Shown here piece by piece: positions 1 through 40,697 of a DNA stretch of 40,697 bases. This stretch comes from a virus. Position 1 is the stretch's first letter, and the number at the start of each line of letters is the position of its first letter. Both the position numbers and the translations under genes were made by a program. The notes beneath the pieces were generated by a model. The model saw nothing but the letters and a program-made list of their open reading frames with translations, ran no database searches and had not been told where the DNA came from. The stretch is from positions 1 to 40,697 of the IMG/VR virus record IMGVR_UViG_3300030382_001800, one strand, 5' to 3'.

Positions 1-201
1 ATGGTTGATATCATCTATAATACGACTTTTTATTGAACCATTACCATTTTCATCATTGAAAATGTATTTCATCTCTTTCTTAGCTTGATCTAATATAGAT
101 TCGATGACAAAATCCTCTTCAGCATATACAGAGATTATACCACCCGATTCAGTAGCTCTAAAACTGCCAAGTTGAAGTTCTATCTCTCTCCATTTCTTCA
201 T
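1..201 (-). CDS. hypothetical protein, 3' end cut by window edge
   Basis: An open frame of 67 codons reads leftward from an ATG at 201 and runs off the window edge without a stop. The start overlaps the stop of the upstream gene in an ATGA arrangement, which supports translational coupling. The product begins MKKWREIELQLGSF and is a mixed-charge soluble protein with no motif I recognise. This gene is the alternative downstream neighbour of the 198-413 gene: at the right end of the window the same upstream sequence is followed by a different small gene (40499-40633). It may be a variant cassette or an assembly branch. Confidence 0.6.
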   Translation of the reverse strand, partial: MKKWREIELQLGSFRATESGGIISVYAEEDFVIESILDQAKKEMKYIFNDENGNGSIKSRIIDDINH

Positions 202-265
202 TCTACACCATCCATTTCATTTAAAGCATTCGCTATTGTACGTGCTATTTTCTTATCCCTTGATA
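198..265. repeat. 68-bp perfect direct repeat, left copy
   Basis: Bases 198-265 are identical to bases 40630-40697, the last 68 bases of the window. The copy lies inside the 3' part of the 198-413 gene. Identity stops abruptly at 197/40629. It is the expected footprint of circular closure or a recombination join, but it does not begin at base 1, so the first 197 bases are left over. Confidence 0.95.
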
Positions 266-413
266 CCTTTTTCTTATATTTCTCAGTATCAGGTGGGGAA
301 TAAGGAACTTCAGCTATAAATATAGATTCCCACATATAAGGATTGTGATCATCATCTTTACTTACATACATTTCTGAACCATTTTTCTGATAGCATACTT
401 TCCATTTATTCAT
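198..413 (-). CDS. hypothetical protein, 71 aa
   Basis: Small leftward gene with an ATG at 413 preceded by AAGGATGGTGTAGA, a weak ribosome site shared with the upstream gene end. The product is hydrophilic, with a lysine-rich stretch (EKYKKKVSRDKKIARTI) and the C-terminus NEMDGVE. I recognise no family. It overlaps the next gene by ATGA. The last 22 codons are repeated perfectly at the right end of the window (40630-40697), so this gene probably spans the join of a circular or permuted genome. Confidence 0.7.
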   Translation of the reverse strand: MNKWKVCYQKNGSEMYVSKDDDHNPYMWESIFIAEVPYSPPDTEKYKKKVSRDKKIARTIANALNEMDGVE

Positions 414-540
414 TCTACACCATCCTTATCTGTCGTAAATGGTGATCTACTTGAAAAGATACCTTTACGCTGTAAGCGGTTCTTCTTAGCATACTTGCTA
501 TTAACAGAAGTAGTACCACTTTGATCTTTTTCTTTCTCAT
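410..540 (-). CDS. small ORF with probable -1 frame break
   Basis: The ATG at 540 has an excellent ribosome site (AGGAG, 5 nt spacing). Its own frame gives only a 41-residue product with a hydrophobic stretch (KVVLLLLIASML), ending at 415. A -1 shift at the A5G run near the start (codons AAG AAA AAG) opens a second frame ending at 410, giving MRKKKDQSGTTSVNSKY and then KKNRLQRKGIFSSRSPFTTD. That frame ends in DGVE, exactly like the next gene. The second frame looks more like a phage protein. One missing A in the homopolymer, or programmed -1 frameshifting, would explain it. Function unknown. Confidence 0.5.
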
Positions 541-559
541 GTTATCTCCTGTGTTTTAT

Positions 560-577
560 AACGACTTAATTGTCGTT
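560..577 (-). promoter_or_regulatory. intergenic hairpin, AATTAA loop
   Basis: On the minus strand AACGAC-AATTAA-GTCGTT forms a 6-bp hairpin directly after the tRNA-like element 1 and before the AGGAG site of the 540 gene. The same layout and loop recur at 2305-2320 and 2775-2790 with different stems. Confidence 0.7.
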
Positions 578-578
578 G

Positions 579-622
579 AGGATAGAGGGGGAATCGAACC
601 CCCTCAAATTCCAAACTATCCT
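579..622 (-). ncRNA. tRNA-like mini-element 1 (acceptor/T-arm mimic)
   Basis: Minus-strand reading: acceptor AGGATAG (622-616), linker TTTGGAATTTG, T-stem AGGGGG, T-loop TTCGATT, then CCCCCT and CTATCCT (585-579). Seven plus six pairs make a continuous 13-bp helix, close to the 12 bp of a tRNA acceptor/T-arm. There is no anticodon arm and no encoded CCA. A TGG sits 9 nt after the first base, possibly mimicking the D-loop GG that docks on the T-loop. It starts 10 nt after the stop of the 632-1057 gene. Structure is seen; function is inferred. Confidence 0.75.
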
Positions 623-631
623 TAGCATGAA

Positions 632-1057
632 CTATATGATATTATTGATTCGATCTTGCCTAGTTGCCCAATGTGGGTCGTGCTGTTTACCTTTACTAAA
701 GGCTCTACCTATTCGTTGAGCCTCATCATACATCCACACTTGTTCCTCTCTAGCTTTCTTCAGGAAAGCATCGTGCACATTGGAACACCTTTTGCAAGGT
801 CTACCATATACTGATGGTATACTTCCATCATCTAACTCTTCTACATGAGTGTTAGAGTTAGACTTGGTAGTAACCTGAGTATGGTTAATATCAACAGTTT
901 TCATATTGTTCTCTTTTGTAACCTCAATCACATCATTAACAATATTTTCAATCAACCTGTCAATACCATCAAAGGCACTTTCGCTAATACGAAAGCCTAG
1001 TGAATTAACAAGTTTCTTGATCTTACTTTTTTGACCATAGTTCATGGGTTTTTTCAT
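632..1057 (-). CDS. histone-fold-like protein with C-terminal zinc motif
   Basis: 141 residues from the second ATG (1057), which sits 6 nt after AAAGGAG; the upstream ATG at 1063 abuts the ribosome site and is unlikely. Residues 11-60 match the pattern of archaeal-type histones: helix 1 (KIKKLVNSLG), loop, a long helix 2 of about 27 residues (ISESAFDGIDRLIENIV onward) and loop 2 with KTV at 53-55, as in the RKT(V/I) of archaeal histones; helix 3 seems short. A second region has C88-x2-C91 plus H95 and H126/H129, which may bind zinc. I infer a DNA-binding, chromatin-like or regulatory role. A distant helical bundle that merely resembles the fold is the alternative. Confidence 0.55.
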   Translation of the reverse strand: MKKPMNYGQKSKIKKLVNSLGFRISESAFDGIDRLIENIVNDVIEVTKENNMKTVDINHTQVTTKSNSNTHVEELDDGSIPSVYGRPCKRCSNVHDAFLKKAREEQVWMYDEAQRIGRAFSKGKQHDPHWATRQDRINNII

Positions 1058-1083
1058 TACCATCTCCTTTTGTTAGAGTTAGA

Positions 1084-1551
1084 CTACGCTTGGTAGTCGG
1101 TTATTAGGATTCCCTCTAGGTGATCCATTTCATGTTGGATTACTCTAGCATCAGAACCACTAAATTGTTCTTCAATCGTATCAAATTTTAATCCATGTAT
1201 ACCGCTTTTAATAACAGTATATCTTAGATTAACTAGATACGATCTAGGCACTTTAACTGTTTTCTTGTTTATAGATAAGCAACCTTCAGGAAATATAATT
1301 TCTTCCCCTTCTTTGCTTATATATTCAGGATTAATAAACAGTTGCCACTTACCACCAATTAGAGCAGTAAATATTCTATAGTCTAGACCTACTTGATTAC
1401 TTGCAACACCTTGAGCAATCTTACGATGGTGTACTGCTCTGTCAAAAAACAGTTTTACTTTATCGTATGCTTTTACAATGTCACTAGTGTCAATAAGATT
1501 AACTACAGACTTTTTAAGTCTGCGTTTATTCTTAACTATCTTGTGTCTCAT
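1084..1551 (-). CDS. def: peptide deformylase
   Basis: 155 residues with all three deformylase motifs: G48-VASNQ53 (motif 1, a variant of GxGLAAxQ), E89-G-C91-LS (motif 2) and H140-E-x-x-H144 in IQHEMDHLEG (motif 3). C91, H140 and H144 would hold the metal and E141 is catalytic, so the enzyme looks intact. It removes the N-formyl group from nascent proteins at the ribosome exit. Deformylases are known in several marine phages, where they are thought to sustain host or phage protein maturation. The ATG at 1551 follows AAAAGGAGATCATA. It lies between the SprT-like and histone-like genes in the leftward unit. Confidence 0.93.
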   Translation of the reverse strand: MRHKIVKNKRRLKKSVVNLIDTSDIVKAYDKVKLFFDRAVHHRKIAQGVASNQVGLDYRIFTALIGGKWQLFINPEYISKEGEEIIFPEGCLSINKKTVKVPRSYLVNLRYTVIKSGIHGLKFDTIEEQFSGSDARVIQHEMDHLEGILITDYQA

Positions 1552-1591
1552 TATGATCTCCTTTTGTGTTATTAATAAAATCTTTTTAAGT

Positions 1592-1627
1592 GAGTGGGGG
1601 GTAGGAGGTACAAAATTCCCCCCACTC
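1592..1627 (-). promoter_or_regulatory. strong intergenic hairpin (10-bp GC-rich stem)
   Basis: GAGTGGGGGG (1592-1601) pairs perfectly with CCCCCCACTC (1618-1627) around a 16-nt loop. It lies between the stop of the SprT-like gene (1645) and the start of the deformylase (1551). There is no T-run directly after it, so an mRNA stabiliser or processing site is as likely as a terminator. It takes the place that tRNA-like elements hold elsewhere in the unit, but has no T-loop motif. Confidence 0.65.
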
Positions 1628-1644
1628 GGGTATACACTATACTT

Positions 1645-2286
1645 TTACAGTACAGCAATCATGTATGAGTCCGAAGAGTCATCTTCATTATTGTGGACAC
1701 ATACAGGACATATTGGTGTGCCTTGTTCTTCAATAGTTTTTCTAGAAATTCTAGCTATGTAATCATCGAATCCTGAACCATCATGGTTAGAGCCATGATC
1801 ACAGTACACTTTAATCAATCTAGTAGATTGCTTTTTGAATTTACTATACACCAACTTCTTATGAGGATATTTGCCAATCTTTTTAATAATCTTTTTTAAT
1901 AAGACTTCAAGATCGGAACCTTCGTCAACTTCTGTTGCTGTAGGTATACCACCTAATCCAAATAAGGTCATTGCTTTACGAAAGTGTCCTTTATGACCGC
2001 TTTTACAGTTATCACTAGCATGAATCAGTTCATGTAGTACAATTCCTGATGTCTCAACAGAATCTTCTAGCATAGGGTGTATAAATATTTCATTCAATTT
2101 ACCCTTAGATAATTTTGTTGAGAAACATTGACCGACAGTTCTATTCTTGTTTCTAGCTCCACCTGTTACAGGGAAACCGCAAGATATTTTAACTTTAGGA
2201 CATTTAATCTTATGCCGTTTAAACAGCCTACTCTTTAATTCATTAGAACAAGCGTTTAACCAACTTTCTCTCGTTGTATGTCTCAT
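1645..2286 (-). CDS. SprT-like zinc metalloprotease
   Basis: 213 residues. The motif LHELIHASD carries H85-E86-x-x-H89, the zinc-binding and catalytic signature of SprT/Spartan-type metalloproteases, followed by H98 and H101 as candidate third ligands. A C-terminal zinc-ribbon-like region has C162, H164/H168, C193 and C196 (CPVC). Such two-part layouts are usual in this family. Phage SprT-like proteins are common but their targets are mostly unknown; Spartan acts on DNA-protein crosslinks. The ATG at 2286 follows ACACAGGAGAGTAT. Preceded by tRNA-like element 2, followed by a GC-rich hairpin. Confidence 0.85.
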   Translation of the reverse strand: MRHTTRESWLNACSNELKSRLFKRHKIKCPKVKISCGFPVTGGARNKNRTVGQCFSTKLSKGKLNEIFIHPMLEDSVETSGIVLHELIHASDNCKSGHKGHFRKAMTLFGLGGIPTATEVDEGSDLEVLLKKIIKKIGKYPHKKLVYSKFKKQSTRLIKVYCDHGSNHDGSGFDDYIARISRKTIEEQGTPICPVCVHNNEDDSSDSYMIAVL

Positions 2287-2304
2287 ATACTCTCCTGTGT
2301 TGTA

Positions 2305-2320
2305 GTGGCTTAATTGCCAC
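2305..2320 (-). promoter_or_regulatory. intergenic hairpin, AATTAA loop
   Basis: GTGGC-AATTAA-GCCAC on the minus strand, 2 nt after tRNA-like element 2 and upstream of ACACAGGAG and the SprT-like start. Same loop as the hairpin at 560-577 with an unrelated stem. Confidence 0.7.
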
Positions 2321-2322
2321 AG

Positions 2323-2365
2323 AACCCCACCGAGGAATCGAACCTCGGTGTAACCATTTGGGGTT
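2323..2365 (-). ncRNA. tRNA-like mini-element 2 (acceptor/T-arm mimic)
   Basis: Acceptor AACCCC (2365-2360) pairs with GGGGTT (2328-2323). Linker AAATGGTTAC. T-stem ACCGAGG pairs with CCTCGGT around the loop TTCGATT. Total 13 bp. The TGG begins 9 nt after the first acceptor base, as in the other three copies. It starts 6 nt after the stop of the 41-residue gene. The stem sequences are unrelated to element 1, so the pairing is kept by compensating changes. Confidence 0.75.
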
Positions 2366-2371
2366 TGTTTG

Positions 2372-2497
2372 TTATTGTTTGATTTTACTTGTTTTTACGT
2401 TAGTAACTTCTTTCCGACTTACTTCTCCATCTCCCTTATCTATGCAAACATAAACTTTACCATCTTTATCTTTCTCTAACCATACATCGCCAATCAT
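2372..2497 (-). CDS. hypothetical protein, 41 aa
   Basis: Starts with ATG at 2497 in a TAATG overlap with the stop of the 2497-2754 gene and ends at 2372. The product begins MIGDVWLEKDKDGKVYVC and is lysine-rich toward the C-terminus. The pattern of alternating charged and aromatic residues suggests a small beta-rich domain. No family recognised. The tight overlap with its neighbour and the tRNA-like element right after its stop support it being real. Confidence 0.65.
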   Translation of the reverse strand: MIGDVWLEKDKDGKVYVCIDKGDGEVSRKEVTNVKTSKIKQ

Positions 2498-2754
2498 TAT
2501 GACTTCTCCGACTGATCATTGACTTTATTATTCTCTACTAATTCCTTATAGATACATTCAACTAGTAACTTATAAACACCTCTATATTCCATATCTAGTT
2601 TATAAGAAACTTCATTATTATGTATTCCAAATTCCTTTGCAATATCATTTATTACATCATTTACTTTTTCAGTTACAAGTTCATATATTAAAGAACTATC
2701 TTTTGATGTTTTTGTTATGTCATAAGGGGGTTCCAAATAAGTTTCTTTATCCAT
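2497..2754 (-). CDS. hypothetical protein, 85 aa
   Basis: First gene of the leftward unit. The ATG at 2754 follows ACAAGGAGTTAAC, a strong ribosome site. The product is acidic and mostly helical, with a run predicted as a long helix (LIYELVTEKVNDVINDIAKE) and a second helix near the C-terminus (YKLLVECIYKELVENN). I recognise no family. As the promoter-proximal gene of the early-type unit it may be a regulator or an anti-host protein, but nothing in the sequence shows this. Confidence 0.75.
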   Translation of the reverse strand: MDKETYLEPPYDITKTSKDSSLIYELVTEKVNDVINDIAKEFGIHNNEVSYKLDMEYRGVYKLLVECIYKELVENNKVNDQSEKS

Positions 2755-2774
2755 GTTAACTCCTTGTGTTAAGT

Positions 2775-2790
2775 ACTGCTTAATTGCAGT
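2775..2790 (-). promoter_or_regulatory. intergenic hairpin, AATTAA loop
   Basis: ACTGC-AATTAA-GCAGT in the leader of the first leftward gene, upstream of AAGGAG. Third copy of the hairpin type seen at 560-577 and 2305-2320. Confidence 0.7.
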
Positions 2791-2792
2791 AG

Positions 2793-2842
2793 AGGGTGCT
2801 AAGGTAATGAACCTAATAAATGACTAAATCACTTCACACCCT
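2793..2842 (-). ncRNA. degenerate tRNA-like element 5 (leader of leftward unit)
   Basis: AGGGTG (2842-2837) pairs with CACCCT (2798-2793), with a possible extra T-G pair. Inside, AGG-TTCATTA-CCT forms a weak T-arm-like hairpin. The T-loop departs from the consensus (T instead of A at the usually invariant position), the T-stem has a mismatch and the TGG is absent. It holds the same place relative to the AATTAA hairpin and ribosome site as the clear copies, so it is probably a diverged member. Confidence 0.4.
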
Positions 2843-3273
2843 GTAAGAGATCACAGGAGTATTCGACACAGCCTGTTCGCTTACAAGCCTCGGAACAGTA
2901 GTTTTAACTAACTGTGTCTATCTAATTGTCAAAAAGTGGGTCTATAAAACTGACCTAATTAAAAGATCATCCACTTTATGGTTCGTGTTACTCTGTCGGC
3001 TCGTGTCAAAGTAAGCAAGTTGCTTTATGCTTAAAATTGACTCCATCATATCTATAATCGAGATGCTCAGTAAATATCCGAGAGCCCTAAAAAACCAATG
3101 ATCTAATAATTTCATGCTATCAACATACAACAAATGCAACAAATATAGCAATATAATAATTGAGTATTTTAGTTTGTCGACAGTAAAATAAATTGATTCT
3201 AGGGTTAAAATAATTTGTTTAGAATCTGATAATGTACCATTTTAGGGCACATTATTAGGAGTTTCAAAAAAAA
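2843..3273. promoter_or_regulatory. divergent control region, no convincing gene
   Basis: About 430 nt between the leftward and rightward units. On the minus strand 2932-2927 reads TTGACA, a perfect -35 hexamer, but with only weak -10 candidates 16-20 nt on. On the plus strand TGATAAT before 3235 could be a -10 for the rightward unit, with a poor -35. TAATGT and ACATTA (about 3229-3253) form a hairpin just before the ribosome site of the terminase small subunit. A compact three-stem element sits at 2865-2918. The leftward ORF at 2942-3151 has no ribosome site and is not counted. Confidence 0.55.
2865..2918. other. three-way-junction-like structured element
   Basis: GACACAG (2865-2871) pairs with CTGTGTC (2912-2918). 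Inside are CTGTTC (2873-2878) with GAACAG (2893-2898), and TAGT (2899-2902) with ACTA (2907-2910). A closing 7-bp stem with two internal hairpins fills almost all of the 54 nt. It could be a structured leader RNA on either strand, a protein-binding site or a packaging/replication signal. It is not a tRNA: there is no T-loop. Confidence 0.5.
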
Positions 3274-3582
3274 ATGTCTAAAAAATCAGGTAATCCAAGC
3301 GGAAAGGCAAAACCTTGGGGTGAATGGATCAGATCACACCCAAAAGTACCTTCATTATTACAAAAACTGTTTGAAACATCATTTGACGAAAATGATCCAA
3401 ATCAATGGAAAGCAATCTCTCTTCTTGTCGATAGAATAGCTCCTCACCTCAAAGCTACTGAGATTAAAATTGATGCAGAATCAACTCAAGGTGTCATTGT
3501 ATTACCTGAGAAGAAGATTAGATCAGGTAGGGAAGAGACAGTAAAAACCATTAAAAAAGATGATCAAATAGCAAGTGCATAA
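3274..3582 (+). CDS. terS: putative terminase small subunit
   Basis: 102 residues, first gene of the rightward unit and next but for one gap to the large terminase. The C-terminal half (RIAPHLKATEIKID, then VIVLPEKK) resembles the tail of many small terminases, where a short helical region precedes the segment that contacts the large subunit. The N-terminal half is basic (SKKSGNPSGKAKPWGEW) and could bind DNA. The protein is shorter than usual (140-180 residues), so an obvious helix-turn-helix is not visible. The role would be recognition of the packaging site. Position is the main evidence. The ATG follows AGGAG by 12 nt. Confidence 0.6.
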   Translation: MSKKSGNPSGKAKPWGEWIRSHPKVPSLLQKLFETSFDENDPNQWKAISLLVDRIAPHLKATEIKIDAESTQGVIVLPEKKIRSGREETVKTIKKDDQIASA

Positions 3583-3795
3583 TGTCTATATATAAATGTC
3601 GTATAATATATATTATGTATAATTGGATAGGATTCACCGCACAAAAAGATAAAATAATGAGCAGAGCCTACCCCCATACCTTGGATCAGGACTTCATGCT
3701 TCGGCTGTTACTCACTTTGTTTTCTCACACAGGAAATATATAACTTTGACCACCCCCCCTAATAAGCTTGTGACTCCTAACTTGATTGGAACCTT
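3583..3795 (+). other. gap between terminase genes, possible promoter or packaging site
   Basis: 213 nt without a convincing gene. The first part is AT-only-like (TATATATAAATG, TATAAT at about 3602) and could serve as a promoter -10. Further on lies a C-run (ACCACCCCCCC). An ORF of 42 codons (3615-3743) lacks a ribosome site. Gaps near terminase genes often hold the packaging signal, but no diagnostic motif is visible. Confidence 0.35.
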
Positions 3796-5175
3796 ATGAC
3801 ACAGAAAATACTATGGCAACCACATAAAGGCCCACAAACGGAAGCCTTAGTTCAAACAGCCCATGAAATATTATATGGTGGGGCGAGAGGAGGAGGCAAG
3901 ACGGAGTCGGGCCTTGCGTGGTTAATAGAACCCCAATACTTAAACAATCCCTCTTATAGAGCTCTTGTTGTCCGTAGGAATTATGACGATTTACGAGATT
4001 TTATAGATCGTGCTAAGGTATTTTGGTATTCACTAGGAGTAAAGGTGAGGGGGAACCCTGCCGAATTTATATTTCCAAGTGGAGCTAGAATAAGAACAGG
4101 TCACTTAGCGGATAGTGATGCATATATGAAGTATCTTGGTCACGAGTACCATAAGATGCTAGTTGAGGAGCTCACATTAATACCATATGAAGAAGATTAT
4201 TTACGATTAATATCCTCTTGTCGATCTTCTAATAAAGATTTACCTGCACAACTATTTAGCACAACAAACCCCGGTGGCCCCGGTCATGCTTGGGTAAAAT
4301 CACGCTTTGTGGATGTTGCTAGAAATAAAGAATATGCAGACCCCATAACAGGTAGAACAAGAATTTTTATACCATCTAAGATAACTGATAACCCAACACT
4401 ATTAAAGAATGACCCTACATATTATGAATCTTTAAAAGGTTTACCCGAAGAGCTCAGGAGAGCTTGGTTAGATGGAGATTGGGATATATTTGCAGGTCAA
4501 TTCTTTAGGAAATGGAGAATAGATCGTCATGTTGTTGAACCTTTCGAGATACCTTCAGAGTGGCATAGATATCGTGCTATTGACTATGGTTTTGCTAATT
4601 ATTTCTGTTGTTTATGGATTTCTGTGGATTTTGAAGGTAACGCTTATGTCTATAAAGAGCATTATGAGAAACAGCGAGAACTTAATCACCACATTAGTAA
4701 GATATTGGCGATGAGTGGGGATGAAGAATATAACGCTACTGTAGGTGACCCCTCCATGTGGATAAGGAACCCTCAGAACACAAATAGGAGTGATATTACC
4801 GCCCCTACCCATATGAGTATAGCAGATATAATGCTATTTGGTGGGGTAAATACTATGAGGGCAAATAACGATAGAATTAATGGTTGGAATAATATTCGTG
4901 AATATTTGGATTGGAATGATGAGGATAAACGTAAACCTAAGCTTAAAGTCTTTAGTAATTGTGCGAACTTAATTAGGACATTTCCTATGATGGTGCATGA
5001 TGATAAGAGACCGGAAGATTTAGATACTACAGGCGAAGATCATGCTTTAGATAGTCTTAGATATGGTCTTTTATATTTAGGTAAGCCAACGGAAGTGAGG
5101 TTAAAACCTTGGCTAGAAAGAGAATTGGAAATGCTCAAGGCAGGGGAAAGCGAGTTCGAGGGAATAAGGAATTAA
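3796..5175 (+). CDS. terL: terminase large subunit
   Basis: 459 residues, full length for the family. The N-terminal ATPase has a Walker A loop GGARGGGKT at about residues 29-37 and a Walker B-like MLVEE at about 119-123, followed by the coupling motif STTNPGG. The C-terminal RNase H-like nuclease shows the acidic sites AIDYGFA, VGDPS and GEDHALDSLRY. The protein threads DNA into the prohead using ATP and cuts the concatemer. It acts with the portal (5363) and the small subunit (3274). Its 3' end overlaps the 5109 gene by 67 nt in another frame. Confidence 0.95.
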   Translation: MTQKILWQPHKGPQTEALVQTAHEILYGGARGGGKTESGLAWLIEPQYLNNPSYRALVVRRNYDDLRDFIDRAKVFWYSLGVKVRGNPAEFIFPSGARIRTGHLADSDAYMKYLGHEYHKMLVEELTLIPYEEDYLRLISSCRSSNKDLPAQLFSTTNPGGPGHAWVKSRFVDVARNKEYADPITGRTRIFIPSKITDNPTLLKNDPTYYESLKGLPEELRRAWLDGDWDIFAGQFFRKWRIDRHVVEPFEIPSEWHRYRAIDYGFANYFCCLWISVDFEGNAYVYKEHYEKQRELNHHISKILAMSGDEEYNATVGDPSMWIRNPQNTNRSDITAPTHMSIADIMLFGGVNTMRANNDRINGWNNIREYLDWNDEDKRKPKLKVFSNCANLIRTFPMMVHDDKRPEDLDTTGEDHALDSLRYGLLYLGKPTEVRLKPWLERELEMLKAGESEFEGIRN

Positions 5176-5363
5176 TCCTTGTTGATTTATTTGATCCTAA
5201 GACAGGCGAAACTTTTATAAGAAAATTTAAAGTAGATGTACATACATATTGTGATGAAAATAAACAATCAGAAGAGTACCGCACTATATGTGCAGAAGTA
5301 ATAGATGAAATTACAGGAATGGAAATGTCTGTAATAAAGAAACCTAAAGGAGCTAAAGGATAA
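5109..5363 (+). CDS. hypothetical protein between terminase and portal, 84 aa
   Basis: The frame has no ATG near its start. The TTG at 5109 (GAGG 9 nt upstream) is the best conventional start and gives a very basic N-terminus (ARKRIGNAQGRGKRVRGNKE). The core (LILVDLFDPKTGETFIRKF) looks like a small beta-rich domain. It overlaps terL by 67 nt and the portal start by TAATG, so it is coupled to both. A start inside the frame around 5174 (an ATC after AAGGA) is less likely. No family recognised; a small head-assembly protein is possible. Confidence 0.6.
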   Translation: MARKRIGNAQGRGKRVRGNKELILVDLFDPKTGETFIRKFKVDVHTYCDENKQSEEYRTICAEVIDEITGMEMSVIKKPKGAKG

Positions 5364-7150
5364 TGGCTGAACCACAATTAGAAGTTTTTAAACCTACTGC
5401 TGATGAAACAAAGATTATCAAGCGTGTAGAGAATATGTTTCAAATGGGGAAACGTGCTCGTAAAGATGTTACCAATATGTGGCGAGAAGCAGAGAAGTTG
5501 TATGCAGGTTTACATTGGGATGGTATGAATATGCCAAACTTTAAAAACCAAATTACAGTAGACTTAATTGCCTCTGCTATTGATACAATGGTTCCTATTC
5601 TCTCTGATAGACCACCTAAAATTGATGTGATGGCAGTTAATGCTGATGATGAGAGTACACAAGCCTCAGAGATATTACAGGCTCTTATGAAAGAGGTTTG
5701 GGAAATAAGGGATATGCAGAACTTAGTTCCTGATCTACTTCTTGATTACTTAGTATATGGAACAGGCATTATGAAGTTACATTGGAATAATAATGATGAT
5801 TTACCCGATTGTGATATTGTAGACCCTTTTGCATTTTATATAAACCCATCTGCAACGAAGTTAGAGAATGCGGAGTGGGTTATCTATTCAGCCCCTGTAC
5901 CTTTATATGAGATAAAACATAAATATACAAATGGTAAATATGTTAGATCACAGGCAGAACTTGATAAGTATGAAGCGTATAAAATAGGGAAAACAGATAT
6001 TGGCGGAGAAAAAGTTCAGGTAACTGATACAAAGGGTTCGCAAACAAATTACCATGATAGTGAGGCTCATGCAATGGAGAGTCTAGAGGAAAGAGCTCTA
6101 GTGATAGAAGCGTATATGAGAGACACTACAAAAGAATACATTAAAGATGATAATGGGAAAGAAATTAAATCTTATAAGTATCCAAATATGATGAAAATGT
6201 GTACGATAGCTAATGGTGTACTATTGTATGAAGGCCCATCAAAATATCCATTCTTTTCAACAGAGGAACATCTACCTCACCCCTTCCCATTCATAACGCT
6301 AAAGAATGTTGGTGGGCCACACTCTTTTTGGGGTAAGCCTGAACCAAAGAGATTAAAGTCATTAAACTTAACTCTTGATCGCTTATCATCTCAGATAATG
6401 GATAATATCCATTTAACCGCCAACCCTATGTGGATTGTCGATGAAACGAGCTCTGTTACTGATCAGATTTCTAATAAACCCGGACAGGTCATACGGAAGA
6501 AAGGCCCCGGACAAGTTGCGATGCAGAGCCCATCATCAATGCCGGGATATGTATTTAACTTTTATCAATTAATTCAAGATTTATTTGAGACAGTTAGTGG
6601 AGTTAATAAAGCTACACAAGGAAAAGACTCCTCAAATGTAACAAGTGGTGTTCAAGCTCAGATATATAGACAGGCATCCACTACAAAATTAGATTTTAAA
6701 GCTCGTACAGTAGAGAAAGCAATAAGTACACTAGGACAAATGTGGATAGCAATGTTTAAAAACTTAGGTACAAAGATGCAAATGATAAACTATGTATTAC
6801 CTGATGGTATGGAAGAAATGCGTGAAGTGATGGGTATTTCATTAGCATCAATGAATTTTCAGGTACGAGCTAAAACAGGAAGTATGTTACCTGAGAATAA
6901 GCAATTTGTAGAAAATAAAATACTGCAATTAGCACAATTAGGTATTTTGCAAGACAGCGAATATATAATTGAAAACATGGAAATGCCGGGCAAAGAAAGA
7001 TTGCTTAAACGTATGAGAGAACAGGCTGAGGCTCAAGAAGAGCAAGGACTAAATCCCTCAGAGTTAGGTGGGTCTGAAGATGAGATATATGAGCAACTAA
7101 GGAACAATCCTGAACTAATGAATGAAATAGGGCAAGAATATCGTTCCTAA
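5363..7150 (+). CDS. portal protein
   Basis: 595 residues directly after terL, typical of podovirus portals (500-720). The N-terminal half carries features seen in this class: a helical start, then GLHWDG, DTMVPILSDRPPKIDV and a segment describing lipid-free beta structure around DPFAFYINPSA. The stretch SSQIMDNIHLTANPMW followed by SGVNKATQGKDSS resembles the conserved stem and tunnel-loop part of P22-like portals. The C-terminus is acidic and glutamine-rich. The portal forms the twelve-fold ring at one capsid vertex, nucleates assembly and is the channel for packaging and ejection. ATG overlaps the upstream stop. Confidence 0.88.
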   Translation: MAEPQLEVFKPTADETKIIKRVENMFQMGKRARKDVTNMWREAEKLYAGLHWDGMNMPNFKNQITVDLIASAIDTMVPILSDRPPKIDVMAVNADDESTQASEILQALMKEVWEIRDMQNLVPDLLLDYLVYGTGIMKLHWNNNDDLPDCDIVDPFAFYINPSATKLENAEWVIYSAPVPLYEIKHKYTNGKYVRSQAELDKYEAYKIGKTDIGGEKVQVTDTKGSQTNYHDSEAHAMESLEERALVIEAYMRDTTKEYIKDDNGKEIKSYKYPNMMKMCTIANGVLLYEGPSKYPFFSTEEHLPHPFPFITLKNVGGPHSFWGKPEPKRLKSLNLTLDRLSSQIMDNIHLTANPMWIVDETSSVTDQISNKPGQVIRKKGPGQVAMQSPSSMPGYVFNFYQLIQDLFETVSGVNKATQGKDSSNVTSGVQAQIYRQASTTKLDFKARTVEKAISTLGQMWIAMFKNLGTKMQMINYVLPDGMEEMREVMGISLASMNFQVRAKTGSMLPENKQFVENKILQLAQLGILQDSEYIIENMEMPGKERLLKRMREQAEAQEEQGLNPSELGGSEDEIYEQLRNNPELMNEIGQEYRS

Positions 7151-7238
7151 AAAAACGATAAATGTTTTTTAAATATATAAATGTATAAAGATTATAGCAA
7201 ACACAGTCATCATCCGCAAAAAAATATGAGGTTAAATA

Positions 7239-8141
7239 ATGGCTGAAGATATAACAGGCACCGAATATGGTGTTACTGTAGAAGCAGATGTAGCAGATTC
7301 CTTATTCACAAGTGATGAGGAAACTCAACCATCTGATCCTGTAGAGAGTAAAGGCGAGGAGACCGCAAGTGTTAGTGAGACTGAGAATACTCAGCAACCC
7401 ACCGATACTGAAGAATCTCAAGAGGGAGAACCTACTCAAGTAGAAGAACCGCAAGGTTTTGAGTATGAGGGTAAGGTTTACTCTGCTGAACAATTAACGG
7501 AAGCGATACAAGACTCCACAAACAAAAGTGAGTGGCAAAAGTCTAATACACAGAAAGCTCAGGAAATTTCTGATCGTGAAAGTCAATTAAAGTCTGAATT
7601 AGATCGAATAAAATCTATTCGTGAAGATGAGGATGTAGTAGAGACATTAAAAGATGTTCTTGGTGAGGATCACGAATTTTTTAAAGAACCCTCTGTTAAG
7701 TTTTCTGAAAATGAGAAGACTCAGGACACGAATGATGCGACTAAAGCGGAAGATTTATCTCAAGATGGTCGTATCAAGGAGCTTGAAGAACAGCTAGAGG
7801 ATTTTAAACTTCAAGAGTTGGTGAAACAAGAAGTGAACCAACTAGTTTATCAGCACCCCGAGCTAAAAGATGATCCTGATGCTATTGTAGAAGTTATGGA
7901 TTTGGCAACCAAGAAAAGTATACCAAACCTAGAAGACGCATATACGATAGCTGTTTCACAAGCATCTGAGGAATCTGCCTTACAGAAAGCAGTTAAAAAG
8001 GTAGAGAAAGCACAGGCTCTCAAGTCTATACCCGAACAAGATGGTAAATCTAAAGGGAATCATGGCCCCGATGTTACAAAACCTACGGACTTTGATCAGG
8101 CAAGAGAGATGGCTTTCAATGATTACGAATTATATTCATAA
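7239..8141 (+). CDS. scaffolding protein
   Basis: 300 residues, strongly acidic, rich in E, S, T and Q over the first 90 residues, then coiled-coil-like (SDRESQLKSELDRIKS at about 108-125; DGRIKELEEQLEDFKLQELV at about 170-190) and a basic C-terminal helix (LQKAVKKVEKAQALK). This composition and the place between portal and capsid genes are typical of internal scaffolds of P22- and T7-like phages, whose basic C-terminal helix binds the coat protein. No protease gene is seen nearby, so scaffold is probably released rather than digested. Confidence 0.85.
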   Translation: MAEDITGTEYGVTVEADVADSLFTSDEETQPSDPVESKGEETASVSETENTQQPTDTEESQEGEPTQVEEPQGFEYEGKVYSAEQLTEAIQDSTNKSEWQKSNTQKAQEISDRESQLKSELDRIKSIREDEDVVETLKDVLGEDHEFFKEPSVKFSENEKTQDTNDATKAEDLSQDGRIKELEEQLEDFKLQELVKQEVNQLVYQHPELKDDPDAIVEVMDLATKKSIPNLEDAYTIAVSQASEESALQKAVKKVEKAQALKSIPEQDGKSKGNHGPDVTKPTDFDQAREMAFNDYELYS

Positions 8142-8152
8142 TGGAGTAAAGA

Positions 8153-9139
8153 ATGGCTTTAAATTATGACAATTTATCAGCTTTGACGAGAGACAAATAT
8201 ATCCCTCTTCTAGTTGATAATATTTTCAAAAGTAATATTCTTTGCCATCGAATGCTTAGAAAATCAAAAGCATCTGCATCAGGAAACAAGGTGTTACAGC
8301 CTATCGAATATGCAGAAGCTAGTGCAAAAGGGTGGTACTCAGGATATGACGTACTCGATACGTCACCTACTGAAGTATTTACGGATGCATCGTATGATTG
8401 GAAACAAGCATATGCTACTATTTCCATTTCAGGAAAAGAAGAAGCATTGAATGATGGTAAGGAAAGAGTAATTGATCTATTAGAGGCAAAAGTAAAGAAT
8501 GCAGAAAAATCTATTAAAAAGATGTTTGGTGCAAAACTTTTCTCAGATGCTAATGGTTCAAGTGACGAGGGCTTTATGGGATTGCAACATATCGCAAAAG
8601 TAAATCGTGAAATGGGTGGCATTGATAGTAATGATGCATCTGAAGGAGAATCTTGGTGGGATGGTGGCCATGTTGGCACCGGAACAGCAACTTATGATAA
8701 TGCATCAAACCCTTCCCATGCCGATAATATCGTTAGTGATATGAGAGAGGCTTATGGTAAATTAACAGTTGGTTCGGATAAACCGACCTTAATTGTTACC
8801 TCTCAAATTGCATTTGATGCATATGAAGAATGTCTAACTGCTCAGAAGCGTTTTGGTGCTTCTGATAAATCTCTTGCAGATGCAGGATTCAGCAATTTAC
8901 TTTACAGGGGAACACCTGTAGTAGTTGATGATGAGTGCCCTGCCGGGAAAATGTTTTTCATTAATGAAAAATATGTACAGTTCAGACATCATCGTAAGAG
9001 AAATTTCTCTTTCGAGGGTTTCCAAAAACCAATTAACCAAGATGCTCGGGTAGCCAAAGTTTTATGGCTCGGAGCTCTTACTTGTTCTAACCCAAGGATG
9101 CAGGGAGTAATTGGTACTCTCCCCGTTTCCTACAGTTAA
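8153..9139 (+). CDS. major capsid protein
   Basis: 328 residues after the scaffold. The N-terminal part (YIPLLVDNIFKSNILCHRML) and the central sequence (ATISISGKEEALNDG, then DKPTLIVTSQIAFDAYE) match the pattern of HK97-fold coat proteins: N-arm, long spine helix (LLEAKVKNAEKSIKKMFGAK, about residues 110-130) and P and A domains. The C-terminal RVAKVLWLGALTCSNPRMQG is typical of the last strands. The ATG has GGAG at 7 nt. It builds the icosahedral head. It should be the most abundant product; a long hairpin follows the next gene. Confidence 0.9.
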   Translation: MALNYDNLSALTRDKYIPLLVDNIFKSNILCHRMLRKSKASASGNKVLQPIEYAEASAKGWYSGYDVLDTSPTEVFTDASYDWKQAYATISISGKEEALNDGKERVIDLLEAKVKNAEKSIKKMFGAKLFSDANGSSDEGFMGLQHIAKVNREMGGIDSNDASEGESWWDGGHVGTGTATYDNASNPSHADNIVSDMREAYGKLTVGSDKPTLIVTSQIAFDAYEECLTAQKRFGASDKSLADAGFSNLLYRGTPVVVDDECPAGKMFFINEKYVQFRHHRKRNFSFEGFQKPINQDARVAKVLWLGALTCSNPRMQGVIGTLPVSYS

Positions 9140-9151
9140 TAGGAGTATAAT

Positions 9152-9382
9152 ATGGCAACAGCACAAGTTAGTTCTGATAAAAAAACTGTCGGAATGGTAT
9201 CTGAAAAAGATGCAGAGGGTTTCGTATATACTGCTATAGGTGGAATACGAATGTATTCCGGACAAGGTGCACCTGATCATGCATCTGTAAAGGGTAGTTT
9301 ATATGTTAATGTAAGTTCAGGAGAATTGTATATATGTACAGTTCCTGCCGGTACTTGGGTTAAAGTTGGAACACAATCATAA
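9152..9382 (+). CDS. small virion or decoration-type protein, 76 aa
   Basis: Small gene 12 nt after the capsid gene with AGGAG before its ATG. The second half (GSLYVNVSSGELYICTVPAGTW) has the pattern G-x-LY-V...G-x-LY....G-x-W found in short beta domains of phage capsid-decoration and fibre proteins. A similar motif occurs in the 16160 gene. A head decoration or head-completion role is inferred from place and motif. Confidence 0.6.
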   Translation: MATAQVSSDKKTVGMVSEKDAEGFVYTAIGGIRMYSGQGAPDHASVKGSLYVNVSSGELYICTVPAGTWVKVGTQS

Positions 9383-9392
9383 CAATAACTAT

Positions 9393-9428
9393 AGACTAGG
9401 TAGCTTGTTTAAACAGGTTACCTAGTCT
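9393..9428 (+). promoter_or_regulatory. long intergenic hairpin after capsid genes
   Basis: AGACTAGGTA (9393-9402) pairs perfectly with TACCTAGTCT (9419-9428), and pairing continues inward (two wobbles) to a centre at TGTTTAAACA. Flanking AATAAC (9384-9389) and GTTATT (9429-9434) can extend it. There is no T-run, so it is probably an mRNA 3' stabiliser or attenuator that separates abundant capsid mRNA from the connector genes. Confidence 0.75.
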
Positions 9429-9447
9429 GTTATTAATGGAGAATTAA

Positions 9448-10146
9448 ATGACAGGTACGGAAATGGTAGATATGCTAGGATTGAGGTTAGAAGACCCCGA
9501 TCAAGCATCATTTACAAGTGCGACAAAAGTTAAAGCGTTAAATATTGCACAGCGAACAGTTGTTAATTTAATTGACAACGCATACTTAACAGAATTACAA
9601 GAAATTGATTCAGCTACCTTTGCTAACAATGCATATGCGGACAACGCATCAGGTAATGGGTTAGATGGTAATGGTAAATCAACATTCACAGGATTAGGTA
9701 TAGACCCTATCAGGGGTGGAGTGATAGCAATTAAAGTTTATGATGTTGTTAGTAATGCAAGTGTAGATTTAGGATTTGCAAATATTATAGAGCCACAGGA
9801 TGCAAAAAGATTAGAAAATTCTTATCTAGCAGGTTCAGATTCTAATCCTGTTGCTTACATTTTTAATTCAACAATATATGTAAAACCTGTAAAAGCAAGT
9901 GGAGCAGTTGATGTTTGGTTTATCAGAAACCCACAAGCTATAGCAGATAGTGGAACTGAGTGTGAATTAAATGTAGCTTTACAGGAATCTATTTTAGATT
10001 TTGCAGAATCACAATTATGGAAGATGGATAACAAGTCTGAAAGGGCTAGTATTGCATATAGTAACGCAATTAATCAAATAAAAGCACTAAACGAAAGATA
10101 CCAAGTAGAAAAGCCAAAAGGCATAGGTACTCAAGGTAGAGCATAA
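9448..10146 (+). CDS. head-tail connector (adaptor) protein
   Basis: 232 residues. It starts MTGTEMVDMLGLRLEDPDQ and has an N-terminal helical part (KALNIAQRTVVNLIDNAYL), a central beta part, then a C-terminal helical hairpin (LQESILDFAESQLWKMDNK with ASIAYSNAINQIKALNERY). This helix-beta-helix layout is common to adaptor proteins that bind below the portal in podoviruses. The ribosome site ATGGAGAATTAA lies after the long hairpin. It overlaps the next gene by a single base (TAATG). Assignment rests on size, layout and gene order. Confidence 0.6.
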   Translation: MTGTEMVDMLGLRLEDPDQASFTSATKVKALNIAQRTVVNLIDNAYLTELQEIDSATFANNAYADNASGNGLDGNGKSTFTGLGIDPIRGGVIAIKVYDVVSNASVDLGFANIIEPQDAKRLENSYLAGSDSNPVAYIFNSTIYVKPVKASGAVDVWFIRNPQAIADSGTECELNVALQESILDFAESQLWKMDNKSERASIAYSNAINQIKALNERYQVEKPKGIGTQGRA

Positions 10147-11084
10147 TGCTTTGGTCTAGCATGGTAGATCGGGTGTGTATCCCTTTCGAGCCCTCTGACG
10201 AAGTAAAGGTAAAAGCAAAGAAGTATCTAGAGGAGGCTCTAGAGGATTTTGCTTTTAACACTATGTGCCACGAGGTAGAGAGGTCTATTTATATAGATCA
10301 GAATGACGTAAAGACTCTTCTACCTGCTGACTTTATTGGACTATCAGGTCAAATAGAATTTGACGGAAAAGTATTACAGCTATTTCAAAATAGTGAGGGC
10401 TACCCTAGAAGGAATAGCGATGATTCGTATAGAACAGGTACGCCAACCCACTTTTTCCTAGAGGGTGATAATTTAATATTATATCCAAGCCCATCTAAAG
10501 GTGGACTAATAGCAATAAAATATTTTGCAAGAGCAACTAATCTTGAAGATAGTTCTACAAAATATAAAAGATTGAATTATAAAAGTTTAATATCAAATTA
10601 TTTTAGAGTAGGGGAGAGGGTACAGGGAAGAACAAGCTTAGTAGAAGCCACTATTGTAAGTGATATTAATAATAATGATATAGGTACATTAGTATTGTCT
10701 GATATTGTTTTTCCTGAAAATGTAACAGATTTTACTCACGATGAACAAATCGTTCAGATTGATGATGAACAGGCGATGGAATTAGCACAAACAAATTGGA
10801 GTGGGCTATTAAGTAATTGGGATACATTAGGTTTAGGTGGAAGAGCTACTGTAACAGGTGTTCTATATAATTACGCTAAAGCAGGTGATAAACCAATTAT
10901 ATCTGCTAAATATCATCCATTCTTAATGGACTATGCAAAAGCAAGTTTATTTGAGGATATAGGAGATTACAGCAGATCAGAAAGACATTGGAGAAGATAC
11001 AAAAACAATATAAAAGTATCGAAAGCTCAGGCATCTAATCAAGAGTATGCAGGGGCTATTCAGGTAGCGGATGTACTTCTATAA
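10146..11084 (+). CDS. putative connector or tail nozzle protein
   Basis: 312 residues, overlapping its upstream neighbour by TAATG and its downstream neighbour by the same motif, so all three are co-translated. The N-terminus is helical (DEVKVKAKKYLEEALEDFAF), the middle mostly beta, with an inserted region rich in N and D, and the C-terminus helical and basic (YSRSERHWRRYKNN). It resembles the adaptor before it in general plan. Position between the adaptor and the large beta protein suggests a tail-tube or nozzle component. No specific motif. Confidence 0.5.
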   Translation: MLWSSMVDRVCIPFEPSDEVKVKAKKYLEEALEDFAFNTMCHEVERSIYIDQNDVKTLLPADFIGLSGQIEFDGKVLQLFQNSEGYPRRNSDDSYRTGTPTHFFLEGDNLILYPSPSKGGLIAIKYFARATNLEDSSTKYKRLNYKSLISNYFRVGERVQGRTSLVEATIVSDINNNDIGTLVLSDIVFPENVTDFTHDEQIVQIDDEQAMELAQTNWSGLLSNWDTLGLGGRATVTGVLYNYAKAGDKPIISAKYHPFLMDYAKASLFEDIGDYSRSERHWRRYKNNIKVSKAQASNQEYAGAIQVADVLL

Positions 11085-13168
11085 TGGTATTAGAGATTCC
11101 TATATTTGATGGCGGTCTGATAACTAACGCAGATGCCGAGGATATACCTAAAAATGCTTGTATTGATACAAATAACTTCGATATTGATGTTCAAGGTAAG
11201 CTTATTAAAAGAAAAGGTACGACTACTTCAAGTACTTTAAGCGGTGTCAATCTTAAATATATATATAAGTGGGTTAATTCAAAGCTACCATCACCATCAA
11301 GCTATTGGATAGCTTATGATACACTTGCTAATAGGTTAGTTAGGTATGACAGCGATTGGACTAATCAAACTGTAATTAAAACCTTTTCATCTAGTCAACC
11401 TATTTATGTAGAGATAGTTCCTTTTAGCAATAGACTCCGATTTGGATTTGATGATAAACAAGACCCATCAATATATGAATATATAGATCGTGAATATTTC
11501 TTTGGGTTATATGATCCCTCCGCATCATTTAACTATGACACAGCAAAGCCAAAGCAAATGACATTAACAGCATTTGAAAATTTTACTAAACAGGCAAATG
11601 GAAATTGTCCTGTTGGATATTATTACTATAAGATAGTTCCTGTGTATGATGGAATGCAAGAACCTGCTTTACCTGATACTTATGCTAAGTACTATAATAC
11701 AAGTGCATCAGGAGTAATTATGATGAAAGCAGAGTTTACCACTACAGACTTTGATAAAAGAATTACAGCTTTAAATGTATACAGGTCATTTAGCTCAGAC
11801 GATCAAACTGCCCCTGTTTACTATTTACAAAAGACTATCCCTACAAACACAAAAAGTACACATATCGATAATAAAGGAGCTACAAACAGTAGTTCAACTA
11901 CAGGCAAGAAACAGATTATATGTATGGGAGGGGATAGTGATACAGATTTTTCAGATATAAACACATGGGCGACCACATCAGGATTTGGTAATAGTAATTT
12001 TGATAGGGTTTACATAACTATTGGTTCAACAGCTTATGATTGGACAGATGATGCAAGTGAAGGAGGGAATAAGTTTACATATACAAGTAGTTCAGTATTA
12101 ACTCTTAATTCAAGTGCAAGTGAACCTGATAATAAGTTTGATGATGATGTGACAATAACTCGAGCTGATGCAACGAATAATCAAAATGCTTCTGAAACAA
12201 GAAGAGTATATTGTGGAGATAGATTGTTACACAATGCATCTTGGGATTGGGAACAAAATGAGGTATCAGGTTATCATGCTCTTATATCTTTTAGTAGTAA
12301 TAATGACAGGTTTGTAGTTGCCTCTAATGGCCCCCTAGTGCAGGTATCATCAGGTATATCTGTATCAGGAACATCAGGAACAGTAACATTGACTAATGGA
12401 TATAAGTGGTCTGTATCAGGTTCCACAGTAACATTAATATATGATGATAACAATCAAGCTGTATCAAGATTACATAATCTAACAACAGATAAAAATGATA
12501 TAAGATATAGACATGGTAAATATATAAATGGTAGATACTATCAGGCAAATGTCGTACTTGACCCTAGTGATGAGAATGAAGTGCACAATGATTTTATTAT
12601 GTTTAGTGAAATTCAGCAACCCGATGTAACCCCAATAACAAATTATATACAATTAAAAGACTCTCAGGGTGGAGAAATATTAGGACTAAGACAGGTTGGT
12701 GATAGCTTGGTAGTATTTATGGAGAATGGTGTTTACAGGTTAAGGGTTCCATCTACTGACCCTAGAAGCTTTTCGTTAAAAGAGGCGGAAGAAAATATAG
12801 GTTGCGTATCATCTAGGAGTATTGTGCAGGTAGGTAGTTATGTTTTTTTTGCTAGTAAAGATGATATATATGCATTAACACCATCATATGAAATTCAGCC
12901 ATGCGGATCATCAATAAGAGATATATGGCAAGGTAAAGCTAATAAGGAAAGCACATTTGGTATTTATGACCCAATAAAACATAGGGTATTATATGTATTT
13001 GGAAATGACACAGAAGATGTATATGCAATAGATACAGAAAAGTTTATGTATGGGGGTAAGGAAGTTTGGAATCATTATGAGTTTCCGCATACAGATCACA
13101 AAATAGAGGATTTTGGAATAGATGAAAACTTGCAGTTATATTTATTTCACAATGCTCATGATAACTAA
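11084..13168 (+). CDS. tail hub or DNA-stabilisation-type protein, beta-propeller-like
   Basis: 694 residues, almost wholly beta, rich in Y, S, T, D and N. The start (IPIFDGGLITNADAEDIP followed by NNFDIDVQGKLIKRKG) is the typical opening of the large beta-propeller tail proteins that cap the portal-connector channel, such as packaged-DNA stabilisation or nozzle proteins of P22- and T7-like phages. Near the C-terminus VGDSLVVFMENGVYRL, then ASKDDIYALTP look like propeller blades. A Ser/Thr-rich insert spans about residues 265-370. Acts after packaging to close the head and join the tail. Confidence 0.7.
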   Translation: MVLEIPIFDGGLITNADAEDIPKNACIDTNNFDIDVQGKLIKRKGTTTSSTLSGVNLKYIYKWVNSKLPSPSSYWIAYDTLANRLVRYDSDWTNQTVIKTFSSSQPIYVEIVPFSNRLRFGFDDKQDPSIYEYIDREYFFGLYDPSASFNYDTAKPKQMTLTAFENFTKQANGNCPVGYYYYKIVPVYDGMQEPALPDTYAKYYNTSASGVIMMKAEFTTTDFDKRITALNVYRSFSSDDQTAPVYYLQKTIPTNTKSTHIDNKGATNSSSTTGKKQIICMGGDSDTDFSDINTWATTSGFGNSNFDRVYITIGSTAYDWTDDASEGGNKFTYTSSSVLTLNSSASEPDNKFDDDVTITRADATNNQNASETRRVYCGDRLLHNASWDWEQNEVSGYHALISFSSNNDRFVVASNGPLVQVSSGISVSGTSGTVTLTNGYKWSVSGSTVTLIYDDNNQAVSRLHNLTTDKNDIRYRHGKYINGRYYQANVVLDPSDENEVHNDFIMFSEIQQPDVTPITNYIQLKDSQGGEILGLRQVGDSLVVFMENGVYRLRVPSTDPRSFSLKEAEENIGCVSSRSIVQVGSYVFFASKDDIYALTPSYEIQPCGSSIRDIWQGKANKESTFGIYDPIKHRVLYVFGNDTEDVYAIDTEKFMYGGKEVWNHYEFPHTDHKIEDFGIDENLQLYLFHNAHDN

Positions 13169-13179
13169 GGTAATTAATT

Positions 13180-13647
13180 ATGAAAGATAAATTAGGATTA
13201 TCAGGTGAAGTAGAAGTAACTATTATAAAAGCTGATAAAAATAAAGAAAAACAAGTTGTTAAAAACGCTGTGCACGTTGAATTAAAAAATGCAATAGCAA
13301 AGGGTTTACAGGAAACATTTGAATATGGAATAAATAATAGTCCACTTTTTTCTACAGATAATTTCGATGATTCACCGGCCCCCACGAGATCAGGTATGGT
13401 ACTTACTGATGCTAGTAATGAATATGAAACTGCATTAACAACGATTACTACAGTACCTAACTCAACAGGAGTTAGAATTACTTCATCTACTAGGAGAGAT
13501 GGCGATACAAAAAACTTAACAGGTGCTAGGTGTGGCAGGTATTATGTTAATGGAGATTTTACTATAGACTATGCTTCTACGACTTTTACACAAGCAGTTA
13601 CAGATGGACAGCAAATAGATGTTACATGGGATATAACAATATCATAG
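13180..13647 (+). CDS. structural protein, paralogue of next gene, 155 aa
   Basis: Predicted all-beta protein with a short N-terminal helix. Two features are shared with the next gene: an N-terminal block (GEVEVTIIKADKNKEKQVVK, then NAVHVELKNAIAKGL) that aligns with GNIILNIRDVNGNTKQHEEF and NTIWTHLKDNISLAM, and the C-terminal ending (DVTWDITIS against RVTWTITIS). The pair therefore arose by duplication. No enzyme motif. A minor virion protein of the tail or fibre base is likely from position. Confidence 0.6.
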   Translation: MKDKLGLSGEVEVTIIKADKNKEKQVVKNAVHVELKNAIAKGLQETFEYGINNSPLFSTDNFDDSPAPTRSGMVLTDASNEYETALTTITTVPNSTGVRITSSTRRDGDTKNLTGARCGRYYVNGDFTIDYASTTFTQAVTDGQQIDVTWDITIS

Positions 13648-13656
13648 GAGAATAGA

Positions 13657-14295
13657 ATGGCGAATATAATAATACCAAAAGTTGAATTAGATATTAGTGG
13701 GAATATTATTCTCAATATTAGAGATGTCAATGGAAACACAAAACAGCATGAAGAATTTAAAAATACAATATGGACACATTTAAAAGATAATATATCATTA
13801 GCAATGAGAAGTGATTCAGCAGTTAATCATTTTATAAATACATCTAGCGGTTGGTTTAACTCTACTTATCCTAAAGGTGTTGGTGAGGATGGTATTATGA
13901 TCACTCAAACAACTCACACTAATACTGATAATGGAGTTACTTGGGTAGATAGCGAGACATCATCAGACCCTTTATGGGATTTATATTTAGATGAAAATTT
14001 ATCTACAACTTATGACTCCTCAAATAGCCCTAATCAGGCATCATGGACAGCAGAAGGAACATGGGAAGGAAAAGAAGGGTCGGGTACAGCAACAAGTAAT
14101 TCTTTTGATAAAATGCAAATAGGAAAAGATTGGAAAGTAACTACACAAGAAGATATAAATGCAGGTACTCATAGATTATTAGAGCATTTTGACTATGTAT
14201 TTGCAAGTGCAACTGCTCATGGAAATGATTTTACTGCATTTTCGTTAGACGATAATGATGTAGCTAGGGTAACGTGGACAATTACAATTAGCTAA
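13657..14295 (+). CDS. structural protein, paralogue of previous gene, 212 aa
   Basis: Shares N- and C-terminal blocks with the 13180 gene but carries an extra 60-residue central part rich in T, S, D and W. The ribosome site AGGAGAATAG precedes the ATG. It overlaps the repeat-rich 14295 gene by one base (TAATG). Probably a minor tail or virion-surface protein. Confidence 0.6.
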   Translation: MANIIIPKVELDISGNIILNIRDVNGNTKQHEEFKNTIWTHLKDNISLAMRSDSAVNHFINTSSGWFNSTYPKGVGEDGIMITQTTHTNTDNGVTWVDSETSSDPLWDLYLDENLSTTYDSSNSPNQASWTAEGTWEGKEGSGTATSNSFDKMQIGKDWKVTTQEDINAGTHRLLEHFDYVFASATAHGNDFTAFSLDDNDVARVTWTITIS

Positions 14296-15809
14296 TGCCA
14301 AGTACAAGTGTAACAGTAACAAACCCAACAGGCTCCTCTAGATGGTATAGAGGTCAGTCTTATACTATTCAATGGTCACACACTACTAACTTTGGTGTAA
14401 CTGTAGATCACTTTGAGATAGATTTATTAAAAGGCTCTTCACAGGTACTAGCTATTGCCTCAAATAAAAGTTCTTCATCCTCTTCACATGGTTGGTCGAT
14501 TCCATCAAATCAAACCGAGGATGATGATTATAGAATTAGAATTAAAATGGTTACAGTTGGTGGAGGTGATATTTTATATTCAGATACTTCAGATTATTTT
14601 GACATACATGAAAAGTATCACACAACTACTTTATCTGATGCAAATTCATTATCGGAAACTTTATCTAAATCTGTAGCTACATATCGTACAGACCGATCTT
14701 TATCTGAAACAATTCCATCAGCAGAATCACTAGCTAAAACAATAAGCACTTGGAGATTTGTAAGTACATTATCTAACACAGTTACCCTTGGTGATTCTTT
14801 TTCTAAATTTATTGATACTTGGGAACATATACGATCCGTATCTCATAGTATCTCCACATCTGAATCTTTTACTAAGTCAGTACAGACTTGGAGATATATA
14901 ACTAATTTATCTGAGACTATAAGCACATCTGAATCTTTTACTAAAGCAGTTCAAACTTGGAGATTTATAAGATCGTTTTCAGATTCAATTTCCTTATCCG
15001 ACACATTTGCCGATCCTGTAGTATTTCAGTTTAGGCATGATACTGCTTTAAGCGATTCTTCAACATTAAATGATTCTCTTAATATGTTAGTAGATAGATG
15101 GAGATATATACGATCAATATCTGAAACAGCTACAATATCAGAATCATTATCTAAGTCTATACAATTATGGAGACATATAAGAACTTTATCTGATTCTATA
15201 AGTGTATCAGAAAGTTTAACAAAAGGTATAGACACTTGGAGATTTATAAAAAATACATCTGAAACAATAACAGTATCAGAAAGCCTATCAAAAGCTATAG
15301 AAACATGGAGGCATATAAGAACTTCGTCAGATACTATTAGTGTTGCAGAATCTATTGGTACTCCATCAATTAGAACATGGAGAGTACAAAGGGTTTTAAC
15401 GGATTCAATAAATATGTCAGATTCGGAAAGTCACACTCTAGAAGCATGGAGACAGCAGACAACTGTATTTGCCCTAGACTCGCCAACAGGTGATGAAAAT
15501 TCATATACTGCTAATTGGAAGAGTGGTTGGCATACAGTTTCAGATTTAGGTAATAACAATCTAATAAGACGTTTAAACATTGATTACGGAAGTAGTGATT
15601 CTATAACAGCAAAAATATATACTGATGAAAATGATATGAGTCCTGTGGCAACTAAAACATTTTCAAGTACAGGTAATATCAATACTGTTAAGTCCGAATC
15701 TATTAGGTTAGGTATTAGATGTCGTTATTTTATGATAGCTATTGAGTCTGTCGCATCTGTGAGTTCAGATGCTAGGATTGATAAAATAGAGGTTTCTACA
15801 GATGGCTAA
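14295..15809 (+). CDS. repeat-rich virion surface or fibre protein
   Basis: 504 residues in three parts. Residues 1-105 look like a Ser-Thr-rich Ig-like (Kre9/KNH-type) domain, with SSRWYRGQSYTIQW, W67-SIP, DDDYRIRI and DYFDI. Residues 108-384 are twelve tandem repeats of 22-24 residues with the pattern WR-x-IR-x-LS-[ED]-[ST]-ISxSES-[LF]-[ST]-K-x-x-x-T. Residues 385-504 form a beta-sandwich domain also found as a separate gene just downstream (15802). The layout suggests a binding head on a stalk. Role in host contact is inferred. Overlaps both neighbours. Confidence 0.65.
   Translation: MPSTSVTVTNPTGSSRWYRGQSYTIQWSHTTNFGVTVDHFEIDLLKGSSQVLAIASNKSSSSSSHGWSIPSNQTEDDDYRIRIKMVTVGGGDILYSDTSDYFDIHEKYHTTTLSDANSLSETLSKSVATYRTDRSLSETIPSAESLAKTISTWRFVSTLSNTVTLGDSFSKFIDTWEHIRSVSHSISTSESFTKSVQTWRYITNLSETISTSESFTKAVQTWRFIRSFSDSISLSDTFADPVVFQFRHDTALSDSSTLNDSLNMLVDRWRYIRSISETATISESLSKSIQLWRHIRTLSDSISVSESLTKGIDTWRFIKNTSETITVSESLSKAIETWRHIRTSSDTISVAESIGTPSIRTWRVQRVLTDSINMSDSESHTLEAWRQQTTVFALDSPTGDENSYTANWKSGWHTVSDLGNNNLIRRLNIDYGSSDSITAKIYTDENDMSPVATKTFSSTGNINTVKSESIRLGIRCRYFMIAIESVASVSSDARIDKIEVSTDG
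14616..15446 (+). repeat. twelve in-frame tandem repeats of about 69 bp
   Basis: Codes for twelve units of 22-24 residues within the 14295 gene. The most regular unit is WRYITNLSETISTSESFTK followed by AVQT. Tryptophan opens units 3-5 and 8-12; units 1, 2 and 7 open with Y or F. DNA identity between units is moderate (TGGAGA-TATA blocks), so the array is not recent. Confidence 0.9.
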
Positions 15810-16170
15810 TCAATCTAAAGTTATTAAAATAGATGATTCAAGCTCAACTAGCACATTATCTGTTTTAAGAAAGACAGGTTGGTTTACTCTTAGCGACATG
15901 GGTCATAAGGTAAATGTAAGAAGATTTAATATTCGCTATTTAAGTGAAGATGACGTAACTGTAACAATATATACAGATGGAGATGAATCATCGGTAGTTA
16001 AAACAATAACTATAACTAAAAACTCAGGTAATTCAGCAACAAATTTAAAAAAGTATAGAAGTATTAGTGTAGGCAGAAGAGCACAAGTAGCTATGGTAAA
16101 GATAGTTTCAAGCTCAACTGATAATCCAATAACTATATATAAAATGGAGCTAGAAGTAGATGGCAATTAA
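15802..16170 (+). CDS. beta-sandwich protein, duplicate of upstream C-terminal domain
   Basis: 122 residues. It aligns along its length with residues 395-504 of the 14295 product: GWFTLSDMG against GWHTVSDLG, VRRFNIRY against IRRLNIDY, VTVTIYTD against ITAKIYTD, and the ending KMELEVDG against KIEVSTDG. A domain was therefore duplicated as a free-standing gene. It overlaps both neighbours by a few bases. No enzyme motif. Probably a surface or fibre-associated protein working with the larger one. Confidence 0.65.
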   Translation: MANQSKVIKIDDSSSTSTLSVLRKTGWFTLSDMGHKVNVRRFNIRYLSEDDVTVTIYTDGDESSVVKTITITKNSGNSATNLKKYRSISVGRRAQVAMVKIVSSSTDNPITIYKMELEVDGN

Positions 16171-16417
16171 GACAGGACAAAAGAAAACAGATAGAGCAGT
16201 AGAGGCAATGGACTCATCTATAAGTAATAGGCAAAAATCTATTGGGTTTACAAAAGGTGAAGTAGCATCTTCTGAAATAGGAATAAATGATTTTAGATTC
16301 TCATCACTTAGGGCAAATCAATTAGGCCCCGGATCACCATCAAAAGGTGAGGGTCGATTATATGTTAAAGATGGTGACGGATTTTTATATTATATAACAG
16401 CAACGAAAGTAGGTTAA
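16160..16417 (+). CDS. small structural protein, 85 aa
   Basis: Starts inside the end of the 15802 gene. The N-terminal half is charged and helical; the second half (GPGSPSKGEGRLYVKDGDGF) has the G-x-G-x-LYV...G-x-LYY pattern also found in the 9152 product and in tail-fibre N-termini. Likely a virion protein; no specific role can be assigned. Confidence 0.6.
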   Translation: MAIKTGQKKTDRAVEAMDSSISNRQKSIGFTKGEVASSEIGINDFRFSSLRANQLGPGSPSKGEGRLYVKDGDGFLYYITATKVG

Positions 16418-16422
16418 ATAAA

Positions 16423-17010
16423 ATGGCTTGGAATTATTTACCTGTTATAGCATCTAAATTGGGTGCTATAGCAAAGCACAAAGATACAGCAGGTGGTATA
16501 GCATCAATATTAGGTAATTTAGCAGGAAGAGGTGCGTATCAAGATGCTTCAGCTACAGGAGCAGAACAACAGTATATGCAAATGTTAAAAAGAAGATCGC
16601 AGGAGGGAATGTACAGCAGGGGAGATAGAGCAGGTATGCTTCAGGACATAGCTATGCAATCAGGTGGAATAGCACACCAAGCTAAACAAGGTATTCAAAA
16701 CCAAATGGTTGGTCAAGGTTTAGAGGGTAGTATTATTGGTTCTCAGGCAGGTCTACAGGCTGATGCAAGTAAAATGAAAACACTAGCTGATGCCAACATA
16801 GGTTTAAATAGGTCTAATAAAAAGTTTATGTTACAGGCTGAGGATCAATTACTTGGTAAGAAAATGGAGTTAGCTAATCGCATGAGAAGTCAAAAGTATG
16901 CAAATAAACTTGGGTGGGCTGACAGTATAGAGGATATGGCTTTTTCAAAACATTTAGAAAAGATGACCCCTGAAGAATTTGAACGATATCAATTAAGTCA
17001 AAGGGGTTAA
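16423..17010 (+). CDS. putative internal virion protein, 195 aa
   Basis: Gly-, Ala- and Gln-rich helical protein (KLGAIAKHKDTAGGIASILG; QSGGIAHQAKQGIQNQMVGQ). Such composition and the place before a giant virion protein are typical of the smaller ejection or internal core proteins of podoviruses, which leave the head with the DNA and help form a channel across the cell envelope. The C-terminus (KMTPEEFERYQLSQRG) is charged. No enzyme motif. Followed after 2 nt by the 17013 gene. Confidence 0.5.
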   Translation: MAWNYLPVIASKLGAIAKHKDTAGGIASILGNLAGRGAYQDASATGAEQQYMQMLKRRSQEGMYSRGDRAGMLQDIAMQSGGIAHQAKQGIQNQMVGQGLEGSIIGSQAGLQADASKMKTLADANIGLNRSNKKFMLQAEDQLLGKKMELANRMRSQKYANKLGWADSIEDMAFSKHLEKMTPEEFERYQLSQRG

Positions 17011-17012
17011 TT

Positions 17013-18266
17013 ATGGGTGTATATAGAGGAGTATTATTAGACCTACATAAGAATAGGTTAGCTAGGTATCAAAAGAATCAAATAGCTAAACAGAAAGCTG
17101 AAAAAGATAAACGCACATCAAACATTGCATTATTAAAAACAGAAGTTCCTGTTCACGAAGAAAATGGTAAATATTACATTACAAATAAAAAAGGTGAATT
17201 AGAAGAAGTTGATAAAGGTCTATATGATAGTCAAGTAGAAAGAAATAGGTTGGCACAAGTAGCTAGAGGTGAATTAGAGGCAACTTATAATATTCCACCA
17301 ACATTGCAAAAGCAAAGGGAAGATCATTATAATACAGAGGCTGAAAAATTTAAAGCACAGGAAGCTGATTCTATTAAATCAGAAGCAGAATTTGCTCGTA
17401 GAAAAGCGGAAGCTTTAAAAAATAAGCCTATTGATAAAGTTGTTAATGAAGCAGTTGTTAAGGAGCAACCGCCAACTAAATTAGCAGATGAATTAATTGG
17501 TGGTAAATATAGCTCTAATCCAACAGAAGAAAGTATTGCTCCAAGAAAGGATTTTACTGAGAAACATAATGAAGCACTAGTGCAGAGAGCACAATTTATT
17601 GCAGGTAAAGACCCTATTGTTACAGGTACTAAAGACCCTAATAAAGTAGCATCTCAAACGATGACACCAAATATTATGTCAGGTCAAAATCATCCACAAG
17701 CTACAAATTTACTCACTAACAATAATATTGGTGGTATGGTGGTAGGTCAAGCTCCAAATACAGGTATACAAAGTATAAAACAAGGTGCAGTATTAGCTGA
17801 TCCAAATTTTTCAAATGTGAAAGCAAACCCATTTAAAACTAGACAAGATAGTATGTTTGGTGGAAAAATTAAACCTACACCACTAACAGGCAGGGATAGA
17901 ATTGCAGGTTGGGGTAGAGACCCTAAACCTGTAAAAGTTCGAGAACAATTAACATCAACCCCGATGATGGGTCAATCTCAATCTCAATCATCGAAATTGC
18001 AAAGAGCAAACCAAAAAGTTATAAATACAATGGGCGGTACGTTAGGTATGTTGTTGTCAAAACCTAGTGAATCTGTAAATAAAAAAGTTGCAAATTTATC
18101 TTCAACACCAAAGAAAGATGAGTATTCTCAATTAAAAGCAAAGAATCAACAAATATGGGATAAGTTTATTAATACTATAAAAGCAGGTTGGAATAAAAAA
18201 CCACAACCAAAAGTGAAACAAGCATATAAACCTAGATCTAGTTCAGAACGATATAAAGTACAATAA
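17013..18266 (+). CDS. putative internal virion protein, 417 aa
   Basis: Basic, largely disordered protein rich in K, Q, N and P. The first 150 residues are strongly helical and coiled-coil-like (ARYQKNQIAKQKAEKDKRT; EAEFARRKAEALKNK); the rest is low-complexity with repeated short motifs around SQSQSSKLQRANQK. Sits between two other candidate ejection proteins and is spaced 2 nt from each, so all three are probably made together. Function inferred from context only. Confidence 0.5.
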   Translation: MGVYRGVLLDLHKNRLARYQKNQIAKQKAEKDKRTSNIALLKTEVPVHEENGKYYITNKKGELEEVDKGLYDSQVERNRLAQVARGELEATYNIPPTLQKQREDHYNTEAEKFKAQEADSIKSEAEFARRKAEALKNKPIDKVVNEAVVKEQPPTKLADELIGGKYSSNPTEESIAPRKDFTEKHNEALVQRAQFIAGKDPIVTGTKDPNKVASQTMTPNIMSGQNHPQATNLLTNNNIGGMVVGQAPNTGIQSIKQGAVLADPNFSNVKANPFKTRQDSMFGGKIKPTPLTGRDRIAGWGRDPKPVKVREQLTSTPMMGQSQSQSSKLQRANQKVINTMGGTLGMLLSKPSESVNKKVANLSSTPKKDEYSQLKAKNQQIWDKFINTIKAGWNKKPQPKVKQAYKPRSSSERYKVQ

Positions 18267-18268
18267 TT

Positions 18269-21200
18269 ATGCCGAATCTTTTTCGATTTGTTACTGATGC
18301 TGTAAAGCAGTTCGAGTACGGATCAGCAGACCAAAATCAATATGGAAACCATATATGGACACCTGAACTAGAAGAGCTTTATGGTGCTCAAAAGGGTAAT
18401 ACATTTATAGGTAGGGATGCGGATGGTAATCCTGCTGAATATCATTATGCATATTATGATGATCCACAAACAGGTGAAGAAGCTTCAGATTATATAGTTG
18501 GTAAACTATGGCAAAATGCCGGAAATGATTCTATACGTTTTGCATCTAATTATACAGGTCTACCACCTGATGACCCTACAGTAAAAAATTACGCTAAACA
18601 AATAGAAATAAATCGTAAGGATGAAAATGCTAAAAATGCAGTTCAACGATTTAATAATTATCAAGAAGCATCCCAAGCTTTACCTGATCTAATAGCGGAG
18701 AACCCTAGTAAAAAATCTCAGATAGAAAAATTAGTAGAAACAGGATACTATGTAGCCGATCAAGTGAGAGGTCTTTTAGCTGAAGAAGAAGAGAAGAAGA
18801 AGCCCGAAAAAGAAGAAAAGAAACAGGGAAAAGACTTTGAAGACCATGCAACTGAGTTTGGTAAATCATTTATGGTTGGTGTGGGTCAGTTAGGTGAAAC
18901 TGTTGGTGGTGGATTACAATGGGCTGAAGAAAACTTTGATGCAGATTTAAATGCTCAAGCTGTTAGAGATTATTCTCAGGGCATTATAGATGACTATTGG
19001 ATACCTGAATTAAATAAAGAATTTGAGTGGTCAGATATGGCTACTCCTGAATTTTATACTACAAAGTTTTCACAAAATCTACCAAATCTATTAGCACTAA
19101 TGATACCGGGTATGGGTGCAGGTAGCATTGCAGGTAGAGGATTATTAAAACTAGGTGCAGGTAGAGGGTTAACTACTGTAGGACAAGCTGTTACAGGTGC
19201 ACTAGCTAGTAGACCACTTGAGTCTGCTATGGAAGCATCTCAAGTATATACAGAACTTAGAGATCAAGGTGTAGGGGTAGAGGATGCATCTAGAGGTGCT
19301 AGTGAAACATTTGAAAAGAACCTGTCGCTAATAGGATTAGATGCTGTTCAGTTTGGATTAGCTTTTAGTGGTCTTAATAAAGTGTTCAGACCTAGTATGG
19401 TTAATTTTATTAAAGGTACAGGTAAGATAGGGGTCGCATCAGGAATTGAGGGTGGAGAAGAATTAGTACAGCTTTATTTTAGTGAGGCAGGTAAAGCATC
19501 AGCACTAGGGCAACCTGACCCTGATTTAGTTGAAAATTTATCATTAGCTACCCCAACACAGAAAGAAGCATTCGCTTTAGGTGCATTTATGGGAGGTACT
19601 TTCCAAACTATCTCTGCTATAGGTGGCTTAGGTGGGTCAGAGGGTGAAATAAAGCTAACTAAAGAACAAATAGAGAATATAATTGAAGAAGAAACAGAAA
19701 AATTAACTATACTACAAGCTCGTGAACAAGCAACACAAGAGCCAATTACACCTGAACAGGAAGAAGCAAGTAATTTAGTTAACAGTTTAGAAAACTACCC
19801 TGATGTTACTGCTGAGTTTGTTGAGCAGGAGCTTGTTGATATTATGTCTGAAGAAGACTTAATAAATGCAGGTTATCCTGTTGAAAGTTTTGATTTATTA
19901 AACATTGAACAAGTACAAGAAGGAGAAGAAGGCTATGTCGAAGGACAAACAAATTACAGGGTCGGTGTCGAAGCAACCAACTATGAACATGAGGATACAG
20001 GGCAAAGACGGATTTTATTCTCCGGCAGTACCTCTAGAAGCGGTGTCATCGAAGATACTGTCGAAGCTATCCTCACAAGACTCGACAAGGTTAATCCAAA
20101 TCTTAAACAAAGAATAGATGCTTGGATACAGAGAGTCGAGAGAACTGCAAATGAATTAGGCGAGTCATTACCATTTACAGGTAATGAATTATTTAGTAAA
20201 GCTTTCACATATAATACAATGGGATATGGTAATGAAACAGAAATACCATTCCTATTTACAATACCTGAAGCTCTTGTAAATGATGTTATTGCTGAATTTG
20301 GAACGAAAGATGGTACTAATTTACTTGAGCAAATGCGTGGGGATGCACCTGTACAAACTGAAGCTCAGGTTGGCGAACTTGCAGTTACAGGTGAAGATAT
20401 ACAGCAAGATGTTGCCGAACAGCAAGTTGAAGCACCACCCACACTAGAAGCATTTGTTTCTAGAAAGAGAGAACAGCATGATGGTGTTTGGACAAAAGAG
20501 TTAGCTAAGGAAGCTAGGGATGAATATCGTAGGTTGTTTAAACAGCCTGATACACCAATGATTACAGAGGGAACAGCTATTGAAGAACCTATAGTTGAAG
20601 AAAAACCAAAAGCTAAACCAAAGAAAAAAGATGAACAAAAAGATGACTCGGTATATACGGCAGAAAGAATTGAAAAATTATTAAGTGATAGTGGAGTAAA
20701 AGCATTAAATAATGTTGATGGTTTATCGGAGATGGGTAGTTCTGTACCAATGAAAGAGGTGCAGAAATTAGTTAAAAAATATAATCTAAAACCTAATGGT
20801 AAATCAAAATGGGATATGTTAAAGGCTATACAAAATCACTTATCTAAACCTAAACAAAAATATGAGCTTGGCACTAAAGTAAGTGGTGTAGCTAGGGTTA
20901 CTAAAAAGAATCCTAGTGGTGTGGCAGTTATTTCAGGATATAATCCTAACACAGGTGAATACACATTTGAAGCAACTAAATCATCCATTGATAAAGGATT
21001 AACATTAAAAGAGGGTGAGTTTAGTGTACCTGATGAATCAAGATCAAAAGGTATAAAAAGATTTAATAATTTTAATGAGCTACCAAAAAGTAAAAGAAAA
21101 CAAGCTCGTTTAGATGCTAGTACATTTAGAAAGAATGTAAATAGTGGAAAATATGATGAGGTATTTGGTCAAGAAATATTAGACAGTATAAGTGGAGAAC

Positions 21201-24200
21201 AAGCACAGCAAGATTATAGATTTGAAAAGATTGGTGAACGATTAGGTTTTGATTTAAGTAAGGGAACAGAAAGAGCTAGTGCATTACCTAAAATAGAAGA
21301 GTTACTAGAAAAAGTTAGAAGGGGAGAGGAGAAGTCTTTTGAACAAGAAGCTTTAGATGACTTAGATGTTTTCTTAGGGGAAGTGGGAAGAAAAGAAGGA
21401 TTTAAAATTAGTCCTAAGAAGTATATTTCTACAGAAGAAGCGTGGAATAGATTAAAGAACAAAAAACCTATACTTAGACCCGGTGAAAAAATTGAAGATA
21501 AACACGCAAGAAAAATTATAAAACGTATAGAAACAATGTCGATAAAAGACTTAGCTAGTATATTTGATAATAATGATGATGTATCAACTATATTAGTAGC
21601 TCCTAGATTTTGGTATCGTGAGGATATAGCGGATATGTTTAAAGAAGCATCAAAAACTGATCCTAATATATATGAAAAGCAATCATTGTTTTTAACAATT
21701 TTAGGTATTCTAAGTAACGGAAATAATCCTCAAGTTAATTATCAACAAGCTTTTGAGATGTTACAAAATATTAAAGGTAAGAAACTTCCATTAAAAAGTC
21801 ATGTGCAAGGTAAAAATAAAGAAGCAGGTATTGCATTTGGCGGTCTTACTGAAGCAGGGTTTGCTTATGGTACTGTGAGATGGAGACAAGTGGGAAAATC
21901 AGGTCAAGTTCTACAGAAAATAATTGATGAGTATGGTGTAAAAGGTTTAGATAAATTTTTATTAAAAAAGTTTAAAGCTAAAGATTTAAAAAAGAAATAT
22001 AGTAATCTAAATACTTATGGTGAAGGTGGTAATGTTATGAGTCATATTGAAACTATACCTCAGCAAAACAAAGAGGTTTATGGTGCGGAAGTGTTTGGCA
22101 GAAAACTAGGTACTTTTATAGTAAATATGCATGGTATACATGAGGATGCAGTTATAGATGTTTGGATGGATAGAATGTTGTCTAGATACACAGGTATGTT
22201 AAAGAAGTTTAAAACTGAATCATCTCAAAACGCAAAAGATTATTTAGATCAAGCACTAAAAAATGTAGCGGAGAGAATGACAGAAATAACAGGAGTTGAT
22301 TGGGGGATAGATCAAGTCCAAGCAGTTCTTTGGTACAATGAAAAAGAAATGTATATTAAAGCAGGAGTAAAACCCGAAAAAGGAGTAAGTTATGCCCAAG
22401 TCGCAAAACAACAAAGAGCCCTTAGCACATCCAAAAGTGATGAAGGAAGTGTTAAAGATGGAAAAAGAAATGTTCTCGGAGGAAAACCTAAAATTAGCGG
22501 AGAAACTTCTCAAGGAAGAACTAAGCAACCTGCCTTTAAAATAGGTTTCAGAACCCCTGCGGATCAGAAACCTAACGTATCAAACGATTACTCTAACACT
22601 TCTAAACACTTTGATTCAAAAGTACCTAATGATGTCCGTAAAGAAGCGAGACAAATGGAGAAAGAATATGCTCCATCAAAGTTTCGTGATTTCTTAAATA
22701 CATTTTACTCACAAGTAAAACGAATAAACCCTGCTATTGCTAACGCTTTTAGACGTTTTCAGCGTAATAATATAAAAATAGTAAAAGACTTTGAAGCTAA
22801 GGTGAAGCCTTACGCTAACTTCCTAAAGAAAATGAGTAGAAGGCAATGGTACAGACCAATAAAGTGGAGGAAGCATCGAGTAGATTATATGATCTTAAAG
22901 AAAGCTCTACTTAATGGTGATAGAAAAATGATTGATCAGATCAATGCAAAGTATGGGATGGAAGATGCATATAACGCATCTAGAGAGGCTCTAGATAATA
23001 TACATGAACAGGCAGGAGCAGTTGGTTTAGATATAGGATTCATACAAGAATATTTTCCTAGACTTGTCGCAAACCCTAGACAGTACATGATATACATTAG
23101 AAAAACTTTAGGTAAAGATAGTAGTCTTGTATCAAAGATTGATGAAACAATAAGAGATGAACAAGCTAAAAGAAAAGATAAAATAACTGATGAAGAGAAA
23201 GCAGTAATTGCACAACACATTATTAAAGGTCATACAGGAAGAGTATCTGTGGGTAGAGCAGATAATGCTAAGGCTAGACAAATAGATTATGTTGCAGATG
23301 ATGCTCTAAGATTTTACCATGACCCACATATTGCTATAATGAATTATGCACATAGTTTTGCTGATATGATTTCCGCATCTCAGTTTCTTGGTGGGTCACC
23401 AAATAGATATAGTATTAGAAGTCATAAGCTAGGAAAGAAACGATACTATTATATTTATGATGAATTAGATCAAATAAAGATGCCCGGGCCTGATGGGCTA
23501 AAACCAAGATTATATAAAAACCGAAAAGGTGAAAATATAATGAAAAGGTTAGATGAACTTAGACAAATGCATCAGCAAAGAGTTGGGCTACCTAATATGA
23601 ATTTATATGATCAGATTGGTGGAATGATGATTAGGATGAGAAACCAACATGGTTTAAACGCTGATCAAGAATCAAGATTATTAAGTTTATTTGAGGCATA
23701 CTTCAATAGAAATAAAATGAGTCCATTCGTACAAAAGTTTAAACATTTATCCTACATAGATACAATGGGATCACCATTCTCAGCTATAACGCAGTTAGGC
23801 GATTTAGGGGTAGCAGTATACAGGTCATCTAAATCATCAAAATTAGGTTACCTAAGCCCACTTACATATGGTAAAGTGTTAAAGAATTTTATTATGTCTA
23901 TGTTAAATAAAAGTAATTACAGCATGGAAGATATGGGTATTGATCCTTTAGGATTAGAGTTTAGAACCGATTCAACATGGTCAGGTAAATTATTAGAGGC
24001 AGTATTTAAATACACAGGTATACGCAAAATGGATCAGGTAGGTAAAGAGACTTATGTAAATACTGTGATGAATGGATATAAGAAACAGGCAAATATTAAG
24101 AATCCAAAAAATAAAAGATATAAAGATTTAGTACGAAGATTAGAACAGAAATTTGAACCTCAAGAAGTACAGCAGTTACTTAAAGATTTAAAGAATGGGA

Positions 24201-24940
24201 ATAGATCAGAATTGGTAGAATTACTTGCTTACTCAGAACTGTTAGACGTACAGCCTGTTGCTCGATCTGAAGTACCTGTGCAATATTTAAGAATGAATAA
24301 TGGTAGAATCTTTTATATGTTAAAAACATTTATGTTAAAGAGAATTGATGTGTTTAAAAAAGAAATTAATTTAATAGAAAGAAGAGCACAAGAGTTTGAA
24401 AAGAACAAGCAGTTTAAACGTGCTACGATTCATAGGTTAGCAAAGGGTAGAAGGTTGGTAGCTTTAGGTACAGTATTAGCTTTAGCTGAGGCAACTACAG
24501 ATGAGATTAAAGATTGGATACTTGGCAGGGAAACGACATTGTCAGATAGAGTTACTAGTAATCTATTAAAGTTAGTTGGTATAAGTAGGTACCATTTCTA
24601 TAATTTTTCAAGGGATGGCTTGAGGGGTGCACTAATAAAAATGATTATGTTTCCTGTAGATTGGATAGATGATCCTATTAGAGATGCAAGTAGAATTAGA
24701 TCAGCATATGAACGACACTCTAATAAGTATGATAGGATAGGAAGTATCAAAAAAGATATAGGTAAGCGAGGGTTGAGAAGTATAAAGCATATACCATTCA
24801 TAGGTAAATATTTATATTGGTGGAATCCGGAGCATCTTGGCCCTATTCCTAATGAGGGATTATCAGGATCATTGGGTTACGGAAGAAAAATGCTAGAACG
24901 AGAAGCGAAGAAAAAAAAGAAATACAAGTATAATGGATAA
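18269..24940 (+). CDS. giant virion-associated (ejection-type) protein, 2223 aa
   Basis: The largest gene. Visible parts: N-terminal hydrophilic region; a Lys/Glu run (about 170-195); a Gly/Ala-rich amphipathic stretch (LMIPGMGAGSIAGRGLLKLG, about 275-295) that could insert in membranes; a region about 560-670 with the spacing of phage metalloprotease-like domains but no HExxH; a SAP-like DNA-binding motif (about 826-856, VQKLVKKYNLKPNGKSKWDM); a conserved block with EDAVIDVWMDR and VQAVLWYNEKEMY (about 1288-1365) known from large polyvalent phage proteins; and a long helical C-terminus (about 1440-2223). I infer a multi-domain protein injected with the DNA. No catalytic site can be proven. 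Confidence 0.65.
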   Translation: MPNLFRFVTDAVKQFEYGSADQNQYGNHIWTPELEELYGAQKGNTFIGRDADGNPAEYHYAYYDDPQTGEEASDYIVGKLWQNAGNDSIRFASNYTGLPPDDPTVKNYAKQIEINRKDENAKNAVQRFNNYQEASQALPDLIAENPSKKSQIEKLVETGYYVADQVRGLLAEEEEKKKPEKEEKKQGKDFEDHATEFGKSFMVGVGQLGETVGGGLQWAEENFDADLNAQAVRDYSQGIIDDYWIPELNKEFEWSDMATPEFYTTKFSQNLPNLLALMIPGMGAGSIAGRGLLKLGAGRGLTTVGQAVTGALASRPLESAMEASQVYTELRDQGVGVEDASRGASETFEKNLSLIGLDAVQFGLAFSGLNKVFRPSMVNFIKGTGKIGVASGIEGGEELVQLYFSEAGKASALGQPDPDLVENLSLATPTQKEAFALGAFMGGTFQTISAIGGLGGSEGEIKLTKEQIENIIEEETEKLTILQAREQATQEPITPEQEEASNLVNSLENYPDVTAEFVEQELVDIMSEEDLINAGYPVESFDLLNIEQVQEGEEGYVEGQTNYRVGVEATNYEHEDTGQRRILFSGSTSRSGVIEDTVEAILTRLDKVNPNLKQRIDAWIQRVERTANELGESLPFTGNELFSKAFTYNTMGYGNETEIPFLFTIPEALVNDVIAEFGTKDGTNLLEQMRGDAPVQTEAQVGELAVTGEDIQQDVAEQQVEAPPTLEAFVSRKREQHDGVWTKELAKEARDEYRRLFKQPDTPMITEGTAIEEPIVEEKPKAKPKKKDEQKDDSVYTAERIEKLLSDSGVKALNNVDGLSEMGSSVPMKEVQKLVKKYNLKPNGKSKWDMLKAIQNHLSKPKQKYELGTKVSGVARVTKKNPSGVAVISGYNPNTGEYTFEATKSSIDKGLTLKEGEFSVPDESRSKGIKRFNNFNELPKSKRKQARLDASTFRKNVNSGKYDEVFGQEILDSISGEQAQQDYRFEKIGERLGFDLSKGTERASALPKIEELLEKVRRGEEKSFEQEALDDLDVFLGEVGRKEGFKISPKKYISTEEAWNRLKNKKPILRPGEKIEDKHARKIIKRIETMSIKDLASIFDNNDDVSTILVAPRFWYREDIADMFKEASKTDPNIYEKQSLFLTILGILSNGNNPQVNYQQAFEMLQNIKGKKLPLKSHVQGKNKEAGIAFGGLTEAGFAYGTVRWRQVGKSGQVLQKIIDEYGVKGLDKFLLKKFKAKDLKKKYSNLNTYGEGGNVMSHIETIPQQNKEVYGAEVFGRKLGTFIVNMHGIHEDAVIDVWMDRMLSRYTGMLKKFKTESSQNAKDYLDQALKNVAERMTEITGVDWGIDQVQAVLWYNEKEMYIKAGVKPEKGVSYAQVAKQQRALSTSKSDEGSVKDGKRNVLGGKPKISGETSQGRTKQPAFKIGFRTPADQKPNVSNDYSNTSKHFDSKVPNDVRKEARQMEKEYAPSKFRDFLNTFYSQVKRINPAIANAFRRFQRNNIKIVKDFEAKVKPYANFLKKMSRRQWYRPIKWRKHRVDYMILKKALLNGDRKMIDQINAKYGMEDAYNASREALDNIHEQAGAVGLDIGFIQEYFPRLVANPRQYMIYIRKTLGKDSSLVSKIDETIRDEQAKRKDKITDEEKAVIAQHIIKGHTGRVSVGRADNAKARQIDYVADDALRFYHDPHIAIMNYAHSFADMISASQFLGGSPNRYSIRSHKLGKKRYYYIYDELDQIKMPGPDGLKPRLYKNRKGENIMKRLDELRQMHQQRVGLPNMNLYDQIGGMMIRMRNQHGLNADQESRLLSLFEAYFNRNKMSPFVQKFKHLSYIDTMGSPFSAITQLGDLGVAVYRSSKSSKLGYLSPLTYGKVLKNFIMSMLNKSNYSMEDMGIDPLGLEFRTDSTWSGKLLEAVFKYTGIRKMDQVGKETYVNTVMNGYKKQANIKNPKNKRYKDLVRRLEQKFEPQEVQQLLKDLKNGNRSELVELLAYSELLDVQPVARSEVPVQYLRMNNGRIFYMLKTFMLKRIDVFKKEINLIERRAQEFEKNKQFKRATIHRLAKGRRLVALGTVLALAEATTDEIKDWILGRETTLSDRVTSNLLKLVGISRYHFYNFSRDGLRGALIKMIMFPVDWIDDPIRDASRIRSAYERHSNKYDRIGSIKKDIGKRGLRSIKHIPFIGKYLYWWNPEHLGPIPNEGLSGSLGYGRKMLEREAKKKKKYKYNG

Positions 24941-24977
24941 TAATTTTTTAAACGATGAATAGGAGTGAGATTGTGCC

Positions 24978-27206
24978 ATGTCTAGTTTAACAGGTAAAAC
25001 TATAGGTGCGACCTATAAGGACATACTTACAGTTCATGGAACTGTATCAAACCAAGGTCTTGAAGCATCACTAAAGAAAATTGAGGATGGGGAAGGTGTA
25101 GAATCCTCTGTAGAAATCTCTACAACTGAATTTAATGTTCATTCACATAATGGCTCTAGTGCAGGGTTAAAATTAGGTGGAACATTAGTAACATCTAGTG
25201 CAACTGAACTTAATTTATTAGATGGTATTACTTCTGTTTTAAATGAAAATAATATGAGCTCAAATAGCTCGACATCACTAGCTACACAGTCAAGCGTTAA
25301 GTCATATGTTGACTCTCTAGTAACCGCACAAGATTTAGATTTTCAGGGTGACACAGGGGGAGCTCTAAATATAGATTTAGATAGTGAGTCACTTACAATA
25401 GCAGGTGGGGAAGGGATAGATACAGTAGGATCAGGTAATATAGTAACTATTACAGGTGAATATGCATCTGATTCTAATAAAGGTATAGCAAGTTTTACCG
25501 CAACAGATTTTAGTGTAAGTAATGGTGTTGTATCTTTACAAACAGAAAAACTTCAAGATGTTATAGGGGGAATGGTAGATAGTAATACTGAGAGTGGTAT
25601 TGCAGTTACTTATGACGATTCAAGTGGTAAGTTAAATTTTGATGTTGGTGATTCTACTGTCACGCTTACAGGTGACGTTTCGGGAACAGGTACAATAACT
25701 AATCTTGGAAATGTATCTATTGCGACTACTATAGAAAGCAATTCATTAGCATTAGGTACAGATACGACAGGGGATTATGTAGGTACCCTAACAGCAGGTA
25801 CAGGTTTAACAAGCACAGGGGCAACTAGCGGAGAGGGTATAGCTCACAGTTTTAGTGTTGATGCTTCTCAAACACAGGTAACTGCTGTAGGAACTATTGG
25901 AACAGGGGTTTGGCAGGGTACTTCAGTTGACTCAGATTACACAGAAGCAAAAGTTCACTCACTCACAGCCGGAGAGGGTATAGATGTTTCATCCACTACA
26001 GGTGCAATAACTATTAGTAGTGAATTAGCTACTGATGCAAATAAGGGTATAGCAAGTTTTAATAATACAGATTTTAGTGTGACTAATGGTGTGGTCACTT
26101 TACAGGAAGAAAAATTACAGGATGTTATTGGTGGCATGGTTGAGAGCAATACCGAAAGTGGTTTAGCTGTTACTTATGATGATACTAATGGAAAATTAAA
26201 TTTTAATGCAGGTGACCCTGTAATTACTATAGATGGCATAGTAGAGGGAAATGCCACAATGACAAACCTAGGTAACGTCACTATTGATGTTTCTGTAGCA
26301 AGTACAGGAATAGCTCTTGGAACACAAACAAATGGTGCATTTGTAAAAGCTATTACAGCAGGAACAGGTCTTAGTACAAATCACATAGGAGGGGAGGTTG
26401 AAAATGCTGAACACACATTAAGTGTAGATGCATCGCAAACCCAAATAACAGCATTAGGTACAGTAGGTACAGGTGTTTGGCAAGGAACTTCAGTTGACTC
26501 TGATTATACAGAGGCTAAGGTTCATTCAGTAAGTGCAGGGGAAGGTATTGCTGTCACCGCTACTACAGGAGCTCTAACTGTTAGTGGGGAGGATGCAACT
26601 GACTCTAATAAGGGCATAGCAAGTTTTTCTACAGCTAATTTCGCGGTATCGGGTGGTGGGGTCACAATTAAAGATGGCGGTGTTGCTAATGATGAATTAG
26701 CAAATGCTGATTTAAATTTCTCAGATGGATCAAATTCTTCAACTGCTGTTCTTGGTGGTGCAATAACTATAAGTGGAACATCAAATGAAGTTACAGTTGT
26801 AGCCGATGGAAATAATACTTTAACCATTGGCCTACCTGATGCGGTTACGATTGGAAGTACATTAACTGTCACTCAGGATTTAATCGTAAATGGAAGTACA
26901 GTAACAGTTGATGCGGAAAATTTAGCTATTGAAGATTCAATGGTAAAGGTAGGAAAAAACAATACTCAAAATAGTATTGACCAAGGATTATATGGTAGGT
27001 ATCGAACTGCATCTACTGATCTTTATATGGGAATGTATGCAGATGCTTCAAACTCAAACACATGGACATTTTTTAAAGGATTACAGGCAGAGCCATCTAC
27101 TACTGTAAATGAAGGCGGAACAGGTTGGGCTTTGGCTCCAATAAGGGTTTCGACAGTTACAGCTAGTACAGTAGATGGAGCTACTATTGATGGGGGAACA
27201 TTCTAA
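24978..27206 (+). CDS. tail fibre or tailspike protein with long internal repeats
   Basis: 742 residues, beta-rich and low in charge. A unit of about 188 residues starting [DS]NKGIASF occurs at residues 165 and 353, with a third partial copy at 542. Each full unit holds LQDVIGGMV, ESG-[IL]-AVTYDD, GTGVWQGTSVDSDYTEAKVH and AGEGI. The C-terminal 200 residues contain the fibre-type segment ENLAIEDSMVKVGKNN, a motif shared with many marine phage fibres. It overlaps the next fibre gene by TAATG. Likely forms a trimeric shaft linking the virion to the distal fibre coded by the next gene. Confidence 0.75.
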   Translation: MSSLTGKTIGATYKDILTVHGTVSNQGLEASLKKIEDGEGVESSVEISTTEFNVHSHNGSSAGLKLGGTLVTSSATELNLLDGITSVLNENNMSSNSSTSLATQSSVKSYVDSLVTAQDLDFQGDTGGALNIDLDSESLTIAGGEGIDTVGSGNIVTITGEYASDSNKGIASFTATDFSVSNGVVSLQTEKLQDVIGGMVDSNTESGIAVTYDDSSGKLNFDVGDSTVTLTGDVSGTGTITNLGNVSIATTIESNSLALGTDTTGDYVGTLTAGTGLTSTGATSGEGIAHSFSVDASQTQVTAVGTIGTGVWQGTSVDSDYTEAKVHSLTAGEGIDVSSTTGAITISSELATDANKGIASFNNTDFSVTNGVVTLQEEKLQDVIGGMVESNTESGLAVTYDDTNGKLNFNAGDPVITIDGIVEGNATMTNLGNVTIDVSVASTGIALGTQTNGAFVKAITAGTGLSTNHIGGEVENAEHTLSVDASQTQITALGTVGTGVWQGTSVDSDYTEAKVHSVSAGEGIAVTATTGALTVSGEDATDSNKGIASFSTANFAVSGGGVTIKDGGVANDELANADLNFSDGSNSSTAVLGGAITISGTSNEVTVVADGNNTLTIGLPDAVTIGSTLTVTQDLIVNGSTVTVDAENLAIEDSMVKVGKNNTQNSIDQGLYGRYRTASTDLYMGMYADASNSNTWTFFKGLQAEPSTTVNEGGTGWALAPIRVSTVTASTVDGATIDGGTF
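25470..26660 (+). repeat. in-frame long repeats (about 565 bp) in fibre gene
   Basis: Units start at 25470, 26034 and 26601 (periods 564 and 567 bp). The first two are complete; the third diverges after about 60 bp. At DNA level GGAACTTCAGTTGACTC is identical in units 1 and 2 apart from flanking changes. Confidence 0.85.
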
Positions 27207-30200
27207 TGGCTAATACTCTAAAGTTTAAACGAGGTACAGATTTATCTAACGCAGGTACTCCATCGGCAGGTGAACCTGTATGGAATAGCAGTACGAATAA
27301 ATTATATATTGGAGATGGATCAACTTCAGCAAGTTCACTTACACAAATAGGAGCAGAGTTCTTACCATTAGCAGGTGGTACACTTACAGGTAATCTTACT
27401 GTTGGTTTAGGTAGTGTTGACCAATATATTGATTTAAAAAAGGGCAATTCTGACAAACATGGAATTATAAGATTTTACAGAGAAAGTGCGTTAGAATGGG
27501 GAATTGGTCATGCTTCGGGTGAGGGTAGCGATCCTTATCAATTAACAAGCGGTACAGAATTTGGTATATGGTATGGCTCTTCTCCATCTTATGCTATGTA
27601 TTTTGATACAAGTAAAAATGCAACTTTTGCATCTGATTTAACCATTACAAGTGAATTATTTATAACTAATAGAGGTTCAGCTTCAGCACCTGCTATAAGG
27701 TTTGGGGGTGATGGCTCTAGTGGTATTTACTCTGGAAGTTCAGCAGAGTTTGGATATGCTCATGGTGGTTCACAAAAGTTTCTAGTCAATAGTTCGGGTG
27801 ATGGAACCTTTGCAGGTACTGTAGGAGTAGGTGGTGCAACTGTAGGAACATTTGGAATAAGAAATGCAAGTAGTACACCAACATTATACTTTCATGATGA
27901 GTCAGTACCATCTACAAGAGAACATTATTTAAGAGGACATTATAGCAGTAGTGCAAATACAGGGAATGCTGTTTCTTTTAATATAGAGAATACAGCAGGT
28001 TCTTCATCTGAAATAATGAGAGTATCAAATGCAGGTGTCGGTATAGGCACAGATAGTGCGTCTGATACTTTACATTTAGAAGATGGTAATAATACAAAAA
28101 TAAGATTTAGTTATGGAAGTGGTCTTTACATAAATCAAATAGCAAACGAATGGGACTCTAGTACTTCAGCAAATAATAAAATGGGGTTTCATGTAAGTAC
28201 TGGGCATACAAGTAATACTGTTGAACCATTAACATTAAAAGGAGATTCTTCAGCTACATTTGCAGGAGATGTTTCAGTTTCTTCATCAGACCCAACTATA
28301 ACTATAAAAAGAAGCAATAGTTCATCTTATGCAGGACATTTAGATTTTACAAATAATGCAGATGCTCTTGGTTGGCAAGTTGGAACTAATCAAGTAACTG
28401 GTGATGGATTTGAAGTTAATTATGGAACTGCTAATAAATTTTATTTAACAACTAGTGGCAATGCTACATTTACAGGAACAATAGGTTCGGGGGCAATTAC
28501 TTCTACAGGTGGAATAACAGGAACTACAGGAACATTTTCAGGTGATATATATCAAAGTACAGGAAAATTTAGAATGGAACGCTCTACTGATTTATTATCA
28601 GGAGCACATAGAAAAGTTCAGATATTCAATGACTCATCTGTATTTATAGACCAATATTCATATAATGGAGGTTATAATGCTTTGAATCATTACAGGTCAA
28701 ATCATGCAAGTATTGGTTCTTTTACTGCTACAGCGGATGGAGATATATTAGGCACAATTAATTGGCATGGTACAGATTCGGGAAATTCTAAAGTAGCTAT
28801 TGGTTGTGCAATAGACGTTAGGCAAGATGGTAACGCAGGTGCTGATTATACACCAAGTAAATTGGCATTTTATCTTTCTAATGGTAGCAATATTTCATCT
28901 AAGACTCTCGAATTGAGAGCAGACCAATCAGCTACATTTGCAGGTACAATATCAAATACAGGATTAGTATCAAGCACAGGTAATACAGCAGGATTTAAGT
29001 CTATAAATGCTAGTACAACTTCTAAAACTACTCAAGTAGCTTATGATGGTTTATATACAAATGGTGCTCAAAATCAATTTATATCATCTGATCAAGAAAT
29101 TAAATTTTACCCGGGAGGTGTAAACAAGGTAACGATGGAGACTGATGGTACAGTCCAATTTGTAGGCACAGCAACTTTTCAAAGTAATACTACTTTTGCT
29201 GAATATTTAAAACATGATGGAGATTCAGATACATTTATAAGATTTACTGATAATGCAATTAATTTTTCAACAGGTAACTCAACAGCTTTATCATTAGGTG
29301 GCACAGTAAGTGGTAATACTGTTAGAGGCGCTACCACATTTGACAGCGATGTCACTATCAATTCCGCCTTTACTATGTCGGGTGCTGATAAAACATTTAA
29401 TGTTACTAATACTACAACAAATGGACAAACAACAAATTGGATAACAGGTAGGAATACCCAAGACCATGGAATTTCACATTATTATAAGGATACAAATGGA
29501 AATGTTAGAGGGCGAATTACTGCACACATGGGGGAAGGTACTCTTGGCTTAGCTCTTGCAGGTAGAAACTCTGGCTTTGGTGACCTTTTCTTGGACTCAA
29601 GTGGTAACGCTACATTTGCAGGTGCTGTTGAAGTGGAAGGCAATCTTACTAGTAGTTCATCTGACGCATACAATAATATTATATTTGAAGCCTATCATGC
29701 AGGGGTTGGTACAAACAGCTTGGTATTTCGCAAGTCTAACCATGCTTCAAATGTTATACAAACAACAAGTGGTCAAATATCGGGAATGATGCATTTTCAA
29801 GGGGTAGATACGAATAATGCATTTGTGGATTCCGCATCTATTATAGCAACGCAAGATGGTTCATCAGCTAGTGGAAGAGCACCAACAAAATTGTCCTTTT
29901 CTACATCTTCTTCCACAGCTTTTAATACAGACCAATTTGTTCTTAATTCAAATAATTCAGCTACATTTGCAGGAAATGTTGGAATTGGAGTAACTGCAAA
30001 CCATGAACTACAAGTCAATGGCAATATAGTTATTAAAGATGATGGATATATTGGGGTAAGAAATACTGCAAATACCGATTGGGGCTATGCTTTTAAACTT
30101 CAATATGGGGATAATATAGTTGTTAATCCTGCTTTACACTATGACCATACTACAGTTCCTTTTGGGAATGTTGGTATTGGGGTTGGTGAATCTGATGCTG

Positions 30201-31222
30201 TAAATTCAAAATTAATTGTAAGAGGTATCTCAGATTATAATCTATGGATAGGTCGTAGTGATATAGGAAATGCTTCAGTTATTGATAGTATTAATAACGC
30301 AGAAAATACAAGAATGCCATTATGGCTTTATGGAAGTCCTGTTAAAATAGGCGGTGGAAATCTTGAGGTGACAGGAGCTTGTACTTTTTCAGCGGATGTT
30401 GGAATAGGCGTTTCTCCTAGTTCGGGTTTTCTTCATGTAGAAAAAAGTAGTGATGGCGGTTGGTTGTCTTATATGAATAACACTCATGCAGGTGGCTATG
30501 GATTAAAAGTTAAAGCAGGTAGCGATTCGGGTGATTATGCTTTTGTAGTAGAGTCACAAGATTCGAGTACTCATTGGTTTAGAGTTACAGGTGATGGTAA
30601 TTCACTTTTTTCTGGACAAGTTAATTTAACCACCACAACAACAGGAAGTTTAGATATTATAACATCAGGCTCGGGTAATGCACCTAATGATGGAAAACTT
30701 TATATCTCAAAAACTTCTAATGCAGATTGGTTTATGAAATGCGAATCAGGAAATGATGATTATGGTATAAAAGTTCATGGTAATGGTACTTATGGTATTG
30801 CGGTATCTCAACATGACGCAAGTTATAGGGCAAGAATTTCATACAATGGGTATATTTACTCAACAGATGGATTAGTACATGATATAGATTCAGATGAAAG
30901 ATTAAAAGAGAATGTAAGTAATGCTGATTCTCAATGGCAGTTATTTAAAGATTTGCCACTACAAAAGTTTAAGTGGATAGATAGAAGGCATGGAGATGGT
31001 TATAGTCATGGATGGATTGCACAAGAAGTACAAGAAAAATATCCCGACTTAGTTGAACAAGTTCCTCAGCCTAAAGAAGATATAGATGCAGGTCTTGTAG
31101 ATGAAGAATATCTAACAGTAAAGACAGGTATTATTCAAAGACTTGGATTAAAAGCCTTACAAGAAGCAATGGAGAAAATTGAAACTCTTGAAGCAAAAGT
31201 AACCGCATTGGAAAATGCATAA
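27206..31222 (+). CDS. tail fibre with C-terminal S74 intramolecular chaperone
   Basis: 1338 residues. The N-terminus (LKFKRGTDLS, then GEPVWNSSTNKLYIGDG) is the virion-attachment type shared with Mtd-like fibres. The middle has at least eight copies of a short shaft motif of the type [SN]-[SN]-ATFAG-x-[VI]. Residues 1229-1338 are a peptidase S74 (endosialidase-type) chaperone: S1229-DERLK1234 carries the Ser/Lys pair for self-cleavage just before S1229, followed by GWIAQEVQEKYPDLV and a C-terminal coiled coil. The chaperone drives trimer folding and is then cut off. This is the likely receptor-binding protein. Confidence 0.88.
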   Translation: MANTLKFKRGTDLSNAGTPSAGEPVWNSSTNKLYIGDGSTSASSLTQIGAEFLPLAGGTLTGNLTVGLGSVDQYIDLKKGNSDKHGIIRFYRESALEWGIGHASGEGSDPYQLTSGTEFGIWYGSSPSYAMYFDTSKNATFASDLTITSELFITNRGSASAPAIRFGGDGSSGIYSGSSAEFGYAHGGSQKFLVNSSGDGTFAGTVGVGGATVGTFGIRNASSTPTLYFHDESVPSTREHYLRGHYSSSANTGNAVSFNIENTAGSSSEIMRVSNAGVGIGTDSASDTLHLEDGNNTKIRFSYGSGLYINQIANEWDSSTSANNKMGFHVSTGHTSNTVEPLTLKGDSSATFAGDVSVSSSDPTITIKRSNSSSYAGHLDFTNNADALGWQVGTNQVTGDGFEVNYGTANKFYLTTSGNATFTGTIGSGAITSTGGITGTTGTFSGDIYQSTGKFRMERSTDLLSGAHRKVQIFNDSSVFIDQYSYNGGYNALNHYRSNHASIGSFTATADGDILGTINWHGTDSGNSKVAIGCAIDVRQDGNAGADYTPSKLAFYLSNGSNISSKTLELRADQSATFAGTISNTGLVSSTGNTAGFKSINASTTSKTTQVAYDGLYTNGAQNQFISSDQEIKFYPGGVNKVTMETDGTVQFVGTATFQSNTTFAEYLKHDGDSDTFIRFTDNAINFSTGNSTALSLGGTVSGNTVRGATTFDSDVTINSAFTMSGADKTFNVTNTTTNGQTTNWITGRNTQDHGISHYYKDTNGNVRGRITAHMGEGTLGLALAGRNSGFGDLFLDSSGNATFAGAVEVEGNLTSSSSDAYNNIIFEAYHAGVGTNSLVFRKSNHASNVIQTTSGQISGMMHFQGVDTNNAFVDSASIIATQDGSSASGRAPTKLSFSTSSSTAFNTDQFVLNSNNSATFAGNVGIGVTANHELQVNGNIVIKDDGYIGVRNTANTDWGYAFKLQYGDNIVVNPALHYDHTTVPFGNVGIGVGESDAVNSKLIVRGISDYNLWIGRSDIGNASVIDSINNAENTRMPLWLYGSPVKIGGGNLEVTGACTFSADVGIGVSPSSGFLHVEKSSDGGWLSYMNNTHAGGYGLKVKAGSDSGDYAFVVESQDSSTHWFRVTGDGNSLFSGQVNLTTTTTGSLDIITSGSGNAPNDGKLYISKTSNADWFMKCESGNDDYGIKVHGNGTYGIAVSQHDASYRARISYNGYIYSTDGLVHDIDSDERLKENVSNADSQWQLFKDLPLQKFKWIDRRHGDGYSHGWIAQEVQEKYPDLVEQVPQPKEDIDAGLVDEEYLTVKTGIIQRLGLKALQEAMEKIETLEAKVTALENA

Positions 31223-31241
31223 CAAATAATAGGAGATAATA

Positions 31242-31469
31242 ATGGCTGATACATTTAAAAAGAAAGCGGTTGAATCCCCACCTGTTGCAGATTGGAAAAA
31301 TGTGCAAGTAGAAAAGGAACATCAACCTGCAAAGCAAAAGTCTACTGTGACTTATGCTCAGTTAGAACAGCAGAAAGCTAGTCAAGAAGCACAAAAGAAA
31401 TCTTGTGAAGATCGGATAGCTGAGATAGTTGCTGAGATGGCTAAAGTAAAATCCGCAGTTGAGGCGTAA
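31242..31469 (+). CDS. small coiled-coil protein after tail fibre, 75 aa
   Basis: The ATG at 31242 follows AGGAGATAATA. The first half is Lys/Pro-rich, the second a coiled coil (QLEQQKASQEAQKKSCEDRI, then AEIVAEMAKVKSAVEA). Related in style to the next gene. Its place directly after the fibre suggests a fibre assembly factor or small virion protein, but no family is recognised. Confidence 0.6.
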   Translation: MADTFKKKAVESPPVADWKNVQVEKEHQPAKQKSTVTYAQLEQQKASQEAQKKSCEDRIAEIVAEMAKVKSAVEA

Positions 31470-31494
31470 ATAATAACAATAGGAGAATAGAAAG

Positions 31495-31695
31495 ATGGAT
31501 AAACTGAAAGAACGTAAAGAAGAGCTTATGAAACAAGCTGAAGAGCTCTCCACAAGCGTTACACAAGGTGAACAACAGTTACAGCAAATGAAGAATAACT
31601 TAATTTCTTTGCAGGGAGCTATAATGTTGTGTAATGAGCTTGAAGAGGATAAAGATAGTAAGGATAAATCAGCTAGTAGTAAAAAAGCTAACTAG
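31495..31695 (+). CDS. small coiled-coil protein, 66 aa
   Basis: Highly charged coiled coil over residues 1-50 (KERKEELMKQAEELS; GEQQLQQMKNNLISLQGAIM) with a Lys/Ser/Asp tail. AGGAGAATAGAAAG precedes the ATG. Small helical proteins of this type often follow fibre genes in marine phages. No family or function can be given. Confidence 0.6.
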   Translation: MDKLKERKEELMKQAEELSTSVTQGEQQLQQMKNNLISLQGAIMLCNELEEDKDSKDKSASSKKAN

Positions 31696-31723
31696 CTGTT
31701 CAGGTCTGTTTTCCATATAAATA

Positions 31724-31966
31724 ATGGCTAAGGTTGACGATAATTTTTCCGTAACAATCAATATTAGGTTATTGATTCAACTTGCGACCATATTTGGTTC
31801 AATTATTTTTGCGTATACAAATTTAAAGTCTACGCAAAATGAACTAAAACTAAACGTAGAGTCTCTAGAAAAGAGACTAGGAGTAATTGAGGATTCAAGA
31901 AATTCCGAGTTAGAAGAGATAAATAAAAGCTTAATTGAAAAGGTGTTTAAACGATCAAAGGAATAA
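31724..31966 (+). CDS. membrane protein with C-terminal coiled coil (possible inner-membrane spanin or holin)
   Basis: 80 residues: one transmembrane helix (about 14-29, LLIQLATIFGSIIFAY) then a coiled coil (NELKLNVESLEKRLGVIEDS) reaching the C-terminus. This topology, N-in with a periplasmic coil, fits an Rz-like inner-membrane spanin, and the next ORF is a lipoprotein overlapping its 3' end, as an Rz1-like partner would. Only about 50 residues lie outside the membrane, which is short for an Rz. A holin-like role is the alternative. Followed by other lysis genes. Confidence 0.5.
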   Translation: MAKVDDNFSVTINIRLLIQLATIFGSIIFAYTNLKSTQNELKLNVESLEKRLGVIEDSRNSELEEINKSLIEKVFKRSKE

Positions 31967-32334
31967 TTAAATCTCTAGCACTCTTATGCTTATTAGGGTG
32001 CGAAGACAAGTACCTAACTGTTGAACGTAGAATAGTAGATGCAGGGCAAGATAATGTTGCTATGTATTTTTGGGCGGAGGCCACTCAGGCAGGTGAAAAT
32101 ACTTGGAAACCAATATACCACTTCTTTGTTTACTCTATGATTGAGGGTACGCATGATGTTTTTTTTCATGCATATGTAGTGAATGGTCTAGATAGTGTTA
32201 TATGGAGTGGGGTTATGCCTATAGAGATAGAAGGGAAGAAGAGGGTTTATGGAGAGTTTGTATCTGATGCAAGTTTTAGCCCTGAAAATATAGCAAATGT
32301 TACACCATTAGCATATTGTTCAGTAGAATATTAA
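31954..32334 (+). CDS. putative lipoprotein (o-spanin-like?) without a normal start codon
   Basis: The frame opens after a TAA at 31948 and codes KGIIKSLALLCLLGC, a lipoprotein signal peptide with lipobox LLGC, followed by about 110 mostly beta residues. No ATG, GTG or TTG lies upstream of the signal. AAGGTG with 8-nt spacing precedes ATC at 31954, which would give cysteine at position 16. Alternatives are ATA/ATT at 31963/31966, or a -1 shift on AAAG from the upstream gene. A first ATG at 32062 would remove the signal. The product would be anchored in the outer membrane; partner role for the 31724 protein is inferred. Confidence 0.55.
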   Translation: MKGIIKSLALLCLLGCEDKYLTVERRIVDAGQDNVAMYFWAEATQAGENTWKPIYHFFVYSMIEGTHDVFFHAYVVNGLDSVIWSGVMPIEIEGKKRVYGEFVSDASFSPENIANVTPLAYCSVEY

Positions 32335-32359
32335 TAATTAATAACTATGGTAACTTATT

Positions 32360-32707
32360 ATGACAGAATTATACGCAGATTATGGGAGTACTGCTGTAAT
32401 AGTGGCTCTCTTTTCAGGTATGTTATATTGGTTCCGAGGTTTTGTAGACACGCTGATAAATAATAAGATGGAAGACTTAGAAACTGAGATAAGGCAAGTA
32501 CAAGATATAACGCAGAATGAATTACAACAAAACAGAGAAATACTTATAAAATTAATTGATAGGACTAATGATAAGGATGATAATTCTAGAGTTAGATATG
32601 AAAAAACGATTGATAACGCAGAGAGAAGGCATGAAAAGATAACCGATGAACTTAGGACACAAAGCGAGTCACTTAATTTTTTAAGGGGAAAGCTCGATAA
32701 ATCTTAA
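32360..32707 (+). CDS. holin-like protein, one N-terminal membrane helix
   Basis: 115 residues. One transmembrane helix at about 9-27 (GSTAVIVALFSGMLYWFRGF), then a long charged coiled coil (MEDLETEIRQVQDITQ; NAERRHEKITDELRTQ). This plan recalls BhlA/UviB-type holin-like proteins, although these are usually shorter. It sits between the lipoprotein and the endolysin. An alternative is an Rz-like spanin, with the coil spanning the periplasm. It is a lysis protein by context; type uncertain. Confidence 0.5.
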   Translation: MTELYADYGSTAVIVALFSGMLYWFRGFVDTLINNKMEDLETEIRQVQDITQNELQQNREILIKLIDRTNDKDDNSRVRYEKTIDNAERRHEKITDELRTQSESLNFLRGKLDKS

Positions 32708-32730
32708 ATTATAAAGTAAATGAGGATAAA

Positions 32731-32958
32731 ATGGATATAAAATCAATATTAATGGATATGGCTGAAGCTCAGGCAGATAAAATGAGAGATGAAGCTGTTG
32801 GCTTTCTTGGATCAGAAGAATTTGAAAAAGAAATAGCATCAAAAATAAATGAGAAGATTGATATACCTTTTGTTAGTGAAGACAAAGAGCAAATCTTTTT
32901 TGAGAAGGTTGTAGACGTTGTTACTGATCTTATTCAAGGTGTGTTTAAGGGTAAGTAA
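32731..32958 (+). CDS. hypothetical protein in lysis cassette, 75 aa
   Basis: Short, acidic and helical, without a membrane segment (KSILMDMAEAQADKMRDEAV; a C-terminal amphipathic helix VVDVVTDLIQGVFKGK). ATG at 32731 follows ATGAGGATAAA. Similar small amphipathic proteins occur beside holins in marine phages. No role can be assigned from sequence. Confidence 0.55.
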   Translation: MDIKSILMDMAEAQADKMRDEAVGFLGSEEFEKEIASKINEKIDIPFVSEDKEQIFFEKVVDVVTDLIQGVFKGK

Positions 32959-32961
32959 CTG

Positions 32962-33007
32962 TCAGCCTCATTTTGTGTTTTGGCATGAAAATGCGACTTG
33001 AGGCTGA
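32962..33007 (+). promoter_or_regulatory. hairpin masking the endolysin ribosome site
   Basis: TCAGCCTCA (32962-32970) is perfectly complementary to TGAGGCTGA (32999-33007), which contains the GAGG ribosome site of the endolysin ATG at 33015. The loop holds a second small hairpin, GCAT-GAAA-ATGC (32983-32994), with a GNRA-type tetraloop. The structure should slow endolysin translation. Confidence 0.65.
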
Positions 33008-33014
33008 ACCTATT

Positions 33015-33509
33015 ATGGAAAAGAATACTACATTCGGCAGTATAATTAAAGTTGTTATAAAGCATGAGGGTGGAAGCAAATATACGAATGATCCAAAAGA
33101 TTTGGGCGGTGAAACACGATATGGAATTTCTAAGAGAGCTCACCCTGAAGTTGATATAAAGAAACTTACGATAGATGGGGCGATGGATATATATAGAAGA
33201 TTATATTGGATACCATCTAAAGCTGAAAAGATCAAACCTGAACTAAGACTACCTTATTTTTTATATTTGGTTAATGCAGGTCAGGGGAATGCAGTAAAGT
33301 GCCTACAGAGAGCCTGTAATGCAACATTACCTAAAGATAAACGTCTTGTGGTTGATGGTAGAATTGGGAACCTCACTATTAAAGCTACTAGATATTTAGG
33401 TGTAGATAGGTTAAAAGCCTATATACTACTCAATTATGCTAAGTTAGTTTTAAAAAACCCAAGCCAAGAAAGATTTTGGTATGGTTGGTATAAAAGGGCT
33501 TTGACCTAA
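33015..33509 (+). CDS. endolysin, glycosyl hydrolase 108-type muramidase
   Basis: 164 residues from the ATG at 33015; an upstream TTG start (32973) would lie inside the regulatory hairpin. The motif IKHEGGSKYTNDPKDLGGET (residues about 14-33) is the GH108 signature, with the catalytic glutamate in HEGG; GISKRAHPEVDI, then DIYRRLYW and a C-terminal peptidoglycan-binding-3-type part (NATLPKDKRLVVDGRIGNLT) follow, as in the family. No signal peptide, so it would need a holin to reach the wall. It cuts the glycan backbone at the end of infection. A terminator lies about 90 nt after the stop. Confidence 0.9.
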   Translation: MEKNTTFGSIIKVVIKHEGGSKYTNDPKDLGGETRYGISKRAHPEVDIKKLTIDGAMDIYRRLYWIPSKAEKIKPELRLPYFLYLVNAGQGNAVKCLQRACNATLPKDKRLVVDGRIGNLTIKATRYLGVDRLKAYILLNYAKLVLKNPSQERFWYGWYKRALT

Positions 33510-33526
33510 TAAATAATTAATGTAAG

Positions 33527-33585
33527 TTTGTTATAAGCGAGGGGCAATAAAAGCCCAAACAAATTGAGACTATGTATGTGGTCTC
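33527..33585 (+). other. two consecutive hairpins after endolysin
   Basis: TTTGTT (33527-33532) pairs with AACAAA (33558-33563) around an inner GGGC/GCCC hairpin (33542-33556). GAGAC (33566-33570) then pairs with GTCTC (33581-33585). They lie between the endolysin stop and the terminator, in 60 nt free of genes, and could stabilise the mRNA end or belong to a small RNA. Confidence 0.5.
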
Positions 33586-33598
33586 CTGTGTTAGAGAA

Positions 33599-33631
33599 AA
33601 AGAGAGCTTTCATTTGAAGGCTCTTTTTTTT
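33599..33631 (+). terminator. intrinsic terminator ending the late (virion/lysis) block
   Basis: AGAGCTTTC pairs with GAAGGCTCT (one G-T pair) around the loop ATTT, followed by a run of eight T. It separates the virion and lysis genes from the replication block. Confidence 0.85.
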
Positions 33632-33669
33632 ATTGCATAATATAATAATAATTATTTATATTCTACCTC

Positions 33670-33843
33670 ATGCCAAAGGTGGAAAACATATCCCACATTA
33701 ATTTATTAAGACCCTCCCAAAACCCTCGGACTCAACCACATAAACACAACTTTAAATATATACCCCCCTATGATAAGGATATTGATGGAATAGGTGGAGA
33801 CTATTATTGCTGTGATTGTGGTGAGATAAAGTTCACAGATTGA
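33670..33843 (+). CDS. small zinc-knuckle protein, 57 aa
   Basis: ATG at 33670, stop at 33841 overlapping the TTG start of the next gene. The product is Pro- and His-rich (RPSQNPRTQPHKHNF) and ends with DYYCCDCGEIKFTD, a CCxCG motif that looks like half a zinc ribbon. No ribosome site stands out, which lowers confidence, but the tight overlap with the nuclease gene supports it. Function unknown. Confidence 0.5.
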   Translation: MPKVENISHINLLRPSQNPRTQPHKHNFKYIPPYDKDIDGIGGDYYCCDCGEIKFTD

Positions 33844-34643
33844 TACCTGAAAACATAGATTCTAGTTTTGTACGCAGGTTAAGTGCGAATGGTAGGTTCT
33901 ACTATGATGCTAGAGATGAGCATCCTATATATGCCCCCTCTGTAACTACTATATTGGATAAAACTGTACCTAAAGGGTATGGCTTTCATCAATGGTTGCG
34001 GAATTATGGGCATTGGTCAGATTTTATTAAATATGCTAAAGCACATCGAGGTACTGTTGTACATATACTTGTCGAAATGTTAGCTAAAGGTGAAACTATT
34101 GACCCTCCCACCATCACAAAGGTTATACAAGCACAATCGAACCTTTTAGATGCAATAGTATTAGGCGGATGGAAAGAATATGAATTAAGCGTAAGGCGGT
34201 ACCTCGAATCCTTTTGTGCATTCTATGATGAATACGATCCTATTGTTTTAAGCCTTGAGGAAATGCTATATCATAGAGATTTGCCATATGCAGGTACAGC
34301 AGATGCAATATTTGGTATGCGTATAAATGGTACAAAGAAAAGAGTGCTAGTAGATTTTAAAACAGGAGCAGAGCTTGAATATCACGCACTACAGCTAACT
34401 GCTTATAAAAAATTGTGGAATAAGATACATCCTGATGAAAAGGTTACTGCCTGTGCTGTCCTATACTTAAAAGAAGGATACAGGAATAAACCAACCTTTA
34501 AATTCAAGATTGTAAAGCCTCAATTCTCTAGGTGGAAACTACACTTAGGTTTGTATTTAGATAAAAACTCCTATGATGGAGTTGTGAAGCCTAAAATCAA
34601 ACCTCAACCTAGAGACACATTCAACCTAATCAAAGGAGATTGA
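33840..34643 (+). CDS. PD-(D/E)XK exonuclease, RecB/Cas4-like
   Basis: 267 residues from a TTG start. The RecB-type nuclease core is visible: H75 in the first helix, E140, D155 in GTADAIFG, D172 and K174 in LVDFKTG, and Q185-x-TAYK motif III. The N-terminal APSVTTIL with PKGYGFHQWL is typical of phage members. These exonucleases process double-strand ends, generally together with an annealing or ssDNA-binding protein in recombination and replication. The next gene codes a small protein that may be the ssDNA-binding partner. Overlaps the previous gene by four bases. Confidence 0.85.
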   Translation: MIPENIDSSFVRRLSANGRFYYDARDEHPIYAPSVTTILDKTVPKGYGFHQWLRNYGHWSDFIKYAKAHRGTVVHILVEMLAKGETIDPPTITKVIQAQSNLLDAIVLGGWKEYELSVRRYLESFCAFYDEYDPIVLSLEEMLYHRDLPYAGTADAIFGMRINGTKKRVLVDFKTGAELEYHALQLTAYKKLWNKIHPDEKVTACAVLYLKEGYRNKPTFKFKIVKPQFSRWKLHLGLYLDKNSYDGVVKPKIKPQPRDTFNLIKGD

Positions 34644-34644
34644 T

Positions 34645-34863
34645 ATGGCATTCGAGCCAAAAGATAAAACAGGTGCTCTCTTTGTAAATGACAATAAAAA
34701 AGAATCAAAGCACCCTGATTATACAGGGTATGTTATTTGGGAAGGTGAACGCATTAATGTCGCAGGGTGGAAAAGTAAGTCTAAAGATGGAAAACAGTCC
34801 TATTTATCCTTGCGTTGCTCTGAACCACAAGTTAAAGATAGTGGAGATGACCTCCCTTTCTAG
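34645..34863 (+). CDS. small DUF736-like, possibly ssDNA-binding protein, 72 aa
   Basis: The ATG at 34645 is one base after the exonuclease stop, with AAAGGAGATTGAT before it. The pattern TGYVIWEGERINVAGW...GKQSYLSLRCSEP, ending in an acidic DDLPF tip, resembles small OB-like phage proteins. The acidic C-terminal tip ending in phenylalanine recalls ssDNA-binding proteins, whose tips recruit repair and replication factors. Pairing with the exonuclease gene supports a DNA role. Confidence 0.55.
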   Translation: MAFEPKDKTGALFVNDNKKESKHPDYTGYVIWEGERINVAGWKSKSKDGKQSYLSLRCSEPQVKDSGDDLPF

Positions 34864-34885
34864 GGCTTAGTTCAGAAATACCTAC

Positions 34886-34948
34886 GAGTGGTCTGATGCT
34901 TATTGATGAACTGCGGATGTACACGATTATGACTGTGTTAGACCACTC
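34886..34948 (+). promoter_or_regulatory. long-range 9-bp inverted repeat in leader of nuclease-like gene
   Basis: GAGTGGTCT (34886-34894) pairs with AGACCACTC (34940-34948). The 45-nt loop contains most of a 22-codon ORF (ATG at 34896, stop overlapping the next ATG). The second arm ends 1-2 nt before the GAGG ribosome site of the 34961 gene, so folding could affect its translation. Confidence 0.5.
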
Positions 34949-34960
34949 AGAGGTTTTAAT

Positions 34961-35398
34961 ATGAGACCAATATATGAAACAGAGTATGATAGAGAAAATG
35001 AGCAAACTGTTTTTAAGTGGGTTGGAAATGAGTATGGATGTACTGTACTTAAAGTTAAAGGATACCATTGCTGTGACTCTAAAATCGTTAGAGATGGTGT
35101 GCAAATAGGTTGGGCTGAAGTGAAACGTAGACATATTGACCATAATACATATAAGTGGTTTAAAATTTCAGATTCCAAATGGAAGAATTTATTAGATTTA
35201 GCGGAAGCAGATTTGCTTCCTGTTTTTTTATTTATATTATTTGATGATGGCTTATTTCAAGTTCCTGTTATTAGACAGATGTATACTAAGGTAGTAATGG
35301 GAGGTAGAACTAAGAACCCTAGAGATGATCAGGATATTGAACCTATGAGAATATTTCATGTTGACAACTTTAGGAAAGTCGCAAGTGCCCCTCTCTGA
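34961..35398 (+). CDS. PD-(D/E)XK-fold nuclease-like protein, 145 aa
   Basis: The segment D39...GWAEVKRR with E53-x-K55 has the spacing of the PD-(D/E)XK nuclease core, preceded by a beta hairpin (TVLKVKGYHCCDSKIV) and followed by a helix (SDSKWKNLLDLAEADLLP) and a hydrophobic strand (PVFLFILFDD). Small nucleases of this fold act as Holliday-junction resolvases or nickases in phages. The exact type cannot be told. It overlaps the initiator gene by 41 nt. ATG preceded by CAGAGGTTTTAAT. Confidence 0.6.
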   Translation: MRPIYETEYDRENEQTVFKWVGNEYGCTVLKVKGYHCCDSKIVRDGVQIGWAEVKRRHIDHNTYKWFKISDSKWKNLLDLAEADLLPVFLFILFDDGLFQVPVIRQMYTKVVMGGRTKNPRDDQDIEPMRIFHVDNFRKVASAPL

Positions 35399-36143
35399 GA
35401 ATGATCTAGTTGTATTAACCTCTAGGTTGCTAGAGTGTGATGAGCTCTCCATTCAGGAGAAGATATTATTCTCTAAGGTAGCTATGTTTAAGAAGTTTGG
35501 CTGTTTCGCTACTAACGAATATTTTGGTAGAATATTAAATGTAAGCACTAAAAGAGCAGGTGTAGTAATTTGCTCTTTGGTAGATAAGGGTTATCTAGAT
35601 CGTAAGACTCTTACAGTAGACAATATGACCAAACGATCCCTAGCTATAACATCAGAAAAGCAAGATTTAATGTATAATATACCCCACCCTGAAAAGATAC
35701 CCCCACCCTATAAAGAGGGTATTACCCACCCTGAAAACAGGGTGACCCCCCACCCTGAAAACAGGGTACATAATAAAGATAATATTAATAAAGATAATAA
35801 TAAATATATAGATGATGATAATTTAAATGGAATTAAAGAAAAAGAAAAAGGGAGCGAGGGGCAAGTATCGGTTTCAGGTTCATTCCAAAAGTTATGGGAT
35901 AAATACCCACAGCATAGAAGAGGTAATAAAAAGAATTTATTAGTGAGATACAGAAAGATAGTTAATAGTGATCCTAGCATGATTGATAAATTAGATAGAT
36001 CGTTAGATGAGTGGTTGAATAGTGAAGCGTGGTCAGGTGGCTTTATTTATAATATCAACAAGTGGTTTAAGGAAGAGATATATCTTATACAGCCACTAGC
36101 AAGAAAAGAAAACGATCCATGGAGGCAAATAGATGGCAAGTAA
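35358..36143 (+). CDS. lambda O-like replication initiator with internal origin
   Basis: 261 residues. The N-terminal part has a winged-helix-type domain (SIQEKILFSKVAMFKKFGCF; ILNVSTKRAGVVICSLVDKGYLDRK, residues about 30-85). The middle (about 108-160) is a Pro/His/Asn-rich linker coded by DNA iterons. The C-terminal part (FQKLWDKYPQHRRGNKKN; WSGGFIYNINKWFKEE) matches the helical domain of O- and DnaD-type phage proteins that contacts the helicase loader. It would bind the iterons inside its own gene and open the AT-rich region. A GTG at 35385, with AGGAAAG before it, is a plausible alternative start. Confidence 0.75.
   Translation: MLTTLGKSQVPLSENDLVVLTSRLLECDELSIQEKILFSKVAMFKKFGCFATNEYFGRILNVSTKRAGVVICSLVDKGYLDRKTLTVDNMTKRSLAITSEKQDLMYNIPHPEKIPPPYKEGITHPENRVTPHPENRVHNKDNINKDNNKYIDDDNLNGIKEKEKGSEGQVSVSGSFQKLWDKYPQHRRGNKKNLLVRYRKIVNSDPSMIDKLDRSLDEWLNSEAWSGGFIYNINKWFKEEIYLIQPLARKENDPWRQIDGK
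35683..35832 (+). other. putative replication origin: four iterons plus AT-rich stretch
   Basis: Four 19-bp units begin at 35683, 35702, 35725 and 35749. Units 3 and 4 are identical: CCCACCCTGAAAACAGGGT, each a palindrome ACCCTG-AAAA-CAGGGT. Unit 2 keeps the palindrome with another loop; unit 1 keeps only the first half. They are followed by about 65 bp of nearly pure A/T (35768-35832). The arrangement, inside an O-like gene, copies the lambda origin plan. Confidence 0.8.
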
Positions 36144-36354
36144 AGATTACGATTGGCAAAATAAAAAAGAGTGGCAATATAAAGGTGGGAACGATCCACT
36201 TAAAGACCCTAAATATATTAAAGACAGAAATGAACTGTTTAATTTAAATGGACATGGATGGTGGTGGGGTTGGAAACTTGTAAACCCAAAAGTAAGACCT
36301 ATAGATTTATGGGATGGGGAAAAGTTTGATCCTAGAAGAGATAAACAATTATGA
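36133..36354 (+). CDS. hypothetical protein, 73 aa, Trp-rich
   Basis: Overlaps the end of the initiator gene and the start of the loader gene (ATGA). GGAGG precedes the ATG by 7 nt. Contains an unusual WWWGW run and eight tryptophans in total, with many Lys and Asp. Position between initiator and loader suggests a replication accessory role. No family recognised. Confidence 0.7.
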   Translation: MASKDYDWQNKKEWQYKGGNDPLKDPKYIKDRNELFNLNGHGWWWGWKLVNPKVRPIDLWDGEKFDPRRDKQL

Positions 36355-36854
36355 GTGCAGATAAAGAGCAGTTAGTACAGAAGATATTTGGTTTATTTGG
36401 TAGAAAACCTATGCAAGTTCAGTTTGATATATATATGGAGGAGTTGGATAGGTTTCCTACAGATGTGGTAGAGAAGTTATATAATCATGTTGTATCTAAT
36501 TGTGATAGGATGCCAACTGTATATGAGATCAAGCGTATTATAAAAGATAATGATTGGGGAAAAATTCCAATGAGTAAGCATGGATATACCCATGAATGTT
36601 TAAGTTGTGATAATACAGGGTTTGTTCCATATATAAATAAACCTAAAGGTGCTAGGATTAGGTATTACATAACGAACTATAAGTGTGATTGTGCTTATGG
36701 TGAGGAGATGTCTGCTTCAATACCAAGTTACTTTTCATTTCATAAGGAATTGCAATTTACTAACCTAGAGGTTGGAACTAAATATGGTGCGTGGACACTA
36801 TATAAATGTAAAGAATTTAATGATAAATTAAATGCCAAAGAAAAATCAAATTAA
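36351..36854 (+). CDS. helicase-loader-like protein with zinc motif
   Basis: 167 residues. Residues 1-66 (LVQKIFGLFGRKP, IYMEELDRFPTDVVEKLYNH and MPTVYEIKRIIKD) match the pattern of phage replicative-helicase loaders such as G39P-type proteins: a short helix, P-T near the end of the third helix, then xEIxRII. Residues 83-114 have C83-x2-C86 and C112-x-C114, a zinc knuckle. As lambda P does, it would bring the host DnaB helicase to the origin. It follows the O-like gene, as the model requires. Confidence 0.65.
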   Translation: MSADKEQLVQKIFGLFGRKPMQVQFDIYMEELDRFPTDVVEKLYNHVVSNCDRMPTVYEIKRIIKDNDWGKIPMSKHGYTHECLSCDNTGFVPYINKPKGARIRYYITNYKCDCAYGEEMSASIPSYFSFHKELQFTNLEVGTKYGAWTLYKCKEFNDKLNAKEKSN

Positions 36855-37044
36855 CGACAGTTCATTTAATGATTTAGTTGATAGAGCACTAGAGCCTAGT
36901 GACCTACAACATAGATTGCTGATTGCTAGAATGTTAGGGCACGATAAAGATTATCTAAATGAGATAATTAATAAATATTATGATACGGAAAGGGCGGAAA
37001 ATGAGGTTCGGAAAACAGAAGATAAAAACATCGGGGGCAGATAA
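36832..37044 (+). CDS. hypothetical protein, 70 aa
   Basis: Charged helical protein (NDLVDRALEPSDLQHRLLIA). Overlaps its upstream neighbour by 23 nt and its downstream neighbour by 44 nt. The ribosome site is weak, so translational coupling is likely. No family or function recognised. Confidence 0.6.
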   Translation: MPKKNQINDSSFNDLVDRALEPSDLQHRLLIARMLGHDKDYLNEIINKYYDTERAENEVRKTEDKNIGGR

Positions 37045-37426
37045 ATGGTTCAGCAAATATATACGATACAGGGATAAGTGGACTTGCCAAAATCCAAAAT
37101 GTAATAAGGAATTTGACCCTAAGAATGGTAAAGAAAGAAGAAGATTGCATTGTGCACATATTGGGTATGGTCGTGCTCATATACCTACTAGATGGGAAGC
37201 ATTAAACTGTATGGCTCTGTGTATTAATTGTCACGATTGGTTAGATCAACATCCCATGAGAGCATTTTGGTTGATGTCACAAAAGTTAAGTCACGAGGAA
37301 TTAGTGTGGTTACAGTTACAGTATAAAGGTAGGACTAGAGGTAGAATACCAAAGCACGTTGAAAAAGAAGCAAGAGAAAAGTATAAAAAAATATGTAGGG
37401 GGATGGGAATAAAGTATGTCGATTAA
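37001..37426 (+). CDS. HNH-type, zinc-binding nuclease-like protein
   Basis: 141 residues from the ATG at 37001 (GGGCGG 4-9 nt upstream), preferred over 36980, which has no ribosome site. A treble-clef motif is clear: C29-x4-C34, then LHCAHIGYGR (H50, H53) and C74-x2-C77-H78. This matches phage proteins of the HNH/NinG-like group, which act as structure-specific or homing-type nucleases in recombination and packaging. Given the replication neighbours, a recombination role is inferred. The C-terminus is basic. Overlaps the next gene by ten bases. Confidence 0.7.
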   Translation: MRFGKQKIKTSGADKWFSKYIRYRDKWTCQNPKCNKEFDPKNGKERRRLHCAHIGYGRAHIPTRWEALNCMALCINCHDWLDQHPMRAFWLMSQKLSHEELVWLQLQYKGRTRGRIPKHVEKEAREKYKKICRGMGIKYVD

Positions 37427-37595
37427 ATATAAGACTACATCTCTAGGAACAGAAGTGATATTAAAAGCGTTAAGGATGCTAGAAGTATATTCCCACTTAG
37501 AGGATTGGGTTAGTGAAGAAGAATTAGAATTGTGTAAGAAGATGCGTAGAGAAATACAAAGTATAAATTATGACAGAAGGGAAGAGGGAGAGTGA
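37416..37595 (+). CDS. hypothetical protein, 59 aa
   Basis: ATG at 37416 lies in the tail of the HNH gene, 5-10 nt after GGGGGATGGGAA. The product is helical and Glu-rich (SIKYKTTSLGTEVILKALRM; EEELELCKKMRREIQ). It ends in a GTGA overlap with the next gene. No family recognised. Confidence 0.65.
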   Translation: MSIKYKTTSLGTEVILKALRMLEVYSHLEDWVSEEELELCKKMRREIQSINYDRREEGE

Positions 37596-37774
37596 AACAA
37601 CTAAGCGAAGATAAAAGAAATGAACTATACATTTTATCAATGTATAAGAATATCATTGTGAAGAAAAGCAGAAAAGGTGGTGACGTATCAAAGCTAATAG
37701 AAAGGTTAGAGACCCTTCAGGCGAGAGCATCAAACAGGAGCATTCTAAAGATAGTTCGATCCAATGGGTTATAG
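37592..37774 (+). CDS. hypothetical protein, 60 aa, possible 5' part of a frameshifted gene
   Basis: GTG start in a GTGA overlap with a strong upstream GAGGGAGA. Helical and basic (VKKSRKGGDVSKLIERLETL). After about residue 50 the frame turns less gene-like (IVRSNGL), while the -1 frame (37687-37962) becomes strongly coding. A -1 shift at CTA-AAG would give a single protein of about 120 residues ending in a zinc knuckle. Confidence 0.55.
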   Translation: MKQLSEDKRNELYILSMYKNIIVKKSRKGGDVSKLIERLETLQARASNRSILKIVRSNGL

Positions 37775-37962
37775 ATGCTTTAGCGAACCCTGTTCAAGAT
37801 TTAAAACCTGAGCATGGCAACTACGACAAGAATTATGCCGATAGAAATATCTACTTCTGTACCAAATGTAAGTGTTGCTATGACAGACATGGGGTATACC
37901 CTGACATACCAAGTTTTAGAAAAAGGAGAAAAGATCATGCCTATGATTGCAAAGCAACCTGA
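37687..37962 (+). CDS. zinc-knuckle ORF lacking an ATG/GTG/TTG start
   Basis: The frame is open from a TGA at 37681 to the stop at 37960 and includes WVIDALANPVQDLKPEHGNY and YFCTKCKCCYD...YDC, a convincing zinc-binding pattern. It contains no ATG, GTG or TTG. ATC at 37687 follows AAGGTGGTGACGT, much as at 31954. The other reading is that it is the 3' half of the 37592 gene, joined by a -1 shift. It fully explains why the first 41 codons of the overlapping longer frame (from 37814) look non-coding. Confidence 0.5.
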   Translation: MKANRKVRDPSGESIKQEHSKDSSIQWVIDALANPVQDLKPEHGNYDKNYADRNIYFCTKCKCCYDRHGVYPDIPSFRKRRKDHAYDCKAT

Positions 37963-38197
37963 CTACGATGAAGTAGGAGAGGTATATGAAGGAAATAATG
38001 ATAACGATGAATCTCTTAATGATGAGATTATTGAAATGGTAGTAAGGCGAATGGAACATGGTGCTAAGAAATATGGAGAGCATATTATGGTAAGCGACAA
38101 GAGAAACTTCATTGAAGAAGCACTTGAAGAAGCGTTAGATATGATAGTATACTTAACTGCATCACTATTACGATTAAAAAAGAGTGGCGGTAGATAA
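37937..38197 (+). CDS. MazG-like nucleotide pyrophosphohydrolase
   Basis: 86 residues from the ATG at 37937, 8 nt after AAGGAG; a longer frame from 37814 has no such site and overlaps the zinc-knuckle ORF. The helical pattern NDEIIEMVVRRMEHGAKKYGEH, then FIEEALEEALDMIVYL, carries the ExxE...ExxD acidic cluster of the all-alpha MazG/dUTPase-2 fold, which binds magnesium and cleaves NTPs or dNTPs. Phage MazG proteins are proposed to adjust nucleotide or (p)ppGpp pools; which substrate applies here is unknown. Confidence 0.7.
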   Translation: MPMIAKQPDYDEVGEVYEGNNDNDESLNDEIIEMVVRRMEHGAKKYGEHIMVSDKRNFIEEALEEALDMIVYLTASLLRLKKSGGR

Positions 38198-38411
38198 GTC
38201 ACACGATCTCATTAAGGTGATTGCTGTTTCTCAGCAAGACTACCCTGATGGAATTGGACTTGATGATTCACTTGACATTATATATAAAGTAAGACGTGAT
38301 ATGAGTGATACGTTAATGCAAATGCCTGATAGTAAGTTACAGAGAATTGTTAGAATGAGTAGAGCTAGATATATGGATATAAGGAGACACCATGAAAAAG
38401 AAAAAAAATGA
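38184..38411 (+). CDS. hypothetical protein, 75 aa
   Basis: GTG start at 38184, overlapping the MazG-like gene by 14 nt. Helical and charged (KVRRDMSDTLMQMPDSKLQR), ending in a basic His/Arg/Lys stretch. Overlaps the next gene by 20 nt. No family recognised. Confidence 0.6.
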   Translation: MAVDKSHDLIKVIAVSQQDYPDGIGLDDSLDIIYKVRRDMSDTLMQMPDSKLQRIVRMSRARYMDIRRHHEKEKK

Positions 38412-38598
38412 AGAAGTACCAAAGGAAGATATTCAGGAGGTCATGGATCAGCTATTTATGACATTAATGTTTTATGCTGATACGAAAAACTATATGGTAA
38501 TTGGAGATATGTCTGATACAGTTATTAATAATGATAAAGGTGCAAGAGCAAGAGACATTTTGCAAGTTGCTGATAGTAAATTTGCACAGTTAAAATAA
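38392..38598 (+). CDS. hypothetical protein, 68 aa, last gene of rightward unit
   Basis: ATG at 38392 after AAGGAGACACC, a strong ribosome site. The product starts MKKKKNEEVPKEDIQEVMDQ, is helical and ends ARDILQVADSKFAQLK. It is followed by a hairpin and the bidirectional terminator. No family recognised. Confidence 0.7.
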   Translation: MKKKKNEEVPKEDIQEVMDQLFMTLMFYADTKNYMVIGDMSDTVINNDKGARARDILQVADSKFAQLK

Positions 38599-38602
38599 GA
38601 AT

Positions 38603-38632
38603 TAACATAGGTCGTTTAAACGGCTTATGTTA
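38603..38632. promoter_or_regulatory. hairpin with central CGTTTAAACG
   Basis: TAACATA (38603-38609) pairs with TATGTTA (38626-38632), with an inner palindrome CGTTTAAACG. The same inner core type (TGTTTAAACA) closes the hairpin at 9393-9428. Confidence 0.55.
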
Positions 38633-38656
38633 GTCGAGTGGTTGGTAACCATTTGT
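38633..38656. other. collapsed relic of a tRNA-like element
   Basis: GTCGAG-TGGTTGGTAACCATT shares the order GTTTAAAC-GGC-GTCGAG-AACCATT with the plus-strand flank of element 4 (40434-40494), and on the minus strand CAAATGGTTAC is identical to part of element 2. The T-arm is missing and no acceptor pairing remains. Confidence 0.3.
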
Positions 38657-38660
38657 AGGC

Positions 38661-38702
38661 AAAAAAAAAGCCCTATCCAAAACTAATTGGTAGGGCTTTT
38701 TT
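38661..38702. terminator. bidirectional intrinsic terminator
   Basis: A run of nine A, GCCCTATCC, loop, GGTAGGGC, then a run of six T. Stem of eight pairs with one bulged T. The A- and T-runs serve both directions, ending the rightward unit (38598) and the leftward unit (38720). Confidence 0.88.
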
Positions 38703-38719
38703 GATTTAACTGCAATCTC

Positions 38720-38926
38720 TTACAGCGTTACTCTTTTTGGATGATTCATATAATCATCCCAAGAGTTACACTTTGGTGGCTCATCCTCAAGGAACTGTCT
38801 AAGTATGTTCCCTAGTAGAGCTTCCTGTGACATACCATATTGAATACCTTTTATTTTCAGTAGCTGTCTATCTTGCTCTGAAAGGTCTACCCAAATATTG
38901 GTACGTTTTCGTTGTGTCATGTTCAT
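38720..38926 (-). CDS. ribbon-helix-helix (CopG/Arc-like) regulator
   Basis: 68 residues; the ATG at 38926 follows AGGAGAATAAG. RKRTNIWVDLSEQDRQLL gives the strand and first helix, GMSQEALLGNILRQFLED the second helix with the turn G-x-S, matching the ribbon-helix-helix DNA-binding fold. It is the last gene before the terminator in the leftward unit. The C-terminal part (PKCNSWDDYMNHPKRV) is unlike standard members. Likely a transcription regulator of phage genes; target sites not known. Confidence 0.65.
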   Translation of the reverse strand: MNMTQRKRTNIWVDLSEQDRQLLKIKGIQYGMSQEALLGNILRQFLEDEPPKCNSWDDYMNHPKRVTL

Positions 38927-38935
38927 CTTATTCTC

Positions 38936-39031
38936 CTATAGTCCGCTTAGAATATGGTAGGTTACATAGATGCTAAATAAAGCACATATAAGTCTACCTA
39001 ATCTGTCGCTTGTCATTATTTTAGTAATCAT
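38936..39031 (-). CDS. small membrane peptide, 31 aa
   Basis: ATG at 39031 overlaps the end of the zinc-ribbon gene; stop at 38936, directly before the ribosome site of the regulator. MITKIMTSDRLGRLICALFS followed by IYVTYHIL suggests one short membrane helix. Many phages code such peptides early in infection. Real by position and spacing; function unknown. Confidence 0.5.
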   Translation of the reverse strand: MITKIMTSDRLGRLICALFSIYVTYHILSGL

Positions 39032-39251
39032 AGTCTAAACTCTCCCCTGCATAAGCAGGATCGTGGTATCTATCTTTCCTGTATGGATACTTATCAGGAT
39101 CATTTGAGTTATAACACTTATCACAGTAAGTATTTGTTACAGGTATTCCATAGGCATCGTGCCTAATCCAATCGTGCCATAATTGACCATTAGCCCTAAC
39201 GTATTCACGTTCAGACTCTTTATCACATCCTGAACATATTGGTTTATGCAT
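39021..39251 (-). CDS. zinc-ribbon protein, 76 aa
   Basis: Two CxxC pairs: C6-x2-C9 in ICSGCDKESE and C43-x2-C46 in YCDKCYN, the spacing of a zinc ribbon. The tail is rich in Y and D. TAATG overlap with the upstream gene. Small zinc ribbons of this kind occur in many phage early regions, without a known function. Confidence 0.65.
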   Translation of the reverse strand: MHKPICSGCDKESEREYVRANGQLWHDWIRHDAYGIPVTNTYCDKCYNSNDPDKYPYRKDRYHDPAYAGESLDYDY

Positions 39252-39610
39252 TAGTATTCCTCCATCTCTAGCTCTTCACTATCAATATCTAGATCAACAG
39301 GGAAACACCAATTAGATATTTCCTCAAGGAATGCATCCATTACCTCAGTATCTACTTCTTCAATAGATTTCACTTCATCTAGTGCACTCATCATAGCCTT
39401 TTGGAACTCTTCATCCTTTGGGGTATGCTCAAGTACAAGGTTCTTACCAACCCAATAGTCAGATGTACTTTCCAATGCTACTCTAGTAACTGCATTACAT
39501 AGTTCATCCATTACATCATCCTGAATACCGATTTGATCGGTATCTAATGATAGATCAGGTAACTCTATATCTAAGTGATAGGTATTAGTTTGTCTTATTT
39601 CATATCTCAT
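39251..39610 (-). CDS. acidic hypothetical protein, 119 aa
   Basis: Very acidic product: about a quarter of residues are D or E, and the last 15 residues (DIDSEELEMEEY) are mostly acidic. Mixed alpha/beta by pattern. Such composition can mimic DNA or bind basic host proteins, but that is only a possibility. ATG at 39610 after ACACAGGAGTTAATA, downstream of tRNA-like element 3 and its hairpin. Confidence 0.65.
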   Translation of the reverse strand: MRYEIRQTNTYHLDIELPDLSLDTDQIGIQDDVMDELCNAVTRVALESTSDYWVGKNLVLEHTPKDEEFQKAMMSALDEVKSIEEVDTEVMDAFLEEISNWCFPVDLDIDSEELEMEEY

Positions 39611-39640
39611 TATTAACTCCTGTGTTATTGTTTTTAATTA

Positions 39641-39655
39641 GCGACACCATGTCGC
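39641..39655 (-). promoter_or_regulatory. intergenic hairpin after tRNA-like element 3
   Basis: GCGACA-TGG-TGTCGC on the minus strand, 6 bp with a 3-nt loop, 2 nt after element 3, followed by TAATTAA and the ribosome site. Confidence 0.6.
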
Positions 39656-39657
39656 AG

Positions 39658-39700
39658 AGGGTAGGGGAGGAGTCGAACCTCCCCAATACCATACTACCCT
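39658..39700 (-). ncRNA. tRNA-like mini-element 3 (acceptor/T-arm mimic)
   Basis: Acceptor AGGGTAG (39700-39694) pairs with CTACCCT (39664-39658); linker TATGGTATTG; T-stem GGGAGG with CCTCCC; loop TTCGACT. 13 bp in total, TGG again 9 nt from the first base. The stop codon TAG of the 39694-39906 gene is the last three bases of the acceptor 5' strand, so coding sequence and structure overlap. Confidence 0.78.
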
Positions 39701-39906
39701 TTAGGTTTAACTTCTAACAGTTGATATAGAACATCTAGTCCATCATTAGTATTATCTCGATATGCTCGACCAATATCTTCCACTTGTTCATATAACTCTT
39801 TATCTGTCATATGTGATATGTCCGTATCCCTCATTTCACATTCGATCTTTATGTCTTCAATACATAAGTAATGTCCAAAAAGAACTGCCTTATTATACTT
39901 ACTCAT
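39694..39906 (-). CDS. hypothetical protein, 70 aa
   Basis: Overlaps its upstream neighbour by four bases. Acidic helical protein (YLCIEDIKIECEMRDTDISH; ELYEQVEDIGRAYRDNTNDG). The last codons (KPKG-stop) lie in the acceptor stem of tRNA-like element 3. No family recognised. Confidence 0.65.
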   Translation of the reverse strand: MSKYNKAVLFGHYLCIEDIKIECEMRDTDISHMTDKELYEQVEDIGRAYRDNTNDGLDVLYQLLEVKPKG

Positions 39907-40157
39907 AACGACACCTTTGGAGTATACTTACTACCATCAATATCGTTATGTATAATCTGTAAGTATTTATAGTGATACCTGATCTCTTCTTTGACATGAT
40001 CAGGAACTGTCACTTTATAATGATCAGGACAATCCCAAGATTTAATGTATTTAAACATCCACTCAAGTTGCCCTTCTAATGCGGTCATCAATATAAAATG
40101 TTGATGAACTAATTCGCCAAGATCATTATTATCTTTCTTCTTACTCATTATGACCAC
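39903..40157 (-). CDS. hypothetical protein, 84 aa
   Basis: Starts at ATG 40157 inside the end of the 40148 gene; a second ATG two codons on may serve instead. Helical, with conserved-looking aromatics (GQLEWMFKYIKSWDCPDHYK). No zinc pattern and no membrane segment. No family recognised. Confidence 0.65.
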   Translation of the reverse strand: MVIMSKKKDNNDLGELVHQHFILMTALEGQLEWMFKYIKSWDCPDHYKVTVPDHVKEEIRYHYKYLQIIHNDIDGSKYTPKVSL

Positions 40158-40402
40158 CCTTTATCTTTTAATGATTGAGATACTGATCTACCTGACATTG
40201 GATAGATTGTCCATAATGGAGGACAAATATCCATTGAGTTGTCATAAGTAGAGCCAAAGTATTCCCGATTAATCATAGCCATAACTACCATAGCTCCTGC
40301 TAAATAGTCTGCCTCACTTTTGCAAACATTATTACGAACACGATCTAGAAGTACTTTTTCTACCTCATTGATTACTTCATGTTTGAACTTATCTTTTTTC
40401 AT
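40148..40402 (-). CDS. hypothetical protein, 84 aa
   Basis: ATG at 40402 after AAAGGAGATCACA. Helical N-terminal half (HEVINEVEKVLLDRVRNNVC; LAGAMVVMAMINREYF), then a Pro/Ser-rich end. No family recognised. First gene after tRNA-like element 4. Confidence 0.65.
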   Translation of the reverse strand: MKKDKFKHEVINEVEKVLLDRVRNNVCKSEADYLAGAMVVMAMINREYFGSTYDNSMDICPPLWTIYPMSGRSVSQSLKDKGWS

Positions 40403-40439
40403 TGTGATCTCCTTTACTTGTTTATGTTAGAGTGTTTAA

Positions 40440-40453
40440 ACAGCCTACGCTGT
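40440..40453 (-). promoter_or_regulatory. intergenic hairpin after tRNA-like element 4
   Basis: ACAGC-GTAG-GCTGT on the minus strand, followed by TTAAACA and the ribosome site of the 40402 gene. Confidence 0.55.
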
Positions 40454-40455
40454 CG

Positions 40456-40499
40456 AGCTATGGGGTGGAATCGAACCACCCCAAAAACCATTCATAGCT
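40456..40499 (-). ncRNA. tRNA-like mini-element 4 (acceptor/T-arm mimic)
   Basis: Acceptor AGCTATG (40499-40493) pairs with CATAGCT (40462-40456); linker AATGGTTTTTG; T-stem GGGTGG with CCACCC; loop TTCGATT. 13 bp, TGG 9 nt from the first base. The first base is the last A of the upstream TAA stop. All stem pairs differ from elements 1-3. Confidence 0.78.
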
Positions 40500-40633
40500 T
40501 AGAGCATATTCCTAGTTACCTCTACAATAGCTGTAATAAATCCTATTGTAGCAACCACTAGAAATACATTCTTTATGATCCTGTCTAGTTTAGGATCACC
40601 TTTAGCATCATGCTCTTTTAGATTTAGCATCAT
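40499..40633 (-). CDS. small membrane protein, 44 aa
   Basis: ATG at 40633, in the same ATGA overlap that the 1-201 gene has with the repeated upstream gene end. A charged N-terminus (MMLNLKEHDAKGDPKLDRI) and one membrane helix (VFLVVATIGFITAIVEV). Single-helix early proteins of this size may be membrane-acting or inhibitory, but no role can be assigned. It is the alternative neighbour of the 198-413 gene. Confidence 0.6.
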   Translation of the reverse strand: MMLNLKEHDAKGDPKLDRIIKNVFLVVATIGFITAIVEVTRNML

Positions 40634-40697
40634 TCTACACCATCCATTTCATTTAAAGCATTCGCTATTGTACGTGCTATTTTCTTATCCCTTGATA
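40630..40697. repeat. 68-bp perfect direct repeat, right copy
   Basis: Identical to 198-265. It holds the last 22 codons of the 198-413 gene, read leftward, and breaks off at the window end. Joining 40697 to 266 restores the complete gene. Confidence 0.95.

Follow-up and report, generated by a model that had tools for sequence, protein, structure and literature searches.

Stripped tRNA-like elements between the genes of phage polycistronic mRNA as candidate sites for host tRNA-maturation enzymes

tRNA-like processing elements are already known from archaea, organelles and metazoan lncRNAs. In mitochondrial tRNA punctuation, tRNA shapes mark the gene borders of polycistrons and ORFs end at or within the tRNA, and the tRNA-like domain of tmRNA combines an acceptor and a T arm with a reduced D region. 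RNase Z also acts in the making of mascRNA, a small tRNA-like RNA with acceptor and T arm which, like menRNA, derives from an lncRNA 3′ end (MALAT1 and MEN-beta respectively). RNase P makes mascRNA as well (PMC4919913), tRNase Z cutting at a t-element in the 5S rRNA leader of Haloferax volcanii makes the 5′ end of 5S rRNA (PMC4326828), and the tRNA-like structures of plant viruses such as TYMV mimic the tRNA elbow (PMC4810234).

The elements described here, RNAs of 40–44 nt that resemble the top half of a tRNA and are too short for an anticodon, were met in a window (the whole stretch of DNA analysed, 40,697 nt from an uncultured virus, IMG/VR record IMGVR_UViG_3300030382_001800) and then in many other, unrelated phages. 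The t-elements of H. volcanii and plant mitochondria likewise place a tRNA-like structure in a non-tRNA transcript, and the archaeal one is the nearest working analogue; they are archaeal or organellar and occupy few sites, whereas the phage elements lie in mRNA, are repeated at gene junctions, have no anticodon arm and a D arm of 2 bp, and are predicted to be cleaved. Among 4227 Rfam families, the nearest to one Streptomyces phage copy was mascRNA-menRNA (RF01684) at 26.9 bits, below its gathering score of 42.5. The D-arm letters of mascRNA and menRNA resemble those of the phage copy, but mascRNA is metazoan, longer and keeps a middle arm, and no homology to the phage element is expected. Mitochondrial punctuation marks gene borders with tRNA shapes as seen here, but with working tRNAs. 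tmRNA has acceptor and T arm in common with the phage elements, which come without a tag reading frame or coded CCA and escape ARAGORN and Rfam, and the TYMV structures are pseudoknotted and end RNA genomes, in contrast to the intercistronic position of the phage elements.

All four leftward elements proposed in a sequence-only reading of the window were recovered on the minus strand (Table 1). RNA folding gave a 13-bp helix in 4/4, made of a 7-bp acceptor and a 6-bp T-stem in each. As that reading had described, the T-loop is TTCGAYT (TTCGATT in three, TTCGACT in one), TGG begins at position 10, that is, 9 nt after the first base, no stem sequence is shared within the window and none of the four codes for CCA. 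A generic scan of both strands of the window for acceptor plus T-arm minihelices of 12 bp or longer yielded these four matches only, against 0.04 per window in first-order Markov shuffles (maximum 1 in 50), and GGTTCGAYTCC occurs exactly four times, always on the minus strand, with none for the reversed control motif. The covariance model, whose training set includes two of the four elements, scored them at 49.5–64.4 bits and its next best match in the window at 10.4 bits. Each element (4/4) is followed 1–2 nt downstream by a separate hairpin of 5–6 bp, then by a purine-rich ribosome-binding site and an ATG, and the TAG stop of gene 39694–39906 falls inside the acceptor of element 3.

Table 1. 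Mini-tRNA-like elements of the window and the hairpins behind them (scores in bits from a covariance model whose training set includes two of the four elements).
Feature	Position	Strand	Parts	Score	Neighbouring gene or signal
Mini-tRNA-like element 1	579..622	(-)	acceptor AGGATAG/CTATCCT; mini-D TT-TGG-AA; T-stem AGGGGG/CCCCCT; T-loop TTCGATT	64.4	
Element 1 downstream hairpin	560..577	(-)	AACGAC-AATTAA-GTCGTT		followed by RBS and ATG at 540
Mini-tRNA-like element 2	2323..2365	(-)	acceptor AACCCCA/TGGGGTT; mini-D AA-TGG-TT; T-stem CCGAGG/CCTCGG	49.5	
Element 2 downstream hairpin	2305..2320	(-)	GTGGC-AATTAA-GCCAC		upstream of gene 1645-2286
Mini-tRNA-like element 3	39658..39700	(-)	acceptor AGGGTAG/CTACCCT; mini-D TA-TGG-TA; T-stem GGGAGG/CCTCCC; T-loop TTCGACT	55.6	
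Element 3 downstream hairpin	39641..39655	(-)	GCGACA-TGG-TGTCGC		upstream of gene 39251-39610
Mini-tRNA-like element 4	40456..40499	(-)	acceptor AGCTATG/CATAGCT; mini-D AA-TGG-TT; T-stem GGGTGG/CCACCC	61.1	
Element 4 downstream hairpin	40439..40454	(-)	GACAGC-GTAG-GCTGTT		upstream of gene 40148-40402

Standard annotation passes these elements by: ARAGORN found no gene and Rfam 15, at gathering scores, no match in the window. Acceptor and T-stem are separated by 10–11 nt in the window elements, which thus do not have the anticodon arm plus D arm of a tRNA gene. Nor was an intrinsic terminator (GC hairpin and U-run) found, each element being followed on its 3′ side by C, the second hairpin and the ribosome-binding site, with no U-run.

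Elsewhere in the window, a larger tRNA-like fold on the minus strand (2793–2842; acceptor GGGTG../..CACCC, one 7-bp arm and a 4-bp T-like arm; fold z −3.44) precedes a hairpin (2774–2791), a ribosome-binding site and gene 2497–2754, the same order of neighbours as at the four elements; the covariance models gave no match to it, and it is possibly a divergent fifth element. A perfect 10-bp stem, GAGTGGGGGG/CCCCCCACTC, occupies 1592–1627 (minus strand) upstream of the peptide deformylase gene (1084–1551), where a mini-tRNA would stand. The final 68 bases of the window (40630–40697) recur exactly at 198–265, near its start but not from base 1, either as an assembly overlap or as a true repeat. 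With terminase as bait, no relative was found in viral contigs.

As in tRNA, a coaxial acceptor and T-stem helix carrying a T-loop TTCRANY was found both in the window scan and in the two alignments of relatives described below (A2 and A3). The nucleotides around TGG proved to be structured as well. The two on either side pair with each other in 4/4 window elements (TT-TGG-AA, AA-TGG-TT, TA-TGG-TA, AA-TGG-TT); IMG/VR copies carry AA-TGG-TT, TT-TGG-AA, CA-TGG-TG, CT-TGG-AG, TA-TGG-TA, AT-TGG-AT and GA-CGG-TC; and among 60 distinct copies the inner pair forms in 53 and the outer in 52, pairing that the search pattern did not require. Both sides had changed in 17/37 and 15/37 sequences of A2 at these two pairs. 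Because the TGG flanks pair and covary, the D arm, which the sequence-only reading had taken to be missing, is reduced rather than absent, with a UGG loop on a stem of 2 bp. C56 is the partner of residue 19 in canonical tRNA, where residue 18 is intercalated into the T-loop (PMC4810234), and a 2-bp UGG hairpin can present G18-G19 to the T-loop, in keeping with the earlier suggestion that TGG mimics the D-loop GG.

Helix length is the other constant. The 13-bp plan of the sequence-only reading holds for the window but not for the family, where 13 bp is one of three versions beside 12 and 11 bp. The break between acceptor and T-stem shifts (7+6, 6+7, 8+5, 5+7) while the total remains fixed, as a ruler enzyme would allow. 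Two outlying forms were also seen: in Mycobacterium phage Predator, an unbroken 12-bp hairpin with T-loop, without D mimic and followed by G-C (L233 7401–7433), and in a Bohxovirus, a mini-D hairpin with about 30 inserted nt, intermediate between mini-tRNA and tRNA (L142, ~1460–1526).

The covariation noted by eye among the four stems was borne out in homologues. Alignment A2 holds 37 distinct gap-free copies, and 99.8% of its 555 cells are paired against 62% when shuffled, a percentage that is partly selected because the copies were picked for paired acceptor and T-stem; free of that selection are the mini-D pairs and the double changes, with 209 cells changed on both sides against 55 in shuffles. 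Pairing fell to ~54% when the partner was shifted by one column. In alignment A3 (54 sequences of the 12-bp class), 99.5% of cells are paired and 200 are double-change cells, against 52 shuffled. Over the two alignments, covariation spans 11–13 pairs, slid-partner controls lie near 40–58% and compensatory changes are ~4 times those of shuffles, counts that are not probabilities and contrasts that are inflated because the sequences are related. The elements thus form a tRNA-like structural family without an anticodon arm, as had been proposed from the window.

Searches showed this family in many phage lineages beyond the one first analysed, cultured actinophages among them. A pattern search of IMG/VR (TGG, 10 nt, GGTTCGATTCC, 10 nt, TC) returned at least 118 stretches, most of those listed folding into the same plan, and covariance model R1 found 1–5 copies in 48 of 50 records previously retrieved by the pattern. 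Overall, dozens of phage contigs, many of the uncultured ones being fragments, and cultured phages of Mycobacterium, Gordonia and Streptomyces had 1–10 copies per genome in the model searches. The 12-bp class (mini-D GA-TGG-TC, discriminator A/G), known first from Mycobacterium phage SWU2 and Streptomyces phage Endor1, was then found in 85 viral DNA stretches; by model R2, Mycobacterium phage Konstantine has 5 copies, Predator 7 and Gordonia phage Cafasso 10, and no copy was found in T4, lambda, T7, SPO1, P-SSP7, HTVC033P, crAss001 or phi38:1, the last of which gave one marginal match to R1 (E 0.0087). Blastn placed the 11-bp class (mini-D CU-GGC-AG) at 351 sites in phage records of Streptomyces (107), Mycobacterium (26) and Microbacterium (2); the listed sites carry no RNA annotation. 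By contrast, a 19-letter version of the pattern matched only 5 stretches in 85,000 bacterial and archaeal genomes, and R1 found 2 copies, one of them in the seed genome, in 297 genomes from the phylum of one such match (a Bacteroidetes MAG). This rarity makes the element essentially a phage feature, as the earlier reading had supposed.

Some findings lie at the margins of the family. Blastn with one element against the phage collection also brought up many genuine tRNA T-arms (e.g. in Pseudomonas phage 254, with coded CCA), which were sorted out, and ARAGORN labels one copy (L036) tRNA-Phe, a mis-call. In Arthrobacter phage Glenn and Prochlorococcus phage P-GSP1 only weak or larger relatives were seen; the one in P-GSP1 stands behind psbA, ahead of the following gene, and is tRNA-like with an arm of 5 bp (L139, ~1490–1536). 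In Rhodococcus phage WC1, where the loci with the highest transcription are intergenic regions (PMC10986025), those regions showed no clear copy and one degenerate candidate (29207–29248). A 42-nt element of Konstantine (L229 8238–8279) is 100% identical in the Streptomyces phages SunsetPointe and Caliburn, of another host genus, which reflects recent exchange or strong constraint. Contigs L147, L178, L179 and L213 carry 3–4 mini-tRNAs in tandem, ~100–145 nt apart, perhaps released as small RNAs.

The placement of the elements is regular. A structure-only scan of the examined stretches of Konstantine, Predator, Caliburn and Cafasso located 27 elements in intergenic gaps no shorter than 50 nt, one in an annotated CDS and none antisense, gaps making up 17% of the sequence; 27 of the 42 gaps of that size bear an element. 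The single CDS case is at the 5′ end of Predator gp49 (L233 ~6169–6250), a gene whose annotated start codon is probably too early, because the equivalent place in Konstantine is a gap. Elements follow the stop codon at a median of 9 nt in these four phages and 7.5 nt in the uncultured set, and precede the start codon by a median of 45 and 37 nt respectively. In 25 of 64 contexts of the uncultured set the stop codon overlaps the 5′ strand of the element, most commonly with two letters of the stop as its first two letters. The parts follow in the order stop codon, element, hairpin, ribosome site and next gene, so that, as with t-elements, a tRNA-like fold lies inside a non-tRNA transcript beside a gene. 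Neighbourhoods include the gap behind the major capsid gene (L013 group), ParB or DnaB genes and a contig with a crAss-like terminase (L035).

The 3′ ends have a signature of their own. Because the initial pattern demanded U73 and C74, 3′-end statistics were recomputed on copies not matching it, with positions 74–77 numbered as in tRNA from the 12-bp helix (11-bp for that class). C74 is present in 148 of 170 distinct copies of this set; given C74, C75 occurs in 8/148, C76 in 50/148 and C77 in 34/148 (position 75 versus 76, Fisher p 4e-10 for sequences that are not independent), and CCA in 5/170. Judged from these copies, the 3′ rule is C74 kept and C75 avoided. True tRNA genes in the retrieved loci code for CCA in 128/277, the remainder reading nearly always N-C-notC, and the mini-elements, keeping C74 without C75, have the signature of these CCA-less phage tRNAs. 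Numbers are small for true tRNAs near elements (~8 loci, none with CCA) and for tRNA loci without elements (14/30 mostly code CCA). RNase Z handles CCA-less pre-tRNAs, CCA being its principal antideterminant (PMC4919913; PMC4810234). In the 12-bp class, G1-C72 is found in 46/54 (A3) and N73 is mostly a purine.

A strong hairpin (score ≥8) lies within 8 nt after C74 in 35% of copies, against 6% of tails after shuffling; the strongest mostly begin 0–2 nt past C74. Between the window and its relatives L036, L042, L066, L128, L131 and L132, the stem of this hairpin changes on both sides with loop and position kept. A 5′-terminal stem-loop within a few nt of the 5′ end shields bacterial mRNA, as known from work on ompA, and a hairpin held at this spot makes most sense if the discriminator is where a 5′ end arises.

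The best explanation of these data is probably that the elements are cis-acting tRNA mimics between the cistrons of phage polycistronic mRNA, cut on the 3′ side by RNase Z and perhaps on the 5′ side by RNase P; of the roles considered in the sequence-only reading, sites for these enzymes, with cleavage as the predicted step, fit best. The elbow, helix length, T-loop, G1-C72 and discriminator are features that RNase P and RNase Z use. The fixed-length helix (13, 12 or 11 bp), the canonical T-loop and the GG in its 2-bp mini-hairpin would imitate the tRNA elbow, and with it the distance from elbow to acceptor end, which is gauged by RNase P, RNase Z and the CCA-adding enzyme. A cut by host RNase Z would most likely fall at the discriminator (N73/C74), giving the downstream gene a new 5′ end 1–3 nt before the protective hairpin and its own ribosome-binding site and leaving the upstream gene with a structured 3′ end, with a presumed effect on mRNA stability. 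A cut there would explain why CC is avoided, why the hairpin stands where it does and why overlap with the stop codon is tolerated; the conservation of C74 does not in itself follow from RNase Z.

That RNase P is instead the main or only enzyme, its 5′ cut freeing a downstream message capped by the element, seems quite unlikely. G1-C72, the purine N73 of the 12-bp class, the retained C74 and the elbow mimic would suit it, and RNase P requires the T-loop but can dispense with the D-loop (PMC4919913). Yet its cut would destroy the stop codon in the 25/64 overlapping contexts, which argues against 5′ cutting in those phages and is why 3′ cleavage is ranked first; C75, which would aid pairing with RNase P, is avoided, and the hairpin stands behind the 3′ end, not the 5′ end. 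As a second cut, RNase P may act on the 5′ side where the stop codon lies at least 6 nt upstream, and cleavage at +1 is plausible where stop codon and element do not touch, as in actinophages. Proximity to the stop codon (median 7.5–9 nt) and overlap with it would also be expected of uncleaved structural insulators, a knot at the stop, often with a second hairpin, that blocks 3′ exonucleases or ribosome run-through and re-initiation; any stable hairpin would suffice for this, however, leaving the T-loop consensus, the covarying mini-D with GG, the fixed helix length and the C74/notC75 end unexplained, and we consider such a role unlikely.

A further proposal of the sequence-only reading, decoys or sponges for tRNA-directed enzymes or for tRNA-cutting host defences, would accord with the high structural fidelity of the elbow, the several copies per genome and the tandem arrays mentioned above, but it did not hold up well: copies stand one per gene junction, in fixed order, on the sense strand only and at fixed distances from stop and start, and they offer no anticodon to anticodon nucleases, so that this role appears very improbable. 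Likeness to tRNA 3′ halves in sequence, and the tRNA-Phe mis-call, might suggest remnants of tRNA genes, attachment sites or transcription terminators. These were rejected as contradicted by the covariation and are scarcely credible for elements that evolve by compensatory change, occur several per genome with different stems, keep a complete 5′ acceptor strand and have neither U-tract nor anticodon arm.

The element has no Rfam family, no description of it was found in the open-access journal articles searched, and both the stripped anatomy and the repeated use as punctuation in phages appear to be undescribed so far. We are inclined to think that the elements represent an unnamed RNA family in phages of several bacterial phyla, in which a stripped tRNA elbow serves as a general code for the cutting of polycistronic mRNA by host tRNA-maturation enzymes. 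The action of RNase Z and RNase P on phage mRNA thereby becomes a directly testable question, and the elements would provide a compact natural substrate for studies of both enzymes as well as a modular cutting tag. If the proposal is true, it would supply a reason for many of the 70–140 nt gaps in annotated phage genomes and explain by what means the stoichiometry of genes transcribed together could be set in such phages. Bacteria and their viruses would then have a tRNA punctuation system, with many phages, among them convenient laboratory ones such as Konstantine, Predator, Caliburn, Endor1 and Cafasso, turning tRNA-maturation enzymes into mRNA processors, as mitochondria do with real tRNAs.
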